From: Verrucomicrobiia bacterium
GTDB taxonomy: Bacteria > Verrucomicrobiota > Verrucomicrobiia > Opitutales > Cerasicoccaceae
NCBI GenBank assembly: GCA_030425485.1
Contig: JAUIAM010000013.1
Location: 1-64,000 of the forward strand
DNA length: 64,000 bases
Reading direction: 5' to 3'
Shown: in pieces, positions 1 to 64,000 of the stretch
How the letters are laid out: each line of letters opens with the position of its first letter
How positions within the stretch are numbered: position 1 is the stretch's first letter
Translations under genes and position numbers: made by a program
Notes under the pieces: model-generated
The model's input: only the letters and a program-made list of their open reading frames with translations
Databases searched by the model: none
Told to the model about the DNA's origin: nothing

Positions 1-101
1 GGCTTTCGAAGTGGTGTGAATCCAGATTCATGAACTGAGAAAACGGAAAAAGACGCGAAAAGACCCTTTTCTCCCGACCTTGATGAATTTGAAGACACGA
101 C
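1..101. repeat. MITE-like element, family A, copy 1 (left part cut by window edge)
   Basis: Near-identical to 20056..20212 and 55151..55307; ends in AATTTGAAGACACGAC followed by CTAG (102-105). Confidence 0.85.
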
Positions 102-105
102 CTAG

Positions 106-291
106 TGTTATGTTAGCTAAGTTCCTGGCAAAAGTTTTGGGTGCAACTCAGTTTGGATGCTCCTTTGGGATTGCTGCTTGCAGCAATCCCAAACGCGATG
201 CGGTAGCATCGAAAGTGCAGGCTTTGCCTGCCGCGGGTGCGGGCTGCGTAAGCCCGCAAATCTTTATTGAAAGAACTAGGCTAACGATACA
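106..291. repeat. MITE-like element, family B, with four internal hairpins
   Basis: Imperfect terminal inverted repeats TGTTATGTTAGCTAAGTTC / GAACTAGGCTAACGATACA, flanked by CTAG at 102-105 and 292-295; hairpins at 167-190, 197-210, 217-231, 239-257. Confidence 0.6.
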
Positions 292-389
292 CTAGGTTGT
301 ATTAGCCCCCGGTAAGCTCGCTGTAAAACGCACGTTTTTTGAAACAACGGCGTGCATCTTGCGCCGGTTTCCGGCAAGATACTCCCAGC

Positions 390-1331
390 ATGAGAATTGG
401 CGTCATCGATATCGGCAGTAATTCGATCAAACTTCTCGTGGCCGAAACGGGCTCAAGTCTGGCCGCGCTCTACCAGACAACGCTGGAGACACGCATCAGC
501 GCAGGCATTAGTAAGGACAAACCTGTCCTGAGCACAGAAGCAATTTCCTCCGCCACCCAGGCCGTGGTCAAGCTCATCGCCGAGGCCAAGAAATTCGCCC
601 CGGAGCAGTTTGCCATCGTGGCCACCAGCGCTGTGCGAGACGCCGTAAACCGCGACGCCTTTATCGACCGCGTGCAGGACGTGACAGGCCACCGACTGCG
701 CGTGCTCTCGGGCAGGGAGGAGGCGGCCTACATCGGGCGCGCCATCACCACCGACCCCCTGCTCTCGCAGTACCGCGCCTTTACCCTGTGCGACCTCGGC
801 GGCGGCAGCCTGGAGTTCATCCGTATCGAAGGCGGCGAGATCAAGAGCAAGGTCAGCCTGCAACTCGGTGCCGTGCGGCTATTGGAGCTCTTCATCAAAG
901 ACCCGCGCCAGCCCATGGACGAGGACACCGAGGAGCTGATCCGCGCCTATGTACGCGAGAAAATCGAGGAGTCCGGCTTCGCCCATCTCATCGGGCAAAA
1001 CCAGCTCGCCGCCACCGGGGGCGCGGTCAACGTCGCCCGCGCCATCCGCGCCAGTTGGCTCGGCCAGGACTACGCCGGGAGCGACTCCAACATCACCCTC
1101 ACCTATTTAAAGTACCTCAAGGAAGAGCTCTGCCGTATGACGCTGGCCGAGCGGCAGCGGATACCCGACCTGCCCAAGCCGCGGGCCGACATCATGCCCG
1201 TGGCCGTGGTCACCCTGCTAGCCGTGGCCGAGTACGCCGGAGCCCAGGGCTTTATCCACTCCCTGCACAACCTCCGCTTTGGCATCGCCGCCGAGTACGG
1301 CGACGAGACTGTCGGCCTCGGTCTGAGCTAG
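390..1331 (+). CDS. Ppx/GppA phosphatase family protein (exopolyphosphatase)
   Basis: MRIGVIDIGSNSIKLLVAE ... ATSAVRDA ... LCDLGGGSLEF; start chosen at 390 over the longer ORF. Confidence 0.9.
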   Translation: MRIGVIDIGSNSIKLLVAETGSSLAALYQTTLETRISAGISKDKPVLSTEAISSATQAVVKLIAEAKKFAPEQFAIVATSAVRDAVNRDAFIDRVQDVTGHRLRVLSGREEAAYIGRAITTDPLLSQYRAFTLCDLGGGSLEFIRIEGGEIKSKVSLQLGAVRLLELFIKDPRQPMDEDTEELIRAYVREKIEESGFAHLIGQNQLAATGGAVNVARAIRASWLGQDYAGSDSNITLTYLKYLKEELCRMTLAERQRIPDLPKPRADIMPVAVVTLLAVAEYAGAQGFIHSLHNLRFGIAAEYGDETVGLGLS

Positions 1332-1347
1332 GCTGTGTATGCAAACC
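1328..1347. repeat. CTAG + GCTGTGTATGCAAACC element end (family C)
   Basis: Exact 20-mer shared with 32194..32213. Confidence 0.6.
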
Positions 1348-1364
1348 GTGAGCATGGGGTCACC

Positions 1365-1871
1365 TCACCCCACCCCGGTCAATTCCTTCTCCTCAGACTC
1401 TGCTGCCTGCGCTGTCTTGATGTTCTGGTAGGCCAGATTGAGCACGGACTCAGCAGTCGGCTCGGGGAGCTCACCCAGAGCCTGAATGGACTCCGCGGCC
1501 TGGTACGAAATCTCCCGGCTCGCCTTCACGACGGATTTATCAAAACCGGCGCAGTTATCCGCCTCATCGATCACCATCTGCATACTGTTGAGGTAGTTGA
1601 GCAGGATGTGGTGCGCCCCTTCGACGATTTTATAGTAAAGTTCTTCCCGCTCCAAGGCCGCGGCCAGCAGCCGCATATGGTGACGTCTGACTAAAACCCG
1701 CAGCAGCAGCGTCGTCACCAAAACATAGAACCAGCCTTTGAGCGTCTGCTGGAGCAGCACTTCGGAGGAGACCGTAGAAAAAAGCGCAACAATCGTGTCC
1801 GAGACGATGATCCAGATCGCACCCATCGCAAAATAGATAAGCGGAATCTTATCGTATGCCTTAATCTTCAT
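1365..1871 (-). CDS. Membrane protein resembling a sensor-kinase N-terminus plus DHp-like helix, no ATPase domain
   Basis: WIIVSD...LKGWFYVLVTTLLLRVL two-TM module then AHHILLNYLNSMQMVIDEAD. Confidence 0.55.
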   Translation of the reverse strand: MKIKAYDKIPLIYFAMGAIWIIVSDTIVALFSTVSSEVLLQQTLKGWFYVLVTTLLLRVLVRRHHMRLLAAALEREELYYKIVEGAHHILLNYLNSMQMVIDEADNCAGFDKSVVKASREISYQAAESIQALGELPEPTAESVLNLAYQNIKTAQAAESEEKELTGVG

Positions 1872-2051
1872 CTTGTGACTTACTTACAGACAATGCATTC
1901 CATGCGTGATACGTTTTTCTCAGTATCGCCACCCTCAACCGGCACGCAATCTAATAAGTGCGTTGAGCAAAACTTATAAGCACCCATCCACCGTCAGGGC
2001 AAACAGCATGGCGCACGATCAGTCTTACCGCGAGCTGACGCGACTAGACAC

Positions 2052-2084
2052 AAAAAGAGCCGCCACAGGGTGGTGGCAGCTCTT
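2052..2084 (-). terminator. Rho-independent terminator downstream of argG
   Basis: Minus strand: AGAGCTGCCACCACCCTGTGGCGGCTCTTTTTG. Confidence 0.8.
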
Positions 2085-2108
2085 GAAACTTAATCCGGAG
2101 GAATTTTC

Positions 2109-3350
<1,242 letters not shown>

Positions 3351-3584
3351 ATGCCCTCTGAGGATGCGAATCTGCACGCAGAGTCAATGCTAGTTGTGGG
3401 TTTCCAACCTATAGTTCGCAAGTATCCCTCTGGCCGCCCTCACCCCCGACCACGGCTTTTTGTCAAAAAAATACGAATAACTCCCCTCATCAAATGCATC
3501 TAGCTTGAGCCGGGAATATTGACTAGATAGCGTGCTCAAAAATGCGTGCGTACGCACCATCAAGATCATCCTTTGCCATCATTC

Positions 3585-6005
3585 ATGAGAAAAGCTACCT
3601 GCACCTTAGTACTCGCCACCCTGATGGGGCTCTACGCCCCGGCCAAAGCCACGCCGTCGGAGTTCCCGATCACCTTCGATGCATCGGCGCTCACGGACGC
3701 CTCCACCGACGAAATCTTCGTCTGCTTTCAGGCTAAAAGCGCTCAGGTAACCGTTGGCACAGAAACCGTGACCATTAGCGGTAACTACATCACCTCGGTC
3801 TCGGACGGTGGCACGCCCAAGCCCAGCGACCCGATGATCGGAAAGTTCACCTCGAAGGGGTACTCGCTTAGCACCATCGCTTCGGAGGGGTTCACGGTTG
3901 TCTATGCCGACTCCCTCATCGCCTACATCACTTACGGCTCAGCCGACGGCGTCGAACTCCAGACCGCCGCCCCTTCGCAGTTCACCACCCCGACACGCTT
4001 CTCCCAGTTTGAAATTTCCTTTGGCAACGTACCCGGTGAACCCGGTTTTCAGTCCGGCGCCGACTTAACCAATATTTCCCAGTTTGGCGGCTCGCTAAAG
4101 ATGGAGCTGCTCGACACCAACAGCAGTGTCCTCTCCTATGCCAGTAATAGTCAGGATACCGCCACGATGTTCACAGACCTCGCCGCCACCACCACCGATG
4201 CGAGCTACTCCACACTGATCAATTTCGTCCCGGCATTTGGAGGAAACAGCTCCTATACCGAGTACGTGCGCATCATCGGGCCCAATAGCTACCCCTCCAG
4301 CATCCAGGGCTTGGCCTACACAGGCTTTCCCTACGCCGACTTCAACGCCTACCTGAAAACCCTGCTTACCAACAACAAGTCTGCCGGCGATCCCAAGGTT
4401 TCGACCAACGTGGTCCCGGGTTTTCTGAAGAATCTGAAACCCGGCGTCGACCACGGGCAGTCTGGCGCGGTTGGCCTCAAGGCCGAAGGCACCGGCACCT
4501 CCCTCTCCGGCAAGACCGCAGACGGAAAGAAATCTGAAACCCTGGACATCACCCAAGGCGACACCTACAACTTCGACTATCAATTTGACGCTAGCATCGT
4601 AGAGGTTGAGGCCCCCTCGGGGGATTCGAATGGCACCTACGCGGTTCAGCTTAGAGGCGCGCTTTTCATCAGCGACGCAACGGATACCCTCCGCCTTGAT
4701 GATCTGGAGATCAGTATCGAGGCAGACAGCGCAGCCGCGCCCTACATGACGCAGTTTCTCTACCTCCAGACCATGGGCAAGTACTCCGACTATACCGACG
4801 GGAAGAATGCGGCGCTCGGCATCAGCTACAACAGCAAGTGGAAGGACGTCATGACTGTCATGGGCGAGAGCAATATGTTCCAGAACATCTTGGAGCGCAT
4901 CGGCGGGGACTTTTCCGAAGGCATACTCTCAGGCCTGGTCGGCAGCAGCACCCAAGTCAATGTGGATGGCACCATGACTGACATCAGTGCCCTTTCCAGC
5001 TACCAATGGTTTCAGGAGCAGCTTTTGACCGACAAGGCCTACTCCATCGCTCAGACCAGCACGCCCTACTACTCGCAATGGGGCAATGTCATCTACAAGC
5101 ATGCACCCGGCAAGGATGTCGGTACGGCCGCAGGCTCCTTCAACTACGGCTCGGTCTATGGTTCGCCCTACGACGACCGCTTCGACACCGTCCTGCTCAG
5201 CCCCGGCCTCAATGGCGCGGTATCCATGAACATCGTTCTGCTTAGCGACGGTGCCATGAGCACCCTGAACCCGGATATCCCGGTCTTTCCCATTGTCGCC
5301 TACGCACCTCCACAGGGCCAACAACCCAAACCCTCGGCCCTCAATGAAAGCGATTACGGCGCAGTCTCCCCCTCCGGCACAGGCAGCACCTTGGGCAGTG
5401 AGTTGACCTTTACCGCCACTCCCAAGCCCGGCTACAAGTTCATCAGCTGGCTGGTCAACGACACCATTGTCCCGGCCAACGACACGACCAACCCGATCAC
5501 GATTACGCTCGATGCCAGCAATCTCTACAGCGCAGTCCCCACCGTGCCGACCCAGATCTACCTGAAGATGCAGGCTGCCTTCACCCAGGACACCAGCGAC
5601 GCCGACGGCGACTCACTCACGGCCTACGAAGAGATCGTCCTCTACGGCACCAACCCCAACCTCTTCGACACCGATGGTGATGGCATCAGCGACGGGCAGG
5701 AAACCACTGTCGGGCTCGACCCGCTCGTCTCCAATACCAACCTCGTCGAACTCTTTCAAGACAACGCCCCGCAGTTTGGCATGGTGAGCGAGGACCACCG
5801 CAGTATCCTCTTCATTGGCTCAGAGCTCGACCGCAATGGCGAGAACATCGAACTCTCGCTCCAGCCCTATATTGGCGACGACATCGAGTCGCTTAGCCCG
5901 CTGGGGAGCCCGATCAACCTCTCTGTCCCGGACACCTTCGACTCCATCATGTTCTTCCAGCTCGGCACCTCCGTCAGCCTGCCAGCGGCAAGCGCAGTTG
6001 AATAG
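3585..6005 (+). CDS. Large secreted protein with thrombospondin type-3-like Ca-binding repeats
   Basis: Signal peptide MRKATCTLVLATLMGLYAPAKA; DADGDSLTAYEEIVLYGTNPNLFDTDGDGISDGQE. Confidence 0.7.
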   Translation: MRKATCTLVLATLMGLYAPAKATPSEFPITFDASALTDASTDEIFVCFQAKSAQVTVGTETVTISGNYITSVSDGGTPKPSDPMIGKFTSKGYSLSTIASEGFTVVYADSLIAYITYGSADGVELQTAAPSQFTTPTRFSQFEISFGNVPGEPGFQSGADLTNISQFGGSLKMELLDTNSSVLSYASNSQDTATMFTDLAATTTDASYSTLINFVPAFGGNSSYTEYVRIIGPNSYPSSIQGLAYTGFPYADFNAYLKTLLTNNKSAGDPKVSTNVVPGFLKNLKPGVDHGQSGAVGLKAEGTGTSLSGKTADGKKSETLDITQGDTYNFDYQFDASIVEVEAPSGDSNGTYAVQLRGALFISDATDTLRLDDLEISIEADSAAAPYMTQFLYLQTMGKYSDYTDGKNAALGISYNSKWKDVMTVMGESNMFQNILERIGGDFSEGILSGLVGSSTQVNVDGTMTDISALSSYQWFQEQLLTDKAYSIAQTSTPYYSQWGNVIYKHAPGKDVGTAAGSFNYGSVYGSPYDDRFDTVLLSPGLNGAVSMNIVLLSDGAMSTLNPDIPVFPIVAYAPPQGQQPKPSALNESDYGAVSPSGTGSTLGSELTFTATPKPGYKFISWLVNDTIVPANDTTNPITITLDASNLYSAVPTVPTQIYLKMQAAFTQDTSDADGDSLTAYEEIVLYGTNPNLFDTDGDGISDGQETTVGLDPLVSNTNLVELFQDNAPQFGMVSEDHRSILFIGSELDRNGENIELSLQPYIGDDIESLSPLGSPINLSVPDTFDSIMFFQLGTSVSLPAASAVE

Positions 6006-6087
6006 CAACGTGGGCAAAGTCTAAATCGCGGCATCCGGCACTTTCTTCCTTCCCTTCGGCTGTATTTTCCCAAGAATCAGCCGCGCT

Positions 6088-7317
6088 ATGACGCCAAAGA
6101 AAGTCGGAATCCTGACCGCCGGGGGCCTCGCGCCCTGCCTCTCCTCCGCCATTGGAGGCTTGATTGAACGCTACACCGAGATTGCTCCGGAAGTAGAAAT
6201 CATCTGCTACCGTGGAGGCTACAAAGGCCTGCTCCAGGGCGATTTCATTACCGTCACGCCGGAGATGCGCGCCAACGCTGCCATCCTCCACCGCCACGGC
6301 GGCAGCCCCATCGGCAACAGCCGCGTGAAGCTGACCAACGTCAAGGACTGCGTGAAGCGTGGCCTGGTCAAGGAAGGCGAAAACCCGCAGAAGGTCGCCG
6401 CGGACCGCTTGGTCAAGGACGGCGTGGACGTGCTGCACACCATCGGCGGGGATGACACCAACACCGCCGCTGCCGACCTGGCCAAGTTTCTCCACGAGAA
6501 CGGCTACGAGCTGCAAGTCATCGGCCTGCCCAAGACCATCGACAACGACGTCTTTCCGATCAAGCAAAGCCTCGGCGCATGGACCGCAGCCGAAGAAGGC
6601 GCCAAGTATTTCCGCAATGTCGTCGGTGAGCACAACGCCAACCCGCGCATGCTCATTGTCCACGAAGTCATGGGCCGCAACTGCGGCTGGCTCACCGCCG
6701 CCACCGCGCAGGCTTACCGCGAAAACATCCTCGGGGACCGCGGCTTCGTCCCCGGCCTGGGCCTGACCGAAAAGCGTCTCGACGTGCACGCGATCTTTAT
6801 CCCCGAAATGGAAATCGACATCGCCGCCGAGGCCGAGCGCCTCAAGGCAGTCATGGACGAGCACGACTGCGTCAACATCTTCATCAGCGAAGGCGCTGGC
6901 GTGGAGAGCATCGTGAAGGAAATGGAAGCTGCGGGTAAGACTGTCGAGCGCGACGCCTTTGGCCACATCAAGCTCGATACCATCAACCCCGGCCAGTACT
7001 TCGCCAAGGAGTTTGCGGCCAAGCTTGATGCCGAAAAGACCATGGTCCAGAAGAGCGGCTACTTCTCCCGCGCCGCCCCGGCCAATGTCGATGACCTGCG
7101 CCTGATCAAGTCCTGCACCGACCTTGCCGTGCAGTGCGCCTTCGAGGGCAAAAGCGGCGTGATCGGCCACGATGAGGATCAGAACAACGTCCTGCGTGCG
7201 ATTGAATTCGAGCGCATCAAGGGCGGCAAGCCCTTCGACATCGACACGCCGTGGTTCGGCGAGCTGCTCGGTGCCATCGGCCAGACCAAGGGCGCCCGAC
7301 AGGAAGTCGAGCACTGA
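6088..7317 (+). CDS. 6-phosphofructokinase, PPi-dependent type
   Basis: MTPKKVGILTAGGLAPCLSS ... TIGGDDTNTAAADLA ... GLPKTIDNDVFPIKQSLG. Confidence 0.9.
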   Translation: MTPKKVGILTAGGLAPCLSSAIGGLIERYTEIAPEVEIICYRGGYKGLLQGDFITVTPEMRANAAILHRHGGSPIGNSRVKLTNVKDCVKRGLVKEGENPQKVAADRLVKDGVDVLHTIGGDDTNTAAADLAKFLHENGYELQVIGLPKTIDNDVFPIKQSLGAWTAAEEGAKYFRNVVGEHNANPRMLIVHEVMGRNCGWLTAATAQAYRENILGDRGFVPGLGLTEKRLDVHAIFIPEMEIDIAAEAERLKAVMDEHDCVNIFISEGAGVESIVKEMEAAGKTVERDAFGHIKLDTINPGQYFAKEFAAKLDAEKTMVQKSGYFSRAAPANVDDLRLIKSCTDLAVQCAFEGKSGVIGHDEDQNNVLRAIEFERIKGGKPFDIDTPWFGELLGAIGQTKGARQEVEH

Positions 7318-7320
7318 TTT

Positions 7321-8379
7321 ATGCACGAAACACCGCCATCTCTATCCCCAATAGCCCCCGACAAGAAACACTCCAGTCCCGAGCGCACGGCCAAGTTTGA
7401 ATTGAACCGCCTCGGGAAGGGGGTGTTGATTGTCGGCGCCATCGTAGCCATCCTGGGTGGGCTCTTAATGTCTGCCCCCCAGGATAATGAGTCCTTTAAG
7501 ATCGGCAATATCACTGGTCGATTGTTTGCTATCATCCTCATCCCCTACTTTGCGGGTTGGCTCAGCTGGCGCCTGTCAGGAAAGCGCAAAGGCTCGGGAA
7601 ATCTCCCCCTCATCGTCCTCGGAAGCTTATTTGTACTGGGCAATATAGCCATACTGGTTTCTGCGGCCAGTAAGAAGCTTGAGCAGGCAGAACTGCAAGC
7701 GAGCGCCTTGGAAAAAGCCCAAAAGGCCAAACAGAGTCTACGGCAGGCCTATCAGGATGACAGTGATCTACCGGATAGTCAGATTATCAACTCCTTTAAT
7801 GAAATCATCTTCCTGCTGGAAGACATGGCAGCGAGACCCGGCTCGAATGATGAAATCATTAAGCAGGAAACGATCGGCATGCTCTCAGAGATACGCCAGG
7901 GACTCATCACATACAGCCAAAACCTGAAGCGTTTTGAGGCCGAAGTGTCTCTCCATGCGAGCGATTTGGTCTCGCAGCAGGTAATCGCTGACATGCGCGC
8001 CACTATCCAGAAAGCAGACGCGAGCATCGTCGAACTGCTCGAACTGTACGACAACATGGAAACAAACATCAAGTTGCGCTTCACCAAGAGAGGGCTGCCC
8101 ATTAGCGAAATTAACCGATTCTTGCCTTCATTCGATTTCAACAATATTCGCAATATCGCCAATATCTACCAGCTTGAGCATGTCTACATGAAGGAAGCAG
8201 ACGCCCTGCTGGCACTACTCCAGGACAACTGGAATCGTTGGGAGTACTCCGCAGAGGATGACACCGTGTATTTTGACGACGACGCTTTAATTGAAGAATA
8301 CAATTACCGATTTAAAAAATTGACCATGCTCGAAGAAAAAGCGGCTGAAACCCACGTAGAGTACATGCGCAACTTGTAA
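7321..8379 (+). CDS. Membrane protein with C-terminal coiled-coil, unknown function
   Basis: ATG three nt after the PFK stop; N-terminal TM segments then long charged helices. Confidence 0.65.
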   Translation: MHETPPSLSPIAPDKKHSSPERTAKFELNRLGKGVLIVGAIVAILGGLLMSAPQDNESFKIGNITGRLFAIILIPYFAGWLSWRLSGKRKGSGNLPLIVLGSLFVLGNIAILVSAASKKLEQAELQASALEKAQKAKQSLRQAYQDDSDLPDSQIINSFNEIIFLLEDMAARPGSNDEIIKQETIGMLSEIRQGLITYSQNLKRFEAEVSLHASDLVSQQVIADMRATIQKADASIVELLELYDNMETNIKLRFTKRGLPISEINRFLPSFDFNNIRNIANIYQLEHVYMKEADALLALLQDNWNRWEYSAEDDTVYFDDDALIEEYNYRFKKLTMLEEKAAETHVEYMRNL

Positions 8380-8400
8380 TTATTTGGGTCTATCTACGTA

Positions 8401-8433
8401 AAAAAGCCGACGAGTTTCCTCGTCGGCTTTTTG
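8401..8433. terminator. Bidirectional intrinsic terminator
   Basis: AAAAAGCCGACGAGTTTCCTCGTCGGCTTTTT. Confidence 0.93.
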
Positions 8434-8462
8434 CGTTAGAAAGCGCTACTGTGCTCAGCTCT

Positions 8463-8675
8463 TTACAGAAGATGTGACAACCCGTTCAGGCGTCGGCGTT
8501 GACTGCGCTTGCGCAGGAGCGTGACCAAGCCGATGACCACCAGCACAAATACGGCGATGGATACCCCCATACCAAAGGTAATGAAGGTGCTTGCATGCAC
8601 AGCATCCGTATCGGCAGCGTGCAGCGACGCGGTCACCAGAAAGGCGACCATGATGAGAACAGAGTTTTTTATCAT
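8463..8675 (-). CDS. Small secreted/membrane protein
   Basis: MIKNSVLIMVAFLVTASLHAADT signal peptide followed by a TM helix and basic tail. Confidence 0.5.
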   Translation of the reverse strand: MIKNSVLIMVAFLVTASLHAADTDAVHASTFITFGMGVSIAVFVLVVIGLVTLLRKRSQRRRLNGLSHLL

Positions 8676-8885
8676 TAGTAATGCAGCGTAATCGGAGTAG
8701 TAGTATGAATATCGAGCGTCTGCCACCGTGGCGGCGTCTACTCTCAATACATAATAACAGGTTTACAGAAATGACTGATTTTCGCAAGCCAAATTCCCCC
8801 AGACTGTGTTTTTGCCGAAAAGGTTTTCAAGTTTGCACTGGCAGGAACAATGCCCATCGTATGGCTGTCGGCCTAATCAATCGGT

Positions 8886-10673
8886 ATGAAGTTTTCTTTG
8901 CCTGCAATCCTACTGTTCTCAATGGGGACGCTCGCCAGCGCGCGAACCGAAATCCCGGTCCCCACCGTTGAAACCCTGCCCGTTGAGGAGATCAAGCCCG
9001 GGATGACCGGCGAATGGAAGACCGTCATCAGTGGCTCCGAGATCGAGACCTTTCACTTTGAGGTACTCGGCGTATCCCGCAACTTTATCGGACCCCAGCG
9101 GGACGTCATCATCGCCAAAGCGACGGACAAAAGCCAGATCCTGAGCGGCCCCGTAGCCGGCATGAGCGGCAGCCCGTGCTACATCGACGGCAAGCTCGTC
9201 GGCGCCTACGCCTACGGCTACACCTGGCCCAAAGAGCAGGCCATCATTGGCATTACGCCCATTGCAGATATGTTTGAAACCCTTGGCAAGGAAGCCCACC
9301 GCACTCCTGACAAGGCCCGCAAAACGCCCGCCGCGGCTCCTCTTCCGCGCCAGCAAGACATCCAACAGGCACAAGGCAAACCTGAGGCCCAGAGCAGCGC
9401 CGCGATGGAGTCCGTGCTCAGCCCCCTGCCTACCCCGCTCATGATTTCCGGCATCTCCGCCCAGAGCCTCAACGCCTTTGCCGATGAATTTGCCGAACGC
9501 GGGCTCGCCCCGGTCAATGCCCCGCTCGGCTTCACCTCTGAGCTCAGTGCAGCAGACCTGGAGAGCGGCTCGCCCGTGGCAGGCGTCCTCATGACGGGTG
9601 ACTTTCAGATGGCTGGCGTGGGCACTGTCACCTGGCGCGAGGGCGACCAGCTCCTCGCCTTCGGGCACCCTTTCTTTGGTTCGGGCGACGAGCACATGCC
9701 GATGGCTCCGGCCGAGATCATCACGGTCATCCAGAGCGTGCCCCGCTCCTTCAAACTCTCCAATGTGGGCGAACCCGTCGGCACCATCTACCAGGACCGC
9801 TTGAGCGCCATCGCGGGCAAGGTCGGACCCATCCCCGCCATGACCGACTACGAGATCACGGTCAACTCCCCCGGCGAAACCACCCGCACCTTTCAAAGCC
9901 GCATCTACCAGCACCGCCAGTACACCCCGCTGCTGGCCGCCATCGCCCTGCTGGAGGGCCTGAGCTCGACCATGGAGGCCGCCGACGAGCACACCTTTTA
10001 CACCCGTCTTTCGCTCGACATCACCGGGCACGAGCCGCTGGAGCTGGAGTACGTTGGCACGGGGGGCTTTGCCGCCTTCCCCATCGCCATCGAATTCATG
10101 AACATCTACTCCCAACTGCTCAACAACCCCTTTGAAATGGCCGACGTAACCAAGGTTTCGGTTGAAATCGAACAGGTAGACGAGCGCTTCAGCAGCACCC
10201 TGCACGCGATTCAGAATCAAAGCGGCACGCTCCGTCCCGGCGACCAGCTAGAGCTCTCCATCACGCTCAACAATTACCTCGAAGACAAGACGAAGCACCA
10301 CGTCAGCATCCCCATCCCTCAGGGCACAACCGACGAGGAGTTGATCGTCTTCGTGGGTGACGCCCGGGCCAGCGACAGGCTGGAGCTTGCCGGGCTGCCC
10401 GCCACGGTACAGTCCCTGAGCGGCATCCTCGACTACCTGCGTCAGAGCCGCAGTAACCAGCGCATATACGTAAAACTGCTCCGCCGGGCAGACGGACTCG
10501 TTGTCGACGGCCAACGCCTGGCCGATCTTCCGCTCTCCGTGCAGTCCGTGCTCGACTCCGAGCGCAGCCCCACCGAGCTCTCCGAAATCCACTACGCAAC
10601 CCTGTGGGAAACATCGATCGAGCTACCCGGTGTTTTCAGCGGAAGCTATAACTTCAAGGCCCACATCCAGTAA
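8886..10673 (+). CDS. SpoIVB (S55) peptidase-domain protein
   Basis: GPVAGMSGSPCYIDGKLVGAYAYGY; GVGTVTWREGDQLLAFGHPFFGSGD. Confidence 0.75.
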   Translation: MKFSLPAILLFSMGTLASARTEIPVPTVETLPVEEIKPGMTGEWKTVISGSEIETFHFEVLGVSRNFIGPQRDVIIAKATDKSQILSGPVAGMSGSPCYIDGKLVGAYAYGYTWPKEQAIIGITPIADMFETLGKEAHRTPDKARKTPAAAPLPRQQDIQQAQGKPEAQSSAAMESVLSPLPTPLMISGISAQSLNAFADEFAERGLAPVNAPLGFTSELSAADLESGSPVAGVLMTGDFQMAGVGTVTWREGDQLLAFGHPFFGSGDEHMPMAPAEIITVIQSVPRSFKLSNVGEPVGTIYQDRLSAIAGKVGPIPAMTDYEITVNSPGETTRTFQSRIYQHRQYTPLLAAIALLEGLSSTMEAADEHTFYTRLSLDITGHEPLELEYVGTGGFAAFPIAIEFMNIYSQLLNNPFEMADVTKVSVEIEQVDERFSSTLHAIQNQSGTLRPGDQLELSITLNNYLEDKTKHHVSIPIPQGTTDEELIVFVGDARASDRLELAGLPATVQSLSGILDYLRQSRSNQRIYVKLLRRADGLVVDGQRLADLPLSVQSVLDSERSPTELSEIHYATLWETSIELPGVFSGSYNFKAHIQ

Positions 10674-10682
10674 CGCCATTTC

Positions 10683-12890
10683 ATGAAAACACTCTGTTCC
10701 CTCCTCCTCGCCAGCGCCAGCCTGAGCCCGCTATTGGGCGTCACCACCCATGTGGCCGAGCAGCACGACTTCGCCACCCTCTCGGCAGGCGAGCTCGAAA
10801 ACGTCTCCATCTCCAACCTCGGTGAAGTCCGACTCGCCCCAAGTCTGGCCAAACTGACCACGCTGGAGGAGTCCATCGTCTGGGACGCCGTGGCCGACGC
10901 CCAGGCCAACCTCTATGTCGGCACGGGCAAGGACGGCACCGTCTACAAGATCACCCCTAGCGGTGAAAGCGAAACGATCTTTCAGCCCGTAGAAATCCTC
11001 TCCCGTGGCCTCTGCCTGGACGCCGAAGGCAACCTCTACGTGGCCACTTCGCCCGAGGGCCGCGTCTACCGCATCCCACCCGGCGGGCGCCCGGAGATTT
11101 ACTTCGACCCCAGCGAGGAGTACATCTGGGACATGGCCTTCGACGCTGAGGGCAACCTCTATGTCGCTACGGGCAAGGACGGTAAAATCTATAAGCTAAA
11201 ACCCGACTTCAAGCCCGGTGACGAAGCCGAACTGTGGTTTGAATCCGACCGCACGCACATCACCACCATCGTCTTTGACAGCAGCGGCGACCTCCTCGCC
11301 GGCACCGCCCCCAAGGCCTACCTCTACCGCATCAGCCCCGAGGGCAAAGGCAGCGTGATCTACAATGCCGGTACGGATGAAATTTCGGCCATCGTGCCCG
11401 GCGACGACAAGAACGTCTACTTCACCACCCTCCACTACAAGGAAAAGGGCAAGTCGTCCAACAAGGAGGACGAAACCGCCATGGACCTGCCCACCGTGTT
11501 GGAGAAGCTCTACGGCGACTCACAGCAGGAGAGCAGCAATGGCAACGGCAAGCCCGAGAGCAAGGACACAGATGAGCCCATCGCAGCCACCGCCCCCAGC
11601 ATGCTGTTCCAGTTGGGCGCAGACGGTTTTGCCGAGCCCATCTGGTCCCCCGTTCGCATGAACATCTACGCCTTCACGCGTACCGTGACAGGGCAATTTC
11701 TCGTAGGCACAGACGAGGACGGCCAGCTTTTTGAAGTCTCCGACCTGAGCCACTGGAGCCTGCTCCAAAATGCCCCCCAGGGCGGCGAAATCACGTCCAT
11801 GCTACCCGTTCCCGGTGAGGACGGCGCGGTGTACGTCATCACCAGTAACCCTGCCGCTGTCTACAAGCTTTCCTCGCAGCCCGTCGAGAGCGGGAAGTTC
11901 ACCTCCAGCCCCGTCGACGCCCAGGTGGCAGCCACCTGGGGCAAGCTGCGGCTCTACGGCTCGGTCCCCCAGAACCTGCCGGGAGTCAGTTGGGAGTCCC
12001 GCACCGGAAACTCCCCCACGCCAGACGTCACCTGGAGCGACTGGGAAGGCCTGAGCGAGCATGCCATTTCCAGCCCGCCCGGACGCTACCTCCAGTACCG
12101 GGCCAGCTTTGAGCAGACCGACTCCGTATTGCGCGGCGTACGCCTCTTTTACTCCTACCGCAACGGCGCACCGATCGTCAGCCATATCAACCTTGTCCCC
12201 GTTGGCCTGACCATCGTCACCATGCCGCCCAAAACCAACAACGTCACCATCTCCCAGCTCACCAGTGGCAAAAACGGCAACAGCCTGAAAGAGAGCCCCC
12301 CGGTGCGGCAGATACGCCCCCTGACCGAGCCCGGCTTTTTCTCTGCTGGCTGGAGCAGCTTTGACCCCAACGGCGACACCCTCAGCTACGCCGTCGCGAT
12401 TAAAGCGCTCGATGCCGACGACTGGGTCACCCTTGGCGAAAACCTGGAGATGAACGTCTACTCTTTCAACTCGCGCGGCATGGCGGATGGCTACTACGAG
12501 CTGCGCGTCACCGCCAGTGATGCCCCCAGCAATCCGGGTGATGACGCCCGCACCGGCATGAAACTCAGCCAGCCCTTTCTGGTCGACAATACCAACCCGA
12601 CCGTCCGCCTCGGCACTCAAAAGCAAAACGAGGAGAGCTATGTGCTCGTCTACACCGCCACCGACGCGCTCAGCATCATCGCCGACGCCAAGTACGTCCT
12701 CGACGGGGGCGAGCCGGTTCAGATGATTCCCGAGGGTGGCCTTTTTGACTCCCAGGAGGAGATTTTCCGCATCGTGCTGAGCGACCTCAAGCCCGGCCCG
12801 CACAGCCTCGTGGTCGATGTCGCGGACGAAAGCGGAAACCGCGGCGTGACCCAAACGGTCTTTAGTATAGAAACACCTGTCAACGAATAG
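10683..12890 (+). CDS. Secreted beta-propeller repeat protein
   Basis: Repeats NLYVGTGKDGTVYKITPSG / NLYVATSPEGRVYRIPPGG / NLYVATGKDGKIYKLKPDF; signal peptide. Confidence 0.75.
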   Translation: MKTLCSLLLASASLSPLLGVTTHVAEQHDFATLSAGELENVSISNLGEVRLAPSLAKLTTLEESIVWDAVADAQANLYVGTGKDGTVYKITPSGESETIFQPVEILSRGLCLDAEGNLYVATSPEGRVYRIPPGGRPEIYFDPSEEYIWDMAFDAEGNLYVATGKDGKIYKLKPDFKPGDEAELWFESDRTHITTIVFDSSGDLLAGTAPKAYLYRISPEGKGSVIYNAGTDEISAIVPGDDKNVYFTTLHYKEKGKSSNKEDETAMDLPTVLEKLYGDSQQESSNGNGKPESKDTDEPIAATAPSMLFQLGADGFAEPIWSPVRMNIYAFTRTVTGQFLVGTDEDGQLFEVSDLSHWSLLQNAPQGGEITSMLPVPGEDGAVYVITSNPAAVYKLSSQPVESGKFTSSPVDAQVAATWGKLRLYGSVPQNLPGVSWESRTGNSPTPDVTWSDWEGLSEHAISSPPGRYLQYRASFEQTDSVLRGVRLFYSYRNGAPIVSHINLVPVGLTIVTMPPKTNNVTISQLTSGKNGNSLKESPPVRQIRPLTEPGFFSAGWSSFDPNGDTLSYAVAIKALDADDWVTLGENLEMNVYSFNSRGMADGYYELRVTASDAPSNPGDDARTGMKLSQPFLVDNTNPTVRLGTQKQNEESYVLVYTATDALSIIADAKYVLDGGEPVQMIPEGGLFDSQEEIFRIVLSDLKPGPHSLVVDVADESGNRGVTQTVFSIETPVNE

Positions 12891-13042
12891 GATAGGAGAT
12901 TGACTTGGAGGATTTCCTTGTTAACCTCTTCGTCATGCTACGGAACATACTACTTACATTGGCTGCAAGTGCCCTCACCCCCAGTGCGGTGGCCAGAGCC
13001 CCACACCTCTAATCGCATGCTAACTTCTCTCTACGCTATACG

Positions 13043-13717
13043 ATGAAAACCACACTCCTTCTGGCCTGTATGGCCTGCCTGAGCACCGCTAGTTTTGGCG
13101 CAATTGCTATTGGCAATGTAAACGAGTTCACCGGTGGCAGCACCGACGGCTGGGGCACCGGTAACCCGAACCCCAACGCGCCCTACTCCACCAACATCGA
13201 GGGCGACGATCTCCTGATCGTTACCTCTACTGGCGTGGCTGGTCCGGGCGGTCGCATGATTGTCTTTACCACCGATCCCCTCTGGACGGGCAACTACCTC
13301 AGTGCTGGCGTAACTGCGATTGGCGTGGAGATGGGTAACTCGGACACCTCCGTCGACGAGCTTGAGATGCGCATCGCCTTCAACGGTCCCGGTGGCTGGT
13401 GGATGAGCCACTACGGCTACGTCATCCCCGTTGATACCGAGACCGATGCCCTCTTTCCCATCAGCCCGAATGACATGATCTATATTGGTGGCGGCACCGT
13501 AGATGTCACCGCTACCCTTGAGGCTGTCTCTGAAGTGCGCCTCTACAGCAGCACTGACCCCACCGCAGGCACTTCTCCACGTGGTGACCAACTCAATGCT
13601 ATCCTCGGGGTGGACTCGATCACTGCCGTCCCCGAGCCCGGCACCACCGCCCTTCTGGGAGGTCTGGCCGTACTGTTGTCCGCAGTCCTGATCCGCCGTA
13701 GACAAGCCCGTAGCTAA
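13043..13717 (+). CDS. PEP-CTERM sorting domain protein
   Basis: Signal peptide; C-terminus VPEPGTTALLGGLAVLLSAVLIRRRQARS. Confidence 0.88.
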   Translation: MKTTLLLACMACLSTASFGAIAIGNVNEFTGGSTDGWGTGNPNPNAPYSTNIEGDDLLIVTSTGVAGPGGRMIVFTTDPLWTGNYLSAGVTAIGVEMGNSDTSVDELEMRIAFNGPGGWWMSHYGYVIPVDTETDALFPISPNDMIYIGGGTVDVTATLEAVSEVRLYSSTDPTAGTSPRGDQLNAILGVDSITAVPEPGTTALLGGLAVLLSAVLIRRRQARS

Positions 13718-13744
13718 TCCCTCAATCTTCCCCCCCCTTAAGCA

Positions 13745-13774
13745 AAAAGCCCGCCGAACATGGCGGGCTTTTTT
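13745..13774. terminator. Bidirectional intrinsic terminator
   Basis: AAAAGCCCGCCGAACATGGCGGGCTTTTTT. Confidence 0.92.
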
Positions 13775-13818
13775 GTCGTTTGAAATCAAATACGCGCTCA
13801 GGTTGTCGCGGCCACAAG

Positions 13819-15732
13819 CTAGTAGCTGCGACCTTCCTTCTTTTCGTAGTAGTTGACGAAGGCGCGGTTGACCACGGCCATGCCGCCCGCAGTCGGGTAG
13901 TCGCCGGTGAAGTACCAGTCGCCGGTATGCCCGGGGCAGGACGCATGCAGGTTCTCGATCGATTGATAGAGGATCTGCACCTCGCCGTCCCAATCGACAT
14001 CCTTCGGGCTGACCAGCTCGCTGATTTTGGCCGATATCTGCTCTGGCGTGAAGGGCTCGTACACGCGCTTGACCTGATTGGTCATCTCGGTCTTGGGCTT
14101 CTTCAGCTCAGCCACGCAGGCCGCGTAAATCTCAGCTAGTTCTTCCTCACGACCCGTTTCCTTGTTCAGGGCTATGGCCGCCTGGAAGGCGATGAACTTG
14201 CCCAGTTCGGACATATCGATGCCGTAGCAGTCCGGGTAGCGGATCTGCGGCGCGGTCGAGGCCACGATGATCTTCTTCGGGTTCGTCTTGGAAAGAATGC
14301 GGATGATCGAGCGCTTGAGCGTCGTACCACGCACAATGGAGTCGTCCACCACCACAAGCGAGTCCTCCGGGTTCACCACGCCGTAGGTGATGTCGTACAC
14401 GTGCGACGCCAACTGCACACGGCTCTTTTCCTGAGAAATAAAGGTCCGCAGCTTGATGTCCTTATGGGCGATTTTTTCGATGCGCAGCCACTTGTCCCGC
14501 AGCGCGCTTTCGAGGAACTCCCGGTCGAGCGTTCCCTCTTCCTGGGCCTTGAGAATATCTTCGATGTGCTTGTCACGTCGACGCTTGCGCAGCTCTTCCA
14601 TCAGTCCGTAGTAGGCGATCTCCGCCGTATTCGGGACAAAGCTAAACACCCCGCGGGTCAAATCGCCGTCTACCGCATCAATGACTTGGTCGGACAACGC
14701 GCCACCGAGGGCTTTACGCTCGGCGTAAATCTCCGGGTCATTACCGCGCGAGAAGTAGATGCGCTCGAAGGAGCACGAACTGCGCTGCTGTGGCACCATG
14801 ACCTGCTTTTCGTAGGTCTGGCCCGTGTGCTTCACAATGACCGCGTGGCCGGGGCGCACTTCGCGCACTTCCTCGGCTTTCTTTTCAAAAATCGTCATCA
14901 GGGCAACACGCTCCGAAGCCATGGCCACGACCTCGTCGTCCTGGAAGTAGAATCCCGGGCGGATGCCGTTGGGGTCGCGCAGGAAGAAGCAGTCGCCATT
15001 CCCGATCAGTCCGCCAAAGGCGTAGCCACCGTCCCAGTGCTTGGAGGCCTCGTGGAGTACATCCGCGGGCTCGAGTTTTTCCGAAATAATGCCCGCGATG
15101 TCCTCGTTGGGCGTCTTGCGATCGCGCAGCTCATGGTAAAGGCGCGTGTGCTCCTCGTCCATGTGGTAGCCGATCTCCTCCAGCACGGTCTGCGTGTCGG
15201 TATCAAAGATCGGATGTGCCCCGCGGCCGATGAGCCGCTCGTTCAGCTCCTCGACATTGGTCATGTTAAAGTTACCGGCCAGCATGAGGTTGCGTGTGGG
15301 CCAGGGGCTCTTGCGGAAGTACGGCTGGCAGACAGCCTTGTCGTAGCCGCCGGAAGTCCCGTAGCGCAAGTGTCCCATCAGTACCTCTGCCCCAAAGGGC
15401 CAGTGCTCCTTCACCGTCCAGGGAAACTCCGGCACGATGACGTTGCGGTCGAGCAGGTTGTTGTAGAGGTTGAGCTGCTTGCGGATGACCTTCGAGATCG
15501 GGTTGCGGCTGTTGTCGCGCTCGCGAAACATAAACGCCTCGCCCGGCGGCATCCCCAGCTTTACCGCGCCAATACCGGCACCGTCCTGCCCGCGATTGTG
15601 CTGCTTCTCCATGAGCAGAAAGAGCTTGTTAAAGCCCCACAGCACCGAGCCATATTTTTCCTGATAGTAGCTGAACGGCTTGAGCAACCGCACAATCGCT
15701 ATCCCACACTCGTGTTTTATCTGATCAGACAT
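13819..15732 (-). CDS. purF: Amidophosphoribosyltransferase, long form
   Basis: MSDQIKHECGIAIVRL (Ntn Cys after short propeptide), NRGQDGAGIG, VVVDDSIVRGTTLKR PRPP motif. Confidence 0.85.
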   Translation of the reverse strand: MSDQIKHECGIAIVRLLKPFSYYQEKYGSVLWGFNKLFLLMEKQHNRGQDGAGIGAVKLGMPPGEAFMFRERDNSRNPISKVIRKQLNLYNNLLDRNVIVPEFPWTVKEHWPFGAEVLMGHLRYGTSGGYDKAVCQPYFRKSPWPTRNLMLAGNFNMTNVEELNERLIGRGAHPIFDTDTQTVLEEIGYHMDEEHTRLYHELRDRKTPNEDIAGIISEKLEPADVLHEASKHWDGGYAFGGLIGNGDCFFLRDPNGIRPGFYFQDDEVVAMASERVALMTIFEKKAEEVREVRPGHAVIVKHTGQTYEKQVMVPQQRSSCSFERIYFSRGNDPEIYAERKALGGALSDQVIDAVDGDLTRGVFSFVPNTAEIAYYGLMEELRKRRRDKHIEDILKAQEEGTLDREFLESALRDKWLRIEKIAHKDIKLRTFISQEKSRVQLASHVYDITYGVVNPEDSLVVVDDSIVRGTTLKRSIIRILSKTNPKKIIVASTAPQIRYPDCYGIDMSELGKFIAFQAAIALNKETGREEELAEIYAACVAELKKPKTEMTNQVKRVYEPFTPEQISAKISELVSPKDVDWDGEVQILYQSIENLHASCPGHTGDWYFTGDYPTAGGMAVVNRAFVNYYEKKEGRSY

Positions 15733-15895
15733 CCCGCAGAAATAGTCGAATCTATCCCCCAATCCTCACGAGGCAATGAAAATGCCGGGAAAGTGTCCAA
15801 GTAAGAACGGTAGAAACCAACACAAGGCAGTGTCGAAGCGATTCTAACTTGAAGCATCCACACCCCCTCGTGGCCAAATAGCATAAGAGTCATTT

Positions 15896-15935
15896 GGGAT
15901 GCGATAGCATCCCGGGTGCAGGGCTTACGCCCTGC
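15896..15935. repeat. Two-hairpin chain directly after the purL stop
   Basis: GGGATGCGATAGCATCCC (15896-15913) and GCAGGGCTTACGCCCTGC (15918-15935). Confidence 0.8.
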
Positions 15936-18254
15936 CTATCGCGCCATGACCTTCTCGATACTAGTTTCCCAGGTGGAACGCAGCTCGGTGGTGGACCAAC
16001 TGAGGGTCTCGCCGCCGAGGGCTACGGCCAACTCGGACGCGGCGGTGATCTCGCCGATGTCCTGAGCCGGGACGCCTGCGGCCTTGGCAGCAGCCAGCAC
16101 GCTTTCGGCTTCGGTGGCCGGGACTTCGATCAGCGCGCGGGCGGTACTTTCCCCGTAGAGCGCGGCCACGAGGGTGGCACCCTCACCCAGCCCGGCCAAG
16201 TTAAGCTTCGCGCCAAAGGTCTTGCCCGGCGTGAAGCACATCTCGGCCACGGCGCAGAGCAGCCCGCCCTCGGAGAGGTCGTGCGCCGCCTTGACCGTGC
16301 CAGCGGCGATTTGCGCGCGCAGGAAGTCGGCCAGCGCCTTTTCCTTTTCGAGGTCGATCTCGGGCGCAGCCCCCGTCTTGAGGTCGTGCATGACCTTAAG
16401 ATAGTAACTCCCGCCCAGCTCGTCCGGCGCACCACCGAGGAGCACGAGTGTGTTGCCCGCCGTTTTGGCGTACTGGGTGGTCACGTGGGCCGGGTCGTCG
16501 ATGATGCCTGCGATAGATACGACCGGCGTGGGGTCGATCTTCTTGTCCACGTTTTCGTTGTAAAGGCTGACGTTACCGCCCACCACAGGGATGTCGAAGA
16601 ACTGGCAGGCCTCGGCCAGACCGCGAATCGCCTCCTTGAGCATGTAGTATGACTCGGGCTTGTTCGGGTTGCCAAAATTGAGGTTGTTGGTCATGCCCAG
16701 CGGGCGCGCACCGGAGCAAGCGAGGTTGCGCAGGCATTCGGCGATGGCGATCTTGCCCCCGGCATAGGGGTCGAGCCAGCAGTAGCGGTTGTTGCAGTCG
16801 TTGGCGATGGCGATGAGCTTCTCCGCTCCTTCCAGGCGCAGACGGACGACAGCGGCGTCGCTGCCCGGCTCGATCACCGTGCCTGTCATGACCATGTGGT
16901 CGTACTGCTGGGTGATCCAACGCTTGCTGGCGATGGTCGGGTGGCCAAGGAGCTTGACCAGCGCGGCCTGGAGCGTGCCCGCATCGGCGGCGGGCAGGCT
17001 GTCCGGCGACCATGCGCGGCACTTGGCAAAATGCTCGGGCTCCTTGGATTCGCGGAGGTAAACCGGGGCGTCGTCGGCCAGCTTGGCCGCCGGGAGGTGC
17101 ACCACCGGGCTACCGTGCTGGGTGACGACCATGTCCTCGCCGGGCTTGACCTCACCCACCTGAACGGCGTGCAGGTCCCATTTTTCAAAAATAGCTTCCA
17201 GCTCCTTTTCTCGCCCCTTCTGGGCGATAACGAGCATGCGCTCCTGGCTCTCAGAAAGCATGATTTCGTAGGAGTTCATGCCGGTTTCGCGCTGAGGCAC
17301 CTCGTCGAGTTCTATCTCGATACCGCTGCCGCCGCGGGCCGCCGTCTCACAGGTCGAGCAGGTCAAGCCCGCCGCGCCCATGTCCTGAATACCGACCACG
17401 AGCCCCTCCTGGGCCATCATTTCGAGGCAGGCTTCGATCAGGAGTTTTTCCATGAAGGGGTCGCCCTTCTGCACCGCCGGGCGGTCCGCTGCGGACTCCT
17501 CCGAAAGCTCACGGCTGGCAAAGCTCGCCCCACCGAGGCCGTCGCGACCCGTTGGTGGGCCGACGTAGTACACGGGGTTGCCGATACCCGTCGCGGCCCC
17601 GCGCTTGATCTGGTCGTGGCGCAGGATGCCCAGGCACAGGGCATTGACGAGGGGGTTGCCTTCGTAGCACTCGTCAAAGTAAACATCGCCGCCCACATTG
17701 GGGATGCCGATGCAGTTGCCGTAGTGGGAGATGCCGTGTACGACCCCGCGGAAAATGCGCTGGCTCTGGGCCGATGAGAGGTCGCCAAAGCGGAGGGAGT
17801 TCGTCAGCAATACCGGGCGTGCGCCCATGGTGAAAATGTCGCGGATGATCCCGCCTACGCCCGTGGCTGCGCCTTCGAAGGGCTCGACCGCACTCGGGTG
17901 GTTGTGAGACTCGATCTTGAAGCAAATGGCCCAGCCGTCGCCGATGTCGATCACGCCTGCGTTTTCCTCCCCTGCCTTGACCAGTACCTGGCCCGGCGCG
18001 TTCGGGTCGGCCTTCTGCGTGGGAAAGGTCTTCAGCAGCGGGCGGGAGTTCTTGTACGAGCAGTGCTCACTCCACATGACGGAAAAGATGCCCAGCTCGG
18101 TCAGGTTGGGTTCACGCCCGAGGATGTCGAGGATGAGCTTGTACTCGTCCTGCGTGAGGCCGTGTTTTTCCACCAACTCGGGAGTGATGGCGACGTTGAG
18201 GAGCGGATCGGGATTCGAGGGCGTTACTGTGGAGGCCATGGTCGTCTCTATCAA
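15936..18254 (-). CDS. purL: Phosphoribosylformylglycinamidine synthase subunit PurL
   Basis: [30 protein letters not shown] ... [43 protein letters not shown]. Confidence 0.97.
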
Positions 18255-18263
18255 AGGGTTATC

Positions 18264-18533
18264 TTAGGAAATATCGCGCGGGGCAGCCGAAGCCGCCGCA
18301 GTTTTTTGCTCCACGCGGGGAGGCAGCATCACGGTAATGGCGCACGAAATAATGCCGAGGCCGAAAAACACGATGGTACCCAAATACAGAAGGTAGGAAA
18401 GGTAATGAAGGTTGCTGTCATAGTCGAGCAGAGGCGAAACGAAGAAGCTGAAGTACATCTCGCTCAAGCCGGACAGGATGCCAAACAGCCCGAAGACCAA
18501 GGCCCCATATCCGAACAAGTTTCGCATCATCAA
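18264..18533 (-). CDS. Small membrane protein between purQ and purL
   Basis: 4-nt overlap with purQ; two to three hydrophobic segments (FGYGALVFGLFGILSG, YLGTIVFFGLGIISCAITVM). Confidence 0.65.
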   Translation of the reverse strand: MMMRNLFGYGALVFGLFGILSGLSEMYFSFFVSPLLDYDSNLHYLSYLLYLGTIVFFGLGIISCAITVMLPPRVEQKTAAASAAPRDIS

Positions 18534-19198
18534 ACGCTTACGGAGGTCAACTCTAGGAAGGCGCGCAGCACCGGAAGCCCGTCCATACTCGGCATAAAGC
18601 GCTCTACGGCACGCTCCGGGTGCGGCATCATGCCGATGACGTTGCCCGCCTTGTTGCGGATGCCAGCGATGTCACCGACCGCGCCGTTGGGGTTCTCCGC
18701 GTAGCGGAAAAGCACCTGCTTGTTCGCCTCCAGCTCGGCCAGTCCGGCCTCGTCGATCCGGTAGTTGCCCTCACCGTGCGCGATGGGGATGCGGATGCTC
18801 TGCCCGAGCTTCTGGGTATTAAACCGCTCGTCGCTGTCCTCCACCTTGAGCTCGCTCGTCGTGCAGCGAAACTCCAGGCAGTTGTTGCGGATGAGTGCTC
18901 CGGGGAGCAGCCCCACCTCGCAGAGAATCTGGAAGCCGTTGCAGATGCCCATGACCGGGCCTCCCTCGGCGGCAAAGGCCTTGACCGCTTCCATGATCGG
19001 CGAGAACCGCGCAATGGCCCCGCAGCGCAGGTAGTCTCCATAGGAGAACCCGCCCGGCAGGACGACGGCGTCAAAGCCCTTGAGTGAATCTGCCTTGTGC
19101 CAGACGAGCTCGGCCTCCAGGCCAAGCACGCCGCCAAAAGCATGAAGTGCGTCGGTATCGCAGTTGGAACCGGGAAACTGTAGGATTGCTACCCGCAT
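18530..19198 (-). CDS. purQ: Phosphoribosylformylglycinamidine synthase subunit PurQ
   Basis: MRVAILQFPGSNCDTD ... VLPGGFSYGDYLRCGAIA ... GICNGFQILCEVGLLPGAL. Confidence 0.96.
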   Translation of the reverse strand: MRVAILQFPGSNCDTDALHAFGGVLGLEAELVWHKADSLKGFDAVVLPGGFSYGDYLRCGAIARFSPIMEAVKAFAAEGGPVMGICNGFQILCEVGLLPGALIRNNCLEFRCTTSELKVEDSDERFNTQKLGQSIRIPIAHGEGNYRIDEAGLAELEANKQVLFRYAENPNGAVGDIAGIRNKAGNVIGMMPHPERAVERFMPSMDGLPVLRAFLELTSVSV

Positions 19199-19329
19199 GG
19201 CGCCCCATCATCACCATGCGCCCCGGCGTGTCCAGTCAAAGCACCCGGAGGCGAAAAAAAACTGTGAATTGAATACCCTCCCACACATTGAGCTTGTGAC
19301 CCGCACGTTACCCTAAATAATCCGCCCAT

Positions 19330-19662
19330 ATGCCGACTATCCCCGCCCTCATGCTTCCTCTCACCGTACAACATATCGACGAAGACATGCGCACCCCCAG
19401 GGGTCAGGAGCACGCCTTCAACCGCGATGTGGACAAGGATGACTTTCTCGACCTTTGCGAAGACATCCTCGAAGCCACCCACTGCGCCAACTTTAAGCAC
19501 GCCCCGGCCATCCTCCTCTATGACTCAGCCGGCCTGCTCATGATCGAAGCCGAAAAGGGCACCCTTTACTGGTCTCGCCCCGAAGAAGAAAACACCGAGC
19601 GCGTCGAAACTCAACCCCGCGAGCTGGCCAGCATCTTCTTCCCCAAGCCAGAGCAAGGATAG
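19330..19662 (+). CDS. Hypothetical protein (~110 aa)
   Basis: Open frame with no overlapping gene; start could be 19330 or 19351. Confidence 0.5.
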   Translation: MPTIPALMLPLTVQHIDEDMRTPRGQEHAFNRDVDKDDFLDLCEDILEATHCANFKHAPAILLYDSAGLLMIEAEKGTLYWSRPEEENTERVETQPRELASIFFPKPEQG

Positions 19663-19684
19663 TTTTCTCACGCCCGCTTCGCTC

Positions 19685-20012
19685 AAGACGCAGAGACGCA
19701 AAGTCGCAGAGAGCTTCAGATATGAGCTTTATCTTAGGCAATGCCTAATGCTCTTTTGTGTTTTTTGCACCATTTTGCGGCTGTTAACTTATTCAATGAA
19801 CTTGGCTAACGGTACGCTAGATCATTTTAAGAAATATTGTGTCCGCAGATTACACAGATTATTCGGAGTCCGCCCGTGTGCTTCAGCAGATTGTTTTGTT
19901 CCCTGAAGTCCTTTTCAGCTCTCCCTGGCCTTCCTGTTAAATCCCTCTCTTTGCGCCCTTAGCGTGCTTTGCGGTTGAGAAAAATCTCTCTCTGTACCCT
20001 CTGTGGTTGAAA
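19685..20012. repeat. Mosaic of low-complexity intergenic motifs
   Basis: AAGACGCAGAGACGCAAAGTCGCAGAGA; GTCCGCAGATTACACAGATTA; CTCTTTGCGCCCTTAGCGTGCTTTGCGGTTGAGAAA; CTCTCTGTACCCTCTGTGGTTGAAAT. Confidence 0.7.
19798..19820. repeat. Solo family B right end
   Basis: GAACTTGGCTAACGGTACGCTAG vs GAACTAGGCTAACGATACACTAG at 273-295: 20/23 identical. Confidence 0.55.
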
Positions 20013-20055
20013 TATAGCGACATCTCAGGCTACGGTTTTATTTAAATAGCTCTAG

Positions 20056-20212
20056 GGTGTGTCTTCAAATTAAGAAACGAGGGAAAAAGAGGTAATTTTG
20101 AGGATTTTTTCGGCTTTCGAAGTGGTGTGAATCCAGATTCATGAACTGAGAAAACGGAAAAAGAGGCGAAAAGACCCTTTTCTACCGACCTTGATGAATT
20201 TGAAGACACGGC
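20056..20212. repeat. MITE-like element, family A, copy 2 (157 bp)
   Basis: GGTGTGTCTTCAAATT ... AATTTGAAGACACGGC, flanked by CTAG at 20052-20055 and 20213-20216. Confidence 0.92.
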
Positions 20213-20262
20213 CTAGGCGAAAACGCGACTCCCTGCGGCTTTCCGTGAGCTAAGGTATTCCC

Positions 20263-21060
20263 CTACACCGGCTCTTCAACCACCGGGTTGGTCAGCTTGC
20301 CGATGCCGTCGATTTCAATCGTCACCTCGTCGCCCGGCACCAGCCAGCGGCGCGGATCACGGGCAAAGCCCACCCCGGAGGGCGTCCCGGTCAGGATAAC
20401 CGTCCCCGGCTGAAGCGTCGTGCTGCCGCTGACGAAGGCCACGATCTGCGAGACGGTAAAAATCAGGTCCGAGGTGTTGGAGTCCTGCAAGGTTTCGCCA
20501 TTGATCACGGTGCGCAGGCCGACGGCGTTCGGATCGGCAAACTCATCCAACGTGACCAGGCACGGCCCCAGCGGACAAAACGTGTCAAAGGTCTTGCCGC
20601 GGACCCACTGCCCGCCCCCGCCGCTCTTCTGCCAATCCCGGGCGCTCACGTCGTTTGCCGCCGTGTAGCCGTACACCACGCTCATGGCCTCGGACTCAGA
20701 GACGTTTTTGCAGGTCTTGCCAATGACGATGGCCAGTTCGCACTCGTAGTCGACCTTGTCGCTACGCAGGGCGCGCGGCAGCTCAATCGGGCCTCCCGGG
20801 TGCTGCACCGCGCTGGGTGCTTTCATAAAGATGACCGGGTTCGGCGGCAGCTCTGCCCCCTGCTCCTCGGCGTGCGCCTTGTAGTTGAGGCCGATACAAT
20901 AAATCGCGGGCGGCTCCACCGGGGCGAGCAACTCGCCGCTGACAGGTTCGTCCGTAGGCGTAAAGTTCGGAAAACTGCCCGTCAGTTTTGTGAAAATCCC
21001 CTCGCGCTCCTGCGCATAGTGGATGGCACCGCTGCTGTCTTTCAGGCGTACAATTCTCAT
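20263..21060 (-). CDS. Fumarylacetoacetate hydrolase family protein
   Basis: YCIGLNYKAHAEEQGAELPPNPVIFMKAPSAVQHPGGPI ... LTGTPSGVGFARDP. Confidence 0.93.
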   Translation of the reverse strand: MRIVRLKDSSGAIHYAQEREGIFTKLTGSFPNFTPTDEPVSGELLAPVEPPAIYCIGLNYKAHAEEQGAELPPNPVIFMKAPSAVQHPGGPIELPRALRSDKVDYECELAIVIGKTCKNVSESEAMSVVYGYTAANDVSARDWQKSGGGGQWVRGKTFDTFCPLGPCLVTLDEFADPNAVGLRTVINGETLQDSNTSDLIFTVSQIVAFVSGSTTLQPGTVILTGTPSGVGFARDPRRWLVPGDEVTIEIDGIGKLTNPVVEEPV

Positions 21061-21109
21061 GGCATTCCCTTGGTTAGTGGGCAAACAGACCCACCTTGGC
21101 TAGCAAAGC

Positions 21110-21349
21110 CTAGCTAAGCTCGTAGTGGTAATCCTCGATGACCGGATTGCTCAGCAACTCGTGGCAGAGCTTGTCCAGCGAAGCGCGAAACTCCGGCGTG
21201 TCCTCAGCCTGCACCTCAAACTCCACCGTTTTGCCCACTCGGACGTTGTCCGCCGAGGTGAAGCCCAGGCTGTGCATGGCGTGGCCGACGGCTGCTCCCT
21301 GCGGATCGAGCACGTTCTTCTTCGGTGTAACAAAAACTGTAATTTTCAC
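21110..21349 (-). CDS. purS: Phosphoribosylformylglycinamidine synthase subunit PurS, GTG start
   Basis: VKITVFVTPKKNVLDPQGAAVGHAMHSLGF...VRVGKTVEFEV. Confidence 0.9.
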   Translation of the reverse strand: MKITVFVTPKKNVLDPQGAAVGHAMHSLGFTSADNVRVGKTVEFEVQAEDTPEFRASLDKLCHELLSNPVIEDYHYELS

Positions 21350-21430
21350 AGCGCAGAGCAAGACAGCCCCGCGCCACACTGGCAAGGCAGAAGGCAAGCC
21401 GAGACGTAAAGTTATCCCCGCAGCCTCGGC

Positions 21431-22462
21431 TTACGACTCCGCAAGCCGCTGCTGGATCGCCTCGCTTATGACCTCAAGCGGCAGCACGCTCTCCGCCGCC
21501 CCCAGTTTGACTGCCTCCTTGGGCATTCCATAGACGATGCTCGACTTCTCGTCCTGCGCTATGGTTGACCAGCCCTTGCGCTTGAGTGCCAGCAGTCCCT
21601 CGGCCCCGTCGCGCCCCATCCCGGTCAGCAGCAGGCCCAGACCGTTCGTGGGCCAGAACTCAGCCGCCGTGTTAAACATCACGTCCACCGACGGACGATT
21701 GATCAAATGCTCCGGGCTGTCGGTGTAGCTGAGGTGCCCCCCCGCCTTAAAGCGCAGGTGCTTGTTTTCACCCGCCACCAGTACCTCTCCGGGCTGCGGC
21801 AGGTCTCCCTCCCGGGCCAGCCGGACCTTTAGCTCCGTACGGTGATTGAGCCAGTTGGCAAAGCCTGCCGCGAAGTCCGAGTCCACATGCTGCACGATGA
21901 CCACCGGCGAAGCAAAATCGGCCGGGAAAGCCTGTAAGACCGTCGCGATGGCCTGCGGGCCACCCGTCGATGCCCCAATGGCCAAGAGCGATGGCAGCGT
22001 ATTAGGCGCTGCCGGGGTCACCTTCATCGGCGGCATGGTGTAGCCGCTGCCCTTGGTGGGGCGAGACTTGCCGATAATGTAGCCGATACCCTGAATTTTC
22101 CGCACCAGAGGGTCACCGCCCCGGATGTCCCCCCCCGGTCCCAGCGTGGGTGTGACCGTGGCGTCCAGCGCCCCATGCCCCATGGCCTCGTAAACCAGCT
22201 CGCTGTGGCCGTGCACGGAAGCCGTCACCACCAGAATCGCACAGGGCGAGTGGAGCATGATCTCCCGCGTGGCCTCGGCACCGTTCATCACTGGCATCAC
22301 GAGGTCCATCAGGACGAGGTCCGGGGTATCCTCCGCACACAACTTGACGGCTTCCTCGCCATCACGCGCGATCCAGGCTACTTCGTACGAAGGGTCTTGG
22401 TTGACCACACGGCGCAGGGCCTCGATCGCCAGCGCCATGTCATTGACCAACGCAATCCTCAC
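21431..22462 (-). CDS. CheB/WspF-like chemotaxis methylesterase response regulator
   Basis: MRIALVNDMALAIEALRRVV (WspF-style ND receiver), LAIGASTGGPQAIATVL, MGRDGAEGLLALK. Confidence 0.93.
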   Translation of the reverse strand: MRIALVNDMALAIEALRRVVNQDPSYEVAWIARDGEEAVKLCAEDTPDLVLMDLVMPVMNGAEATREIMLHSPCAILVVTASVHGHSELVYEAMGHGALDATVTPTLGPGGDIRGGDPLVRKIQGIGYIIGKSRPTKGSGYTMPPMKVTPAAPNTLPSLLAIGASTGGPQAIATVLQAFPADFASPVVIVQHVDSDFAAGFANWLNHRTELKVRLAREGDLPQPGEVLVAGENKHLRFKAGGHLSYTDSPEHLINRPSVDVMFNTAAEFWPTNGLGLLLTGMGRDGAEGLLALKRKGWSTIAQDEKSSIVYGMPKEAVKLGAAESVLPLEVISEAIQQRLAES

Positions 22463-24798
22463 GCCTCGGCACCTCCAATGAGGTCCTCAACGGCACGGAT
22501 GAATGACTCATCCTGAAAACTGCTCTTGGTCAGGTAATAATCCGCTCCGGCTTCCATACCCTTTAATCGGTCTTCTTCCCGATCTTTATAGGAAACAATT
22601 ATCACCGGCAAACGCTCCAGACGCGGGTCCTGGCGGATCTTCGTCACAAATTCATAGCCATTCATGCGGGGCATATCCACATCGCTCACCACCAGATCGT
22701 AATCGCCCAGGCGAACGGCATTCCAGCCCGCCGCACCATCGACAGCGACTTCCACGCTGTACCCGGCGTTTTCGAGTAGTTGACGCTCGGTCTCGCGCAC
22801 CGTGATGGAGTCGTCCACCACCAGCACGCGGCGACGGGTGTCCGCCGTTTCGGCCTCAGTATAGCTCGTCCGCATGAGCTCGCCCCCCGCCAGCAGCTTG
22901 TCCACCGACTGCACGAGGTCCTCCACATCGAGGATCAAAATCGGGTCGCCCTCCTCCGTCAGCGAGGCCGCACTCACCCCCGGCACCTTGCCCAGACGGC
23001 TATCCAGCGGACGCACCACCAAGTCGGTTTCGCCCACCAGCTTGTCCACCTCCACCCCGTAGAGGTGGTTGCGGTCGTTGACCACGACGATGTTGATGTG
23101 CTGGGCGATCGTGCTCGTGGCTCCGGCCAGCCCGAGGGCCGCCCGCGAGGAAACCAACCCCACGTTTTGCCCCTCCATTTCAAAGTACTGGCGATTCTCG
23201 ACGTTCTTCAGCTCCTTGACTGAGAGCAGCACGGTGCGGTTTATCCGGCTTAGCGGGAAAGCGTAGGGCTCGCTGTCGATCTCGACCAAAAGCGCGCGAA
23301 TGACCGAGCGCGTGATGGGGAGCTGGAGGTGAAAAGTTGTGCCGTGGCCCAGCTCGGTGTGAATGCGCACCTGCCCGCCAATCTCCTGCATCAGCGTCAT
23401 GACGACGTCGAGCCCAACGCCCCGTCCGGAAATCTCCGTCACCTTGCCTGCGGTAGAAAATCCGGGCAAAAACAGAAACTCCAGCACCTCGTCGTCGGAA
23501 AGGTTTTGCGCCATCTCCGCCGTGGTCAGTTCCTTTTCCACTACCTTCTCCCGCAGGCGGGAAATATCCACTCCGCGTCCGTCGTCGCGCACCTCCACAA
23601 TGAGCATGCCCGCGCTGTGCCTGGCCAGCAGCCGCAGGGTGCCGCCCTCGGCCTTACCCGCGGCAAGCCGCTCCTCCGGCGTCTCAAGCCCGTGGTCGCA
23701 GGCATTGCGCAGGATGTGGTTCAGGGGCGCCTCCAGCTTGTCCAGGATGTCGCGGTCCACCGGGGTTTCCTGCCCCTCGATCTGAAAGGCAATCTTCTTG
23801 CCCATGGTCTTGGCCAAGTCACGAATCAGACGCGGAAAGCCCTGCACCCCGTCGCTGAATGGACGCATCCGGCTCTCCAGCACCTCGCGATAGAGGCGAT
23901 CTGAGAGCAGGGTGTTGCGGCGGGAAAAGTTATCAAAGAGATCGAGCTGGCGGCGAATGGCGTGCAGGTTGTCACTGGCTGCTGTGCGGATACTCTCCCA
24001 CTGCTGCAAAAACTCTGCCCGGTCACCATTGTTCTCCAAAAGTTGCTGGCTCTGGTCGATGCGGGAGTTGAGCGCGTTCTGGGCCTCCTTGAGCCGCAGC
24101 AGACTGAGCCTGAACTGCTCAAGCTGACGCGTTTCGACCAGGGTTTCCGCCGCCAAGCCCATCAAGCGGTTCAAGTTGTCCGCGGACACGCGCACAATCG
24201 TCTCCGCGGTGTGGGCTGCCTTTGCGGGGCTTGATTTGGCGGGGGCCGCTTCCTTCGGCGTCTCCGGTGTGGGTTTGACCTCTGGCGCCGCTGGGGTCTC
24301 GACCGGCTTGACCGGCTCAACAGGCGCGGGCTTTTCAACCGCTTCCGACTCAGACTTGGCCGGAACGGCGGGTCCACCGTTACTGCCGGAAAAGCTTCCC
24401 TCCAGGATCGCGCGCAAGTCACCCGTCAGGCGTTCGGACACCTCGGCGTTTTCGGCCAGCCAGGCTGGCATCTCGTCTGCGCCGGGCCCACCCGAAGCGT
24501 TGAGAAAATCCGCCGTTTGCAGGAAGACGTCAAAGGCCCCCTCGGGCAAGTCCAGCTTCCCCTCGCCCACCGCGACAAAGACATCTTCCATGGCATGCGC
24601 CACGCTCGAAACCACACCCAAGCCGATAATCCGCGCCGCGCCCTTGAGTGAGTGCGCCGCCCGCATCAGGCCATCGATTTGCTTCGAGTCGCCGGGGTCA
24701 GACTCCAGCGCTAGCAGCCCGGCATTTAACTGCGCCCCCTGCGTCTCTACCTCTTGCTGGTAGAGATCTAGCATGGAGAAGTCCGGTTCGCTGCTCAT
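22459..24798 (-). CDS. CheA/WspE-like hybrid histidine kinase with C-terminal receiver
   Basis: Hpt AAHSLKGAARIIG; LNHILRNACDHGLETPEER; GRGVGLDVV; receiver VLVVDDSITVRETERQLL...VSDVDMPRMNG. Confidence 0.95.
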   Translation of the reverse strand: MSSEPDFSMLDLYQQEVETQGAQLNAGLLALESDPGDSKQIDGLMRAAHSLKGAARIIGLGVVSSVAHAMEDVFVAVGEGKLDLPEGAFDVFLQTADFLNASGGPGADEMPAWLAENAEVSERLTGDLRAILEGSFSGSNGGPAVPAKSESEAVEKPAPVEPVKPVETPAAPEVKPTPETPKEAAPAKSSPAKAAHTAETIVRVSADNLNRLMGLAAETLVETRQLEQFRLSLLRLKEAQNALNSRIDQSQQLLENNGDRAEFLQQWESIRTAASDNLHAIRRQLDLFDNFSRRNTLLSDRLYREVLESRMRPFSDGVQGFPRLIRDLAKTMGKKIAFQIEGQETPVDRDILDKLEAPLNHILRNACDHGLETPEERLAAGKAEGGTLRLLARHSAGMLIVEVRDDGRGVDISRLREKVVEKELTTAEMAQNLSDDEVLEFLFLPGFSTAGKVTEISGRGVGLDVVMTLMQEIGGQVRIHTELGHGTTFHLQLPITRSVIRALLVEIDSEPYAFPLSRINRTVLLSVKELKNVENRQYFEMEGQNVGLVSSRAALGLAGATSTIAQHINIVVVNDRNHLYGVEVDKLVGETDLVVRPLDSRLGKVPGVSAASLTEEGDPILILDVEDLVQSVDKLLAGGELMRTSYTEAETADTRRRVLVVDDSITVRETERQLLENAGYSVEVAVDGAAGWNAVRLGDYDLVVSDVDMPRMNGYEFVTKIRQDPRLERLPVIIVSYKDREEDRLKGMEAGADYYLTKSSFQDESFIRAVEDLIGGAEA

Positions 24799-24845
24799 GG
24801 TTCAGTTGGGAAAAAGGTTCGTGGCGATTTACTGAAGCTTAAGGA

Positions 24846-25442
24846 TCAGAGGTACTGGTTAATCAGGCTGTGGAAAACGAGTTCGTCATCCAGGTAGCCC
24901 ACGGGTTGATCCTGCAAACGAAAGAGCCCGAGCGAATACGTGGCCAGCGACTTGCCGACCGTCACCGGCACCGCTTGCATACCCTCCGTCTCAAAGGGTA
25001 CCACGCCGTAGACCTCATCCACGCGAAAGGCAAAGGCGTCCGCCCCTCGCTGAATCAAGATCATGCGCGGATACACACGGCGGCTCAGTACGGCGGCGTC
25101 CTCCTTGCGCTGGTTCAATCCCAGCAGCGAACGCAGCGATACCGCCAGGTGTAATTCACCCCGGATGTTCGTTATGCCGTGCAGCACCTGGTTGGTGCGC
25201 TGGGGGATGCGGTGAATGCTTGAAACCGGGCAAATGTCCTTAATTGCGCGGCAAGGCAGGGCCAGCCACTCGTCTTCCAGGCGAAAAACGAGCAACTGCA
25301 CGGTTTCGCGAGCACCCTCGTCAGCTGCCGCCCGCACACGCTCCACCCACTCCTCGCGGTAACCCTCCGGGTGTGGACGGTCCAGCAGGCTCTCAACCGA
25401 ACGGCTCGTCAGTTCGTTTGTTTCCTGGGAATTCTCAGGCAT
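24846..25442 (-). CDS. CheW-domain protein (WspD position)
   Basis: LLVFRLEDEWLALPCRAIKDICPVSSIHRIPQRTNQVLHGITNIRGELHLAVSLRSLL. Confidence 0.9.
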   Translation of the reverse strand: MPENSQETNELTSRSVESLLDRPHPEGYREEWVERVRAAADEGARETVQLLVFRLEDEWLALPCRAIKDICPVSSIHRIPQRTNQVLHGITNIRGELHLAVSLRSLLGLNQRKEDAAVLSRRVYPRMILIQRGADAFAFRVDEVYGVVPFETEGMQAVPVTVGKSLATYSLGLFRLQDQPVGYLDDELVFHSLINQYL

Positions 25443-26673
25443 CGGCGGCCTCCTGTTTGCTTACGCGACTTCTTAGTCGGGCGGCTTCATCGTTAGCCCC
25501 GCGTCGCTCAGCCAAAATAGCCAGTTGCAACAAGGCCTCGCGGTGCCGCGGATCAAGATAAAGTGCCTTGCGGATATAGGCTTCGCCATCGCGCATGCGC
25601 GAGGACGCCATCTCGATCTGGCCGAGCAGAAACAGGGCTTCCGCCGTTGGCGAATGCTCCTCTAAATACGTTCGGCAAAGCTCCCGTGCGGCATCCAGCT
25701 CACCCTTGTCGGCCAGTTCCACCGCTTCACGCAGCGGGCGATTCTCTCCAGTTAAGTCTGCCGCCTTGGGTATGGCCGCACGCACGGGCTTTTTAACCAC
25801 CGGGCGCGGCAGGTTAACGATCCGGCTACTGCGGCGGCGGGCCGGGCGCGCAGCCGGGGAATCGACTGGTTTCTCCTCGCGGTGCCGATAGCAGAACGCG
25901 CCCGGAGGCCCGTAAGTCTCAAACATCTGCGAAAGCATGGGCAATCCATCCGCGTGCCCCACAAACAACACCCCATCTGGTGACAGCAGTTGCTTCAGGT
26001 GGCCGATTGCGCGCTGTCGCGCCTCATGGCGAAAATAGATAAACACGTTGCGGCAGAAAATCACGTCGAAGGACGCTGCCAGGCTCAGGCTGTCCAGCTC
26101 CAGCAGGTTGCAGCGCTGAAAGCGCACGTACTGCTTCACAGAATCGCACACGCGATACCCGCCCTCAGGCAGCGGCTCAAAGTGGTGCAACCGCCCCTCC
26201 GCATCCTTGCCCCGAAAGGCCATCTTGCGAAATTCTCCCTTCCGTGCGAGGTCAACCGTTCGCTCGCTAATGTCCCCGGCGTAAACCTGAAAATCGCTGC
26301 CCTTTAGCCCCGCATCGAGCAAGGTCATGGCGATGGAGTACGGCTCCGGCCCCGCCGCGCAAGGCACGCTGAGGATGCGCAGGGTTTTGCCGCTGTGTGC
26401 TTTTTGCCAAATACTTTTCACCCACAGCTCAAGGTATTCGAAGGGCGCACGGTCACGAAAGAACCAAGACTCAGGCACGAGCAACTCATCCACAAAGTCA
26501 TCAAACTCACGCGGCAACTGGTCAAACTGCGCAAAATAGGCCGAGACATCGCTGATTCCATGAGCCCGCATGCGCTGGCGCACAGCCGTCTCGTAGCCTG
26601 GCCCCGACATCATAGACTCATCCAGCCCGTACTGGCGGCAGATACGCTGGGCAATCAACTCCGGCAGCTTCAT
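25435..26673 (-). CDS. CheR methyltransferase with C-terminal TPR (WspC position)
   Basis: LRILSVPCAAGPEPYSIAMTLLDAG; VIFCRNVFIYF; TPR-like C-terminus. Confidence 0.93.
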   Translation of the reverse strand: MKLPELIAQRICRQYGLDESMMSGPGYETAVRQRMRAHGISDVSAYFAQFDQLPREFDDFVDELLVPESWFFRDRAPFEYLELWVKSIWQKAHSGKTLRILSVPCAAGPEPYSIAMTLLDAGLKGSDFQVYAGDISERTVDLARKGEFRKMAFRGKDAEGRLHHFEPLPEGGYRVCDSVKQYVRFQRCNLLELDSLSLAASFDVIFCRNVFIYFRHEARQRAIGHLKQLLSPDGVLFVGHADGLPMLSQMFETYGPPGAFCYRHREEKPVDSPAARPARRRSSRIVNLPRPVVKKPVRAAIPKAADLTGENRPLREAVELADKGELDAARELCRTYLEEHSPTAEALFLLGQIEMASSRMRDGEAYIRKALYLDPRHREALLQLAILAERRGANDEAARLRSRVSKQEAADA

Positions 26674-27131
26674 GATGCGGCCACCTCCCGCTGCTTGAGC
26701 AGCGCAATAATCTCAGGCGTCAACAGCTCGCTGACCTCAACGCATTGGATGAGCTCCCCCTCGACATCCTTGACCACTTTCCCCAGATGCGGCGCATCCG
26801 GCGGTACCAGCCCCGGATCTCGCAGGGCTTTTTCATCCACGGACAGCGTGTCGATCACCTGTTCGGCAAGCAGGGCCAAAATACGCTCACCGGAGTCATC
26901 CGCCTGCACCAACAGGTAACGCGAACTGAGCACGTCCCGCGCGGGCCGACCGACCGTCAATTGGCAAAGGTCAATCACCGGGGCCACCCGGCCACGGCAT
27001 TCGAAAATCCCCACCACGCTCGGGGGCGTGCCCGGCACCTCGCGCACGGGCAGGGTTGGGACCACCTCGACCACCCGCCGCGAATCCAGTCCGTAGCGTC
27101 TATCGCCTAGCTTAAAGAGAATCAGAAGCAT
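26670..27131 (-). CDS. CheW-domain protein (WspB position)
   Basis: LILFKLGDRRYGLDSRRVVEVVPTLPVREVPGTPPSVVGIFECRGRVAPVIDL. Confidence 0.9.
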   Translation of the reverse strand: MLLILFKLGDRRYGLDSRRVVEVVPTLPVREVPGTPPSVVGIFECRGRVAPVIDLCQLTVGRPARDVLSSRYLLVQADDSGERILALLAEQVIDTLSVDEKALRDPGLVPPDAPHLGKVVKDVEGELIQCVEVSELLTPEIIALLKQREVAAS

Positions 27132-27139
27132 GGTCGTGG

Positions 27140-29371
27140 CTAGTCCTTCTTCGGGGGAAAGGGCGGCCGGGCGGCCTTGCTGCTCTCGCGCACGGGGAAC
27201 GGCATCCGCGTCATCCCGGTGGACATTTTTTCCGCCACCTTGAAGCGCGAAACCTCGCGCCGGAGGTTATTCACCGCCGTGTGCAGGGCCTGCGTGGCCT
27301 GGTCGAACTCGGCCAGTGACTCGTTCGAGCGCTGCGCACCCTCCTTCAAATTCGTCATCGCATCGCTGATCTGAAACGCACCCTGGGTCTGCGACTCCAT
27401 CCCCTCGCGCACCGAAGCAAATCGCGGCGACAACTCCTGCACCCGACGGATAATCTCGTCCAGCTGCGTGCTCAGTACGTCAATCTCGCTTACGCCACCA
27501 CGCACGCCCTCGGAGAATTTATCCATCTCCATGACCCCGGCGGAAACGGCGGTCTGCATCTCCTTTACCATCTGGTCAATGTCGACCGTGGCCTGCGCCG
27601 TCTGGCCCGCCAGGCGGCGAATCTCACGCGCTACGACGGCAAAGCCCAAGCCAAACTCGCCCGCCTTCTCCGCCTCGATCGCGGCGTTGAGCGAGAGTAG
27701 GTTCGTCTGCTCGGAAACCTTGTTGATCGCCGTCACCACCTTGTTGATGTTGTTCGCCTTTTCGGTAATGACGGCCAGCTTGGCCGAAATCGAGCTCGTC
27801 GCCCCATCCAGGTGCTGCATGGCGTCGGACATCCCCGCCAACTGCTGGCGGCCTGTTTCGGCCATTTCGGCTGTTTCTTTTGAGCTGGTGGACACCCCGT
27901 CCATCGTATTGAGCAACTCGCGCGAGGTGGAGGTGATCTGGCTCACCGCCGCGGCAATCTGCGTCGTGGAGGCTCCGAAATCCTGAATCGTAGCCTCCTG
28001 GGCCTTGGCCGTCCCGGTGATACGCGTGGCCGTGGAGACAAGCTGGATCGTGGCGTTCTTCACCTGCAAAAGCAGGCCATTGAGGCTGCCCACCATGTCC
28101 TTGATCGCTTGCAGCAGTTGCCCGGACTCGTCCTTGGTATCGATCTCCACGTCTGCCGTGAGGTCGCCCCGCGCCACCCGCTGCGCCAGCTCGTTGGCCA
28201 CCATGATCCGTCGGGAGAAGGCATTGGCAAAAAACCAGATGATGAGGATAATCACGATGAGCGAGCCCGCCACCAGCGAAAGGGTCAGCGTAATGGCATC
28301 CCAGGCCGGCCCCATGATCTCACTCTTGGTCACGGTCATAATCAGCCGCCAGTTCCCGGTGGGAATGTACGCGCTGGCCATAAAAGTCGTTTCGCCTACG
28401 AGGGGATCATCCACCTCGACCACAGCCGTGTCCCCGCGGCTGAGCGAATAACGCTCGAAAATATCGCGGTAGGTGTTGCTGATGTCGTCCGTGAGCAGTT
28501 TTTCAGCTTTGGAGGGATCGTACTCCAGCATCCCCGTGGCGTCATTAAAGGTCAGCACATCGACCAGGAATGATCCAGGGCCGCCATCTTCACCCGGCTT
28601 GATGAACAGTTTCTCCACCGGGGCCGTGCGCAACTCCTTACCGTAAGTCGTGGCCACAATGTTGCCTCGTCCACTAACCAGGATAAACTCCGCCGTCTCG
28701 TAGGGTTTGAGCTCGTTGATAAAGTCCTGCAAAAAATTCAGCCCGCGGTCCACCGCCGCCATCCCGGCGAAACGCCCATTCATCACGATCGGGCTCGACT
28801 GCTCAATGATCAGGTTTACCTCATTGTAAACGTAAGGCTCGGTCATGAGGTAGGGTTCGGGCGCGCCGCGCAGGTAGTGCTCCTTCATCCCTCCGTAGTA
28901 GAGCGACTCCTCCATGGCCACCAACGGCTCAAGCGTCAGAACGTCGTTTTTGGCCGGGTCGCGAAACCAGTACGGCAAAAAGCGCCCATCTTCACCAATG
29001 TAGTCCACGCTCCCGAAGACTGGTTCAACGCCCCGTGTATCCTGCCCGTCGGCATTAGGTTCATAGCCAATCGATGCACCGATAAACTGCGGAAAATGCT
29101 CCAGTACTTCACGAATGAAAGCCACCGACTGCTTGCGCTGGCCAAACATCCCCGCCTGCTGGGCCAGGGCCATCGTGCGCACCACCGTCACGGCTTCAAG
29201 GTTACCCTGCTCAATATGCATGGCCGCCTTGTTTAATTCCTGCTGAATAATTTCCGACTCCTTCAGCATCATCTGGCTGTGGATGCGGGTCAGGTTAATC
29301 CAGGCCAGCGCCAGCATGATGACCAGTACCGGCACCACCATGTAGAGGAGTATTTTAGAGCGCAGGGTCAT
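27140..29371 (-). CDS. Methyl-accepting chemotaxis protein with periplasmic Cache-like sensor
   Basis: TM + large periplasmic domain + HAMP + EQTNLLSLNAAIEAEKAGEFGLGFAVVAREIRRLA hairpin tip. Confidence 0.95.
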   Translation of the reverse strand: MTLRSKILLYMVVPVLVIMLALAWINLTRIHSQMMLKESEIIQQELNKAAMHIEQGNLEAVTVVRTMALAQQAGMFGQRKQSVAFIREVLEHFPQFIGASIGYEPNADGQDTRGVEPVFGSVDYIGEDGRFLPYWFRDPAKNDVLTLEPLVAMEESLYYGGMKEHYLRGAPEPYLMTEPYVYNEVNLIIEQSSPIVMNGRFAGMAAVDRGLNFLQDFINELKPYETAEFILVSGRGNIVATTYGKELRTAPVEKLFIKPGEDGGPGSFLVDVLTFNDATGMLEYDPSKAEKLLTDDISNTYRDIFERYSLSRGDTAVVEVDDPLVGETTFMASAYIPTGNWRLIMTVTKSEIMGPAWDAITLTLSLVAGSLIVIILIIWFFANAFSRRIMVANELAQRVARGDLTADVEIDTKDESGQLLQAIKDMVGSLNGLLLQVKNATIQLVSTATRITGTAKAQEATIQDFGASTTQIAAAVSQITSTSRELLNTMDGVSTSSKETAEMAETGRQQLAGMSDAMQHLDGATSSISAKLAVITEKANNINKVVTAINKVSEQTNLLSLNAAIEAEKAGEFGLGFAVVAREIRRLAGQTAQATVDIDQMVKEMQTAVSAGVMEMDKFSEGVRGGVSEIDVLSTQLDEIIRRVQELSPRFASVREGMESQTQGAFQISDAMTNLKEGAQRSNESLAEFDQATQALHTAVNNLRREVSRFKVAEKMSTGMTRMPFPVRESSKAARPPFPPKKD

Positions 29372-31617
29372 ACCTCACCCTCCTCTTCCGACTCAGGCTT
29401 CTCATCGCTCGTCATGTGAAACTGTTCGATGCCCTCCTGCATGTCGCGCACCGTCCGGCTCAACTGGTCGGTCGCGTTTCGGAAGCCGTCCAGCGAGGCC
29501 GAGGTTTGCATGGCGGCGCTGTTGAGGTTGGCCACGGCCTCGGAAATCTGGGTCGCCCCAACCGCCTGCGAGGACATCCCCTCGCGCACGCTGTCAAAGC
29601 GGGGCGTCAGGTTCTCCACCTGCTGAATAATCGTCTCCATCTGGCCACTTAAGTGGCCGATATTGTCCGTGCTCGTGCGCACGGCTTCGGTAAATTTATC
29701 CATCTCCATGACCCCGGCTGAAACCGAGCTCTGCATCTCCTTCACCATCTGCTCGATGTCCTGCGTGGCCACGGCGGTCTGGTCCGCCAGACGGCGAATT
29801 TCCCGCGCCACCACGGCGAAGCCCATCCCGTACTCACCCGCCTTCTCCGCCTCGATGGCGGCATTGAGCGAAAGCAGGTTGGTCTGGTCGGCCACCTTGG
29901 CAATGGTCGTGACCACGGCATTGATGTTCTGCGCCCGCTCGGCGATGACGGATAGCTTGCCGGTGATCGACTGCGTGGCTTCGTCGAGCTGACCCACGCC
30001 TTCGCGCATGTCCTCGACGTGATTGCGCCCCTCGCCGGCTAACTCCGCCGTACCGCGCGCACTCTCCGACACCTTGTTCATCGTGTTGGAAAGCTCCTGC
30101 GAGGTGCTGGAAATCTCCTTCACCGCAGCCGCAATCTCTGTTGACGACGAGCCAAAGTCCTGCACCGTCCCCTCTTGCAGGCTAGCCGTGCCCTTGATCT
30201 CACTGGCCGCACCGGCCAGGCGCTGGCTCGACTCCTTCACGCGCCCGATCAGGGCATTCAAATTCTGAATCATGGCCAGGATCGCCCGGAACAACTGCCC
30301 GGTTTCGTCCTGCTGGTTCTCCAGATCCATTTTCTTCGTCTCGGACTTCCGGCAACCGATCTCCATCTGCCGCGTGGCATCACCGAGTCGTCCGTTGGCC
30401 ACCAGGTCCGCGATCCGCGTCAGGTAGGTAATTGGCTTGGCAATAATACCACCCAAATAGGTGGCCAGCAGCCCAACCAGGATAAGCGCCACGATAGCAC
30501 CGATAATGGTGCGCTGCAAGATGACGCTGAAGGCGCGCTTCACCTCGAGGTGGGGCAGCTCAAATTCTTCCTCGAAGGCCGTCACCCCGATGACCCAGTC
30601 CCACGGGTGAAAGTAGGTGTAGTGCAGTTGCTTACGGAACACTTTGCCCGCAGCATCACGCCAAAGCACCTGCTCGGAGGCCACCTCACCCGGCTTGAGC
30701 CGGATGGCGCTGCTGCGAATATCCTCCAGGTAGGTATTGCCCTCGACATCACGCATCCGCTTCGCCTCAAAGCTCTCCATACTTCCGTCGGCGTTGAAGA
30801 CGACGATGTCCGAGCGTTTGGTATCCTGCCCGGACATAATCCAGGCAAAGCCCGTGTCCCCCACTTCCACCGCAGACATCGCGCGGCGCAGGCTGTCTAC
30901 CGACTCTCGCTTTACCCCCACGTACAGCATGCCGACGATCTCTCCGGCCTCGTCAAAAATCGGCTCGTAGGCAGACAGATACCAATTGTTTACCACAAAG
31001 GCGTTGCCCCGGTAGGTGTCCCCCTGCAGGACCACGGACAGAACCGGGTTGGGCATGCCATTAGGGTCAATGGCCGGGATGTAGGTGCCGATGGCGCGCT
31101 CACCGCTGCTGGTAGGTACATCGGTGGCCACGCGCAGCATGTCGCCATTCTCGTTAATGCGTTGGAAAATCGTCGCCGTTCCACCCATGATGTCGGACAC
31201 ATGGTCTACCACCGGAGTCCTTGCGGACAGGTTGCGGTTTTGGCCCAGCCAGGTCTCACCCACCAGCATTTCAGGCAGTTCAACCTGCTCTTCCTCTTTG
31301 GTCAGCTGGTTCATCGCCGACCAGGTGACCAACTTCTCGCCCAAGTGCAAGCCACCCATATCCTTGACGCGGTGCGCCGCCATCCGCAGCGAGGCGTCAA
31401 CCTTGTCCTGAAGCAAGCCGTTGGCGTTCTCGCAGAGGTTGTACACGTCACGGACGATCTGGTCCAAATTCTCCGAGACCATCTCGTCGAGCTGCCCTTC
31501 GATGACGCGGCTGCTGTGCTTCTCCTCCAGGAAGATAATGACCGCCAGCACCACAGCCGGCAGCAGTGCCGAAAAAAGTGCCAGACCCGTGACTTTGTGC
31601 CGAAGCTTAACTTTCAT
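29368..31617 (-). CDS. Methyl-accepting chemotaxis protein with a different Cache-like sensor
   Basis: DQTNLLSLNAAIEAEKAGEYGMGFAVVAREIRRLADQTAVAT; periplasmic region unlike the neighbouring MCP. Confidence 0.95.
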   Translation of the reverse strand: MKVKLRHKVTGLALFSALLPAVVLAVIIFLEEKHSSRVIEGQLDEMVSENLDQIVRDVYNLCENANGLLQDKVDASLRMAAHRVKDMGGLHLGEKLVTWSAMNQLTKEEEQVELPEMLVGETWLGQNRNLSARTPVVDHVSDIMGGTATIFQRINENGDMLRVATDVPTSSGERAIGTYIPAIDPNGMPNPVLSVVLQGDTYRGNAFVVNNWYLSAYEPIFDEAGEIVGMLYVGVKRESVDSLRRAMSAVEVGDTGFAWIMSGQDTKRSDIVVFNADGSMESFEAKRMRDVEGNTYLEDIRSSAIRLKPGEVASEQVLWRDAAGKVFRKQLHYTYFHPWDWVIGVTAFEEEFELPHLEVKRAFSVILQRTIIGAIVALILVGLLATYLGGIIAKPITYLTRIADLVANGRLGDATRQMEIGCRKSETKKMDLENQQDETGQLFRAILAMIQNLNALIGRVKESSQRLAGAASEIKGTASLQEGTVQDFGSSSTEIAAAVKEISSTSQELSNTMNKVSESARGTAELAGEGRNHVEDMREGVGQLDEATQSITGKLSVIAERAQNINAVVTTIAKVADQTNLLSLNAAIEAEKAGEYGMGFAVVAREIRRLADQTAVATQDIEQMVKEMQSSVSAGVMEMDKFTEAVRTSTDNIGHLSGQMETIIQQVENLTPRFDSVREGMSSQAVGATQISEAVANLNSAAMQTSASLDGFRNATDQLSRTVRDMQEGIEQFHMTSDEKPESEEEGEV

Positions 31618-31690
31618 CGCAACAGGCAGTTAACTATCCGCACAGAGTGGTCCATGGCAAGCTATGATTGGACACCCGGTGCCCCGTGAA

Positions 31691-31725
31691 AAGAAAAAAG
31701 CGGCACACTCTCGGCGCCGCTTTTC
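31691..31725 (-). terminator. Intrinsic terminator after STAS gene
   Basis: Minus strand: GAAAAGCGGCGCCGAGAGTGTGCCGCTTTTTTCTT. Confidence 0.8.
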
Positions 31726-31746
31726 GAAAAGAATTTCCTCTCGCAA

Positions 31747-32082
31747 TCAGGAAAGGGCCTGTACGGCCTCTTCGCGTGTTGCGTAGATCGGAAAAATGCT
31801 GGTGAAACCGGAGATTTCGAACACCTGCTTCACGTTCGGGTTCAAGGTTGCCAGGGCGATCGAACCGTCCAGCTTCTTGAACTGCTTGGCTGCGGCCAGC
31901 AACACACGCAGACCCGCACTGCTGATGTAGTCCAGCTCGCGGCAGTCTACCAGTACCTTGGCTTCGCCAGCGTCAACCAGCGCAGTCAGCTTTTCGCCCA
32001 GCGCGCCAGAGGTGGCAGCGTCGAGACGACCCTGCAGGCTGACGATGTTAATAGAGTCTTGTTTTTCCAGAGTGATTTCCAC
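31747..32082 (-). CDS. STAS-domain anti-anti-sigma factor-like protein
   Basis: LVDCRELDYISSAGLRVLLAAAKQFKKLDGSIALATLNPNVKQVFEISGF. Confidence 0.92.
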   Translation of the reverse strand: MEITLEKQDSINIVSLQGRLDAATSGALGEKLTALVDAGEAKVLVDCRELDYISSAGLRVLLAAAKQFKKLDGSIALATLNPNVKQVFEISGFTSIFPIYATREEAVQALS

Positions 32083-32193
32083 AGTGCGGAGTAATTTGAG
32101 GGTTAAATGGTTAATCCTGTAGGACTACGCCAGATAAAGACGCCTCAGGCGAACGGTTTCAAGGTTTTTTTGGCAACATACATCACGCGCTGA

Positions 32194-32213
32194 CTAGGCT
32201 GTGTATGCAAACC
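32194..32213. repeat. CTAG + GCTGTGTATGCAAACC element end (family C)
   Basis: Exact 20-mer shared with 1328..1347. Confidence 0.6.
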
Positions 32214-32232
32214 TCGAAACGAGGAGACCAAT

Positions 32233-32323
32233 GGGATTTTTCAGGCCGTAATCCCAGACGCGATGCGGTAGCATCGAAAGCGCAGGCTATGCCTGCTGCG
32301 GGGGTTGGGGGTGCATAGCCCCC
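32233..32323. repeat. Four-hairpin chain related to 167..257
   Basis: GGGATT..AATCCC; GATGCGGTAGCATC; GCAGGCTATGCCTGC; GGGGGTGCATAGCCCCC. Confidence 0.75.
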
Positions 32324-32356
32324 AAAATCTATAGCAAGCATTTCGGTAACAGGCCC

Positions 32357-33760
32357 TCAGTACGCCGTCTCGGGCGGGTCGAAGACGATGCGCGCTGTCT
32401 TGAACATGATCTCAAAGTCCATCCACAGCGACCACTCGTTGATGTACTCCAGGTCGTAGTGGACGCGCTTGCGCAGCAGGTCCACGTCGGTGATCTCCCC
32501 CCGAAAGCCCTTGCACTGAGCCAACCCGGTCAAGCCCGGCTTCACGAAGTGGCGCTGCGGGTAGATCCGCACGTCGCGGCTGAAAATCTTGTCGTGCTCG
32601 GGCAGGTGCGGACGCGGCCCCACCACGCTCATCTCCCCCTTGAGCACGTTGAGAAACTGCGGCACCTCATCCAGACTGGTTTTGCGCAGGAAGGCCCCGA
32701 AGGGGTAAATACGCGGGTCGCCCTTGCTCGCCTGCCGGGCTTCGTCGTTCACCTTGCGCACGTGCATGGTGCGGAATTTATACAGCACGAACTCCCGGCG
32801 GTTGTAGCCCCGGCGTATCTGCTTGTAAAAAATCGGTCCCGGTGATTGCTTGCGCTGGCAAAGCCAAACCACCAGCAACAACACCGGCATGATAAACACC
32901 ACCACCGGCAGGGCAATGGCCAGATCGAACACACGCTTCATGGCGCGGTTGAGCGGGCTTTCCAGCGGCTCTTCCCGCAGGGTAAAGAAGGTGTGCGGCC
33001 CGTCCTTTACGCTGATCAACGGATAGTCAAAATACTCCGCCCAGGGGTTGAAAATCAGGATCTGGCAGCCCTCCTCCTCCGCCGCATCGAGGATCTCCTT
33101 CACCCATTCCTTCGAGTGGCGCGTCTCCAGCAGGATGATCTGGTTTACCTCCTTGGCCTGGATCGTCTCGCGCAGCCGGGAGACATCCCCCAGCACCGGG
33201 ATATCGATCGGCTGCGGGTTCTTCTCCTCGTAATTCAGCAAGCCGATGATGTTTAAGCCGATAGCCTGCTTGCTCCGCAGCCAGTCGCTGATGCTCCCAC
33301 AGGTCTTCGTTGTCCCCACCACCAGACAGGCCCGGGTATTCTTCCCCTTCAACACGTAGCCGGACAGCATACCCGGCAGGAACATGTTGAGCAAAAACAA
33401 CGCTGCGTACACGCAAACCAGGTACGTACCGATAAACACACGCGAGATCGCCTTGTCCTTTGTGGCAAAGATGATCGTGAACAGGATCAGCACCAGCACG
33501 AAAGTCTGGAGGTTTGTGACCTGAAACACCCGCGCGCGGTCGCGCACACTCACGCTCGGCCCCAGAATCGGGTAAAAATTAAAGAAAATCGCGCACGAGG
33601 CCAACACCCCCATCAGGTAAAGCGGAAAGTTAATCAGCTCGAACTCCAAACGCCCGAACCTCACCCCAATAACGGCCAGTGTAAAGAATAGCAGTGGCAA
33701 CGTCACAATAATGACGCACCCGTGCAGCGCTAGCAGGCCCTTATATCGACTATCGAGCAT
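32357..33760 (-). CDS. Polyprenyl glycosylphosphotransferase (initiating sugar transferase)
   Basis: N-terminal TMs; [16 protein letters not shown] ... [33 protein letters not shown]. Confidence 0.95.
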
Positions 33761-34000
33761 ATAATCCCCTCACCTCATCGGTAAAACAGCCGTAAAATTG
33801 AGGATAAACCTTCAGCAATTTTAAAGATAGTTAAACGATCAGGATTAAGCATGAAGGGATTCCCTGGTTTGACAAGACTTAGAACTAAGCGCTGTCTTGC
33901 GCCATGCTTATAGTCTATTTATAATAACGTTAGCCTGACATTTTCATTTTATTTTGAAATAAGTTAAGCATAGGTGTAAATTACCGATAACGACATCACT

Positions 34001-34492
34001 ATGGCCTCAACGGCACAGCCCACGACTCTGACGGATATCGAGCGCGAAGTCATCGCGTTCTTCGTTGGTGCTGTCCAGGCTCTCGGCCTGCCCAAGTCGC
34101 TCGGCGAAATCTACGGGCTCCTCTACATCTCCCCCGAGCCCCTCTCGATGGACGAGATAATGACCCGCCTACAGATCAGCCTCGGCTCGGCCAGTCAGGG
34201 CTTAAAACAACTTCGTTCTTTCAATGCGGTGCGTACCGCCTATAAACCGGGTCAACGTCGTGACTACTACGAAGCTGAAACCGAAATGCGCAAGCTGCTG
34301 GGAAATTTCCTGCGCGAGCAGATGCGTCCCCACCTCGAAGCGGGCAAAGAGCGCCTCGACCACCTGGAGGAACTCATGAGCGCAAGCCCGGACATCGCAC
34401 CGACACAGCGTCAACGCATCCAGAAGCTCCAAAGCTGGAACCAGCACGCAGATCGGCTCCTGCCAATGCTCAACCTCTTCCTGCGCTCATGA
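34001..34492 (+). CDS. GbsR/MarR-like transcriptional regulator
   Basis: GLPKSLGEIYGLLYISPEPLSMDEIMTRLQISLGSASQGLKQLRSFNAV. Confidence 0.82.
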   Translation: MASTAQPTTLTDIEREVIAFFVGAVQALGLPKSLGEIYGLLYISPEPLSMDEIMTRLQISLGSASQGLKQLRSFNAVRTAYKPGQRRDYYEAETEMRKLLGNFLREQMRPHLEAGKERLDHLEELMSASPDIAPTQRQRIQKLQSWNQHADRLLPMLNLFLRS

Positions 34493-35040
34493 CTTTCCCC
34501 GACAAACCCGGTTGGTACTGTCTCAAAACCCAGCCCAAGCGCGAGCGCATCGCCGCGGTCAGCCTGAACGACATCGACGGCGTCCGGGCCCTCTACCCGC
34601 AGGTCCGCTACGAGCGCCAATCCAGCAAGGGCAAGCGACACATCCTCGAGCCCATGTTTCCCAACTACCTCTTTGCCCGCTTCACGCCCCAGGAGCACAT
34701 ACGGGCCGTAGGCTACGCCCGCGGCGTCGCCTACGTGGTCAAGCACGGCAACACGCTCATGCCCGTCCACGATGCCGTCATCGCCGAGATCGCCTCCCTG
34801 GCCAAGGACAACATCCTCGACCTGCCCCTCGTCCCCCTCCAGACCGGGGACAATATCCGCATCATCGCGGGTATCTTCGAGGGCAGCACAGCCGACGTCG
34901 TCCGGCTCATCCCGGGCAGCGAGCGCGTAAAGCTCCTGCTCGAGCTCCTTGGCCGCGTAAGCGAAGTCGAACTTTCTCTGGATCAGGTGGAACGCCATTA
35001 CCGCCACCCCCTGCAGTCCTCCAAAAAAGAAGGTGCCTGA
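34489..35040 (+). CDS. RfaH-like / specialized NusG paralog
   Basis: GWYCLKTQPKRERIAAVSLNDI...EPMFPNYLFARF...VPLQTGDNIRIIAGIFEG KOW-like; ATGA overlap with regulator. Confidence 0.88.
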   Translation: MTFPDKPGWYCLKTQPKRERIAAVSLNDIDGVRALYPQVRYERQSSKGKRHILEPMFPNYLFARFTPQEHIRAVGYARGVAYVVKHGNTLMPVHDAVIAEIASLAKDNILDLPLVPLQTGDNIRIIAGIFEGSTADVVRLIPGSERVKLLLELLGRVSEVELSLDQVERHYRHPLQSSKKEGA

Positions 35041-35106
35041 CCTTCAACCCCCAACCTGTGCCCTGCACACCCCCACGATTGGCTTTGCTCCCCGCATCCG
35101 GCCAAG

Positions 35107-35118
35107 GGCGGCAGCGTG
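35107..35118 (+). promoter_or_regulatory. Candidate ops-like pause/recruitment element
   Basis: GGCGGCAGCGTG vs E. coli ops GGCGGTAGCGTG (11/12). Confidence 0.45.
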
Positions 35119-35131
35119 GGAAATTTTTACA

Positions 35132-35299
35132 TTTGTAGATTCAGAAGTTTGTAGATTCACAAATTAGCAACTTGAAATGACGTTGCTATACTCATTGAGC
35201 GTTCCCAGATCATCGCACCGATTCAAGTTACACATTTACAAATTTCTAAATCTAAAATCTTACGAATCTACAAATTCAACGAATTTAAAAATTTATAAA
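35132..35299. repeat. AT-rich structured leader with direct and inverted repeats
   Basis: TTTGTAGATTC at 35132 and 35148, inverted GAATCTACAAA at 35264; TAGCAAC/GTTGCTA hairpin 35165-35188; AAATTTATAAA at 35289. Confidence 0.7.
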
Positions 35300-35307
35300 C
35301 CTGCCTT

Positions 35308-36162
35308 GTGAATCCGCACCGCCACACCACCGTTATCCAGCCTGCCCAGAACTGGCTGGCCATTAACTGGCGCGAACTCTGGGAGTACCGCGATTTGCTC
35401 TTACTGCTGGTGCGCCGCGATTTCGTTGCCCGCTACAAGCAGAGCGTTCTCGGCCCGGCCTGGTTTGTCCTCCAGCCGCTCATCATGACGGTGTTTTTCA
35501 CCTTCATCTTCGGGCGCGTGGCTAACATCCCCTCCGACGGCAATGTCCCCCACTCCCTCATGTACCTATGCGGCCTGCTGGGTTGGAACTACTTCGCCCA
35601 AATCCTCCAGGGCTCCAGCACCACCTTTACTTCCAACGCCAACATCTTTCAGAAAATCTACTTCCCTCGGCTGGTCATGCCGCTGTCGGTCAGCATTTCG
35701 GCCCTCTTTACCTTCGCCATCCAGCTCGGGCTTTTCTTCGTCGTTTTTGCCTACTTTAAACTCTTCAGCAACGCAGGCAGCACCTTCTCACTGGGCTGGC
35801 AACTAGCCCTCGTGCCACTGCTCATTGCCCACTCAGCCATCCTCGCCCTCGGCGTCGGCATGTGGATGAGCGCGATCACGGCCAAGTACCGCGACCTCAC
35901 CCACCTCAATCAGTTCATCATCCAGATCTGGCTCTACCTCACGATTATTATCCCCGTCTCAAGCGTGCCCGCCGCCTACCAGACCCTCTTCCAGCTTAAC
36001 CCCATGGTGCCCGTGATCGAGCTCTACCGCCTCGCCTTCCTCGGCCACGGCGAATTTGACCCCACCCTCTACGGCTTCTCGCTCGCCCTTAGCCTGCTCC
36101 TGTTAATCACCGGCATGCTCTTCTTCCAGCGCACCAGCCGCACCTTCGCCGACACCGTCTAG
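35308..36162 (+). CDS. ABC-2 type polysaccharide export permease, GTG start
   Basis: LLLLVRRDFVARYKQSVLGPAWFVLQPLIMTVFFTFIFGRVANIPSDG. Confidence 0.94.
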   Translation: MNPHRHTTVIQPAQNWLAINWRELWEYRDLLLLLVRRDFVARYKQSVLGPAWFVLQPLIMTVFFTFIFGRVANIPSDGNVPHSLMYLCGLLGWNYFAQILQGSSTTFTSNANIFQKIYFPRLVMPLSVSISALFTFAIQLGLFFVVFAYFKLFSNAGSTFSLGWQLALVPLLIAHSAILALGVGMWMSAITAKYRDLTHLNQFIIQIWLYLTIIIPVSSVPAAYQTLFQLNPMVPVIELYRLAFLGHGEFDPTLYGFSLALSLLLLITGMLFFQRTSRTFADTV

Positions 36163-36224
36163 GTCGATAAATTTATAAATTAAGAATTCCAAATTTATAA
36201 ATCCTCAACCTCCCATCTATCGCC

Positions 36225-37532
36225 ATGTCCCGACCCATTCTCGAAGTTGACAAGCTCTCCAAGCTCTACCGCCTGGGCACGGTAGGCGCGGGCTCACTGC
36301 GGGAGTCACTGGAGCAGTGGTGGCGACAGAAAGCGGGCAAAGACGCAGGCGACGACTGGATCGAGCGCGCCAAGGTCCCACCCGATCGCGCCGGGCCCCG
36401 CCCGAATACCGTCTGGGCGCTCAAGGAGGCTTCCTTCACCGTAAACGAGGGCGAGACGCTCGGCATCATTGGCCGCAACGGCGCGGGCAAGTCCACCCTC
36501 CTCAAGCTCCTTTCGCGTATCACCGAGCCCACCTCCGGCAAGGCCACCATCCACGGCGTGGTCTCCTCCCTGCTCGAAGTCGGCACCGGCTTTCACCCCG
36601 AGCTCACGGGCCGTGAAAATATCTTTCTCAATGGCACCATCCTCGGCATGAAGCGACGCGAAATCAGCAGCAAGCTCGACGCCATTATCGAGTTTTCCGA
36701 GATCGGTGCCTTCATCGACACCCCCGTAAAACGCTACTCCAGCGGCATGACCGTCCGCCTGGCCTTTGCCGTGGCCGCCCACCTTGAGCCAGACGTCCTC
36801 ATCGTGGACGAGGTGCTCGCCGTTGGCGACGCCGCTTACCAGAAAAAGTGCATCGACAAGATGCGCGAAATCTCCCGTCAGGGCCGCACCGTGCTCTTTG
36901 TCAGCCACCAGCTTTCTACCCTGGCCAACCTCTGTGACCGTGCCATCCTCCTGCGCGACGGCCAGCTCAAGGCAGACGGCCCCTCCCGCGAGGTCATCAA
37001 CCAGTACCTCAACATCGGGGCCGACCACTCCGGCAGAACCGTCTGGGAAGACCGCGACAGCGCCCCCGGGGATGACATCGCTCGCCTGCGCAGCGTCACC
37101 GTTACCTGCGACGGTCTCCCCACCGACAATGTCGAGATCGACCGCGAAGTCGTCGTCGAAATCGAGTACTGGTGCCTCAAGGCCGGCGCCCGGCTCAACG
37201 TCGCCTTTATCCTGCTGGATAGTATCGGCACTCACATTTTTTCCTCTCCCAACCTCCCCTCTGCCCGCCTCGGTGATGACCAGTGGGGCTACGAGCCGCA
37301 CCCCGTCGGCCTCTACAAAAGCCGCATCACCCTCCCGGCCAACTTCCTCAGCGACGGCATGTACCTCGCTCACATTGGCCTCCAGACCGACGCCTCGCAC
37401 CTCAACGCCTGGGCTGCCAACGCCGTCAGCTTCATGGTCCATGACACCGGGGCCATGCGGGTCGAGTACCACAACAACTGGCTCGGACTCCTGCGCCCGA
37501 AGTTCAACTGGTCCACAGATAAACTCGACTAA
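36225..37532 (+). CDS. Polysaccharide ABC transporter ATP-binding protein with Wzt-like C-terminal domain
   Basis: GIIGRNGAGKSTLLKLLSRITEPTSGKATIHG ... KRYSSGMTVRLAFAVAAHLEPDVLIVDEVLAVGD. Confidence 0.95.
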   Translation: MSRPILEVDKLSKLYRLGTVGAGSLRESLEQWWRQKAGKDAGDDWIERAKVPPDRAGPRPNTVWALKEASFTVNEGETLGIIGRNGAGKSTLLKLLSRITEPTSGKATIHGVVSSLLEVGTGFHPELTGRENIFLNGTILGMKRREISSKLDAIIEFSEIGAFIDTPVKRYSSGMTVRLAFAVAAHLEPDVLIVDEVLAVGDAAYQKKCIDKMREISRQGRTVLFVSHQLSTLANLCDRAILLRDGQLKADGPSREVINQYLNIGADHSGRTVWEDRDSAPGDDIARLRSVTVTCDGLPTDNVEIDREVVVEIEYWCLKAGARLNVAFILLDSIGTHIFSSPNLPSARLGDDQWGYEPHPVGLYKSRITLPANFLSDGMYLAHIGLQTDASHLNAWAANAVSFMVHDTGAMRVEYHNNWLGLLRPKFNWSTDKLD

Positions 37533-38894
37533 ATGCCCGGCACCGCACACCCCGTTTTTGCGCTCCCCGAGTGGCTTCCGCACCTCGGCGGGCTGGCCAC
37601 CTTTTACCTGCACCTTGCCCGTTGCCGTAGCGAGCTTGGCCTGCCCACCACCATCCTCACCACGCAAAAGGAAGCCGTCGACCCCGGCTGGCCGCACGTC
37701 ACTGTGGTCAAACTGGCCGACCAGCGCTACGAGCACTTCGTCCGCTATGGCCAATGGCTACCCGACGGCTGGGAAGTCGCCGCTATGTCGCTTGCCGCAG
37801 GCACCGCCATGCGCGACTGGCTCCGCGAGCATGCGCCCGCAAATAGCGTCACCTTTGCCGCCGAATTCCTCGGCTACGCCTCCATACTGTGCGGCCCCGA
37901 GCTCCCCCCGCTGGTCGTCACCGCGCACGGCTCCATGGGGCAGATAGCAGCACGCTCACAGGGCGGCATGCAGAGCCCGGACGCTGGCTTTGTCCGCATG
38001 ATCGAGTCCGACGCCCTCCTGCGCGCCGACCTCACCACCGCCTATAGCCCGACCAACGCCGCAGAATGGTCCGCAACACTCCAGCGTAACATCCCTTGTA
38101 TCGACCCGCCCTTTTTTCCGTATCAGGATTTGGATACAAAGGAGAATACAGCCCGTCCAAGCGCCCCGCTTCGGTGCATTGTCGTCGGCCGCCTGCAAGA
38201 CTGGAAGGGCGCCCTCACCTTGGCCGATGCGCTCGAGCTGCTCACCCCGGACGAACGTACCAAACTCCGCATCGACTGGTATGGCGGCGACACCTCGACC
38301 GCCCCCGGCGGCGCATCCCTTGCACAATGGCTGGAGCAACACCATCCTGACGTTTTCGGTAAATGCCTTCGCTGGCACGGCCCTATCCCCCGCGAGCAAG
38401 TCCTCAGCCGACAAGCCGAGGCCGACCTCTGCCTAGTCCCTTCCATGTGGGACACGCTGAACTTCACCGCCCTTGAAGCCATGGCCGCAGGCACGCCTGT
38501 CGCTATCTCCACGGGCGCCGGCGCCGCCTATCTCGTTGACGACGACACAGGCTTTACCTTTCCCGCCAACAATCCCCAGGCCCTGGCAGACACGCTCAGG
38601 CACTTGCTAACGCAAGCCGAGCAGCTCCCTGCGATGGGTCAACGCTGCAAGCAGCAACTCGCCGAGCGCTTTGCCCCCGCAGCCTGCGTACATCGCTACA
38701 ACGAGGCCGCACAACAAGCCATCAATGCCCGCCAATCCCCCTACGCCCACCTTCGCCTTGACGGCACCGGAAACAGCCTCCTGCCGCTGATCGAAACCAT
38801 CATGCAGGCCGATAAGCTCCCGCGTCGCAGTTCACGCGAACTCATCTCCGCGCTCACCCAAAAATTTAGCCAACGGCTCGGTCTGGATGGATAA
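37533..38894 (+). CDS. Glycosyltransferase family 4-like
   Basis: VVGRLQDWKGALTLADALELL ... LVPSMWDTLNFTALEAMAAGTPVAIS. Confidence 0.88.
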   Translation: MPGTAHPVFALPEWLPHLGGLATFYLHLARCRSELGLPTTILTTQKEAVDPGWPHVTVVKLADQRYEHFVRYGQWLPDGWEVAAMSLAAGTAMRDWLREHAPANSVTFAAEFLGYASILCGPELPPLVVTAHGSMGQIAARSQGGMQSPDAGFVRMIESDALLRADLTTAYSPTNAAEWSATLQRNIPCIDPPFFPYQDLDTKENTARPSAPLRCIVVGRLQDWKGALTLADALELLTPDERTKLRIDWYGGDTSTAPGGASLAQWLEQHHPDVFGKCLRWHGPIPREQVLSRQAEADLCLVPSMWDTLNFTALEAMAAGTPVAISTGAGAAYLVDDDTGFTFPANNPQALADTLRHLLTQAEQLPAMGQRCKQQLAERFAPAACVHRYNEAAQQAINARQSPYAHLRLDGTGNSLLPLIETIMQADKLPRRSSRELISALTQKFSQRLGLDG

Positions 38895-39843
38895 GCCCCC
38901 ACCCCGTGTCTCCGTGCTCATGCCCGCTTACAATGCGCAGAGCACCATCACAGAAACCGTTGAGAGCATCCTGCGGCAAACCCTGAACGACTTCGAGTTC
39001 ATCATCGTCGATGACGGCTCGACCGACGCTACCCTTGAGTTGCTGCAAAACTTCGCCCAGCAGGACGCACGCCTGCACATCCTCAGCCGACCAAACACCG
39101 GCATCGTCGGCGCGCTCAACGACGGGCTCGCTCTCTGCCAGGGCCAATTCATCGCCCGTATGGATGCGGATGACATCGCCTACCCCGAACGCCTCAGCGC
39201 ACAGGTGCAGTTTCTCGACACCCATCCCAACTGCGTCGGCGTCGGCTCCTGGGTGCAGTTCCTCGACCCGGACGGCTCCCCCATCTGGACATGGAAAATG
39301 AACGGCGACCCACAGACCATTGCCAACGGACTGCTTGAGGGCAGCGTCGCCGGGCTCGTACACCCCGCCATGATGCTCCGCAGCGACGCCGTCGAAGCCG
39401 TCGGTGGCTACCGTCAAGCGTGTACCTACGTGGAGGACTTTGACCTCTTCCTCCGCCTCAGCCAACTCGGCAATTTTTCAATCGTCCCGCAGTGCCTGCT
39501 GGGCTACCGCCAGCTCCTGACCAGCATCAACGCCACCCGCAACCGCGCTGACCGTATCGCCATCAAGAACGCCCTGCTGGCCGAGGCCCGCGCAAAAAAA
39601 GGCCTGCCTCCCAAGACACTCGTTCCCGCACCACTCAGCCCCGAAGGTACGCTGCTGGAGTGGGTCGGCCTGGCCCTGATCGAGCACAACTTTACCAGCG
39701 CGCGCAAAACCCTCTGGCGCATTTTTAAACAAAAGCCCTTCGGCTCCGCATTCCGCCACGCCACTGGCCTAATTGCCTCTTCCAGCCTGGCCAGACTCCG
39801 CGTCAAAGCAGGTGCATTACGCCAGCGCGTATTCAGAAAATGA
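38887..39843 (+). CDS. Glycosyltransferase family 2
   Basis: PRVSVLMPAYNAQSTITETVESILRQTLNDFEFIIVDDGSTD. Confidence 0.93.
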   Translation: MDKPPPRVSVLMPAYNAQSTITETVESILRQTLNDFEFIIVDDGSTDATLELLQNFAQQDARLHILSRPNTGIVGALNDGLALCQGQFIARMDADDIAYPERLSAQVQFLDTHPNCVGVGSWVQFLDPDGSPIWTWKMNGDPQTIANGLLEGSVAGLVHPAMMLRSDAVEAVGGYRQACTYVEDFDLFLRLSQLGNFSIVPQCLLGYRQLLTSINATRNRADRIAIKNALLAEARAKKGLPPKTLVPAPLSPEGTLLEWVGLALIEHNFTSARKTLWRIFKQKPFGSAFRHATGLIASSSLARLRVKAGALRQRVFRK

Positions 39844-40790
39844 ATACAGCCGTAGCATTCATCATCTTTAAGCGCCCGGATACCACGCGCGTAGTTTTTG
39901 ACGCCATCCGCCGCGCCAAGCCCTTGCGTTTGTACCTCATTGCCGATGGTGCCCGGCCGGACAAACCAGGCGAAGCCGAGGCCGTCGCGGCAACACGGAA
40001 AGCCGTGGCCAACATCGACTGGCCCTGTCAGGTTACCCATATCTTCAGCGAGAAAAACCTCGGCTGCCGCCTGCGCGTCAGCAGTGGGCTAAACGAAGTC
40101 TTCGCCCGCGAGCACGAAGCCATCATCCTCGAAGACGACTGCCTCCCGGACCCCAGTTTCTTCCCCTTCTGCGAAGCTCTCCTCGAACGCTACCGAGACG
40201 AGCCACGCATCATGCACATCGGCGGCGGGAATTATCAAGGTGGACGCCGCCGCAGCGAGGACAGCTACTTTTTTAGCATGTTTCCCCACTGCTGGGGTTG
40301 GGCCACTTGGCGCGATGCCTGGCAGCAAATCGACCTCGACCTGAGCAGCTATTCGCCAGAGCCGCTTGGACAGGGCTGGGCACGCTACCTCACCACACAG
40401 TCAGAGCTTGATTTCTGGACCAATATTTTTGGCAAGATACACCAGCGACCCAACGAAAACTCCTCTTGGGCCTACCCCTGGACCTACACCTGCTGGCACC
40501 ATGCTGGTCTGAGCATTCACCCGGCCAAAAACCTCGTCCAAAACATCGGCACTGGAGGCGATGCCACCCACACCGACTTCATCCCCTACATCCAGCGGGC
40601 CAAAGCCCACCCCCTCACGATCGAACGCCACCCGGTTCAAATCGAGCGCCACCAGGAGGCCGACAGCTTCACCTTCCGCGCCGTCTATCTCTGGCAGGAA
40701 ACACGCTGGTACATCCGCGTCCTCAGCGCACTGCGCATCAAGTTAGGGGCACTGCGCCACAAAATTTTCCCGCCCTCACCCACACCGTGA
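39840..40790 (+). CDS. Glycosyltransferase-like protein (GT-A fold)
   Basis: AVAFIIFKRPDTTRVVFDAIRRAKPLRLYLIADG ... EAIILEDDCLPDPSFF. Confidence 0.8.
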   Translation: MNTAVAFIIFKRPDTTRVVFDAIRRAKPLRLYLIADGARPDKPGEAEAVAATRKAVANIDWPCQVTHIFSEKNLGCRLRVSSGLNEVFAREHEAIILEDDCLPDPSFFPFCEALLERYRDEPRIMHIGGGNYQGGRRRSEDSYFFSMFPHCWGWATWRDAWQQIDLDLSSYSPEPLGQGWARYLTTQSELDFWTNIFGKIHQRPNENSSWAYPWTYTCWHHAGLSIHPAKNLVQNIGTGGDATHTDFIPYIQRAKAHPLTIERHPVQIERHQEADSFTFRAVYLWQETRWYIRVLSALRIKLGALRHKIFPPSPTP

Positions 40791-42052
40791 AAGTCTGCCA
40801 CCTCAGTACGTTCGATCTCACCGGGGGCGCCGCTAAAGCCATGACACGGCTGCACAGCGGCCTGCGTGAAGCCGGCATCGACTCACACATTTATTGCAGT
40901 GTAAAAAGCAGCAACGACCCGCATACCCACGCGCTCAAGTGGCGCAATACCCTGCCCGCTCGGCTAGCTAGAAAGCTCTTCACCTACCGTCACCCAGAGC
41001 CCCAGCCTAAAGCCCCCAACCTCTTCTTTAGCCAGCCACGGTCATGGACCGGGGCGCAAGCTTGGGAGCAAATCAGTTCCTGCGATGTGCTGCATATCCA
41101 TTGGGCGTCCGCCCTGCCGGAACACTACATTCCCGCGCCGCTTGATTGGCCCGCCACGATCGCGGCCCTTCCCCGCAACCTCCCCGTCCTTGTCACCCTG
41201 CATGACATGAACGCCTTTACCGGTGGCTGCCATTACACCGTAGACTGCGAGCGATTTAAAATCGGCTGTGGCCAATGCCCGCAACTGGCTTCCCCAAGCC
41301 CCAGCGATCAAAGCACACAGATTTGGAGAACCCGCCTGAAAGTGTATCAGAAACTCAATACACGCCTCTCTATCCATGCCACCAGCTCATACATCAAGCG
41401 CATGGCCGAGCAGAGCCCACTGCTGAGCGGTATTTCAACCTCACTGGTGCCACTTGGGGTAGACACCGAGATCTACCAACCGCGTGAGCGTAACCCACTG
41501 CGCGATAAATACACGATTCCCTCCGATGCGCTGGTCCTGCTCTTCGTCAGCGATTCGCTCAGCAATCCGCTTAAGGGCATGAATATCCTCTCCGAGGCTC
41601 TCGGCCTGCTTAAGCTGCCAGACAATCTGCTCCTGCTCTCCGTCGGGCGAGATGTCCCCACCCTGACCAGCAATACCCCATGCCGCCACCTCGGTCATAT
41701 TTCCAACGAGCCCGAACTGGCGGAGACCTACGCACTCTCCGATATCTTCATCTTTCCCAGCAGGCAGGAGACCTTTGGCCAGACGCCGCTCGAAGCAATG
41801 GCCTCGGGCTGCGCGCTCGCAGCCTGCCCCGCAGGTGCAATACCCGATATCGTCACACATGGTCGCGATGGGCTGATCGCCGACTCAGCTACGCCAGAAG
41901 CACTGGCATCCTGTCTTGAAAAGCTGATACATGATGCGCCCCTACGCAGCAATCTTGGGCAAAATGCCCGCACCCGCGTCGAGCAGGCCTACTCCCTTGA
42001 CCATAGCACACGCGGCATGATCGACCTTTACCAAAGCATCTGCCCCTCATGA
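40787..42052 (+). CDS. Glycosyltransferase family 4, GTG start
   Basis: VKVCHLSTFDLTGGAAKAMTRLHSGL; VLVTLHDMNAFTGGCHYTVDC; GQTPLEAMASGCALAA; GTGA overlap. Confidence 0.9.
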   Translation: MKVCHLSTFDLTGGAAKAMTRLHSGLREAGIDSHIYCSVKSSNDPHTHALKWRNTLPARLARKLFTYRHPEPQPKAPNLFFSQPRSWTGAQAWEQISSCDVLHIHWASALPEHYIPAPLDWPATIAALPRNLPVLVTLHDMNAFTGGCHYTVDCERFKIGCGQCPQLASPSPSDQSTQIWRTRLKVYQKLNTRLSIHATSSYIKRMAEQSPLLSGISTSLVPLGVDTEIYQPRERNPLRDKYTIPSDALVLLFVSDSLSNPLKGMNILSEALGLLKLPDNLLLLSVGRDVPTLTSNTPCRHLGHISNEPELAETYALSDIFIFPSRQETFGQTPLEAMASGCALAACPAGAIPDIVTHGRDGLIADSATPEALASCLEKLIHDAPLRSNLGQNARTRVEQAYSLDHSTRGMIDLYQSICPS

Positions 42053-42804
42053 AGCCATCGTCCGAAACCATCCTCGGCATTTCCTTTTATACCGGCACGC
42101 TGGACGGCGCCATTGAGCACGTCGTACGCGAAGGCGGACTCCTCGTCGCCCCCTCCGGACCGGGCTTAGCCACTCTCGCCCACGAACCCGTCTATCAAGC
42201 GTGTGTCGAAGGCAGTGATCTCGCCCTGACCGATAGCGGGCTCCTCGTCATCCTCTGGAACCTGCTGCACCGCCCCAAAATCCCCAAGATATCAGGCTAC
42301 CTCTATTTCCGTGAACTGGTAAAGCACGCTGCTCTGCGCGAGCCTGGAGCCACCTTCTGGATTATGCCCAGCGAGAAAGAAATGCACATTAACCTCAAGT
42401 GGTTGAGCACTGTCATGGGCATTCCGGCAACCGAAGAGGACTGCTACCTGGCCCCGCACTATGGCCCGGGCCACATCGCAGACGCCGCCCTGCTTGACAT
42501 CCTTGAGGCCCGCAAGCCGCGTTTCATCTTTGTCAACATCGGCGGGGGCGTACAGGAGCGTCTCGGCTACACCCTGCGCAATGCACTCCCCTACCGCCCG
42601 GGCATTATCTGCACCGGCGCGGCCATTGCCTTCTTCACCGGAGAGCAGGCTAATATCCCCGCCTGGGCAGACCGCTTGCACCTCGGCTGGCTGGCGCGTA
42701 TCATCTCCGACCCACGGCGCTACCTGCCCCGCTACACCGCAGCGCTTCGGCTTATCCCACTCTTTTTACGCTACGGACGTAAACGCCCTGCCTCCCAGAA
42801 CTGA
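42049..42804 (+). CDS. WecG/TagA/CpsF family glycosyltransferase
   Basis: PSGPGLATLAHEPVYQACVEGSDLALTDSGLLVIL ... FVNIGGGVQERLGYTLRNAL. Confidence 0.88.
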   Translation: MKPSSETILGISFYTGTLDGAIEHVVREGGLLVAPSGPGLATLAHEPVYQACVEGSDLALTDSGLLVILWNLLHRPKIPKISGYLYFRELVKHAALREPGATFWIMPSEKEMHINLKWLSTVMGIPATEEDCYLAPHYGPGHIADAALLDILEARKPRFIFVNIGGGVQERLGYTLRNALPYRPGIICTGAAIAFFTGEQANIPAWADRLHLGWLARIISDPRRYLPRYTAALRLIPLFLRYGRKRPASQN

Positions 42805-42805
42805 C

Positions 42806-43561
42806 ATGCCACACGCACTGCGACAAGCACTCAAGAAGCTGGCCCCTGCGCCACTCCAGCCGCCTGTACTGGCAGAGCGTTTCCTCGCAAGCATGCGCCA
42901 GGAAAGCGTGTTGCGACGTGGTCCTTTCAGCGGCATGAACTACGGTTGGGAGCAGGTTTTCAGCGCCCAACTCCCTAAGTTCCTTGGCACCTACGAGCAG
43001 GAGATTTTTCCACTGCTGGAGAAAGTGTTCGCCCAAGACTTCGACACGATCGTCGACGTCGGCGCAGCCGAAGGCTACTACGCTGTAGGGCTGGCCAGAC
43101 GTTTTCCCCGCGCAAATATCATCGCCTACGAAGCCCTGAAGAAAGGGCAGCGCCTCATCGCAGATCTTGCAGCAAATAATGGTGTAAGCGACAGAGTTAC
43201 CGTCAAAGGCCTCTGTCAGCCGGGCGACCTCCAGTCTGCTCTCAGCGGACGAGCTTTTGTCATGATGGATGTCGAGGGTGCGGAAGACTTCCTGCTCGAT
43301 CCGAATACGACCCCCGCACTCAAGCAGGCCGCCCTGCTTTTCGAGTCCCACGACGCCCTGGTTCCCGGTGTGGGCCAGCGCGTTTGTAGTCGTTTTTCTG
43401 ATACGCATGTCATCACAACTGCGGAATCCCGGCAACGGACAGCGGAAGACTTCCCCCCGATTCTGGGATGGCGCAAGCCCTTCCTGAGATACTACCTGAG
43501 CGGCTGGCTGGTTGACCGCCAAAATCCGACCGTCTGGTATCTCCTGGAGCCGAAAGCATGA
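42806..43561 (+). CDS. SAM-dependent methyltransferase (FkbM-like)
   Basis: FDTIVDVGAAEGYYAVGLARRFPRANIIAYEA ... AFVMMDVEGAEDFLL. Confidence 0.75.
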   Translation: MPHALRQALKKLAPAPLQPPVLAERFLASMRQESVLRRGPFSGMNYGWEQVFSAQLPKFLGTYEQEIFPLLEKVFAQDFDTIVDVGAAEGYYAVGLARRFPRANIIAYEALKKGQRLIADLAANNGVSDRVTVKGLCQPGDLQSALSGRAFVMMDVEGAEDFLLDPNTTPALKQAALLFESHDALVPGVGQRVCSRFSDTHVITTAESRQRTAEDFPPILGWRKPFLRYYLSGWLVDRQNPTVWYLLEPKA

Positions 43562-44595
43562 TTACCGTTCAGCGCAACCTACCCGCTAACCTCATCGAGT
43601 CCGATCGGGAGCTCTTTTCTCCCCATTTGACTCACGAGATACCCGAACCCACCCTGCGAGCCCACCACAACGTGCGTGCGAGCGGCATGGGCATCCTCAT
43701 CAAAGGCCTCTCCCTCCTCCCGGACGCCTTTCCCGACACCCTTGAATCTAAGGAGTGGAGCTGGGAGTCGAGCAAATACAACCGTCTTCCGACCAAGCTC
43801 AAGCTCATCGCCAAAAGCCACCTCCCCGGGCGCAGAAAAGTCCTCACCGCCCCCTGCCTGTGGTGCACAGACACCTGGTCGCTGTCTTATTTCTTCTGGC
43901 TCACGGAGACACTTTCCCGGCTGGAATTTATTCGCAACGAACTGGACGCTGGCTGGCCGCTCATCCTCCCGGACCACTATCTGGTCGTCGACTTTGTTAA
44001 AACGGCTCTGGAGCTCTTCGGGATAGATAATCTTGTCCCAGTCCCGCTGGGCTGGCACTACCTCCTGAGCGAGGTCCACATCCCCACCCGTACGGCTGGC
44101 ATCCACCATTTCAACCCCGATCTGGTCCAGAAGGTCGGGCAGCGCTTCCGCTCAGCAAACATTGCCCAGCCAACTGGTTTGAGCGACAAGATCCACATCT
44201 CGCGCCGCAAAGCCCGCATCCGCAAGTTCATCAATCAGGACGAGGTAGAAGCTGTCTTCGATCACTTTGGCTACAGCACAGTCTGCATGGAAGACTTTTC
44301 CTTCCGCGAGCAGGTCGGCATGCTCACGAACGCCCGCGTCCTCGCCTCCATCCACGGAGCAGGTCTGGCCAACATGCTCATGATGCCGCCCGGCTCTCAG
44401 GTGTTTGAGATGCGCATGCGCGGCAACTTCAACAGCAGCTTCTTCAACCTCGCTGCGGCCTGCACCCACCCCTACTACTACCAAAGCTGTGAGCCCGAGA
44501 AGCCCAATCTGAATGAGCAGCAGAACAACTTTATCGCCGACATTTCGTTACTGAGGCAAAACCTGGAGCGTATCGAAAAAGCACGACAGCCATGA
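43558..44595 (+). CDS. Glycosyltransferase family 61-like protein
   Basis: IHISRRKARIRKFINQDEVE ... VLASIHGAGLANMLMMPPGSQVFEM. Confidence 0.82.
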   Translation: MITVQRNLPANLIESDRELFSPHLTHEIPEPTLRAHHNVRASGMGILIKGLSLLPDAFPDTLESKEWSWESSKYNRLPTKLKLIAKSHLPGRRKVLTAPCLWCTDTWSLSYFFWLTETLSRLEFIRNELDAGWPLILPDHYLVVDFVKTALELFGIDNLVPVPLGWHYLLSEVHIPTRTAGIHHFNPDLVQKVGQRFRSANIAQPTGLSDKIHISRRKARIRKFINQDEVEAVFDHFGYSTVCMEDFSFREQVGMLTNARVLASIHGAGLANMLMMPPGSQVFEMRMRGNFNSSFFNLAAACTHPYYYQSCEPEKPNLNEQQNNFIADISLLRQNLERIEKARQP

Positions 44596-45383
44596 GTCCG
44601 CTCATCACAGTCATCACCCCCGTTCTCAATGCGGCCAGCTTTATCCAAGGTTGCATGGAGAGCGTCACCGCGCAGGGCTGCAACCGCGTCGTCCACCTGA
44701 TCGTCGATGGCGCCTCAAGCGACGGCACACCCGACATCGTGCGCCGCTATGCCCAAGAGCATTCACACGTGCAGCTCATTTCAGAAAAAGACAGCGGGCA
44801 ATCCGATGCCATGAATCGCGGCATCTCCGCCGCCACCACGCCGTTCATTGGCTTTCTCAACGCTGACGATTACTACGAGCCCGGCACCCTCAACCGCATC
44901 TGCACACTCGCACCGACAATCACCGAGCCCGCTTTCCTGTATGGTAACCTCAAAGTCTGGGGCGATAACGATGCCGACCTCGGACTGCAAAGCCCCGCCC
45001 CCTTCACCCTCCTGAACCTCTGCCTGGGTAAGCCCTTTCCCCTCAATCCCGCCTCCTACTTTTACCACAAATCCCTCCACGAAGTCGCCGGGCCCTACGA
45101 CGTGGACGACCACTACACCATGGACCTGGACTTCCTCTTTCGTGCCAGCATGTACGCCAAGGCCTACTACCATAATGAGCTATGGGGACACTTCCGCCTC
45201 ATCGAGGGCACCAAAACTCTGGGCGAGTTAGCCACCGGCGAAAGCTTTAGGCGGCAGGCAGCTTTGCGTAGAAAATACGCTGCACAGCTCCCCGTGCTCC
45301 AGCGTGCACAGGTCAATATCGCACGCACCCTTGAGCCACTCGCGAAAAAGGTCGCCCGCCGTCTGAAGCGCAACCCGTCATGA
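44592..45383 (+). CDS. Glycosyltransferase family 2
   Basis: ITVITPVLNAASFIQGCMESVTAQ...HLIVDGASSDGT...FIGFLNADDYY. Confidence 0.92.
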   Translation: MSPLITVITPVLNAASFIQGCMESVTAQGCNRVVHLIVDGASSDGTPDIVRRYAQEHSHVQLISEKDSGQSDAMNRGISAATTPFIGFLNADDYYEPGTLNRICTLAPTITEPAFLYGNLKVWGDNDADLGLQSPAPFTLLNLCLGKPFPLNPASYFYHKSLHEVAGPYDVDDHYTMDLDFLFRASMYAKAYYHNELWGHFRLIEGTKTLGELATGESFRRQAALRRKYAAQLPVLQRAQVNIARTLEPLAKKVARRLKRNPS

Positions 45384-46411
45384 CTTCCCTATCTGCCAAG
45401 CTGCCCAGCATCAGCGTCGTGATCTGCTGCTACAACAGTGCCTCACGCCTGACTGAGACCCTCCAGCACCTCCAGGCGCAGCAGGTGCCTGCAGGCCTGG
45501 ACTGGGAACTCATCGTAGTCGACAACGCCTCGACCGACGACACCGCAGCCGTTGCCCAGGAGGTGTGGGGCAGCAACCCCGTGGCCCCGATGCGCGTGGT
45601 GCCCGAGCCTACGCCCGGCCTCAGCCATGCCCGCGCACGTGGCGCAGCAGAGGCACGACACGATATTATCGCACTGGTGGACGACGACAACTGGACTCCA
45701 CCGCACTGGCTGGCTCGTGTAGCAGCCATTTTTCGAGATACGCCGATGGTAGGCGTGGTCGGCGGCCCCACAACCGAGGTGTGCGAAGTCGAACCACCCG
45801 CCTGGTTTGACGCGCTCAAGGGCAACTACGCCGTCTATGCGCTGGATTCGCCCGGTGGCGTGGTCGAGCAGGCTGTCTGCGGCGCTGGCCTGTGTTTCCG
45901 CCGGGAGGCCTGGGAGCAACTCCTCGCGGAAGGCTACACCGGCATACTCACAGACCGCAAAGGAAAGGAGCTCAGTTCGGGGGGAGACTTCGAAACATGC
46001 GCGGCTCTCCGCCTGGCCGGATGGAAAATCTGGTACGACCCAGACCTGCTCATCGAGCACTTCATCCCCGCCGAACGCCTGAACTGGGACTACCTCTGCC
46101 GTCTCAACAGCGGCTTTGGCAAACAGTCCGTTTATCTCGATGCCTACCACGCCGTGCTGCCCAGTTTTTGCCAAAGCAAAGTCGCCAGCGATTCGTGGGT
46201 CAAAGAGAGCCTCAAATGCATAAAAGCCCTCCTCGGCCTCGCACCGCAAGTTATGCTCCGCCCAAACTCGAAGCTAGAGGGAGATACCGCGCACCTCGTT
46301 TGGCTCAACCAACTCACGCGCCTCAAAACACTCTTACGCGAGAAGTCCAACATCCGCACGCTGCGCCAGGGCATCAAACATGCTGCTTGGAATAAACTAT
46401 TTCGACGATGA
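45380..46411 (+). CDS. Glycosyltransferase family 2
   Basis: ISVVICCYNSASRLTETLQHLQAQ...IVVDNASTDDT...IIALVDDDNW. Confidence 0.93.
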   Translation: MTSLSAKLPSISVVICCYNSASRLTETLQHLQAQQVPAGLDWELIVVDNASTDDTAAVAQEVWGSNPVAPMRVVPEPTPGLSHARARGAAEARHDIIALVDDDNWTPPHWLARVAAIFRDTPMVGVVGGPTTEVCEVEPPAWFDALKGNYAVYALDSPGGVVEQAVCGAGLCFRREAWEQLLAEGYTGILTDRKGKELSSGGDFETCAALRLAGWKIWYDPDLLIEHFIPAERLNWDYLCRLNSGFGKQSVYLDAYHAVLPSFCQSKVASDSWVKESLKCIKALLGLAPQVMLRPNSKLEGDTAHLVWLNQLTRLKTLLREKSNIRTLRQGIKHAAWNKLFRR

Positions 46412-46492
46412 CCTGAAAGAGGCTTTCCTGAAACGCTTCCCCACTGTATTAACTGCAACTGGATAACCCAACTTCAACTAACCGGAATCACT

Positions 46493-47182
46493 ATGCCACG
46501 CCCGAACTGTATGGTTTTCGCCGCCAAGCATCTCCCCCCGCAGGAGATCACTGGCAAGGAGGTGCTCGAAGTCGGTGCCTGCGACTTCAACGGCTCCATC
46601 AAGCCCTACCTCATGCACCACGATCCCAAGAGCTACCTCGGCATTGACATGATCGAAGGCCCCTGCGTGGACAAGGTCATGAACGCCGACGACCTCGAAA
46701 AGGAATTCGGCCCCGAGCGCTTCGACATCGTCATGTCCATTGAGATGATGGAGCACACGCGCTGGTGGCGCAGATCGCTGACCAACATGAAGCGCGTCGT
46801 ACGCCGCGGTGGTCTGCTGCTCATCACCTCACCCGCCCGGGGCTACCTCTACCACGGCTACCCCCACGACTTCTGGCGCTACGAGATGGAGGACATCGAA
46901 AAGATGCTGGCCGACTTTGAGATCATCGGCCTGGAACGCGACGAGAGCGGCCCTGGCACCTTTGTCATCGCTCGCAAGCCCATGGACTACACCGAGTGCG
47001 ACCTGAGCGACATCGAACTCTTTAGCGTCGTCACCGGTGACCGCAGACGCGAACTGACCGAGGAAGACTTTAAGAGCAAGTACTTCAAGCGCGTGGCCTT
47101 CAAGGTTCGCCTCAAAGATTTCGTAGAACGCACCTATCGCGGGATCGGCCGCACCGTGGGCAAACTCCTCGGCCTGAAGTAA
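46493..47182 (+). CDS. Class I SAM-dependent methyltransferase
   Basis: GKEVLEVGACDFNGSIKPYL...YLGIDMIEGPCVDKV...RGGLLLITSPARGYLYHGYPHDFWRY. Confidence 0.85.
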   Translation: MPRPNCMVFAAKHLPPQEITGKEVLEVGACDFNGSIKPYLMHHDPKSYLGIDMIEGPCVDKVMNADDLEKEFGPERFDIVMSIEMMEHTRWWRRSLTNMKRVVRRGGLLLITSPARGYLYHGYPHDFWRYEMEDIEKMLADFEIIGLERDESGPGTFVIARKPMDYTECDLSDIELFSVVTGDRRRELTEEDFKSKYFKRVAFKVRLKDFVERTYRGIGRTVGKLLGLK

Positions 47183-47188
47183 CCCATC

Positions 47189-48049
47189 ATGAAGCTCGAA
47201 AAAATCATCACTCTGGGTAACGAACCCGTGCGCCTTCCCCTGCTGGCCATGATCCGCTCGCTGCGTTCGGTGGGCTGCGATTTGCCCGTCTGGGTCATCC
47301 CCTACGACGACCGCACCTTCGACCTGCCCGCCGGCTGCAAATGGTGGAAGAACGACGAGATTTGCGACTTCATCGAAAAGGAAGGCGGACGCCCCGTCAT
47401 GCGTAAATACCAGTGCATGATCGAGGCCAACTACCAGTTCGTCGATTCCGATATCGTCTTTTTGCGCAACCCGGCAGAAGTCCTGCAACCCTGCGAGGGC
47501 TGGGTGGCCAGTTGCTGCCATTGGCACAACCCCGGACACACCTACACCGAGCACTCCCTCCCTCTCATCAAGGCACGCTCCACCACCTGGCAGCGACTCA
47601 TCTTCAACACCGGGCAATTCGCCTGCGACCGTGCCCTGTACGACATCGATAGTTTCAAGCGCACGGCCACCCACCCCGATTACTGCCCCACCATCCTGGA
47701 CGACCCCTACCACGAGCAGCCGGGGATAAACCTCCTCGTCCACCTCTCCGGTGTGCCCATCAGCAACCTCACCCTCCCCCCCGCCAACATGGAGTCCACC
47801 TGGGCTGGTGACTACCACGATGCTGACTACGAGCGATTCTGGCAGGTTGAAGCCCGCAAGCCCTACCTCATGCACTGGGCGGGCGAAAAGATGAGCCCCG
47901 AGCGGCCCATCTCTGAGCTCTTTTTCCAATACTTGACCGAGGACGAACAGCAGCAATTTCTCGAATCTCAGCACGAGGGATCGCCCTCCACCGCACGCCG
48001 CCTGAAGCAGAAAATCCGCGCTGCCTGGCACGCCTTGAAGGACTCATGA
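47189..48049 (+). CDS. Nucleotide-diphospho-sugar transferase-like protein
   Basis: LPLLAMIRSLRSVGCDLPVWVIPYDD ... RKYQCMIEANYQFVDSDIVFLRNP. Confidence 0.65.
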   Translation: MKLEKIITLGNEPVRLPLLAMIRSLRSVGCDLPVWVIPYDDRTFDLPAGCKWWKNDEICDFIEKEGGRPVMRKYQCMIEANYQFVDSDIVFLRNPAEVLQPCEGWVASCCHWHNPGHTYTEHSLPLIKARSTTWQRLIFNTGQFACDRALYDIDSFKRTATHPDYCPTILDDPYHEQPGINLLVHLSGVPISNLTLPPANMESTWAGDYHDADYERFWQVEARKPYLMHWAGEKMSPERPISELFFQYLTEDEQQQFLESQHEGSPSTARRLKQKIRAAWHALKDS

Positions 48050-48882
48050 GCCGACCACGGATTTCCGTCGTCATCCCCACCTACCAGCGCAACGACTTGC
48101 TGGCCAAATGCCTTGCCGCGCTCGCTCCCGGCACGCAGCATACGGTCGGCGACTACGAAGTCATCGTGACCGATGACGGACGCACAAACACCGCCGAGCA
48201 ACTCGTGCACGAGCAGTTCCCGTGGGCCATCTGGACACAGGGGCCACAGCGGGGCCCAGCGGCCAACCGTAACCACGGCGCCTCCTTGGCCCAAGCAGAC
48301 TGGTTGGCCTTTACCGACGATGACTGCATCCCGCGCCCCGGATGGCTAAAGGCACTACTCACCGCCACCGCCAGTGGCCACAGCGTCTACGAAGGCCGCA
48401 CCACGACAGACTTACCCATTAAGGGCCCGCGCTGGCAAGCCCCCGTCAACGAGTCCGGCGGCTACCTCTGGTCCTGCAACCTGCTGCTCACGCGCGAACT
48501 CTTCAACCAGTTGGACGGCTTCGACGAAGCCTTCCCCTACCCGCATCAGGAAGACGTCGACCTGCGCATCCGCATCAAGCAGCTTGGCCAGAGCTGGAGC
48601 TTTGTCCCCGAGGCAGAGGTTTTCCACCCTCAACGGCCCGCCATCCCCTGGCACAAGCGCGCCCGCGCACAGCAGTCCGGTGTCTACCTCTGCCACAAGC
48701 ACGGTCAGCCCCTGAGCTTTGCCAACATCGACCCTCTCTCCTCGCTGCGCGCCATCAAGCGCACCCTGCTTGGCCCGGGATCAGCCTGGGATAAATTCAC
48801 CTTCCTCTGCGGCATTCTGGCCGAGCAGTGCTACCTGCTGGTCAAAGTTCCGTATTGGAAATCTCAATACAACAAGCGGTGA
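48046..48882 (+). CDS. Glycosyltransferase family 2
   Basis: RISVVIPTYQRNDLLAKCLAAL...YEVIVTDDG...DWLAFTDDDCIPRPGWL. Confidence 0.93.
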   Translation: MSRPRISVVIPTYQRNDLLAKCLAALAPGTQHTVGDYEVIVTDDGRTNTAEQLVHEQFPWAIWTQGPQRGPAANRNHGASLAQADWLAFTDDDCIPRPGWLKALLTATASGHSVYEGRTTTDLPIKGPRWQAPVNESGGYLWSCNLLLTRELFNQLDGFDEAFPYPHQEDVDLRIRIKQLGQSWSFVPEAEVFHPQRPAIPWHKRARAQQSGVYLCHKHGQPLSFANIDPLSSLRAIKRTLLGPGSAWDKFTFLCGILAEQCYLLVKVPYWKSQYNKR

Positions 48883-50018
48883 GAATTGCCTTTATCTGCG
48901 GCTGCCTGGAACCCGGGCGTGACGGCGTAGGAGACTACACCCGTCTCCTCTCGGCTGCCGTGCGTGCGCAGGGCCACGACACGCTGGAGATCGCCCTGCG
49001 CGATGAGCATACCAGCCAAGCAAAGCAGAACAACCGCTACTTAGATGCACTTGCCAATCCCGAGGAGCGCACCCATTGCCTGGAGCAGCTTCGGCTCTTC
49101 GCCCCAGACTGGGTTAGCCTGCAATTCGTCCCCTATGCCCTCCACCCCCGCGGCCTGCCTCGCGAACTCCCGGGGTTCTTACGAGAAGCCGCCGGACACT
49201 GGCGTTGGCAGGTCATGTTTCACGAAATCTGGATCGGCTGCAAACGTGGCGCACCACTTAAGGAGCGACTCATGGGCATGGCGCAGCGACACCTCATCCG
49301 CCGGGCCACGCACGCCATCAAGCCCGCAGTCGTCCACAGTCATGCCCGCCCCTACCGCGAGCTTTTAAGCAAACTGGGGCTACCGGCTCGCCCGCTTCCG
49401 CTCTTTGGTAATATCCCTGTCGCCTTGGCCGACGGATTCGGCGATCAAGTCGACGATGCGCTCGAAAAGCGCCTTGCTACTGTACTCGGCTGGAGTCCGG
49501 ACGACAGCACGCCCACGCATCTCGGTGGCATTTTTGGCACGCTCCACCCGGAGTGGCCGCCCGAACCGCTTTTGAGCAACCTGCGCAACAGCGGAAAGCA
49601 ACACGGTCGCCGCATTGGCCTGCTCCACTTCGGCAGCATCGGCAGTGCGGGATATATCTGGAATGCCCTGCTCTCCGCGAACGACGACCACCTCCGCCTT
49701 GGTGCACTCGGGCGCCTGAGCCCAGAGGAAGCTTCTCGCCTTATGCAGCGGCTAGACTTCGGTGTCGCCGCCTCCCCTCGTGCCTTGATTGAGAAAAGCG
49801 GCAGCGCCACCGCCATGCTTGAGCACGGGCTACCGGTGCTCATCAACCGCGACGACGTCAGCTACCCGGCAGTTCCACCCTTGAGCGAACTCCCAGACCC
49901 CCTGCTGTTCGACGCCAGTTCAACCTTACCCGCTAATTTCTTTTCCCTGGCCAAGCGCCCCCCCGCCTCGCGTCTCACTGCCGTGGCCGAGCAGTTCTTG
50001 AACGACCTCAGCGAATGA
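48879..50018 (+). CDS. Glycosyltransferase-like protein, GTG start
   Basis: VRIAFICGCLEPGRDGVGDYTRLLSAAVRAQGHD; GTGA overlap with upstream gene. Confidence 0.8.
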   Translation: MRIAFICGCLEPGRDGVGDYTRLLSAAVRAQGHDTLEIALRDEHTSQAKQNNRYLDALANPEERTHCLEQLRLFAPDWVSLQFVPYALHPRGLPRELPGFLREAAGHWRWQVMFHEIWIGCKRGAPLKERLMGMAQRHLIRRATHAIKPAVVHSHARPYRELLSKLGLPARPLPLFGNIPVALADGFGDQVDDALEKRLATVLGWSPDDSTPTHLGGIFGTLHPEWPPEPLLSNLRNSGKQHGRRIGLLHFGSIGSAGYIWNALLSANDDHLRLGALGRLSPEEASRLMQRLDFGVAASPRALIEKSGSATAMLEHGLPVLINRDDVSYPAVPPLSELPDPLLFDASSTLPANFFSLAKRPPASRLTAVAEQFLNDLSE

Positions 50019-51256
50019 TTGCCATCAGCCATCCGACGGGAAACCAGAACCTGCGCCACGCCATGCGGGCCATGCAGGAGGCCTCGCTACTACACAGTTT
50101 CCATACCACGCTGGGCTTTTCAGTTGATACCCATCCTGAGCACTGGCCGCTTCCAGCCCGATTCCCCCAACTCCTGAGCAAGCGCAAGTACGCGGTATCG
50201 AAAAAACAACTACACACCTCCCCTTGCCGCGAAATCATTCGCAGTCTACTCATCAAGCACCCAGACAATCCGCTGGTACGGCACGAGACGGGCCCATGCA
50301 GCGTTGACGGCGTGTACCACGCACTGGACAGAAAGCTGGCACGCTACCTCAAGCTCCACGCTTCGGAGCTGAGTGCTGTTTACGGCTACGAAGATGGCTG
50401 CCTCGCCCACTTCCGTCAGGCCAAGGCCGCGGGACTGACCACTTTATACGAGCTCCCCATCGCCTACGGCCCTTATGCCCAGGCCGTTTTGCAAAAGGAG
50501 GCCGAGCGCTGGCCCGACTGGGAGCCGACCCTCATCTCGACCCGAGACTCCGCAGCCAAAATGCAGCGCAAGCAGCAGGAGCTCGAGCTGGCTGATGTCA
50601 TCATCACGCCCAGCGCCTTCGTGGAACAGTCCATTCCCGAGGAGCTACTCCACGGCAGGCAAGTGCTGCGCATGCCCTACGGCATCGAAGAGCCGCGCGC
50701 GGAGCATGCCCCCGACACCGACAGCCGCCGCCCCATCCGGGTGCTCTACGTCGGCGCCCTCAGCCAGCGAAAAGGCCTGGCAGACCTCTTCGAGGCGTGG
50801 AAGCTCGCCGACCTGCACGGGGCCGAACTCCACATCATCGGCTCGCTGCTGATGCCTGAAAGTTTCTATCGTGAGCGCTGTCCCGGTGCGATCCTTCACG
50901 GTCCACAGGGCCGAAATCGCGTACTTGAGATGATGGACCAGTGCAACGCGCTCGCGCTGCCGTCACTCATCGAAGGACGCGCGCTGGTCCAGCTCGAAGC
51001 CCTTGGTCGCGGACTGCCGCTCATCATTACACCCAACACAGGAGGCGACGACCTGATCGAGGAACGGCAGACTGGCCTCACCACCCCTATCCGCGACCCG
51101 CAGGCTCTAGCCGACAAGCTTAAATGGTTTCATGAGAATCGGGACCTACTCCCGGCCATGAAGCGGGCTTGTCTTGAAAAAGCGCGGCAAACCAGTTGGC
51201 TTAACTATCGCAAACAATTAGCCGATGCACTGAAGCAACTCGGCAACTCGAAGTAA
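50015..51256 (+). CDS. Glycosyltransferase family 4
   Basis: RVLYVGALSQRKGLADLFEAWKLADL ... NALALPSLIEGRALVQLEALGRGLPLIITPNTGGDDLIE. Confidence 0.92.
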   Translation: MIAISHPTGNQNLRHAMRAMQEASLLHSFHTTLGFSVDTHPEHWPLPARFPQLLSKRKYAVSKKQLHTSPCREIIRSLLIKHPDNPLVRHETGPCSVDGVYHALDRKLARYLKLHASELSAVYGYEDGCLAHFRQAKAAGLTTLYELPIAYGPYAQAVLQKEAERWPDWEPTLISTRDSAAKMQRKQQELELADVIITPSAFVEQSIPEELLHGRQVLRMPYGIEEPRAEHAPDTDSRRPIRVLYVGALSQRKGLADLFEAWKLADLHGAELHIIGSLLMPESFYRERCPGAILHGPQGRNRVLEMMDQCNALALPSLIEGRALVQLEALGRGLPLIITPNTGGDDLIEERQTGLTTPIRDPQALADKLKWFHENRDLLPAMKRACLEKARQTSWLNYRKQLADALKQLGNSK

Positions 51257-51257
51257 T

Positions 51258-52595
51258 ATGGCAGGCACCAGTCCAAAGCGCATGATTAAAAACCTCCTGT
51301 GGGTTTATATCTTCCTGCTCATCTTCGAGGGTGCCCTCCGTAAGTGGTTCCTGCCTCCGCTGTCCACGCCCCTGCTTATCGTGCGCGACCCGATCGTCAT
51401 GCTGATCTATCTCATGGCGGTGCGTGGTAACCTGTTTCCGCAAAACGGATTCGTGGCAGCAACGATCATGATGGCCTTTATGGCCTTCCTCTTTGGCCTG
51501 ATTGCGCCGGGTTCCAGTGTCATCGTCACCCTCTACGGGCTCCGCATCGACTTTCTCCAGATCCCGCTGATATTTGTCATCGGCAAAGCGCTCGACTACC
51601 GGGACTGCGTGCAAATAGGCCGCGTGCTTATCATCCTGGCCATACCGCAGATCCTGATTATGGCGCTCCAATTTGCCTCGCCCGATGGCGCCTTTATCAA
51701 CCGCCAAGTCGGTGGTGGTGAGGGTATCATGGGTGCATTGGGTAAGAATCGACCACCCGGCACGTTCTCCTTCATCACGGGTCCGGCGGCCTACTTCCCG
51801 CTGGTCCTGGCCTTCGTCATCGGGCTCATGATCCATGAGGGCAAAAAGTACACGATCCTCTGTGCCGCGGGTGCCGTGGCTACAGCACTGGCCGTGCCGG
51901 TCTCGATTAGTCGACTGCTGGCCTTCTCCTGTGCCCTGGTCTTGATGGCAGCCGTCTACGCCTTCTACCGCCTGCCCAACTCCCCCAAGATTCTGGTGCG
52001 TGCCGCCGGGGTGGGTGTTGCTATATTGATCGTACTGCCCATGCTGCCGGTCTTCGACGACGCGACGGCGGCCTTTACCGAGCGCCTGACCAGCACGACC
52101 GAGGGCGGCACCGTCAGCGGGATGAGTGATGAAGTCGGCGGACGCTACATGTCTGGCCTGGTTACCTATCCTCTGCGCGCGCTTGAGCATGCCCCGCTAA
52201 CCGGCCACGGCATAGGCAAAGGCTCCAACGTCGGCGCCAAGCTCCTGACCGGGGAGGCCACCTTTCTCATGGGTGAGAGTGAGTGGGAGAAAGCCATCAT
52301 GGAGATGGGCCCGCTTCTCGGTCTTGCCTTCATCATACTGCGCATTTGCCTCACAATCTATATCTTCCGCTTTGCCTTTGGCGCCCTCAAGAGCGGCAAT
52401 GCGCTTCCGCTCTTGATCTATGCAGCGTGCTTCCCACTCATCCTGAATGGTCAGTGGGGACCGCCCATGATTCTCGGCTTCGCCATCCTTGGTGGTGGAC
52501 TCACCCTTGCCTCGACCAAAATCCAGGCGGCGCAGGAGGAAGCCCGGCGCGAGCGCATGCTCCGTGAACAAAGCAACCTGGAAGCCAGTAGCTAA
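51258..52595 (+). CDS. O-antigen polymerase/ligase-like polytopic membrane protein
   Basis: About 10 hydrophobic segments; start MIKNLLWVYIFLLIFEGALRKWFLPPLSTPLLIVRDPIVMLIY. Confidence 0.75.
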   Translation: MAGTSPKRMIKNLLWVYIFLLIFEGALRKWFLPPLSTPLLIVRDPIVMLIYLMAVRGNLFPQNGFVAATIMMAFMAFLFGLIAPGSSVIVTLYGLRIDFLQIPLIFVIGKALDYRDCVQIGRVLIILAIPQILIMALQFASPDGAFINRQVGGGEGIMGALGKNRPPGTFSFITGPAAYFPLVLAFVIGLMIHEGKKYTILCAAGAVATALAVPVSISRLLAFSCALVLMAAVYAFYRLPNSPKILVRAAGVGVAILIVLPMLPVFDDATAAFTERLTSTTEGGTVSGMSDEVGGRYMSGLVTYPLRALEHAPLTGHGIGKGSNVGAKLLTGEATFLMGESEWEKAIMEMGPLLGLAFIILRICLTIYIFRFAFGALKSGNALPLLIYAACFPLILNGQWGPPMILGFAILGGGLTLASTKIQAAQEEARRERMLREQSNLEASS

Positions 52596-53743
52596 TGGAG
52601 AATAAACTGCACGTCGCACTGGTCACAAACTACCGTCCAGATGGCCAGTACAGCATGCTGCGCTTTGCCGATATGCTGGAGGAGGGCCTGTCTGCTGCGG
52701 GCATCGGGGTAACGCGACTGGAGCCTGCCAAGGTTTTTGGCGGAAAGGGGCCATTAGCCAAATGGCGCGGCTACGCAGACAAGTATCTGCTTTTTCCCCG
52801 GAAACTCCGCCGCGAGCTCAAGCGACTTGCCGCGGCTCATCCGGGCCTGGTCGTCCATGTCACCGACCACGCGAACGCCCCCTATCTGGCGGCTGCCAGC
52901 GGCATGCGGGGCATGATTAACTGCCACGACCTTATGGCGATCAAGTCCGCCCTTGGCCTTGTCCCGCAGAACCCCACGCGCTTCACCGGGCGCATTCTCC
53001 AGCGGTGGATTCTGAAGCACTTGAAGACCGCTCACTACGTGACGTGCATTTCGGAAAAAACGCGCGAAGACCTCCTCACCCTGACGAGTCTCAAGCCCGC
53101 CCAGACCCGCGTCATCTACATGGGCCTTCCCTATGCATTTGAGCCGCAAGCCCACGATCAAGCCGTAGCCAGAATAAGCCCGCTGCAGCAACCGTACGTG
53201 CTCCATGTCGGCTCCGACGCCTGGTACAAGAATCGTTCCGGTACCTTGGGAATTTACCTCAAGCTGCGAAAGACCCGCCCAGAGCTCAGGCTGGCCTTTG
53301 TCGGTCCGCCTGAAGCTTCGCTGGAGGAAACCATCGAAAAGAACATGCTCGGCTCCCATGTCAGCTTCATTCGCGATATAACCGACGAGAAACTCGAAGC
53401 CCTCTACAGCGCAGCCGAGGCCCTGATTTTTCCCTCGTTCGAGGAAGGCTTTGGCTGGCCCATCGCGGAAGCCCAGGCCTGTGGTTGCCCCGCCTTTATT
53501 ACCGACCGTGCGCCCATGACCGAAGTGGGAGGAGACGCCGCAGTCCGCATTCCCCTTGCCCCCGGGAACTATGAAGATCGGGAGCAGTGGGCAGCCGAGT
53601 GCGCTACGATCATCCTGAAAAACTGCGAGCGTCGGGATGCGCTCTGTGCCGCGGGCCTCGAAAATGCCAAGCGTTTTGCCCCTACTGTCATGCTCGAACA
53701 GTACATCGCCACTTACCACACTTTGCTCAATCATTCTTCATGA
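52595..53743 (+). CDS. Glycosyltransferase family 4 (GT1-like)
   Basis: VLHVGSDAWYKNRSGTLGIYLKLR ... ALIFPSFEEGFGWPIAEAQACGCPAFI. Confidence 0.92.
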   Translation: MENKLHVALVTNYRPDGQYSMLRFADMLEEGLSAAGIGVTRLEPAKVFGGKGPLAKWRGYADKYLLFPRKLRRELKRLAAAHPGLVVHVTDHANAPYLAAASGMRGMINCHDLMAIKSALGLVPQNPTRFTGRILQRWILKHLKTAHYVTCISEKTREDLLTLTSLKPAQTRVIYMGLPYAFEPQAHDQAVARISPLQQPYVLHVGSDAWYKNRSGTLGIYLKLRKTRPELRLAFVGPPEASLEETIEKNMLGSHVSFIRDITDEKLEALYSAAEALIFPSFEEGFGWPIAEAQACGCPAFITDRAPMTEVGGDAAVRIPLAPGNYEDREQWAAECATIILKNCERRDALCAAGLENAKRFAPTVMLEQYIATYHTLLNHSS

Positions 53744-54891
53744 AAATCCTACACCTCATCCATACCATGAAGCCGGAAGCCGGGGGCGTCGTCGAAGCCG
53801 TACGCCTCCTCGCCGCAGCCAACCACGCAGCCGGCCTGCAAGACGAGGTGCTCTGCCTGGACAAGCCCGGCACTGCGGCCGAGACCTACACCTTTGCCGT
53901 GCACGAGATCGGCCCCGCAGTCGGCGGCTATGGCTATACTGACGCCCTCATTCCCTGGCTCAAGGTGAATCACGAAAACTACGACGCAGTCATTGTCCAC
54001 GGCCTCTGGCAATACATTGGTTACTCCACGCGTCAGGTGCTGCGTGGTACCGCTACGCCCTACTATGTTTTTCCCCACGGCATGCTCGACCCGTGGTTTA
54101 AGCGTGCCTACCCACGCAAGCACTTGAAAAAAGTCGCCTATTGGCGGCTCGGCGAGTACCGCGTGCTCCGCGACGCCAAAGCGGTCTGCTTTACTTGCGA
54201 GGCAGAGCGCAGGCTGGCCCGCGAGTCTTTCCGTCCCTACGATGTCAACGAGGCCGTTGTCGGGCTCGGCGTTGAGGAGCCTCCTGCCAACCTCACCGAA
54301 GGGTGCGACGGGTTTTCCCTCGTGTATCCAAAAATCGGATACGACTATCTGCTCTTCCTCGGACGCCTGGACCCCAAGAAAGGCATCGACCTGCTGGTCA
54401 AGGCCTACCGCGAACTGCACGAGGCGGGTCGCGAACTTCCCCCGCTCGTCCTGGCTGGTCCGGGCGAGAAAGACGCCTACGCCGACGAGCTACGTACGCT
54501 GGCAGGAGAGACACCGGGCATCCACTTTACGGGTATGCTCAAAGGCAAGCTCAAGTGGGGTGCGCTGGCCGGCTGCGGCGCGATGATCCTGCCCTCCCAT
54601 CAGGAAAACTTTGGCATTGTGGTGGCCGAAGCCCTTGCCCTGGGTAAACCCGTGCTCATCTCCGACAAGGTCAACATCTTCGAAGAAATCCAAACCGATG
54701 GCGCGGGCATCATCGAAAGCGACACCCTGGAGGGTACGCGGCAGCTCATCACCCGCTGGCTCGACCAGAGTGAGCACGAGCGCGAGATGATGACCAGCGT
54801 GGCTCGACCGTGCTACGTCAAACGCTTCGGTATTGCCCAGGTCGCCACGCGACTGAGGCGTCTGCTTTCCCCGGAACATGAAGACGCCTGA
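53740..54891 (+). CDS. Glycosyltransferase family 4
   Basis: MKILHLIHTMKPEAGGVVEAVRLLAAANHAAG ... LFLGRLDPKKGIDLLVKAY ... ILPSHQENFGIVVAEALALGKPVLIS. Confidence 0.93.
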   Translation: MKILHLIHTMKPEAGGVVEAVRLLAAANHAAGLQDEVLCLDKPGTAAETYTFAVHEIGPAVGGYGYTDALIPWLKVNHENYDAVIVHGLWQYIGYSTRQVLRGTATPYYVFPHGMLDPWFKRAYPRKHLKKVAYWRLGEYRVLRDAKAVCFTCEAERRLARESFRPYDVNEAVVGLGVEEPPANLTEGCDGFSLVYPKIGYDYLLFLGRLDPKKGIDLLVKAYRELHEAGRELPPLVLAGPGEKDAYADELRTLAGETPGIHFTGMLKGKLKWGALAGCGAMILPSHQENFGIVVAEALALGKPVLISDKVNIFEEIQTDGAGIIESDTLEGTRQLITRWLDQSEHEREMMTSVARPCYVKRFGIAQVATRLRRLLSPEHEDA

Positions 54892-55150
54892 GCAGTGCCC
54901 TGTCTGCGGTGCGCCCGTACCTGCCGGAGCCTACGCCTGCCCCGAGTGCGGAGCCGACGAGCGATCCGGCTGGAACGAAGAAGCCACGCGCTACGATGGT
55001 CTCGACCTACCCGATTCCTGCTTCGAAGAAGAGGCACCCGCAAAGTATGGACAACAGCAAGCTAAACGCGGCCTCGGCAAACACCGGGTGCTGATCGCTC
55101 TCGTGGCAATCGCCACGCTCCTGGCCTTTTGCCTGACGTTCGTGCTTTAG
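54878..55150 (+). CDS. Zinc-ribbon, single-TM small protein
   Basis: CPVCGAPVPAGAYACPECGADERSGWNEEATRYDGLDLPD; C-terminal TM; 14-nt overlap with upstream GT. Confidence 0.75.
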   Translation: MKTPEQCPVCGAPVPAGAYACPECGADERSGWNEEATRYDGLDLPDSCFEEEAPAKYGQQQAKRGLGKHRVLIALVAIATLLAFCLTFVL

Positions 55151-55307
55151 GCTGTGTCTTCAAATTAAGAAACGAGGGAAAAAGAGGTAATTTTGAGGAT
55201 TTTTTCGGCTTTCGAAGTGGTGTGAATCCAGATTCATGAACTGAGAAAACGGAAAAAGACGCGAAAAGACCCTTTTCTACCGACCTTGATGAATTTGAAA
55301 ACACGGC
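55151..55307. repeat. MITE-like element, family A, copy 3 (157 bp)
   Basis: GCTGTGTCTTCAAATT ... AATTTGAAAACACGGC; left flank TTAG, right flank CTAG. Confidence 0.92.
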
Positions 55308-55331
55308 CTAGGCGTCGCCTGCAAGCGCGAG

Positions 55332-56018
55332 CTAGTCCCTGCGCGGGAGACGGCCGATGACGGGGCGGTGAAATGCGATCGTGCCCGGTTCGAGATAACC
55401 GGCAAAGGCCAACGTCGGCATGACCGCCGCACGCTTGCCCAGGATGACGCCGGGTTGGAGCACCGCATTGCAGCCCGCCTCGGCCTCGTCCCCCATCAGC
55501 GCGCCGAGTTTGCGCAGGCCCGTGTCGGCTTTTCCTTGCGGGGTTTTTACGCAAACGGGCAGTTGGTCCAGGCGCAGGTTGGCACAGATGACACCTGCGC
55601 CGAGGTGAGCCCTGTTGCCGAGGATGGAGTCACCCACGTAATTAAAGTGCGGAGCCTGTACGCCCTCCATGAGCAGGCTATTTTTGATTTCGGTAGCATT
55701 ACCGATCACTGAGCCCGCACCGATAATGACCTTACCGCGAATGAACGCGCCGGGGCGAATCTCCACCTCGGGCCCGATCCAGCAAGGTCCCGAAATGACA
55801 GCATAGGGCGGAAGCTTTACACTTTTGTGGATAAAGACATCGCCACTGACCTCCACACCGGCCGGAATATCCGTGTGCTGATCGGGGGCATTTGCAAAGT
55901 CGAAGGCCGCAAGCGCATCCGAAATCCTGGGCACCCAGGTCCACGGGGCATCTTCTGCCGAAAAGAAGTCGGCAAAGGGCATGCTGGCTGGCAGCTCAAA
56001 GAGTTCACTCGCTCTCAT
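55332..56018 (-). CDS. Left-handed beta-helix (GlmU C-terminal-like) protein
   Basis: Hexapeptide repeats VFIHKSVKLPPYAVISGPCWIGPEVEIRPGAFIRGKVIIGAGSVIGNATEIKNSLL. Confidence 0.82.
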   Translation of the reverse strand: MRASELFELPASMPFADFFSAEDAPWTWVPRISDALAAFDFANAPDQHTDIPAGVEVSGDVFIHKSVKLPPYAVISGPCWIGPEVEIRPGAFIRGKVIIGAGSVIGNATEIKNSLLMEGVQAPHFNYVGDSILGNRAHLGAGVICANLRLDQLPVCVKTPQGKADTGLRKLGALMGDEAEAGCNAVLQPGVILGKRAAVMPTLAFAGYLEPGTIAFHRPVIGRLPRRD

Positions 56019-56086
56019 AAGAATGGGTCAGCCTAGGCCGTGCCGTGCCAACGACAAGCCCCATTTCGGACGACTTGTGCGACCTA

Positions 56087-56461
56087 CTAGCAGATGCGCT
56101 CGACGGTCCACTGGTCATTGACCCACAGGCCGATAACCTTGTCCTCGCCGTAGCTCTCACGAAAACGCTGCACGATGAGCTCCACTTCCGTGCACTGTTG
56201 GGCCTTGTTCACGGGGTTCCCGGCGCAGTCATGGTGTCCGGCGATAGCCATGCCACAGGAGGCATGCAGATTAAAGGAAATATCCAGCCCGCGGTCCACG
56301 TACTCGATAACGCGGGGATTTTGCAGCCGGGAAATCGGACCGCAAGCGCCGGGCCAGGCCAGGGTGTCAATGTTCGGTGCATCAAAGTACTCCCGAACGT
56401 AATCGTTGAGCGGACGCTGGATGCGCCCGTCCATGCAGGTAATAAGCGTAGCGAATTTCAT
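56087..56461 (-). CDS. Small beta-carbonic anhydrase-like protein
   Basis: TCMDGRIQ (CxDxR) and AGHHDCAGNP (HxxC) motifs in ~124 aa. Confidence 0.6.
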   Translation of the reverse strand: MKFATLITCMDGRIQRPLNDYVREYFDAPNIDTLAWPGACGPISRLQNPRVIEYVDRGLDISFNLHASCGMAIAGHHDCAGNPVNKAQQCTEVELIVQRFRESYGEDKVIGLWVNDQWTVERIC

Positions 56462-56618
56462 CACATTGGACAATGCACACGGTTGAGGATTTAACCAGTC
56501 GCTCGATCACTTTTTTGTGAATTTTTTAAATAAGGCCCTCGGACCGTCCTGTTTTTGCGGATTCCAGACTCTGTAGTGCAGCATTGCGGAATGCGCGTGC
56601 TTGTGCATCTTGCACCTT

Positions 56619-58157
56619 ATGGACAAGACCGCTCAGCTCACCCTGGGGCTCCTCAAACCCGAGGACTACCGGCAGACCCGCAAGACCATGCTCGAGGCTT
56701 ATCACGGCGCAGGCTACGAGCCGTGGTCTCAGCGTCACATCGAGCGGCTGATCGAGCGCTTTCCCGAGGGACAACTCTGCATCAAAGCAGACGGCGACGT
56801 CGTGGCCATTGCCCTCACCTTGGTCGTAGACTACGACAAGTACGGCGATAAGCACACCTATAAGCAGATCACGGGCAACTACACTTTTTCCACCCACGAT
56901 GCCAACGGGGACGTGCTCTACGGCATCGAGCTGTTCGTCCACCCCGAGTACCGCGGGCTACGCCTCGGACGCCGCCTCTACGACGCACGCAAGGAGTTGT
57001 GTGAAAACCTTAACCTGCGCGCGATCGTTGCCGGGGGACGCATCCCGAAGTACAAGGAGTACGCCAAGGAGCTCACACCGCGCCAGTACATTGACAAGGT
57101 GCGCAGCCGGGAAATCCACGACCCGACGCTGAACTTCCAGCTCTCGAATGATTTTCACGTCAAAAAAATCCTCCGCGGATACGACCCCGAGGACACCGAG
57201 AGCAAGAGCTACGCCACCCTGCTGGAGTGGAACAACGTCCACTACGAGGAAAACGAAGTCCTCGTCGGCGCGATCAAGGAAAACGTCCGCATCGGCGTCG
57301 TCCAATGGCAGATGCGCCCTGTTCCCTCGCTGAAGGACCTCATCGAGCAGGTGGAGTACTTCGTCGATGCCATCAGCGACTACGGCAGCGACTTTTGCCT
57401 CTTCCCGGAGTACTTCTGCGCCCCGCTCATGGCGGAGTTCAACCACCTGAGCGAACTCGAAGCCATCCGCGGCCTGGCGGGCTACACCTCAACACTCCAC
57501 GACACGCTGCGCGAGTTTGCCATGAGCTACAACGTCAACATCATCGGCGGCACCATGCCCGAGATTGGCGATGACGGTAAGCTGCGCAACGTCTCCCTGC
57601 TATGCCGACGCGACGGCAGCACCGAGCGCATTTACAAGGTCCACGTCACTCCGGATGAAACCAGCCGCTTTGCTATGGCTGGGGGCGACGCCGTCCGGAC
57701 TTTCGAAACGGACGCGGGCACGATCGGCGTGCAAGTGTGCTACGACGTGGAGTTCCCCGAGCTTTCACGCATCATGGCCGAGCAGGGCATGCAGATTCTC
57801 TTCGTGCCCTTCCAGACCGATACCCAAAACGGCTACAACCGCGTGCGCCATTGCGCCCAGGCCCGCGCTATTGAAAACGAGTGCTACGTCGTCATCGCCG
57901 GGTGCGTGGGCAACCTCCCCCGCGTGCACAACATGGATATCTCCTACGCCCGCAGCGCCATCTTTACCCCGAGCGATTTCACCTTCCCAGAGAACGGCAT
58001 CAAGGCCGAGTGCACGCCCAACACGGAGATGACACTCATCGCAGACGTTCACCTGCCGAGCCTGAAAACCCTCCACTCTCAGGGCTCCGTACAGAATCTC
58101 AAAGACCGCCGCACAGACCTCTACCGCTGCGAGTTGATCAAGAAGCGCAAGGGTTAG
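56619..58157 (+). CDS. Bifunctional GNAT acetyltransferase / carbon-nitrogen hydrolase
   Basis: GNAT HPEYRGLRLGRRLYDARKEL; nitrilase LFPEYFCAP and GVQVCYDVEFPELSR. Confidence 0.92.
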   Translation: MDKTAQLTLGLLKPEDYRQTRKTMLEAYHGAGYEPWSQRHIERLIERFPEGQLCIKADGDVVAIALTLVVDYDKYGDKHTYKQITGNYTFSTHDANGDVLYGIELFVHPEYRGLRLGRRLYDARKELCENLNLRAIVAGGRIPKYKEYAKELTPRQYIDKVRSREIHDPTLNFQLSNDFHVKKILRGYDPEDTESKSYATLLEWNNVHYEENEVLVGAIKENVRIGVVQWQMRPVPSLKDLIEQVEYFVDAISDYGSDFCLFPEYFCAPLMAEFNHLSELEAIRGLAGYTSTLHDTLREFAMSYNVNIIGGTMPEIGDDGKLRNVSLLCRRDGSTERIYKVHVTPDETSRFAMAGGDAVRTFETDAGTIGVQVCYDVEFPELSRIMAEQGMQILFVPFQTDTQNGYNRVRHCAQARAIENECYVVIAGCVGNLPRVHNMDISYARSAIFTPSDFTFPENGIKAECTPNTEMTLIADVHLPSLKTLHSQGSVQNLKDRRTDLYRCELIKKRKG

Positions 58158-58276
58158 GCTTTTTTTCGAACCTCGAGCCTGAGAACGCCAAGCATTTTTG
58201 GATTGGCGTCAGCCCAAGTTTCAGCATGCATGTAGCCCGAGGATCCCTATTAGAACACGCTGAGACCAATATTAGC

Positions 58277-59002
58277 ATGAATAAGCATCAGAAAAACACC
58301 CCCGGAAAGCTTCAGGCCAGAAACGCAGGCCTGTTCACATACTGTGGGTTCATCTCCATCGTGTGCATCGCCCTTCTTGGCGGCTGCGCCGGAAAGCCGG
58401 ACCATGTCAGCGACTCCTCCGATTCAGCTAGTGGCGGTAGATGTCCCTTCGGCTTCGATCAGATTTCCAGTGATACGGACGACTCCGCTCAGACCGCCTA
58501 TCATCATACAGAACTTGCCCCGCCCGTGGCCCAGTCCAGCACGGATGCGCCAAGCACAGCGACTCACCCCGCGCCCGGCACTTCGTCCGTCCCGGCCGCT
58601 TCACAGATGCCAACAGTGAAGCCCGCCAGTGGCCCACAAACGGCCAGTGAAGTCGACTTCGCCGTCAACGCCTACTGGATTGAAACAGGCGAGTTGCCTG
58701 CTGACACGGCATCGCTACAGTCAGTCCTTAATGAAAAGGGCTACACCTTCGCCATTGAGGACGTTGAATTCACCTCCGCCGAGTCCAACGACGGCATGCT
58801 TGAGGTAACCACAATCGTCGCAGGCGAGCCGGCAGTCGGAGCCCCCTTTACGCTCAACGACACGCGTACCGCCCTCGCCTACGCTTACACCGAGTATAAA
58901 CTTTACCACGCCATCCTTGAGGGTGCATCCAAGGGAGAGCCGCTGACTCAGGACGAGATCAACGAGCTTGCATCCAAGGTCTATTTCGCCACAAGCGAAT
59001 AA
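58277..59002 (+). CDS. Putative lipoprotein, unknown function
   Basis: GFISIVCIALLGGCAGKPD lipobox; Ser/Thr/Pro-rich linker. Confidence 0.6.
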   Translation: MNKHQKNTPGKLQARNAGLFTYCGFISIVCIALLGGCAGKPDHVSDSSDSASGGRCPFGFDQISSDTDDSAQTAYHHTELAPPVAQSSTDAPSTATHPAPGTSSVPAASQMPTVKPASGPQTASEVDFAVNAYWIETGELPADTASLQSVLNEKGYTFAIEDVEFTSAESNDGMLEVTTIVAGEPAVGAPFTLNDTRTALAYAYTEYKLYHAILEGASKGEPLTQDEINELASKVYFATSE

Positions 59003-59211
59003 CCGCCCAGCGCATACGTTGGTCGGTACACATCAGAGGCTGGGGCTTTCTGGCAATGCCCACGCCGTTTCCCCAGCCTCGCCCTCCTTCTTTCAGCTTT
59101 AGCGTAGACACGTAGCTGACGGGACGTTATCAGGTTTCACAGACTTACTTTCCGCCCGCATTCAGAGTTGCAGTCGATGCGTTACAGTCATGTGCGTTCG
59201 CTGCCACCTAG

Positions 59212-59370
59212 GGCGTGTCTTCAAATTATGGAGCGAGTCCGCGCAGGTTGGTTTTGAGCATGTTTTTTGGCTTTCGAGGTGAGGCGAATCAAGATTCGTC
59301 GAGCCGAGGAAACGAAAAACGGGCCAAAATCCGGCCAAGTGGGCGACGTGAGATAATTTGAAGACACGGC
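59212..59370. repeat. MITE-like element, family A, divergent copy 4 (159 bp)
   Basis: GGCGTGTCTTCAAATT ... AATTTGAAGACACGGC; CTAG at 59208-59211 and 59371-59374. Confidence 0.88.
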
Positions 59371-59413
59371 CTAGGGCGAGCACCTGTTTAACCACGTCCT
59401 CCTCCCTACGATT

Positions 59414-61120
59414 ATGTTTACAAAAGTAACCGATGACAGCGGCCAGCTAACGGCCATCCGCACCTCTGCCACTGCACGTCAAATCCTGGACAATCCCCTG
59501 CTGAACAAGGGCACAGCCTTTACGGCAGAAGAGCGTGAAGCACTCGGTCTCCACGGCTATCTGCCGCAGGAAGTCGAAACCATGCAGTCGCAGGTGCGGC
59601 GCGTCTACCGGCAGTTTAAGGAAAAGACCGACCCCATCGACCAGAATATCTTTCTCTACGGTCTGCACGATTTTAACACCACCCTCTTCTACCGCTTTTG
59701 CGCCGAGCATGTGGACGAGGTGCTGCCCATCGTCTACACGCCCACCGTTGGCGACGCGGTGGAAAAATACTCTACGGAGTTTCGCCGCCCCTCTGGCGTA
59801 TATCTGTCCTATGAGCACCGCGACCGCATGGACGACATACTCGGGCGCTACTCCGATAAGGGAAAGGACCTCATCATCGTGACCGACGGCGAGGCCGTGC
59901 TCGGCATTGGAGACTGGGGCATCGGCGGCATGGACATCTCCATCGGCAAGCTCATGGTCTACATCATCTGCGCAGGGATCGACCCCGCGCGCGTACTCCC
60001 CATCCAGCTCGATGTCGGCACCAATAACCAACAACTGCTCGACGATCCGATGTACCTCGGAGCCCCGCACAAGCGCATCAGCGGGGAGGACTACGACGCC
60101 TTTATCGACCAGTTCGTCACCAGTGTAGAGAAGCACTTTCCCAACGTCTACCTGCACTGGGAAGACTTTGGGCGCGATCACGCGCGCAGCATCCTTGAGC
60201 GTTACCGCGAGCAACTCTGCACCTTCAACGACGACATGCAGAGCACGGGCATTGTGGCCACAGCCAATGTCATATCCACCGTCGAGGCAACCAAGACCCA
60301 GTACGCTGACCATCGGGTGGTCATGTTTGGCGCAGGCACGGCAGGCTGCGGTATCATGGACCAGATACTCGACGCCTTTGTCGACAGCGGTATGAGCCGC
60401 GAAGACGCCCTGAGCCGCTTCTACATCATCGATCGCTACGGCCTCGTGGTGGACGACATGGACGGCATCCCCGACTTTCAGCAGCCCTACGCCCGCAAGC
60501 GCAGCGAGCTCGCCCAGTGGGACGTCAGCGACCCGAGCAACATCAGCCTTGAAGAAGTTGTCGCCAACGCTAAAGCGACTATCCTCATCGGGTGCTCAAC
60601 CGTCCGCGGCGCCTTTACCCGAAAGGTCATTGAAACAATGGCCAAGAATACGGAGTACCCGGCCATCATGCCGCTGTCCAACCCGACTTCCCTCTCCGAG
60701 GCCGAGCCCAAGGACATCATCGCATTGACTGAGGGTAAGGCCATCATCGCGGCAGGCAGCCCCTTTGCTCCGGTGAGCTACCGCGGGCATACTTACGAAA
60801 TTTCGCAGGGCAACAACGCCTTCATCTTCCCCGGCCTCGGGCTAGGCGCGATCTCAGTCAAAGCCAAACGCGTCAGCGACGGCATGATTCGCGCTGCCTC
60901 GAAAACGCTGAGCAGCTTCTCGCCGCTGCGCAAAGGCACGGGTAACCCCGTGCTGCCTCCCATCCACAACGCCAACCAGGTTAGCGAGCAGGTGGCCATT
61001 GCCGTGGCCCGACAAGCCATTGCCGAGGGTCTCTCCGCCATCAATGCCACCGACGATCAAGTTGAGCAGCTCGTGGCCGCAAACCGTTGGCTCCCCAACT
61101 ACGTCCCGCTCACACGCTAA
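59414..61120 (+). CDS. NAD-type malic enzyme
   Basis: YTPTVGDAVEKYSTEFRRPSGVYLSYEHRDRMDDIL ... VTDGEAVLGIGDWGIGGMDISIGKL ... FNDDMQSTGIVATANV. Confidence 0.95.
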   Translation: MFTKVTDDSGQLTAIRTSATARQILDNPLLNKGTAFTAEEREALGLHGYLPQEVETMQSQVRRVYRQFKEKTDPIDQNIFLYGLHDFNTTLFYRFCAEHVDEVLPIVYTPTVGDAVEKYSTEFRRPSGVYLSYEHRDRMDDILGRYSDKGKDLIIVTDGEAVLGIGDWGIGGMDISIGKLMVYIICAGIDPARVLPIQLDVGTNNQQLLDDPMYLGAPHKRISGEDYDAFIDQFVTSVEKHFPNVYLHWEDFGRDHARSILERYREQLCTFNDDMQSTGIVATANVISTVEATKTQYADHRVVMFGAGTAGCGIMDQILDAFVDSGMSREDALSRFYIIDRYGLVVDDMDGIPDFQQPYARKRSELAQWDVSDPSNISLEEVVANAKATILIGCSTVRGAFTRKVIETMAKNTEYPAIMPLSNPTSLSEAEPKDIIALTEGKAIIAAGSPFAPVSYRGHTYEISQGNNAFIFPGLGLGAISVKAKRVSDGMIRAASKTLSSFSPLRKGTGNPVLPPIHNANQVSEQVAIAVARQAIAEGLSAINATDDQVEQLVAANRWLPNYVPLTR

Positions 61121-61132
61121 CTTTTTCTCCCT

Positions 61133-62782
61133 ATGAGCAAGACCACCGCAAAGCTCCTCGTCCAGTGCCTGGAAGCTCACGGCGTAGAGTACGTCTTCGG
61201 CATTCCCGGAGCCAAGGTTGACTCCGTCTTTGACGCGCTGGTGGATTCGTCCATCAAAGTCATCCTCTGCCGCCATGAGCAAAACGCCGCCTTCATGGCC
61301 GCCTCTATCGGGCGACAGACGGGTAAGCCCGGCGTCGTGCTCGTGACCTCCGGTCCCGGCGTAGGCAACCTTACCACGGGCTTGCTCACCGCAACGACGG
61401 AGGGGGACGCCTTGATCGCCCTCGGCGGCAATGTCGCCCTCGATATGAAGTTTAAGGAGTCACACCAGAACACAGACAACGCCAAGCTCATGGAGTGTGT
61501 GACCAAGTCGAGTGTAGAGGTCACTGCGCCCGGCGTCGTGCCGGAGGCGATTGCCAATGCTTTCCGGGTTGCCACACAGCCCCGCGCGGGCGCAGCCTTT
61601 ATCAGCCTGCCGCAGAACGTCATGCTGGCCGATCCGGGCACGTTAGCACCCTGCCAGGCACCGCCCATCCACTATGGGCAGGCCAAGCCCCAGACTATCG
61701 GCGAAGCCGCCCGTCTCCTGAGCCAAGCCACCTGCCCCGTACTCCTGCTGGGCGAGGAAGCCAGCCGTCCCGAGAATCACGCCGCCATCACGGCTCTGCT
61801 TGAGGCCCACCGCCTTCCGGTCGTCATCACCTACCAGGCCGCAGGCGTCATTCCCGAGTCGCAGATGGACTTGTTCTACGGGCGCGTTGGCCTCTTTCAA
61901 AACCAGCCCGGCGACCAACTGTTGGCCAAGGCAGACGTCGTGGTCAGCGTCGGCTTCAACCCTGTCGAGTACGACCCGGAAGTGTGGAACGTGACAGAAT
62001 CGCGCAAGATCATTCACATCGACTACATCCCGGCCAACGTCCACCGTCAGTACAGCCCAAGCTGTGAACTGCTGGGCGATATAGCCGACAACCTCTCCCT
62101 GCTCACACGCGAAACGCCCAAGCTCTCACTTCAGGACCACTCCGCCCTGCGGGCCGACCTGTTCACCATCGTGGATCAGGCCGCTGAGAAAGAGGGCGCG
62201 GACGGGCGCATTCACCCGTTGCGTTTCATCCATACCTTCCGCCAGCTCATGAACGAAGACACCATCGTGTGCTGCGACATCGGCTCGGTCTATATGTGGC
62301 TCGCCCGCTACCTGTTTTCGCATCATCCGCGCCAACTGCGCTTTAGCAACGGCCAGCAGACGCTCGGCGTAGCCCTGCCCTGGGCCATCGCGGCCAAGCT
62401 GACCAACCCCGAGAAAAAAATCATCTCTATATCCGGTGACGGAGGCTTCCTCTTCTCCGCGATGGAGCTGGAGACCGCCGTGCGCTATCGCTTGCCACTG
62501 GTTCACATCATTTGGCGCGACGGCTCCTACGACATGGTCAAGGAGCAACAACTGATGAAGTACCGACGCGATACGGCAGTGGCACTGGGTGCAATCCATG
62601 TCCCCAGTTTTGCCCAGGGCTTTGGCGCGACGGGGTTCGAAGTTACCCGCCCGGAGGACATCATACCTACCATTGAAAAAGCGCAGGCCATGGACGGACC
62701 CGTGCTGATCGACATTCCCATCGACTACTCGGACAACCCCGCCCTGTTCGAGTCAGCGCACAACCCTTACCTCGGCAACTAA
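61133..62782 (+). CDS. alsS: Acetolactate synthase, catabolic type
   Basis: LVQCLEAHGVEYVFGIPGAKVDSVFDAL ... SGPGVGNLTTGLLTATTEGD ... SISGDGGFLFSAMELETAVRY. Confidence 0.88.
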   Translation: MSKTTAKLLVQCLEAHGVEYVFGIPGAKVDSVFDALVDSSIKVILCRHEQNAAFMAASIGRQTGKPGVVLVTSGPGVGNLTTGLLTATTEGDALIALGGNVALDMKFKESHQNTDNAKLMECVTKSSVEVTAPGVVPEAIANAFRVATQPRAGAAFISLPQNVMLADPGTLAPCQAPPIHYGQAKPQTIGEAARLLSQATCPVLLLGEEASRPENHAAITALLEAHRLPVVITYQAAGVIPESQMDLFYGRVGLFQNQPGDQLLAKADVVVSVGFNPVEYDPEVWNVTESRKIIHIDYIPANVHRQYSPSCELLGDIADNLSLLTRETPKLSLQDHSALRADLFTIVDQAAEKEGADGRIHPLRFIHTFRQLMNEDTIVCCDIGSVYMWLARYLFSHHPRQLRFSNGQQTLGVALPWAIAAKLTNPEKKIISISGDGGFLFSAMELETAVRYRLPLVHIIWRDGSYDMVKEQQLMKYRRDTAVALGAIHVPSFAQGFGATGFEVTRPEDIIPTIEKAQAMDGPVLIDIPIDYSDNPALFESAHNPYLGN

Positions 62783-63243
62783 TGTGCTACGAATACATCG
62801 GCTGGTTCATCCTGCGTGCCACCTACGCATGGATGTTCCTCTATCCGCTTAAAGCCCTGTTTAGTGACTGGCCGGGCGCCCAAGGTCTGGTGGGCATCCT
62901 CGTGCCAAAGAAGTTCGTACCGCTCGGTTCGTATCTCATGGTAGCCGTGATGGTGATCGGTTCCCTCTCAGTACTACTCGGCATACTACCGCGCTTCGGC
63001 GGGCTCATGCTCGGGGTTTACTCCCTGCTGGGGACACGCGTCCATTACCACCTGGCCAAGGCTGCGGCAGCGAAGCAGCTCAGCCAAGCCGCCTCGGCCG
63101 AAGACCAGGCAGCACTGAAGGAAACCGTTGACCTGGCTGTGGTCGGACACGTCACTTCGGCCCAGAAAAATTTTGTCCTCGCAGCGGTCGGTTTCTTCAT
63201 CGCGCTCAACGGCGTAGGTCCGGCCGTGTGTTTCACCCTCTAA
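62782..63243 (+). CDS. DoxX-like membrane protein
   Basis: Four hydrophobic segments; TAATG overlap with alsS. Confidence 0.6.
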   Translation: MCYEYIGWFILRATYAWMFLYPLKALFSDWPGAQGLVGILVPKKFVPLGSYLMVAVMVIGSLSVLLGILPRFGGLMLGVYSLLGTRVHYHLAKAAAAKQLSQAASAEDQAALKETVDLAVVGHVTSAQKNFVLAAVGFFIALNGVGPAVCFTL

Positions 63244-63253
63244 CCCAACCACC

Positions 63254-63637
63254 ATGTCAGAACGCTACGATAAAGGCATCCGCGTGATGCGTGAACACCT
63301 CGGTCCCGACGCCGACACCTACGTCGAGGCCATCCGCGAAGTCTCCCCGCTCTTTGCCAAGGTCAACGTCGAGTTTGCCTTCGGCGACATCTACGGCAAC
63401 AAGGGGCACGTGCTCGATTCCAAGACGCAGGAGCTCGTCACCCTCTCGGCGCTAACCGTCATGGGCAATGCCCTGCCACAGCTTAAGCTCCACGTCTCCT
63501 GCGCCCTCAACGAAGGCGCGAGCAAGGACGAGATTGTGGAGACGATTACGCAGATGATCGCCTACTGCGGCTTTCCCGCCGCCACCAACGCCATCATGGC
63601 GGCCAAGGAAGTGTTTCGCGAAAAAGGGCTGCTCTAG
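63254..63637 (+). CDS. Carboxymuconolactone decarboxylase / AhpD-like protein
   Basis: LDSKTQELVTLSALTVMGNALPQLKLHVSCALNEGASKDEIVETITQMIAYCGFPAATNAIMAAKEVF. Confidence 0.9.
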   Translation: MSERYDKGIRVMREHLGPDADTYVEAIREVSPLFAKVNVEFAFGDIYGNKGHVLDSKTQELVTLSALTVMGNALPQLKLHVSCALNEGASKDEIVETITQMIAYCGFPAATNAIMAAKEVFREKGLL

Positions 63638-63648
63638 GCTGCACTTCG

Positions 63649-63996
63649 CTACTCGATTAGCCAGCCATCCATGCGCGGCCAGCTCGCCCATTCTCGCTGC
63701 ATCAGTTCGCCATCGTCACTCTCAATCACCCAGGTGCCCATGGGCGCATGGACATCGTAGGTAACGACCCGCCCGGTGCCGGGATACTCAAAACGCCGCC
63801 CATCGCCAACGGCTGGATTCAGCCCAACAATGTTTTCCAGTAGGTCAACAGGGTTTTCACCTGCGCTTGGAATCAAGGCCATAAGTCCAATGTCCGACGC
63901 ACGGTAGACCACAAGCCACCACTTGCCCGCACTCACCTGATAGAGTAACCAGTCTCCGTCCTCAGCCAAAGCTTCGTAACCAGCGGGCACATGCAC
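63649..63996 (-). CDS. Hypothetical protein, possibly truncated by window edge
   Basis: ORF reaches the window edge; the true start may lie outside. Confidence 0.5.
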   Translation of the reverse strand: MHVPAGYEALAEDGDWLLYQVSAGKWWLVVYRASDIGLMALIPSAGENPVDLLENIVGLNPAVGDGRRFEYPGTGRVVTYDVHAPMGTWVIESDDGELMQREWASWPRMDGWLIE

Positions 63997-64000
63997 AGGT

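Follow-up and report, generated by a model that had tools for sequence, protein, structure and literature searches.

The window, the whole 64,000-nucleotide stretch of DNA that was analysed, contains four copies of a short repeat, all of them intergenic, which an earlier note on this DNA had placed at 1–101 (cut by the window edge), 20056–20212, 55151–55307 and 59212–59370, flanked by CTAG and in one instance by TTAG. All four are present at these positions and with these flanks. That note gave a length of about 157 bp; the ends are better placed one base further out on each side, giving 159 bp (20055–20213 and 55150–55308) or 161 bp (59211–59371), because the inner G and C of the flanking CTAGs behave as part of the element and TA alone behaves as a duplication. 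The three copies that had been described as more than 90% identical (1–101, 20056 and 55151) are 97–98% identical to the reference copy and make up subfamily A. The first of these (1–102, forward strand) has lost its 5′ part at the window edge, is followed by TAG, corresponds to positions 58–159 of model R1 and shares 97% identity with the 20056 copy along 105 bp. The second (20055–20213, forward strand; 134 bits) is complete including the terminal G and C, with the putative TA duplication at 20053–20054 and 20214–20215, and is bounded by the terminal inverted repeats (TIRs) GGTGTGTCTTCAAATTA on the left (20056–20072, forward strand) and GCCGTGTCTTCAAATTC on the right (20196–20212, reverse strand). 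The third, also complete (55150–55308, forward strand; 128 bits), is 97.6% identical to the copy at 20056 and is flanked by TTA on the left and TAG on the right. The remaining copy (59211–59371, forward strand; 161 bp with the terminal G and C, 161 bits, DNA fold z-score −6.2) represents a separate subfamily B with 72% identity to the subfamily A reference, and is the top match in the genome to the order-wide model described below. The ends of the element read GGCYGTGTCTTCAAATT, and the TIR core GTGTCTTCAAATT, with up to two mismatches, occurs seven times in the window compared with 0.9 expected, a count reached in none of 100 shuffles.

The earlier note had proposed searching the genome for further copies. 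In the draft genome (3.81 Mb in 62 contigs), a subfamily A query returned 40 scored matches, mostly 94–100% identical, and TIR ends together with their TAG were found 73 times, compared with zero for a reversed control pattern. At least 29 contig ends fall inside a copy, so the true copy number is probably higher than the 40 matches, and the position of copies at these ends makes the element relevant to genome assembly. The assignment to MITEs without a transposase holds: the element spans 159–161 bp with TIRs of about 17 bp, a length that contains no transposase ORF, and its near-identical copies are dispersed at non-orthologous sites, with no orthologous positions common to different genera. 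Recent activity, also suggested previously, is supported both by the high identity of these roughly 40 copies and by an orthologous site free of the element. At this site, compared between species, the orthologue in a genome of the same genus (G001) ends in ACCATGGCC-TAG without an element, here ACCATGGCC-TAG is followed by the element, and the protein of the orthologue pair ends at the same residue. Judging from this alignment of occupied and empty site, the element appears to have landed on a native CTAG stop codon and to have left the stop intact.

CTAG targeting, in line with the earlier note, is supported by the flanks: among 67 elements with TA central in both flanking tetranucleotides, 44 have CTAG on either side. 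Departures from CTAG in these 67 elements affect the outer bases 24 times versus five times for the inner bases (p = 0.0005), as expected for a YTAR target with duplication of TA and with an inner G and C that form part of the element. These flank statistics favour TA within YTAR as the duplication, and the asymmetry argues against a 4-bp duplication of CTAG, which is less likely. The subfamily of G009 has flanks of the form CTNAG. Flanks could be read for 15 of its copies, and in 11 of these the left and right N agree, as they do in the single copy of G008, which points to a TNA duplication.

CTAG itself is five times rarer in the window than expected (46 sites against 229). In 49 of 121 cases, an open frame of 100 codons or more has its stop codon directly next to the element, a frequency that control CTAG sites do not reach (33 of 176; p = 6e-5). 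The figure of 49/121 is an upper estimate, some of the stop-abutting ORFs being antisense artefacts (for example, the right one of L163), and control sites were scored alike. By a crude ORF-based assignment, the flanking genes are convergent in 37 cases versus divergent in 10. In the mechanism that we propose, insertion takes place at YTAR, mostly CTAG, and would duplicate TA, as the flank statistics suggest; CTAG is rare in the genome and often overlaps TAG stops, and since it is palindromic and TA would be duplicated, a TAG stop would survive on either side, so that insertion at a stop would be harmless and copies would accumulate in 3′ flanks as well as between genes that converge. Such a CTAG/stop-codon target would be how an element of this kind can multiply with little gene damage.

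The earlier note had also advised looking for a transposase carrying the same ends. Matching IS ends are present in relatives and elsewhere, but this draft genome yielded no intact IS whose ends agree exactly; all it yielded was an edge-cut transposase on contig C28, where the ends differ, and another on C12 that is degraded. A search of 84,980 genomes for the TIR plus CTAG marked, besides Verrucomicrobiota, MITE-like elements in cyanobacteria and Loigolactobacillus and one IS in Saccharibacillus (L078, 1255–2094), which spans 840 bp, has matching ends at CTAG and carries two overlapping ORFs with DUF4096 and DDE_Tnp_1 in a domain search. The IS5-type transposase remnant on C28 was used to look for related ISs within the order; the ends of these ISs sit at CTAG, and several match various MITE ends. 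The IS whose ends come nearest to the present TIR measures 879 bp and is from G008, of the same family (L286; CTAG followed by GTAGTGTTTTCAAATTA); its 250-aa transposase, like those of L273 and L276, was typed as IS5 by similarity to the C28 transposase. The G003 MITE end GCCGCGTGGACAAAATAC agrees at 16 of 18 positions with the IS end that this genome carries on contig C28, the G005 MITE end GCCGTTTCTTCAAAATCA with an IS end in G009 at 17 of 18, and a further G003 MITE end, GTCGTGTACGCAAACCTC, with an IS end in G002 at 16 of 18. All ISs found with matching ends carry an IS5-type transposase, and on these sequence comparisons the IS5 family (IS427-like) is well supported as the mobiliser class. 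As a first step of the mechanism, IS427-like IS5-family transposases supplied by full ISs would act on the ~17-bp TIRs, as the matching ends suggest.

IS630 elements prefer CTAG and duplicate TA, and given a TA duplication within CTAG, which the flank statistics favour, the repeats could be read as an IS630-type (Tc1/mariner-like) MITE. We consider this very improbable: PF13358 (DDE_3) is absent from this genome, for which reason an IS630 mobiliser was rejected, the transposase is of IS5 type in every IS with matching ends, and the G009 subfamily apparently duplicates TNA, as is known for IS5-family groups.

Regarding the two transposase remnants of this genome, the one on C28 (L039, 1448–2118; G000:C28) is cut by the contig end, and its IS end, CTAG followed by GCCGCGTGGACAAAATGG, adjoins a 94-bp MITE variant; the end of a G003 MITE (L155) is nearly identical to it. 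The one on C12 (L060, 1480–2150; G000:C12:11611–12209) has its DUF4096 and DDE_Tnp_1 pieces in different frames and is apparently fused with a helix-turn-helix gene.

Relatives of the source genome are labelled Verrucomicrobiota/Verrucomicrobiia, with G005 (JAUIHT) in the same family and G031 (JAKPNF) in the same order, which is probably Opitutales. Of 177 genomes of the order, 18 gave the element with a first covariance model, and a second model added three genomes and one family, bringing the distribution to 21 genomes from seven families of the order. Of the elements fetched, 42 are 159 bp long and nearly all measure 157–162 bp; outside the order, G338 contains a convincing 162-bp hairpin with the flanks GCTA and TAGC. 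Model matches in G312 and G384, from another family of the phylum, were not counted, their right flank being conserved beyond the match, which probably makes them part of a larger repeat; these weak matches (L252, L253, L258, L259, L267 and L268) have the right flank CCAGTCACAGCCCGC and probably belong to a distinct family of larger hairpin repeats.

Several further elements were seen alongside this survey. At a contig end in another genus (L069, 2384–2495; G005:C12), 112 bp are 99% identical to subfamily A, which suggests recent horizontal spread or a chimeric contig end; mis-binned DNA of the source species was rejected, since the flank matches only in short pieces with 69–93% identity and hence belongs to another organism. 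Pelagicoccus mobilis has a 263-bp element with the same TIR, GCCGTGTCTTCAAATTAG, and a branched fold (L077, 3529–3791). In unrelated bacteria, namely Loigolactobacillus (L071, L075, L084 and L085) and cyanobacteria (L062, L068 and L080), there are MITE-like elements of about 100–155 bp whose ends are nearly CTAG-GNYGTGTYTTCAAA.

The earlier note had reasoned that positions conserved across relatives would indicate a structural element. What is conserved is structure and length, not genomic position: in a flank comparison, flanks were alike only at a paralogous, domain level, with the exception of two pairs, one of near-duplicates within G119 and another in genus g33, and the elements were therefore rejected as conserved loci.

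The predicted fold of a single copy is a long, imperfect hairpin (RNA z-score −4.3; DNA z-score −6.2), and elements in other genera have equal length and the same fold with a different sequence. When ten sequences are aligned with plain MAFFT, 92.7% of the cells are paired and 30 of 49 pairs have changed on both sides, with a covariation score of 0.514 compared with 0.206 for shuffled alignments and at most 0.18 for slid structures. With 75 sequences, in an alignment fitted to the covariance model and thus leaning towards it, two-sided change extends to 48 of the 49 pairs and the score rises to 0.699 versus 0.208. A single unbranched hairpin was obtained for 94 of 101 elements. Tandem G.A mismatches in a YGAR context form sheared pairs in RNA and DNA, and the hairpin tip contains two tandem 5′-GA/5′-GA mismatches separated by a covarying 3-bp helix; in the copy at 59211 (tip 59276–59307, forward strand), the outer GA at 59276–59277 faces 59306–59307 and the inner GA at 59281–59282 faces 59301–59302, with the helix between them. 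These mismatches are kept in 32 (inner) and 30 (outer) of 34 sequence clusters defined at 80% identity, and GA/GA accounts for 153 of the 220 symmetrical 2×2 loops in the folds. Identity between the 34 clusters is 64% in the tip, 53% in the TIRs and 50% in the outer stem. As the covariation shows, the whole element forms one long imperfect hairpin whose shape, length and tip G.A pairs are kept across the order, the terminal repeats differing meanwhile and matching different ISs.

MITEs are palindromic anyway, and DNA-level correction makes palindromes more perfect, so a covarying hairpin might be expected in an ordinary MITE whose fold is under no selection: an old family, spread vertically and horizontally in the order, in which the arms stay complementary only through quasipalindrome correction (template switching) and because both TIRs must match the transposase. 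The 99% identical copy in another genus, suggestive of horizontal spread, would agree with such a history. However, template-switch correction should remove mismatches, yet the G.A mismatches at the tip rank with the most conserved parts of the element, and neither the higher conservation of the tip relative to the TIRs and outer stem nor the steady length of 157–162 bp over seven families fits well with a hairpin free of selection, which we regard as rather unlikely. Tentatively, and with somewhat less than an even chance, we propose instead that a long-lived mobile hairpin present throughout the order exchanged its TIRs to follow different IS5-type transposases, selection having kept the ~161-bp fold and its two tandem G.A motifs. 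If true, the folded strand, DNA or RNA, would have a specific partner or function. In this last and most tentative step of the mechanism, the fold itself may be selected, most likely through single-stranded DNA or read-through RNA that adopts it, and the conserved mismatches may keep a long palindrome tolerable to the host, hence durable.

Another reading is a structured regulatory or 3′-end RNA that is also mobile, in which the hairpin, once transcribed and with its G.A pairs sheared, would serve to protect the preceding mRNAs or to terminate them. The strong covariation and the frequent location directly behind stop codons and between convergent genes (37 versus 10 divergent) are in line with this, and a review states that published bacterial MITEs are transcribed and affect mRNA stability (PMC3733652). 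However, elements abutting genes are oriented in either direction without bias (26 versus 19, p = 0.37), although the fold is strand-asymmetric, the GA strand being the more stable as DNA (−38.8 versus −29.2 kcal/mol). This lack of bias argues against one defined RNA strand in 3′ UTRs, and a strand-specific 3′ UTR RNA was rejected on this ground; with modest confidence, we favour a benefit that acts at the level of DNA or irrespective of the strand. Moreover, no match to an intrinsic terminator acts at the element end, where no T-run terminator is found, no element matches a family of Rfam 15 above the gathering score (weak miRNA matches fall outside the element), and the 3′ location is also explained by the CTAG target together with selection against insertions into promoters. 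A mobile regulatory RNA of this kind appears unlikely. The missing orientation bias and terminator also count against the proposal that the fold itself is selected.

Variant and broken elements were also encountered. A 94-bp form without the tip occurs at three places (L035, L036 and L039), so the tip may be unneeded for movement; the deletion lies between copies of a short direct repeat and may have arisen repeatedly, which leaves this dispensability unproven. Two half-elements (L037 at ~1485 and L044 at ~1544) share one breakpoint in the hairpin loop, between CATGAATCTGG and GTCC, and continue into different sequences, and a chimera (L042, 1460–1619) joins the left half of subfamily B to the right half of subfamily A at the hairpin loop, with a much poorer fold (−42.9 kcal/mol). 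These three cases would fit breakage at the hairpin tip within the cell and offer no more than a lead in that direction. An element in G003 (L057, 1499–1723) is lengthened to 225 bp by some 66 bp of additional hairpin-rich sequence next to the loop, and three G031 elements (L220, L221 and L222) have in place of their right part a common repeat of another family, which bears GGGTGCTGCGCACCC palindromes and is joined to the MITE.

MITEs are usually regarded as short-lived scraps of one IS, and the earlier note had accordingly taken these repeats for non-autonomous derivatives of an IS5-family, IS427-group element. The IS5/IS427-type mobiliser is upheld; a mere recent deletion derivative of one IS is not, given a hairpin of ~159–161 bp in seven families with about 50% identity between clusters and differing terminal repeats. 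Because fold and length are shared across the order and the TIRs are specific to subfamilies and match different ISs, this is a long-lived, structurally constrained MITE superfamily rather than just the recent remnant of one IS. Overall, the repeats are probably a non-autonomous MITE mobilised by IS427-like transposases of the IS5 family at YTAR targets, with a hairpin that is kept throughout the order and whose fold may itself be selected. No earlier description of this MITE family was found in the open-access literature searched, and the family is an unusually durable form of MITE. A MITE superfamily of fixed length with pair-by-pair compensatory change over seven bacterial families, and with TIRs that match different ISs, makes it testable whether a MITE hairpin is itself selected, and whether as DNA or as RNA.

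Among known systems, RUP, NEMIS/Correia, Nezha, YPAL and the REPINs, which depend on RAYT transposases, have other ends and targets and mostly a narrower host range. The first four are named as bacterial MITEs (PMC3733652), and all, including the REPINs (PMC3116915), resemble the present element as small, palindromic repeats for which mobilisation in trans is assumed. The IS427 group is the likely mobiliser class, consisting of autonomous elements of ~0.85 kb with which the MITE has just the ends in common; its members, for example IS1248 of the IS5 family, are described as having a DDE transposase, often encoded by two overlapping ORFs (PMC3281130). Nearest in target and IS class is MITEPsy1 of Pseudomonas syringae, which is similarly gene-less, with 18-nt TIRs, a probable IS5-type partner (ISPsy2), a CTAG or YTAA target and observed mobilisation (PMC3189936). 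It differs in its 100-bp length, its TIRs, a measured 4-nt duplication and a narrow distribution, and an order-wide conserved fold is not reported in the text consulted (PMC3189936). Nearest in architecture, the aspect compared, are the ERIC/IRU/RU-1 repeats of Enterobacteriaceae, and ERIC (127 bp) is also a short palindrome with a stable stem-loop, many intergenic copies in several genera, a TA duplication and no coding capacity (PMC2759123). Sequence, length and hosts are different, and an IS5-type partner or a CTAG preference is not stated for ERIC in the text consulted (PMC2759123); the fixed length of 159–161 bp, the tandem G.A pairs and the exchanged TIRs are, compared with ERIC, features of the present MITE's own.
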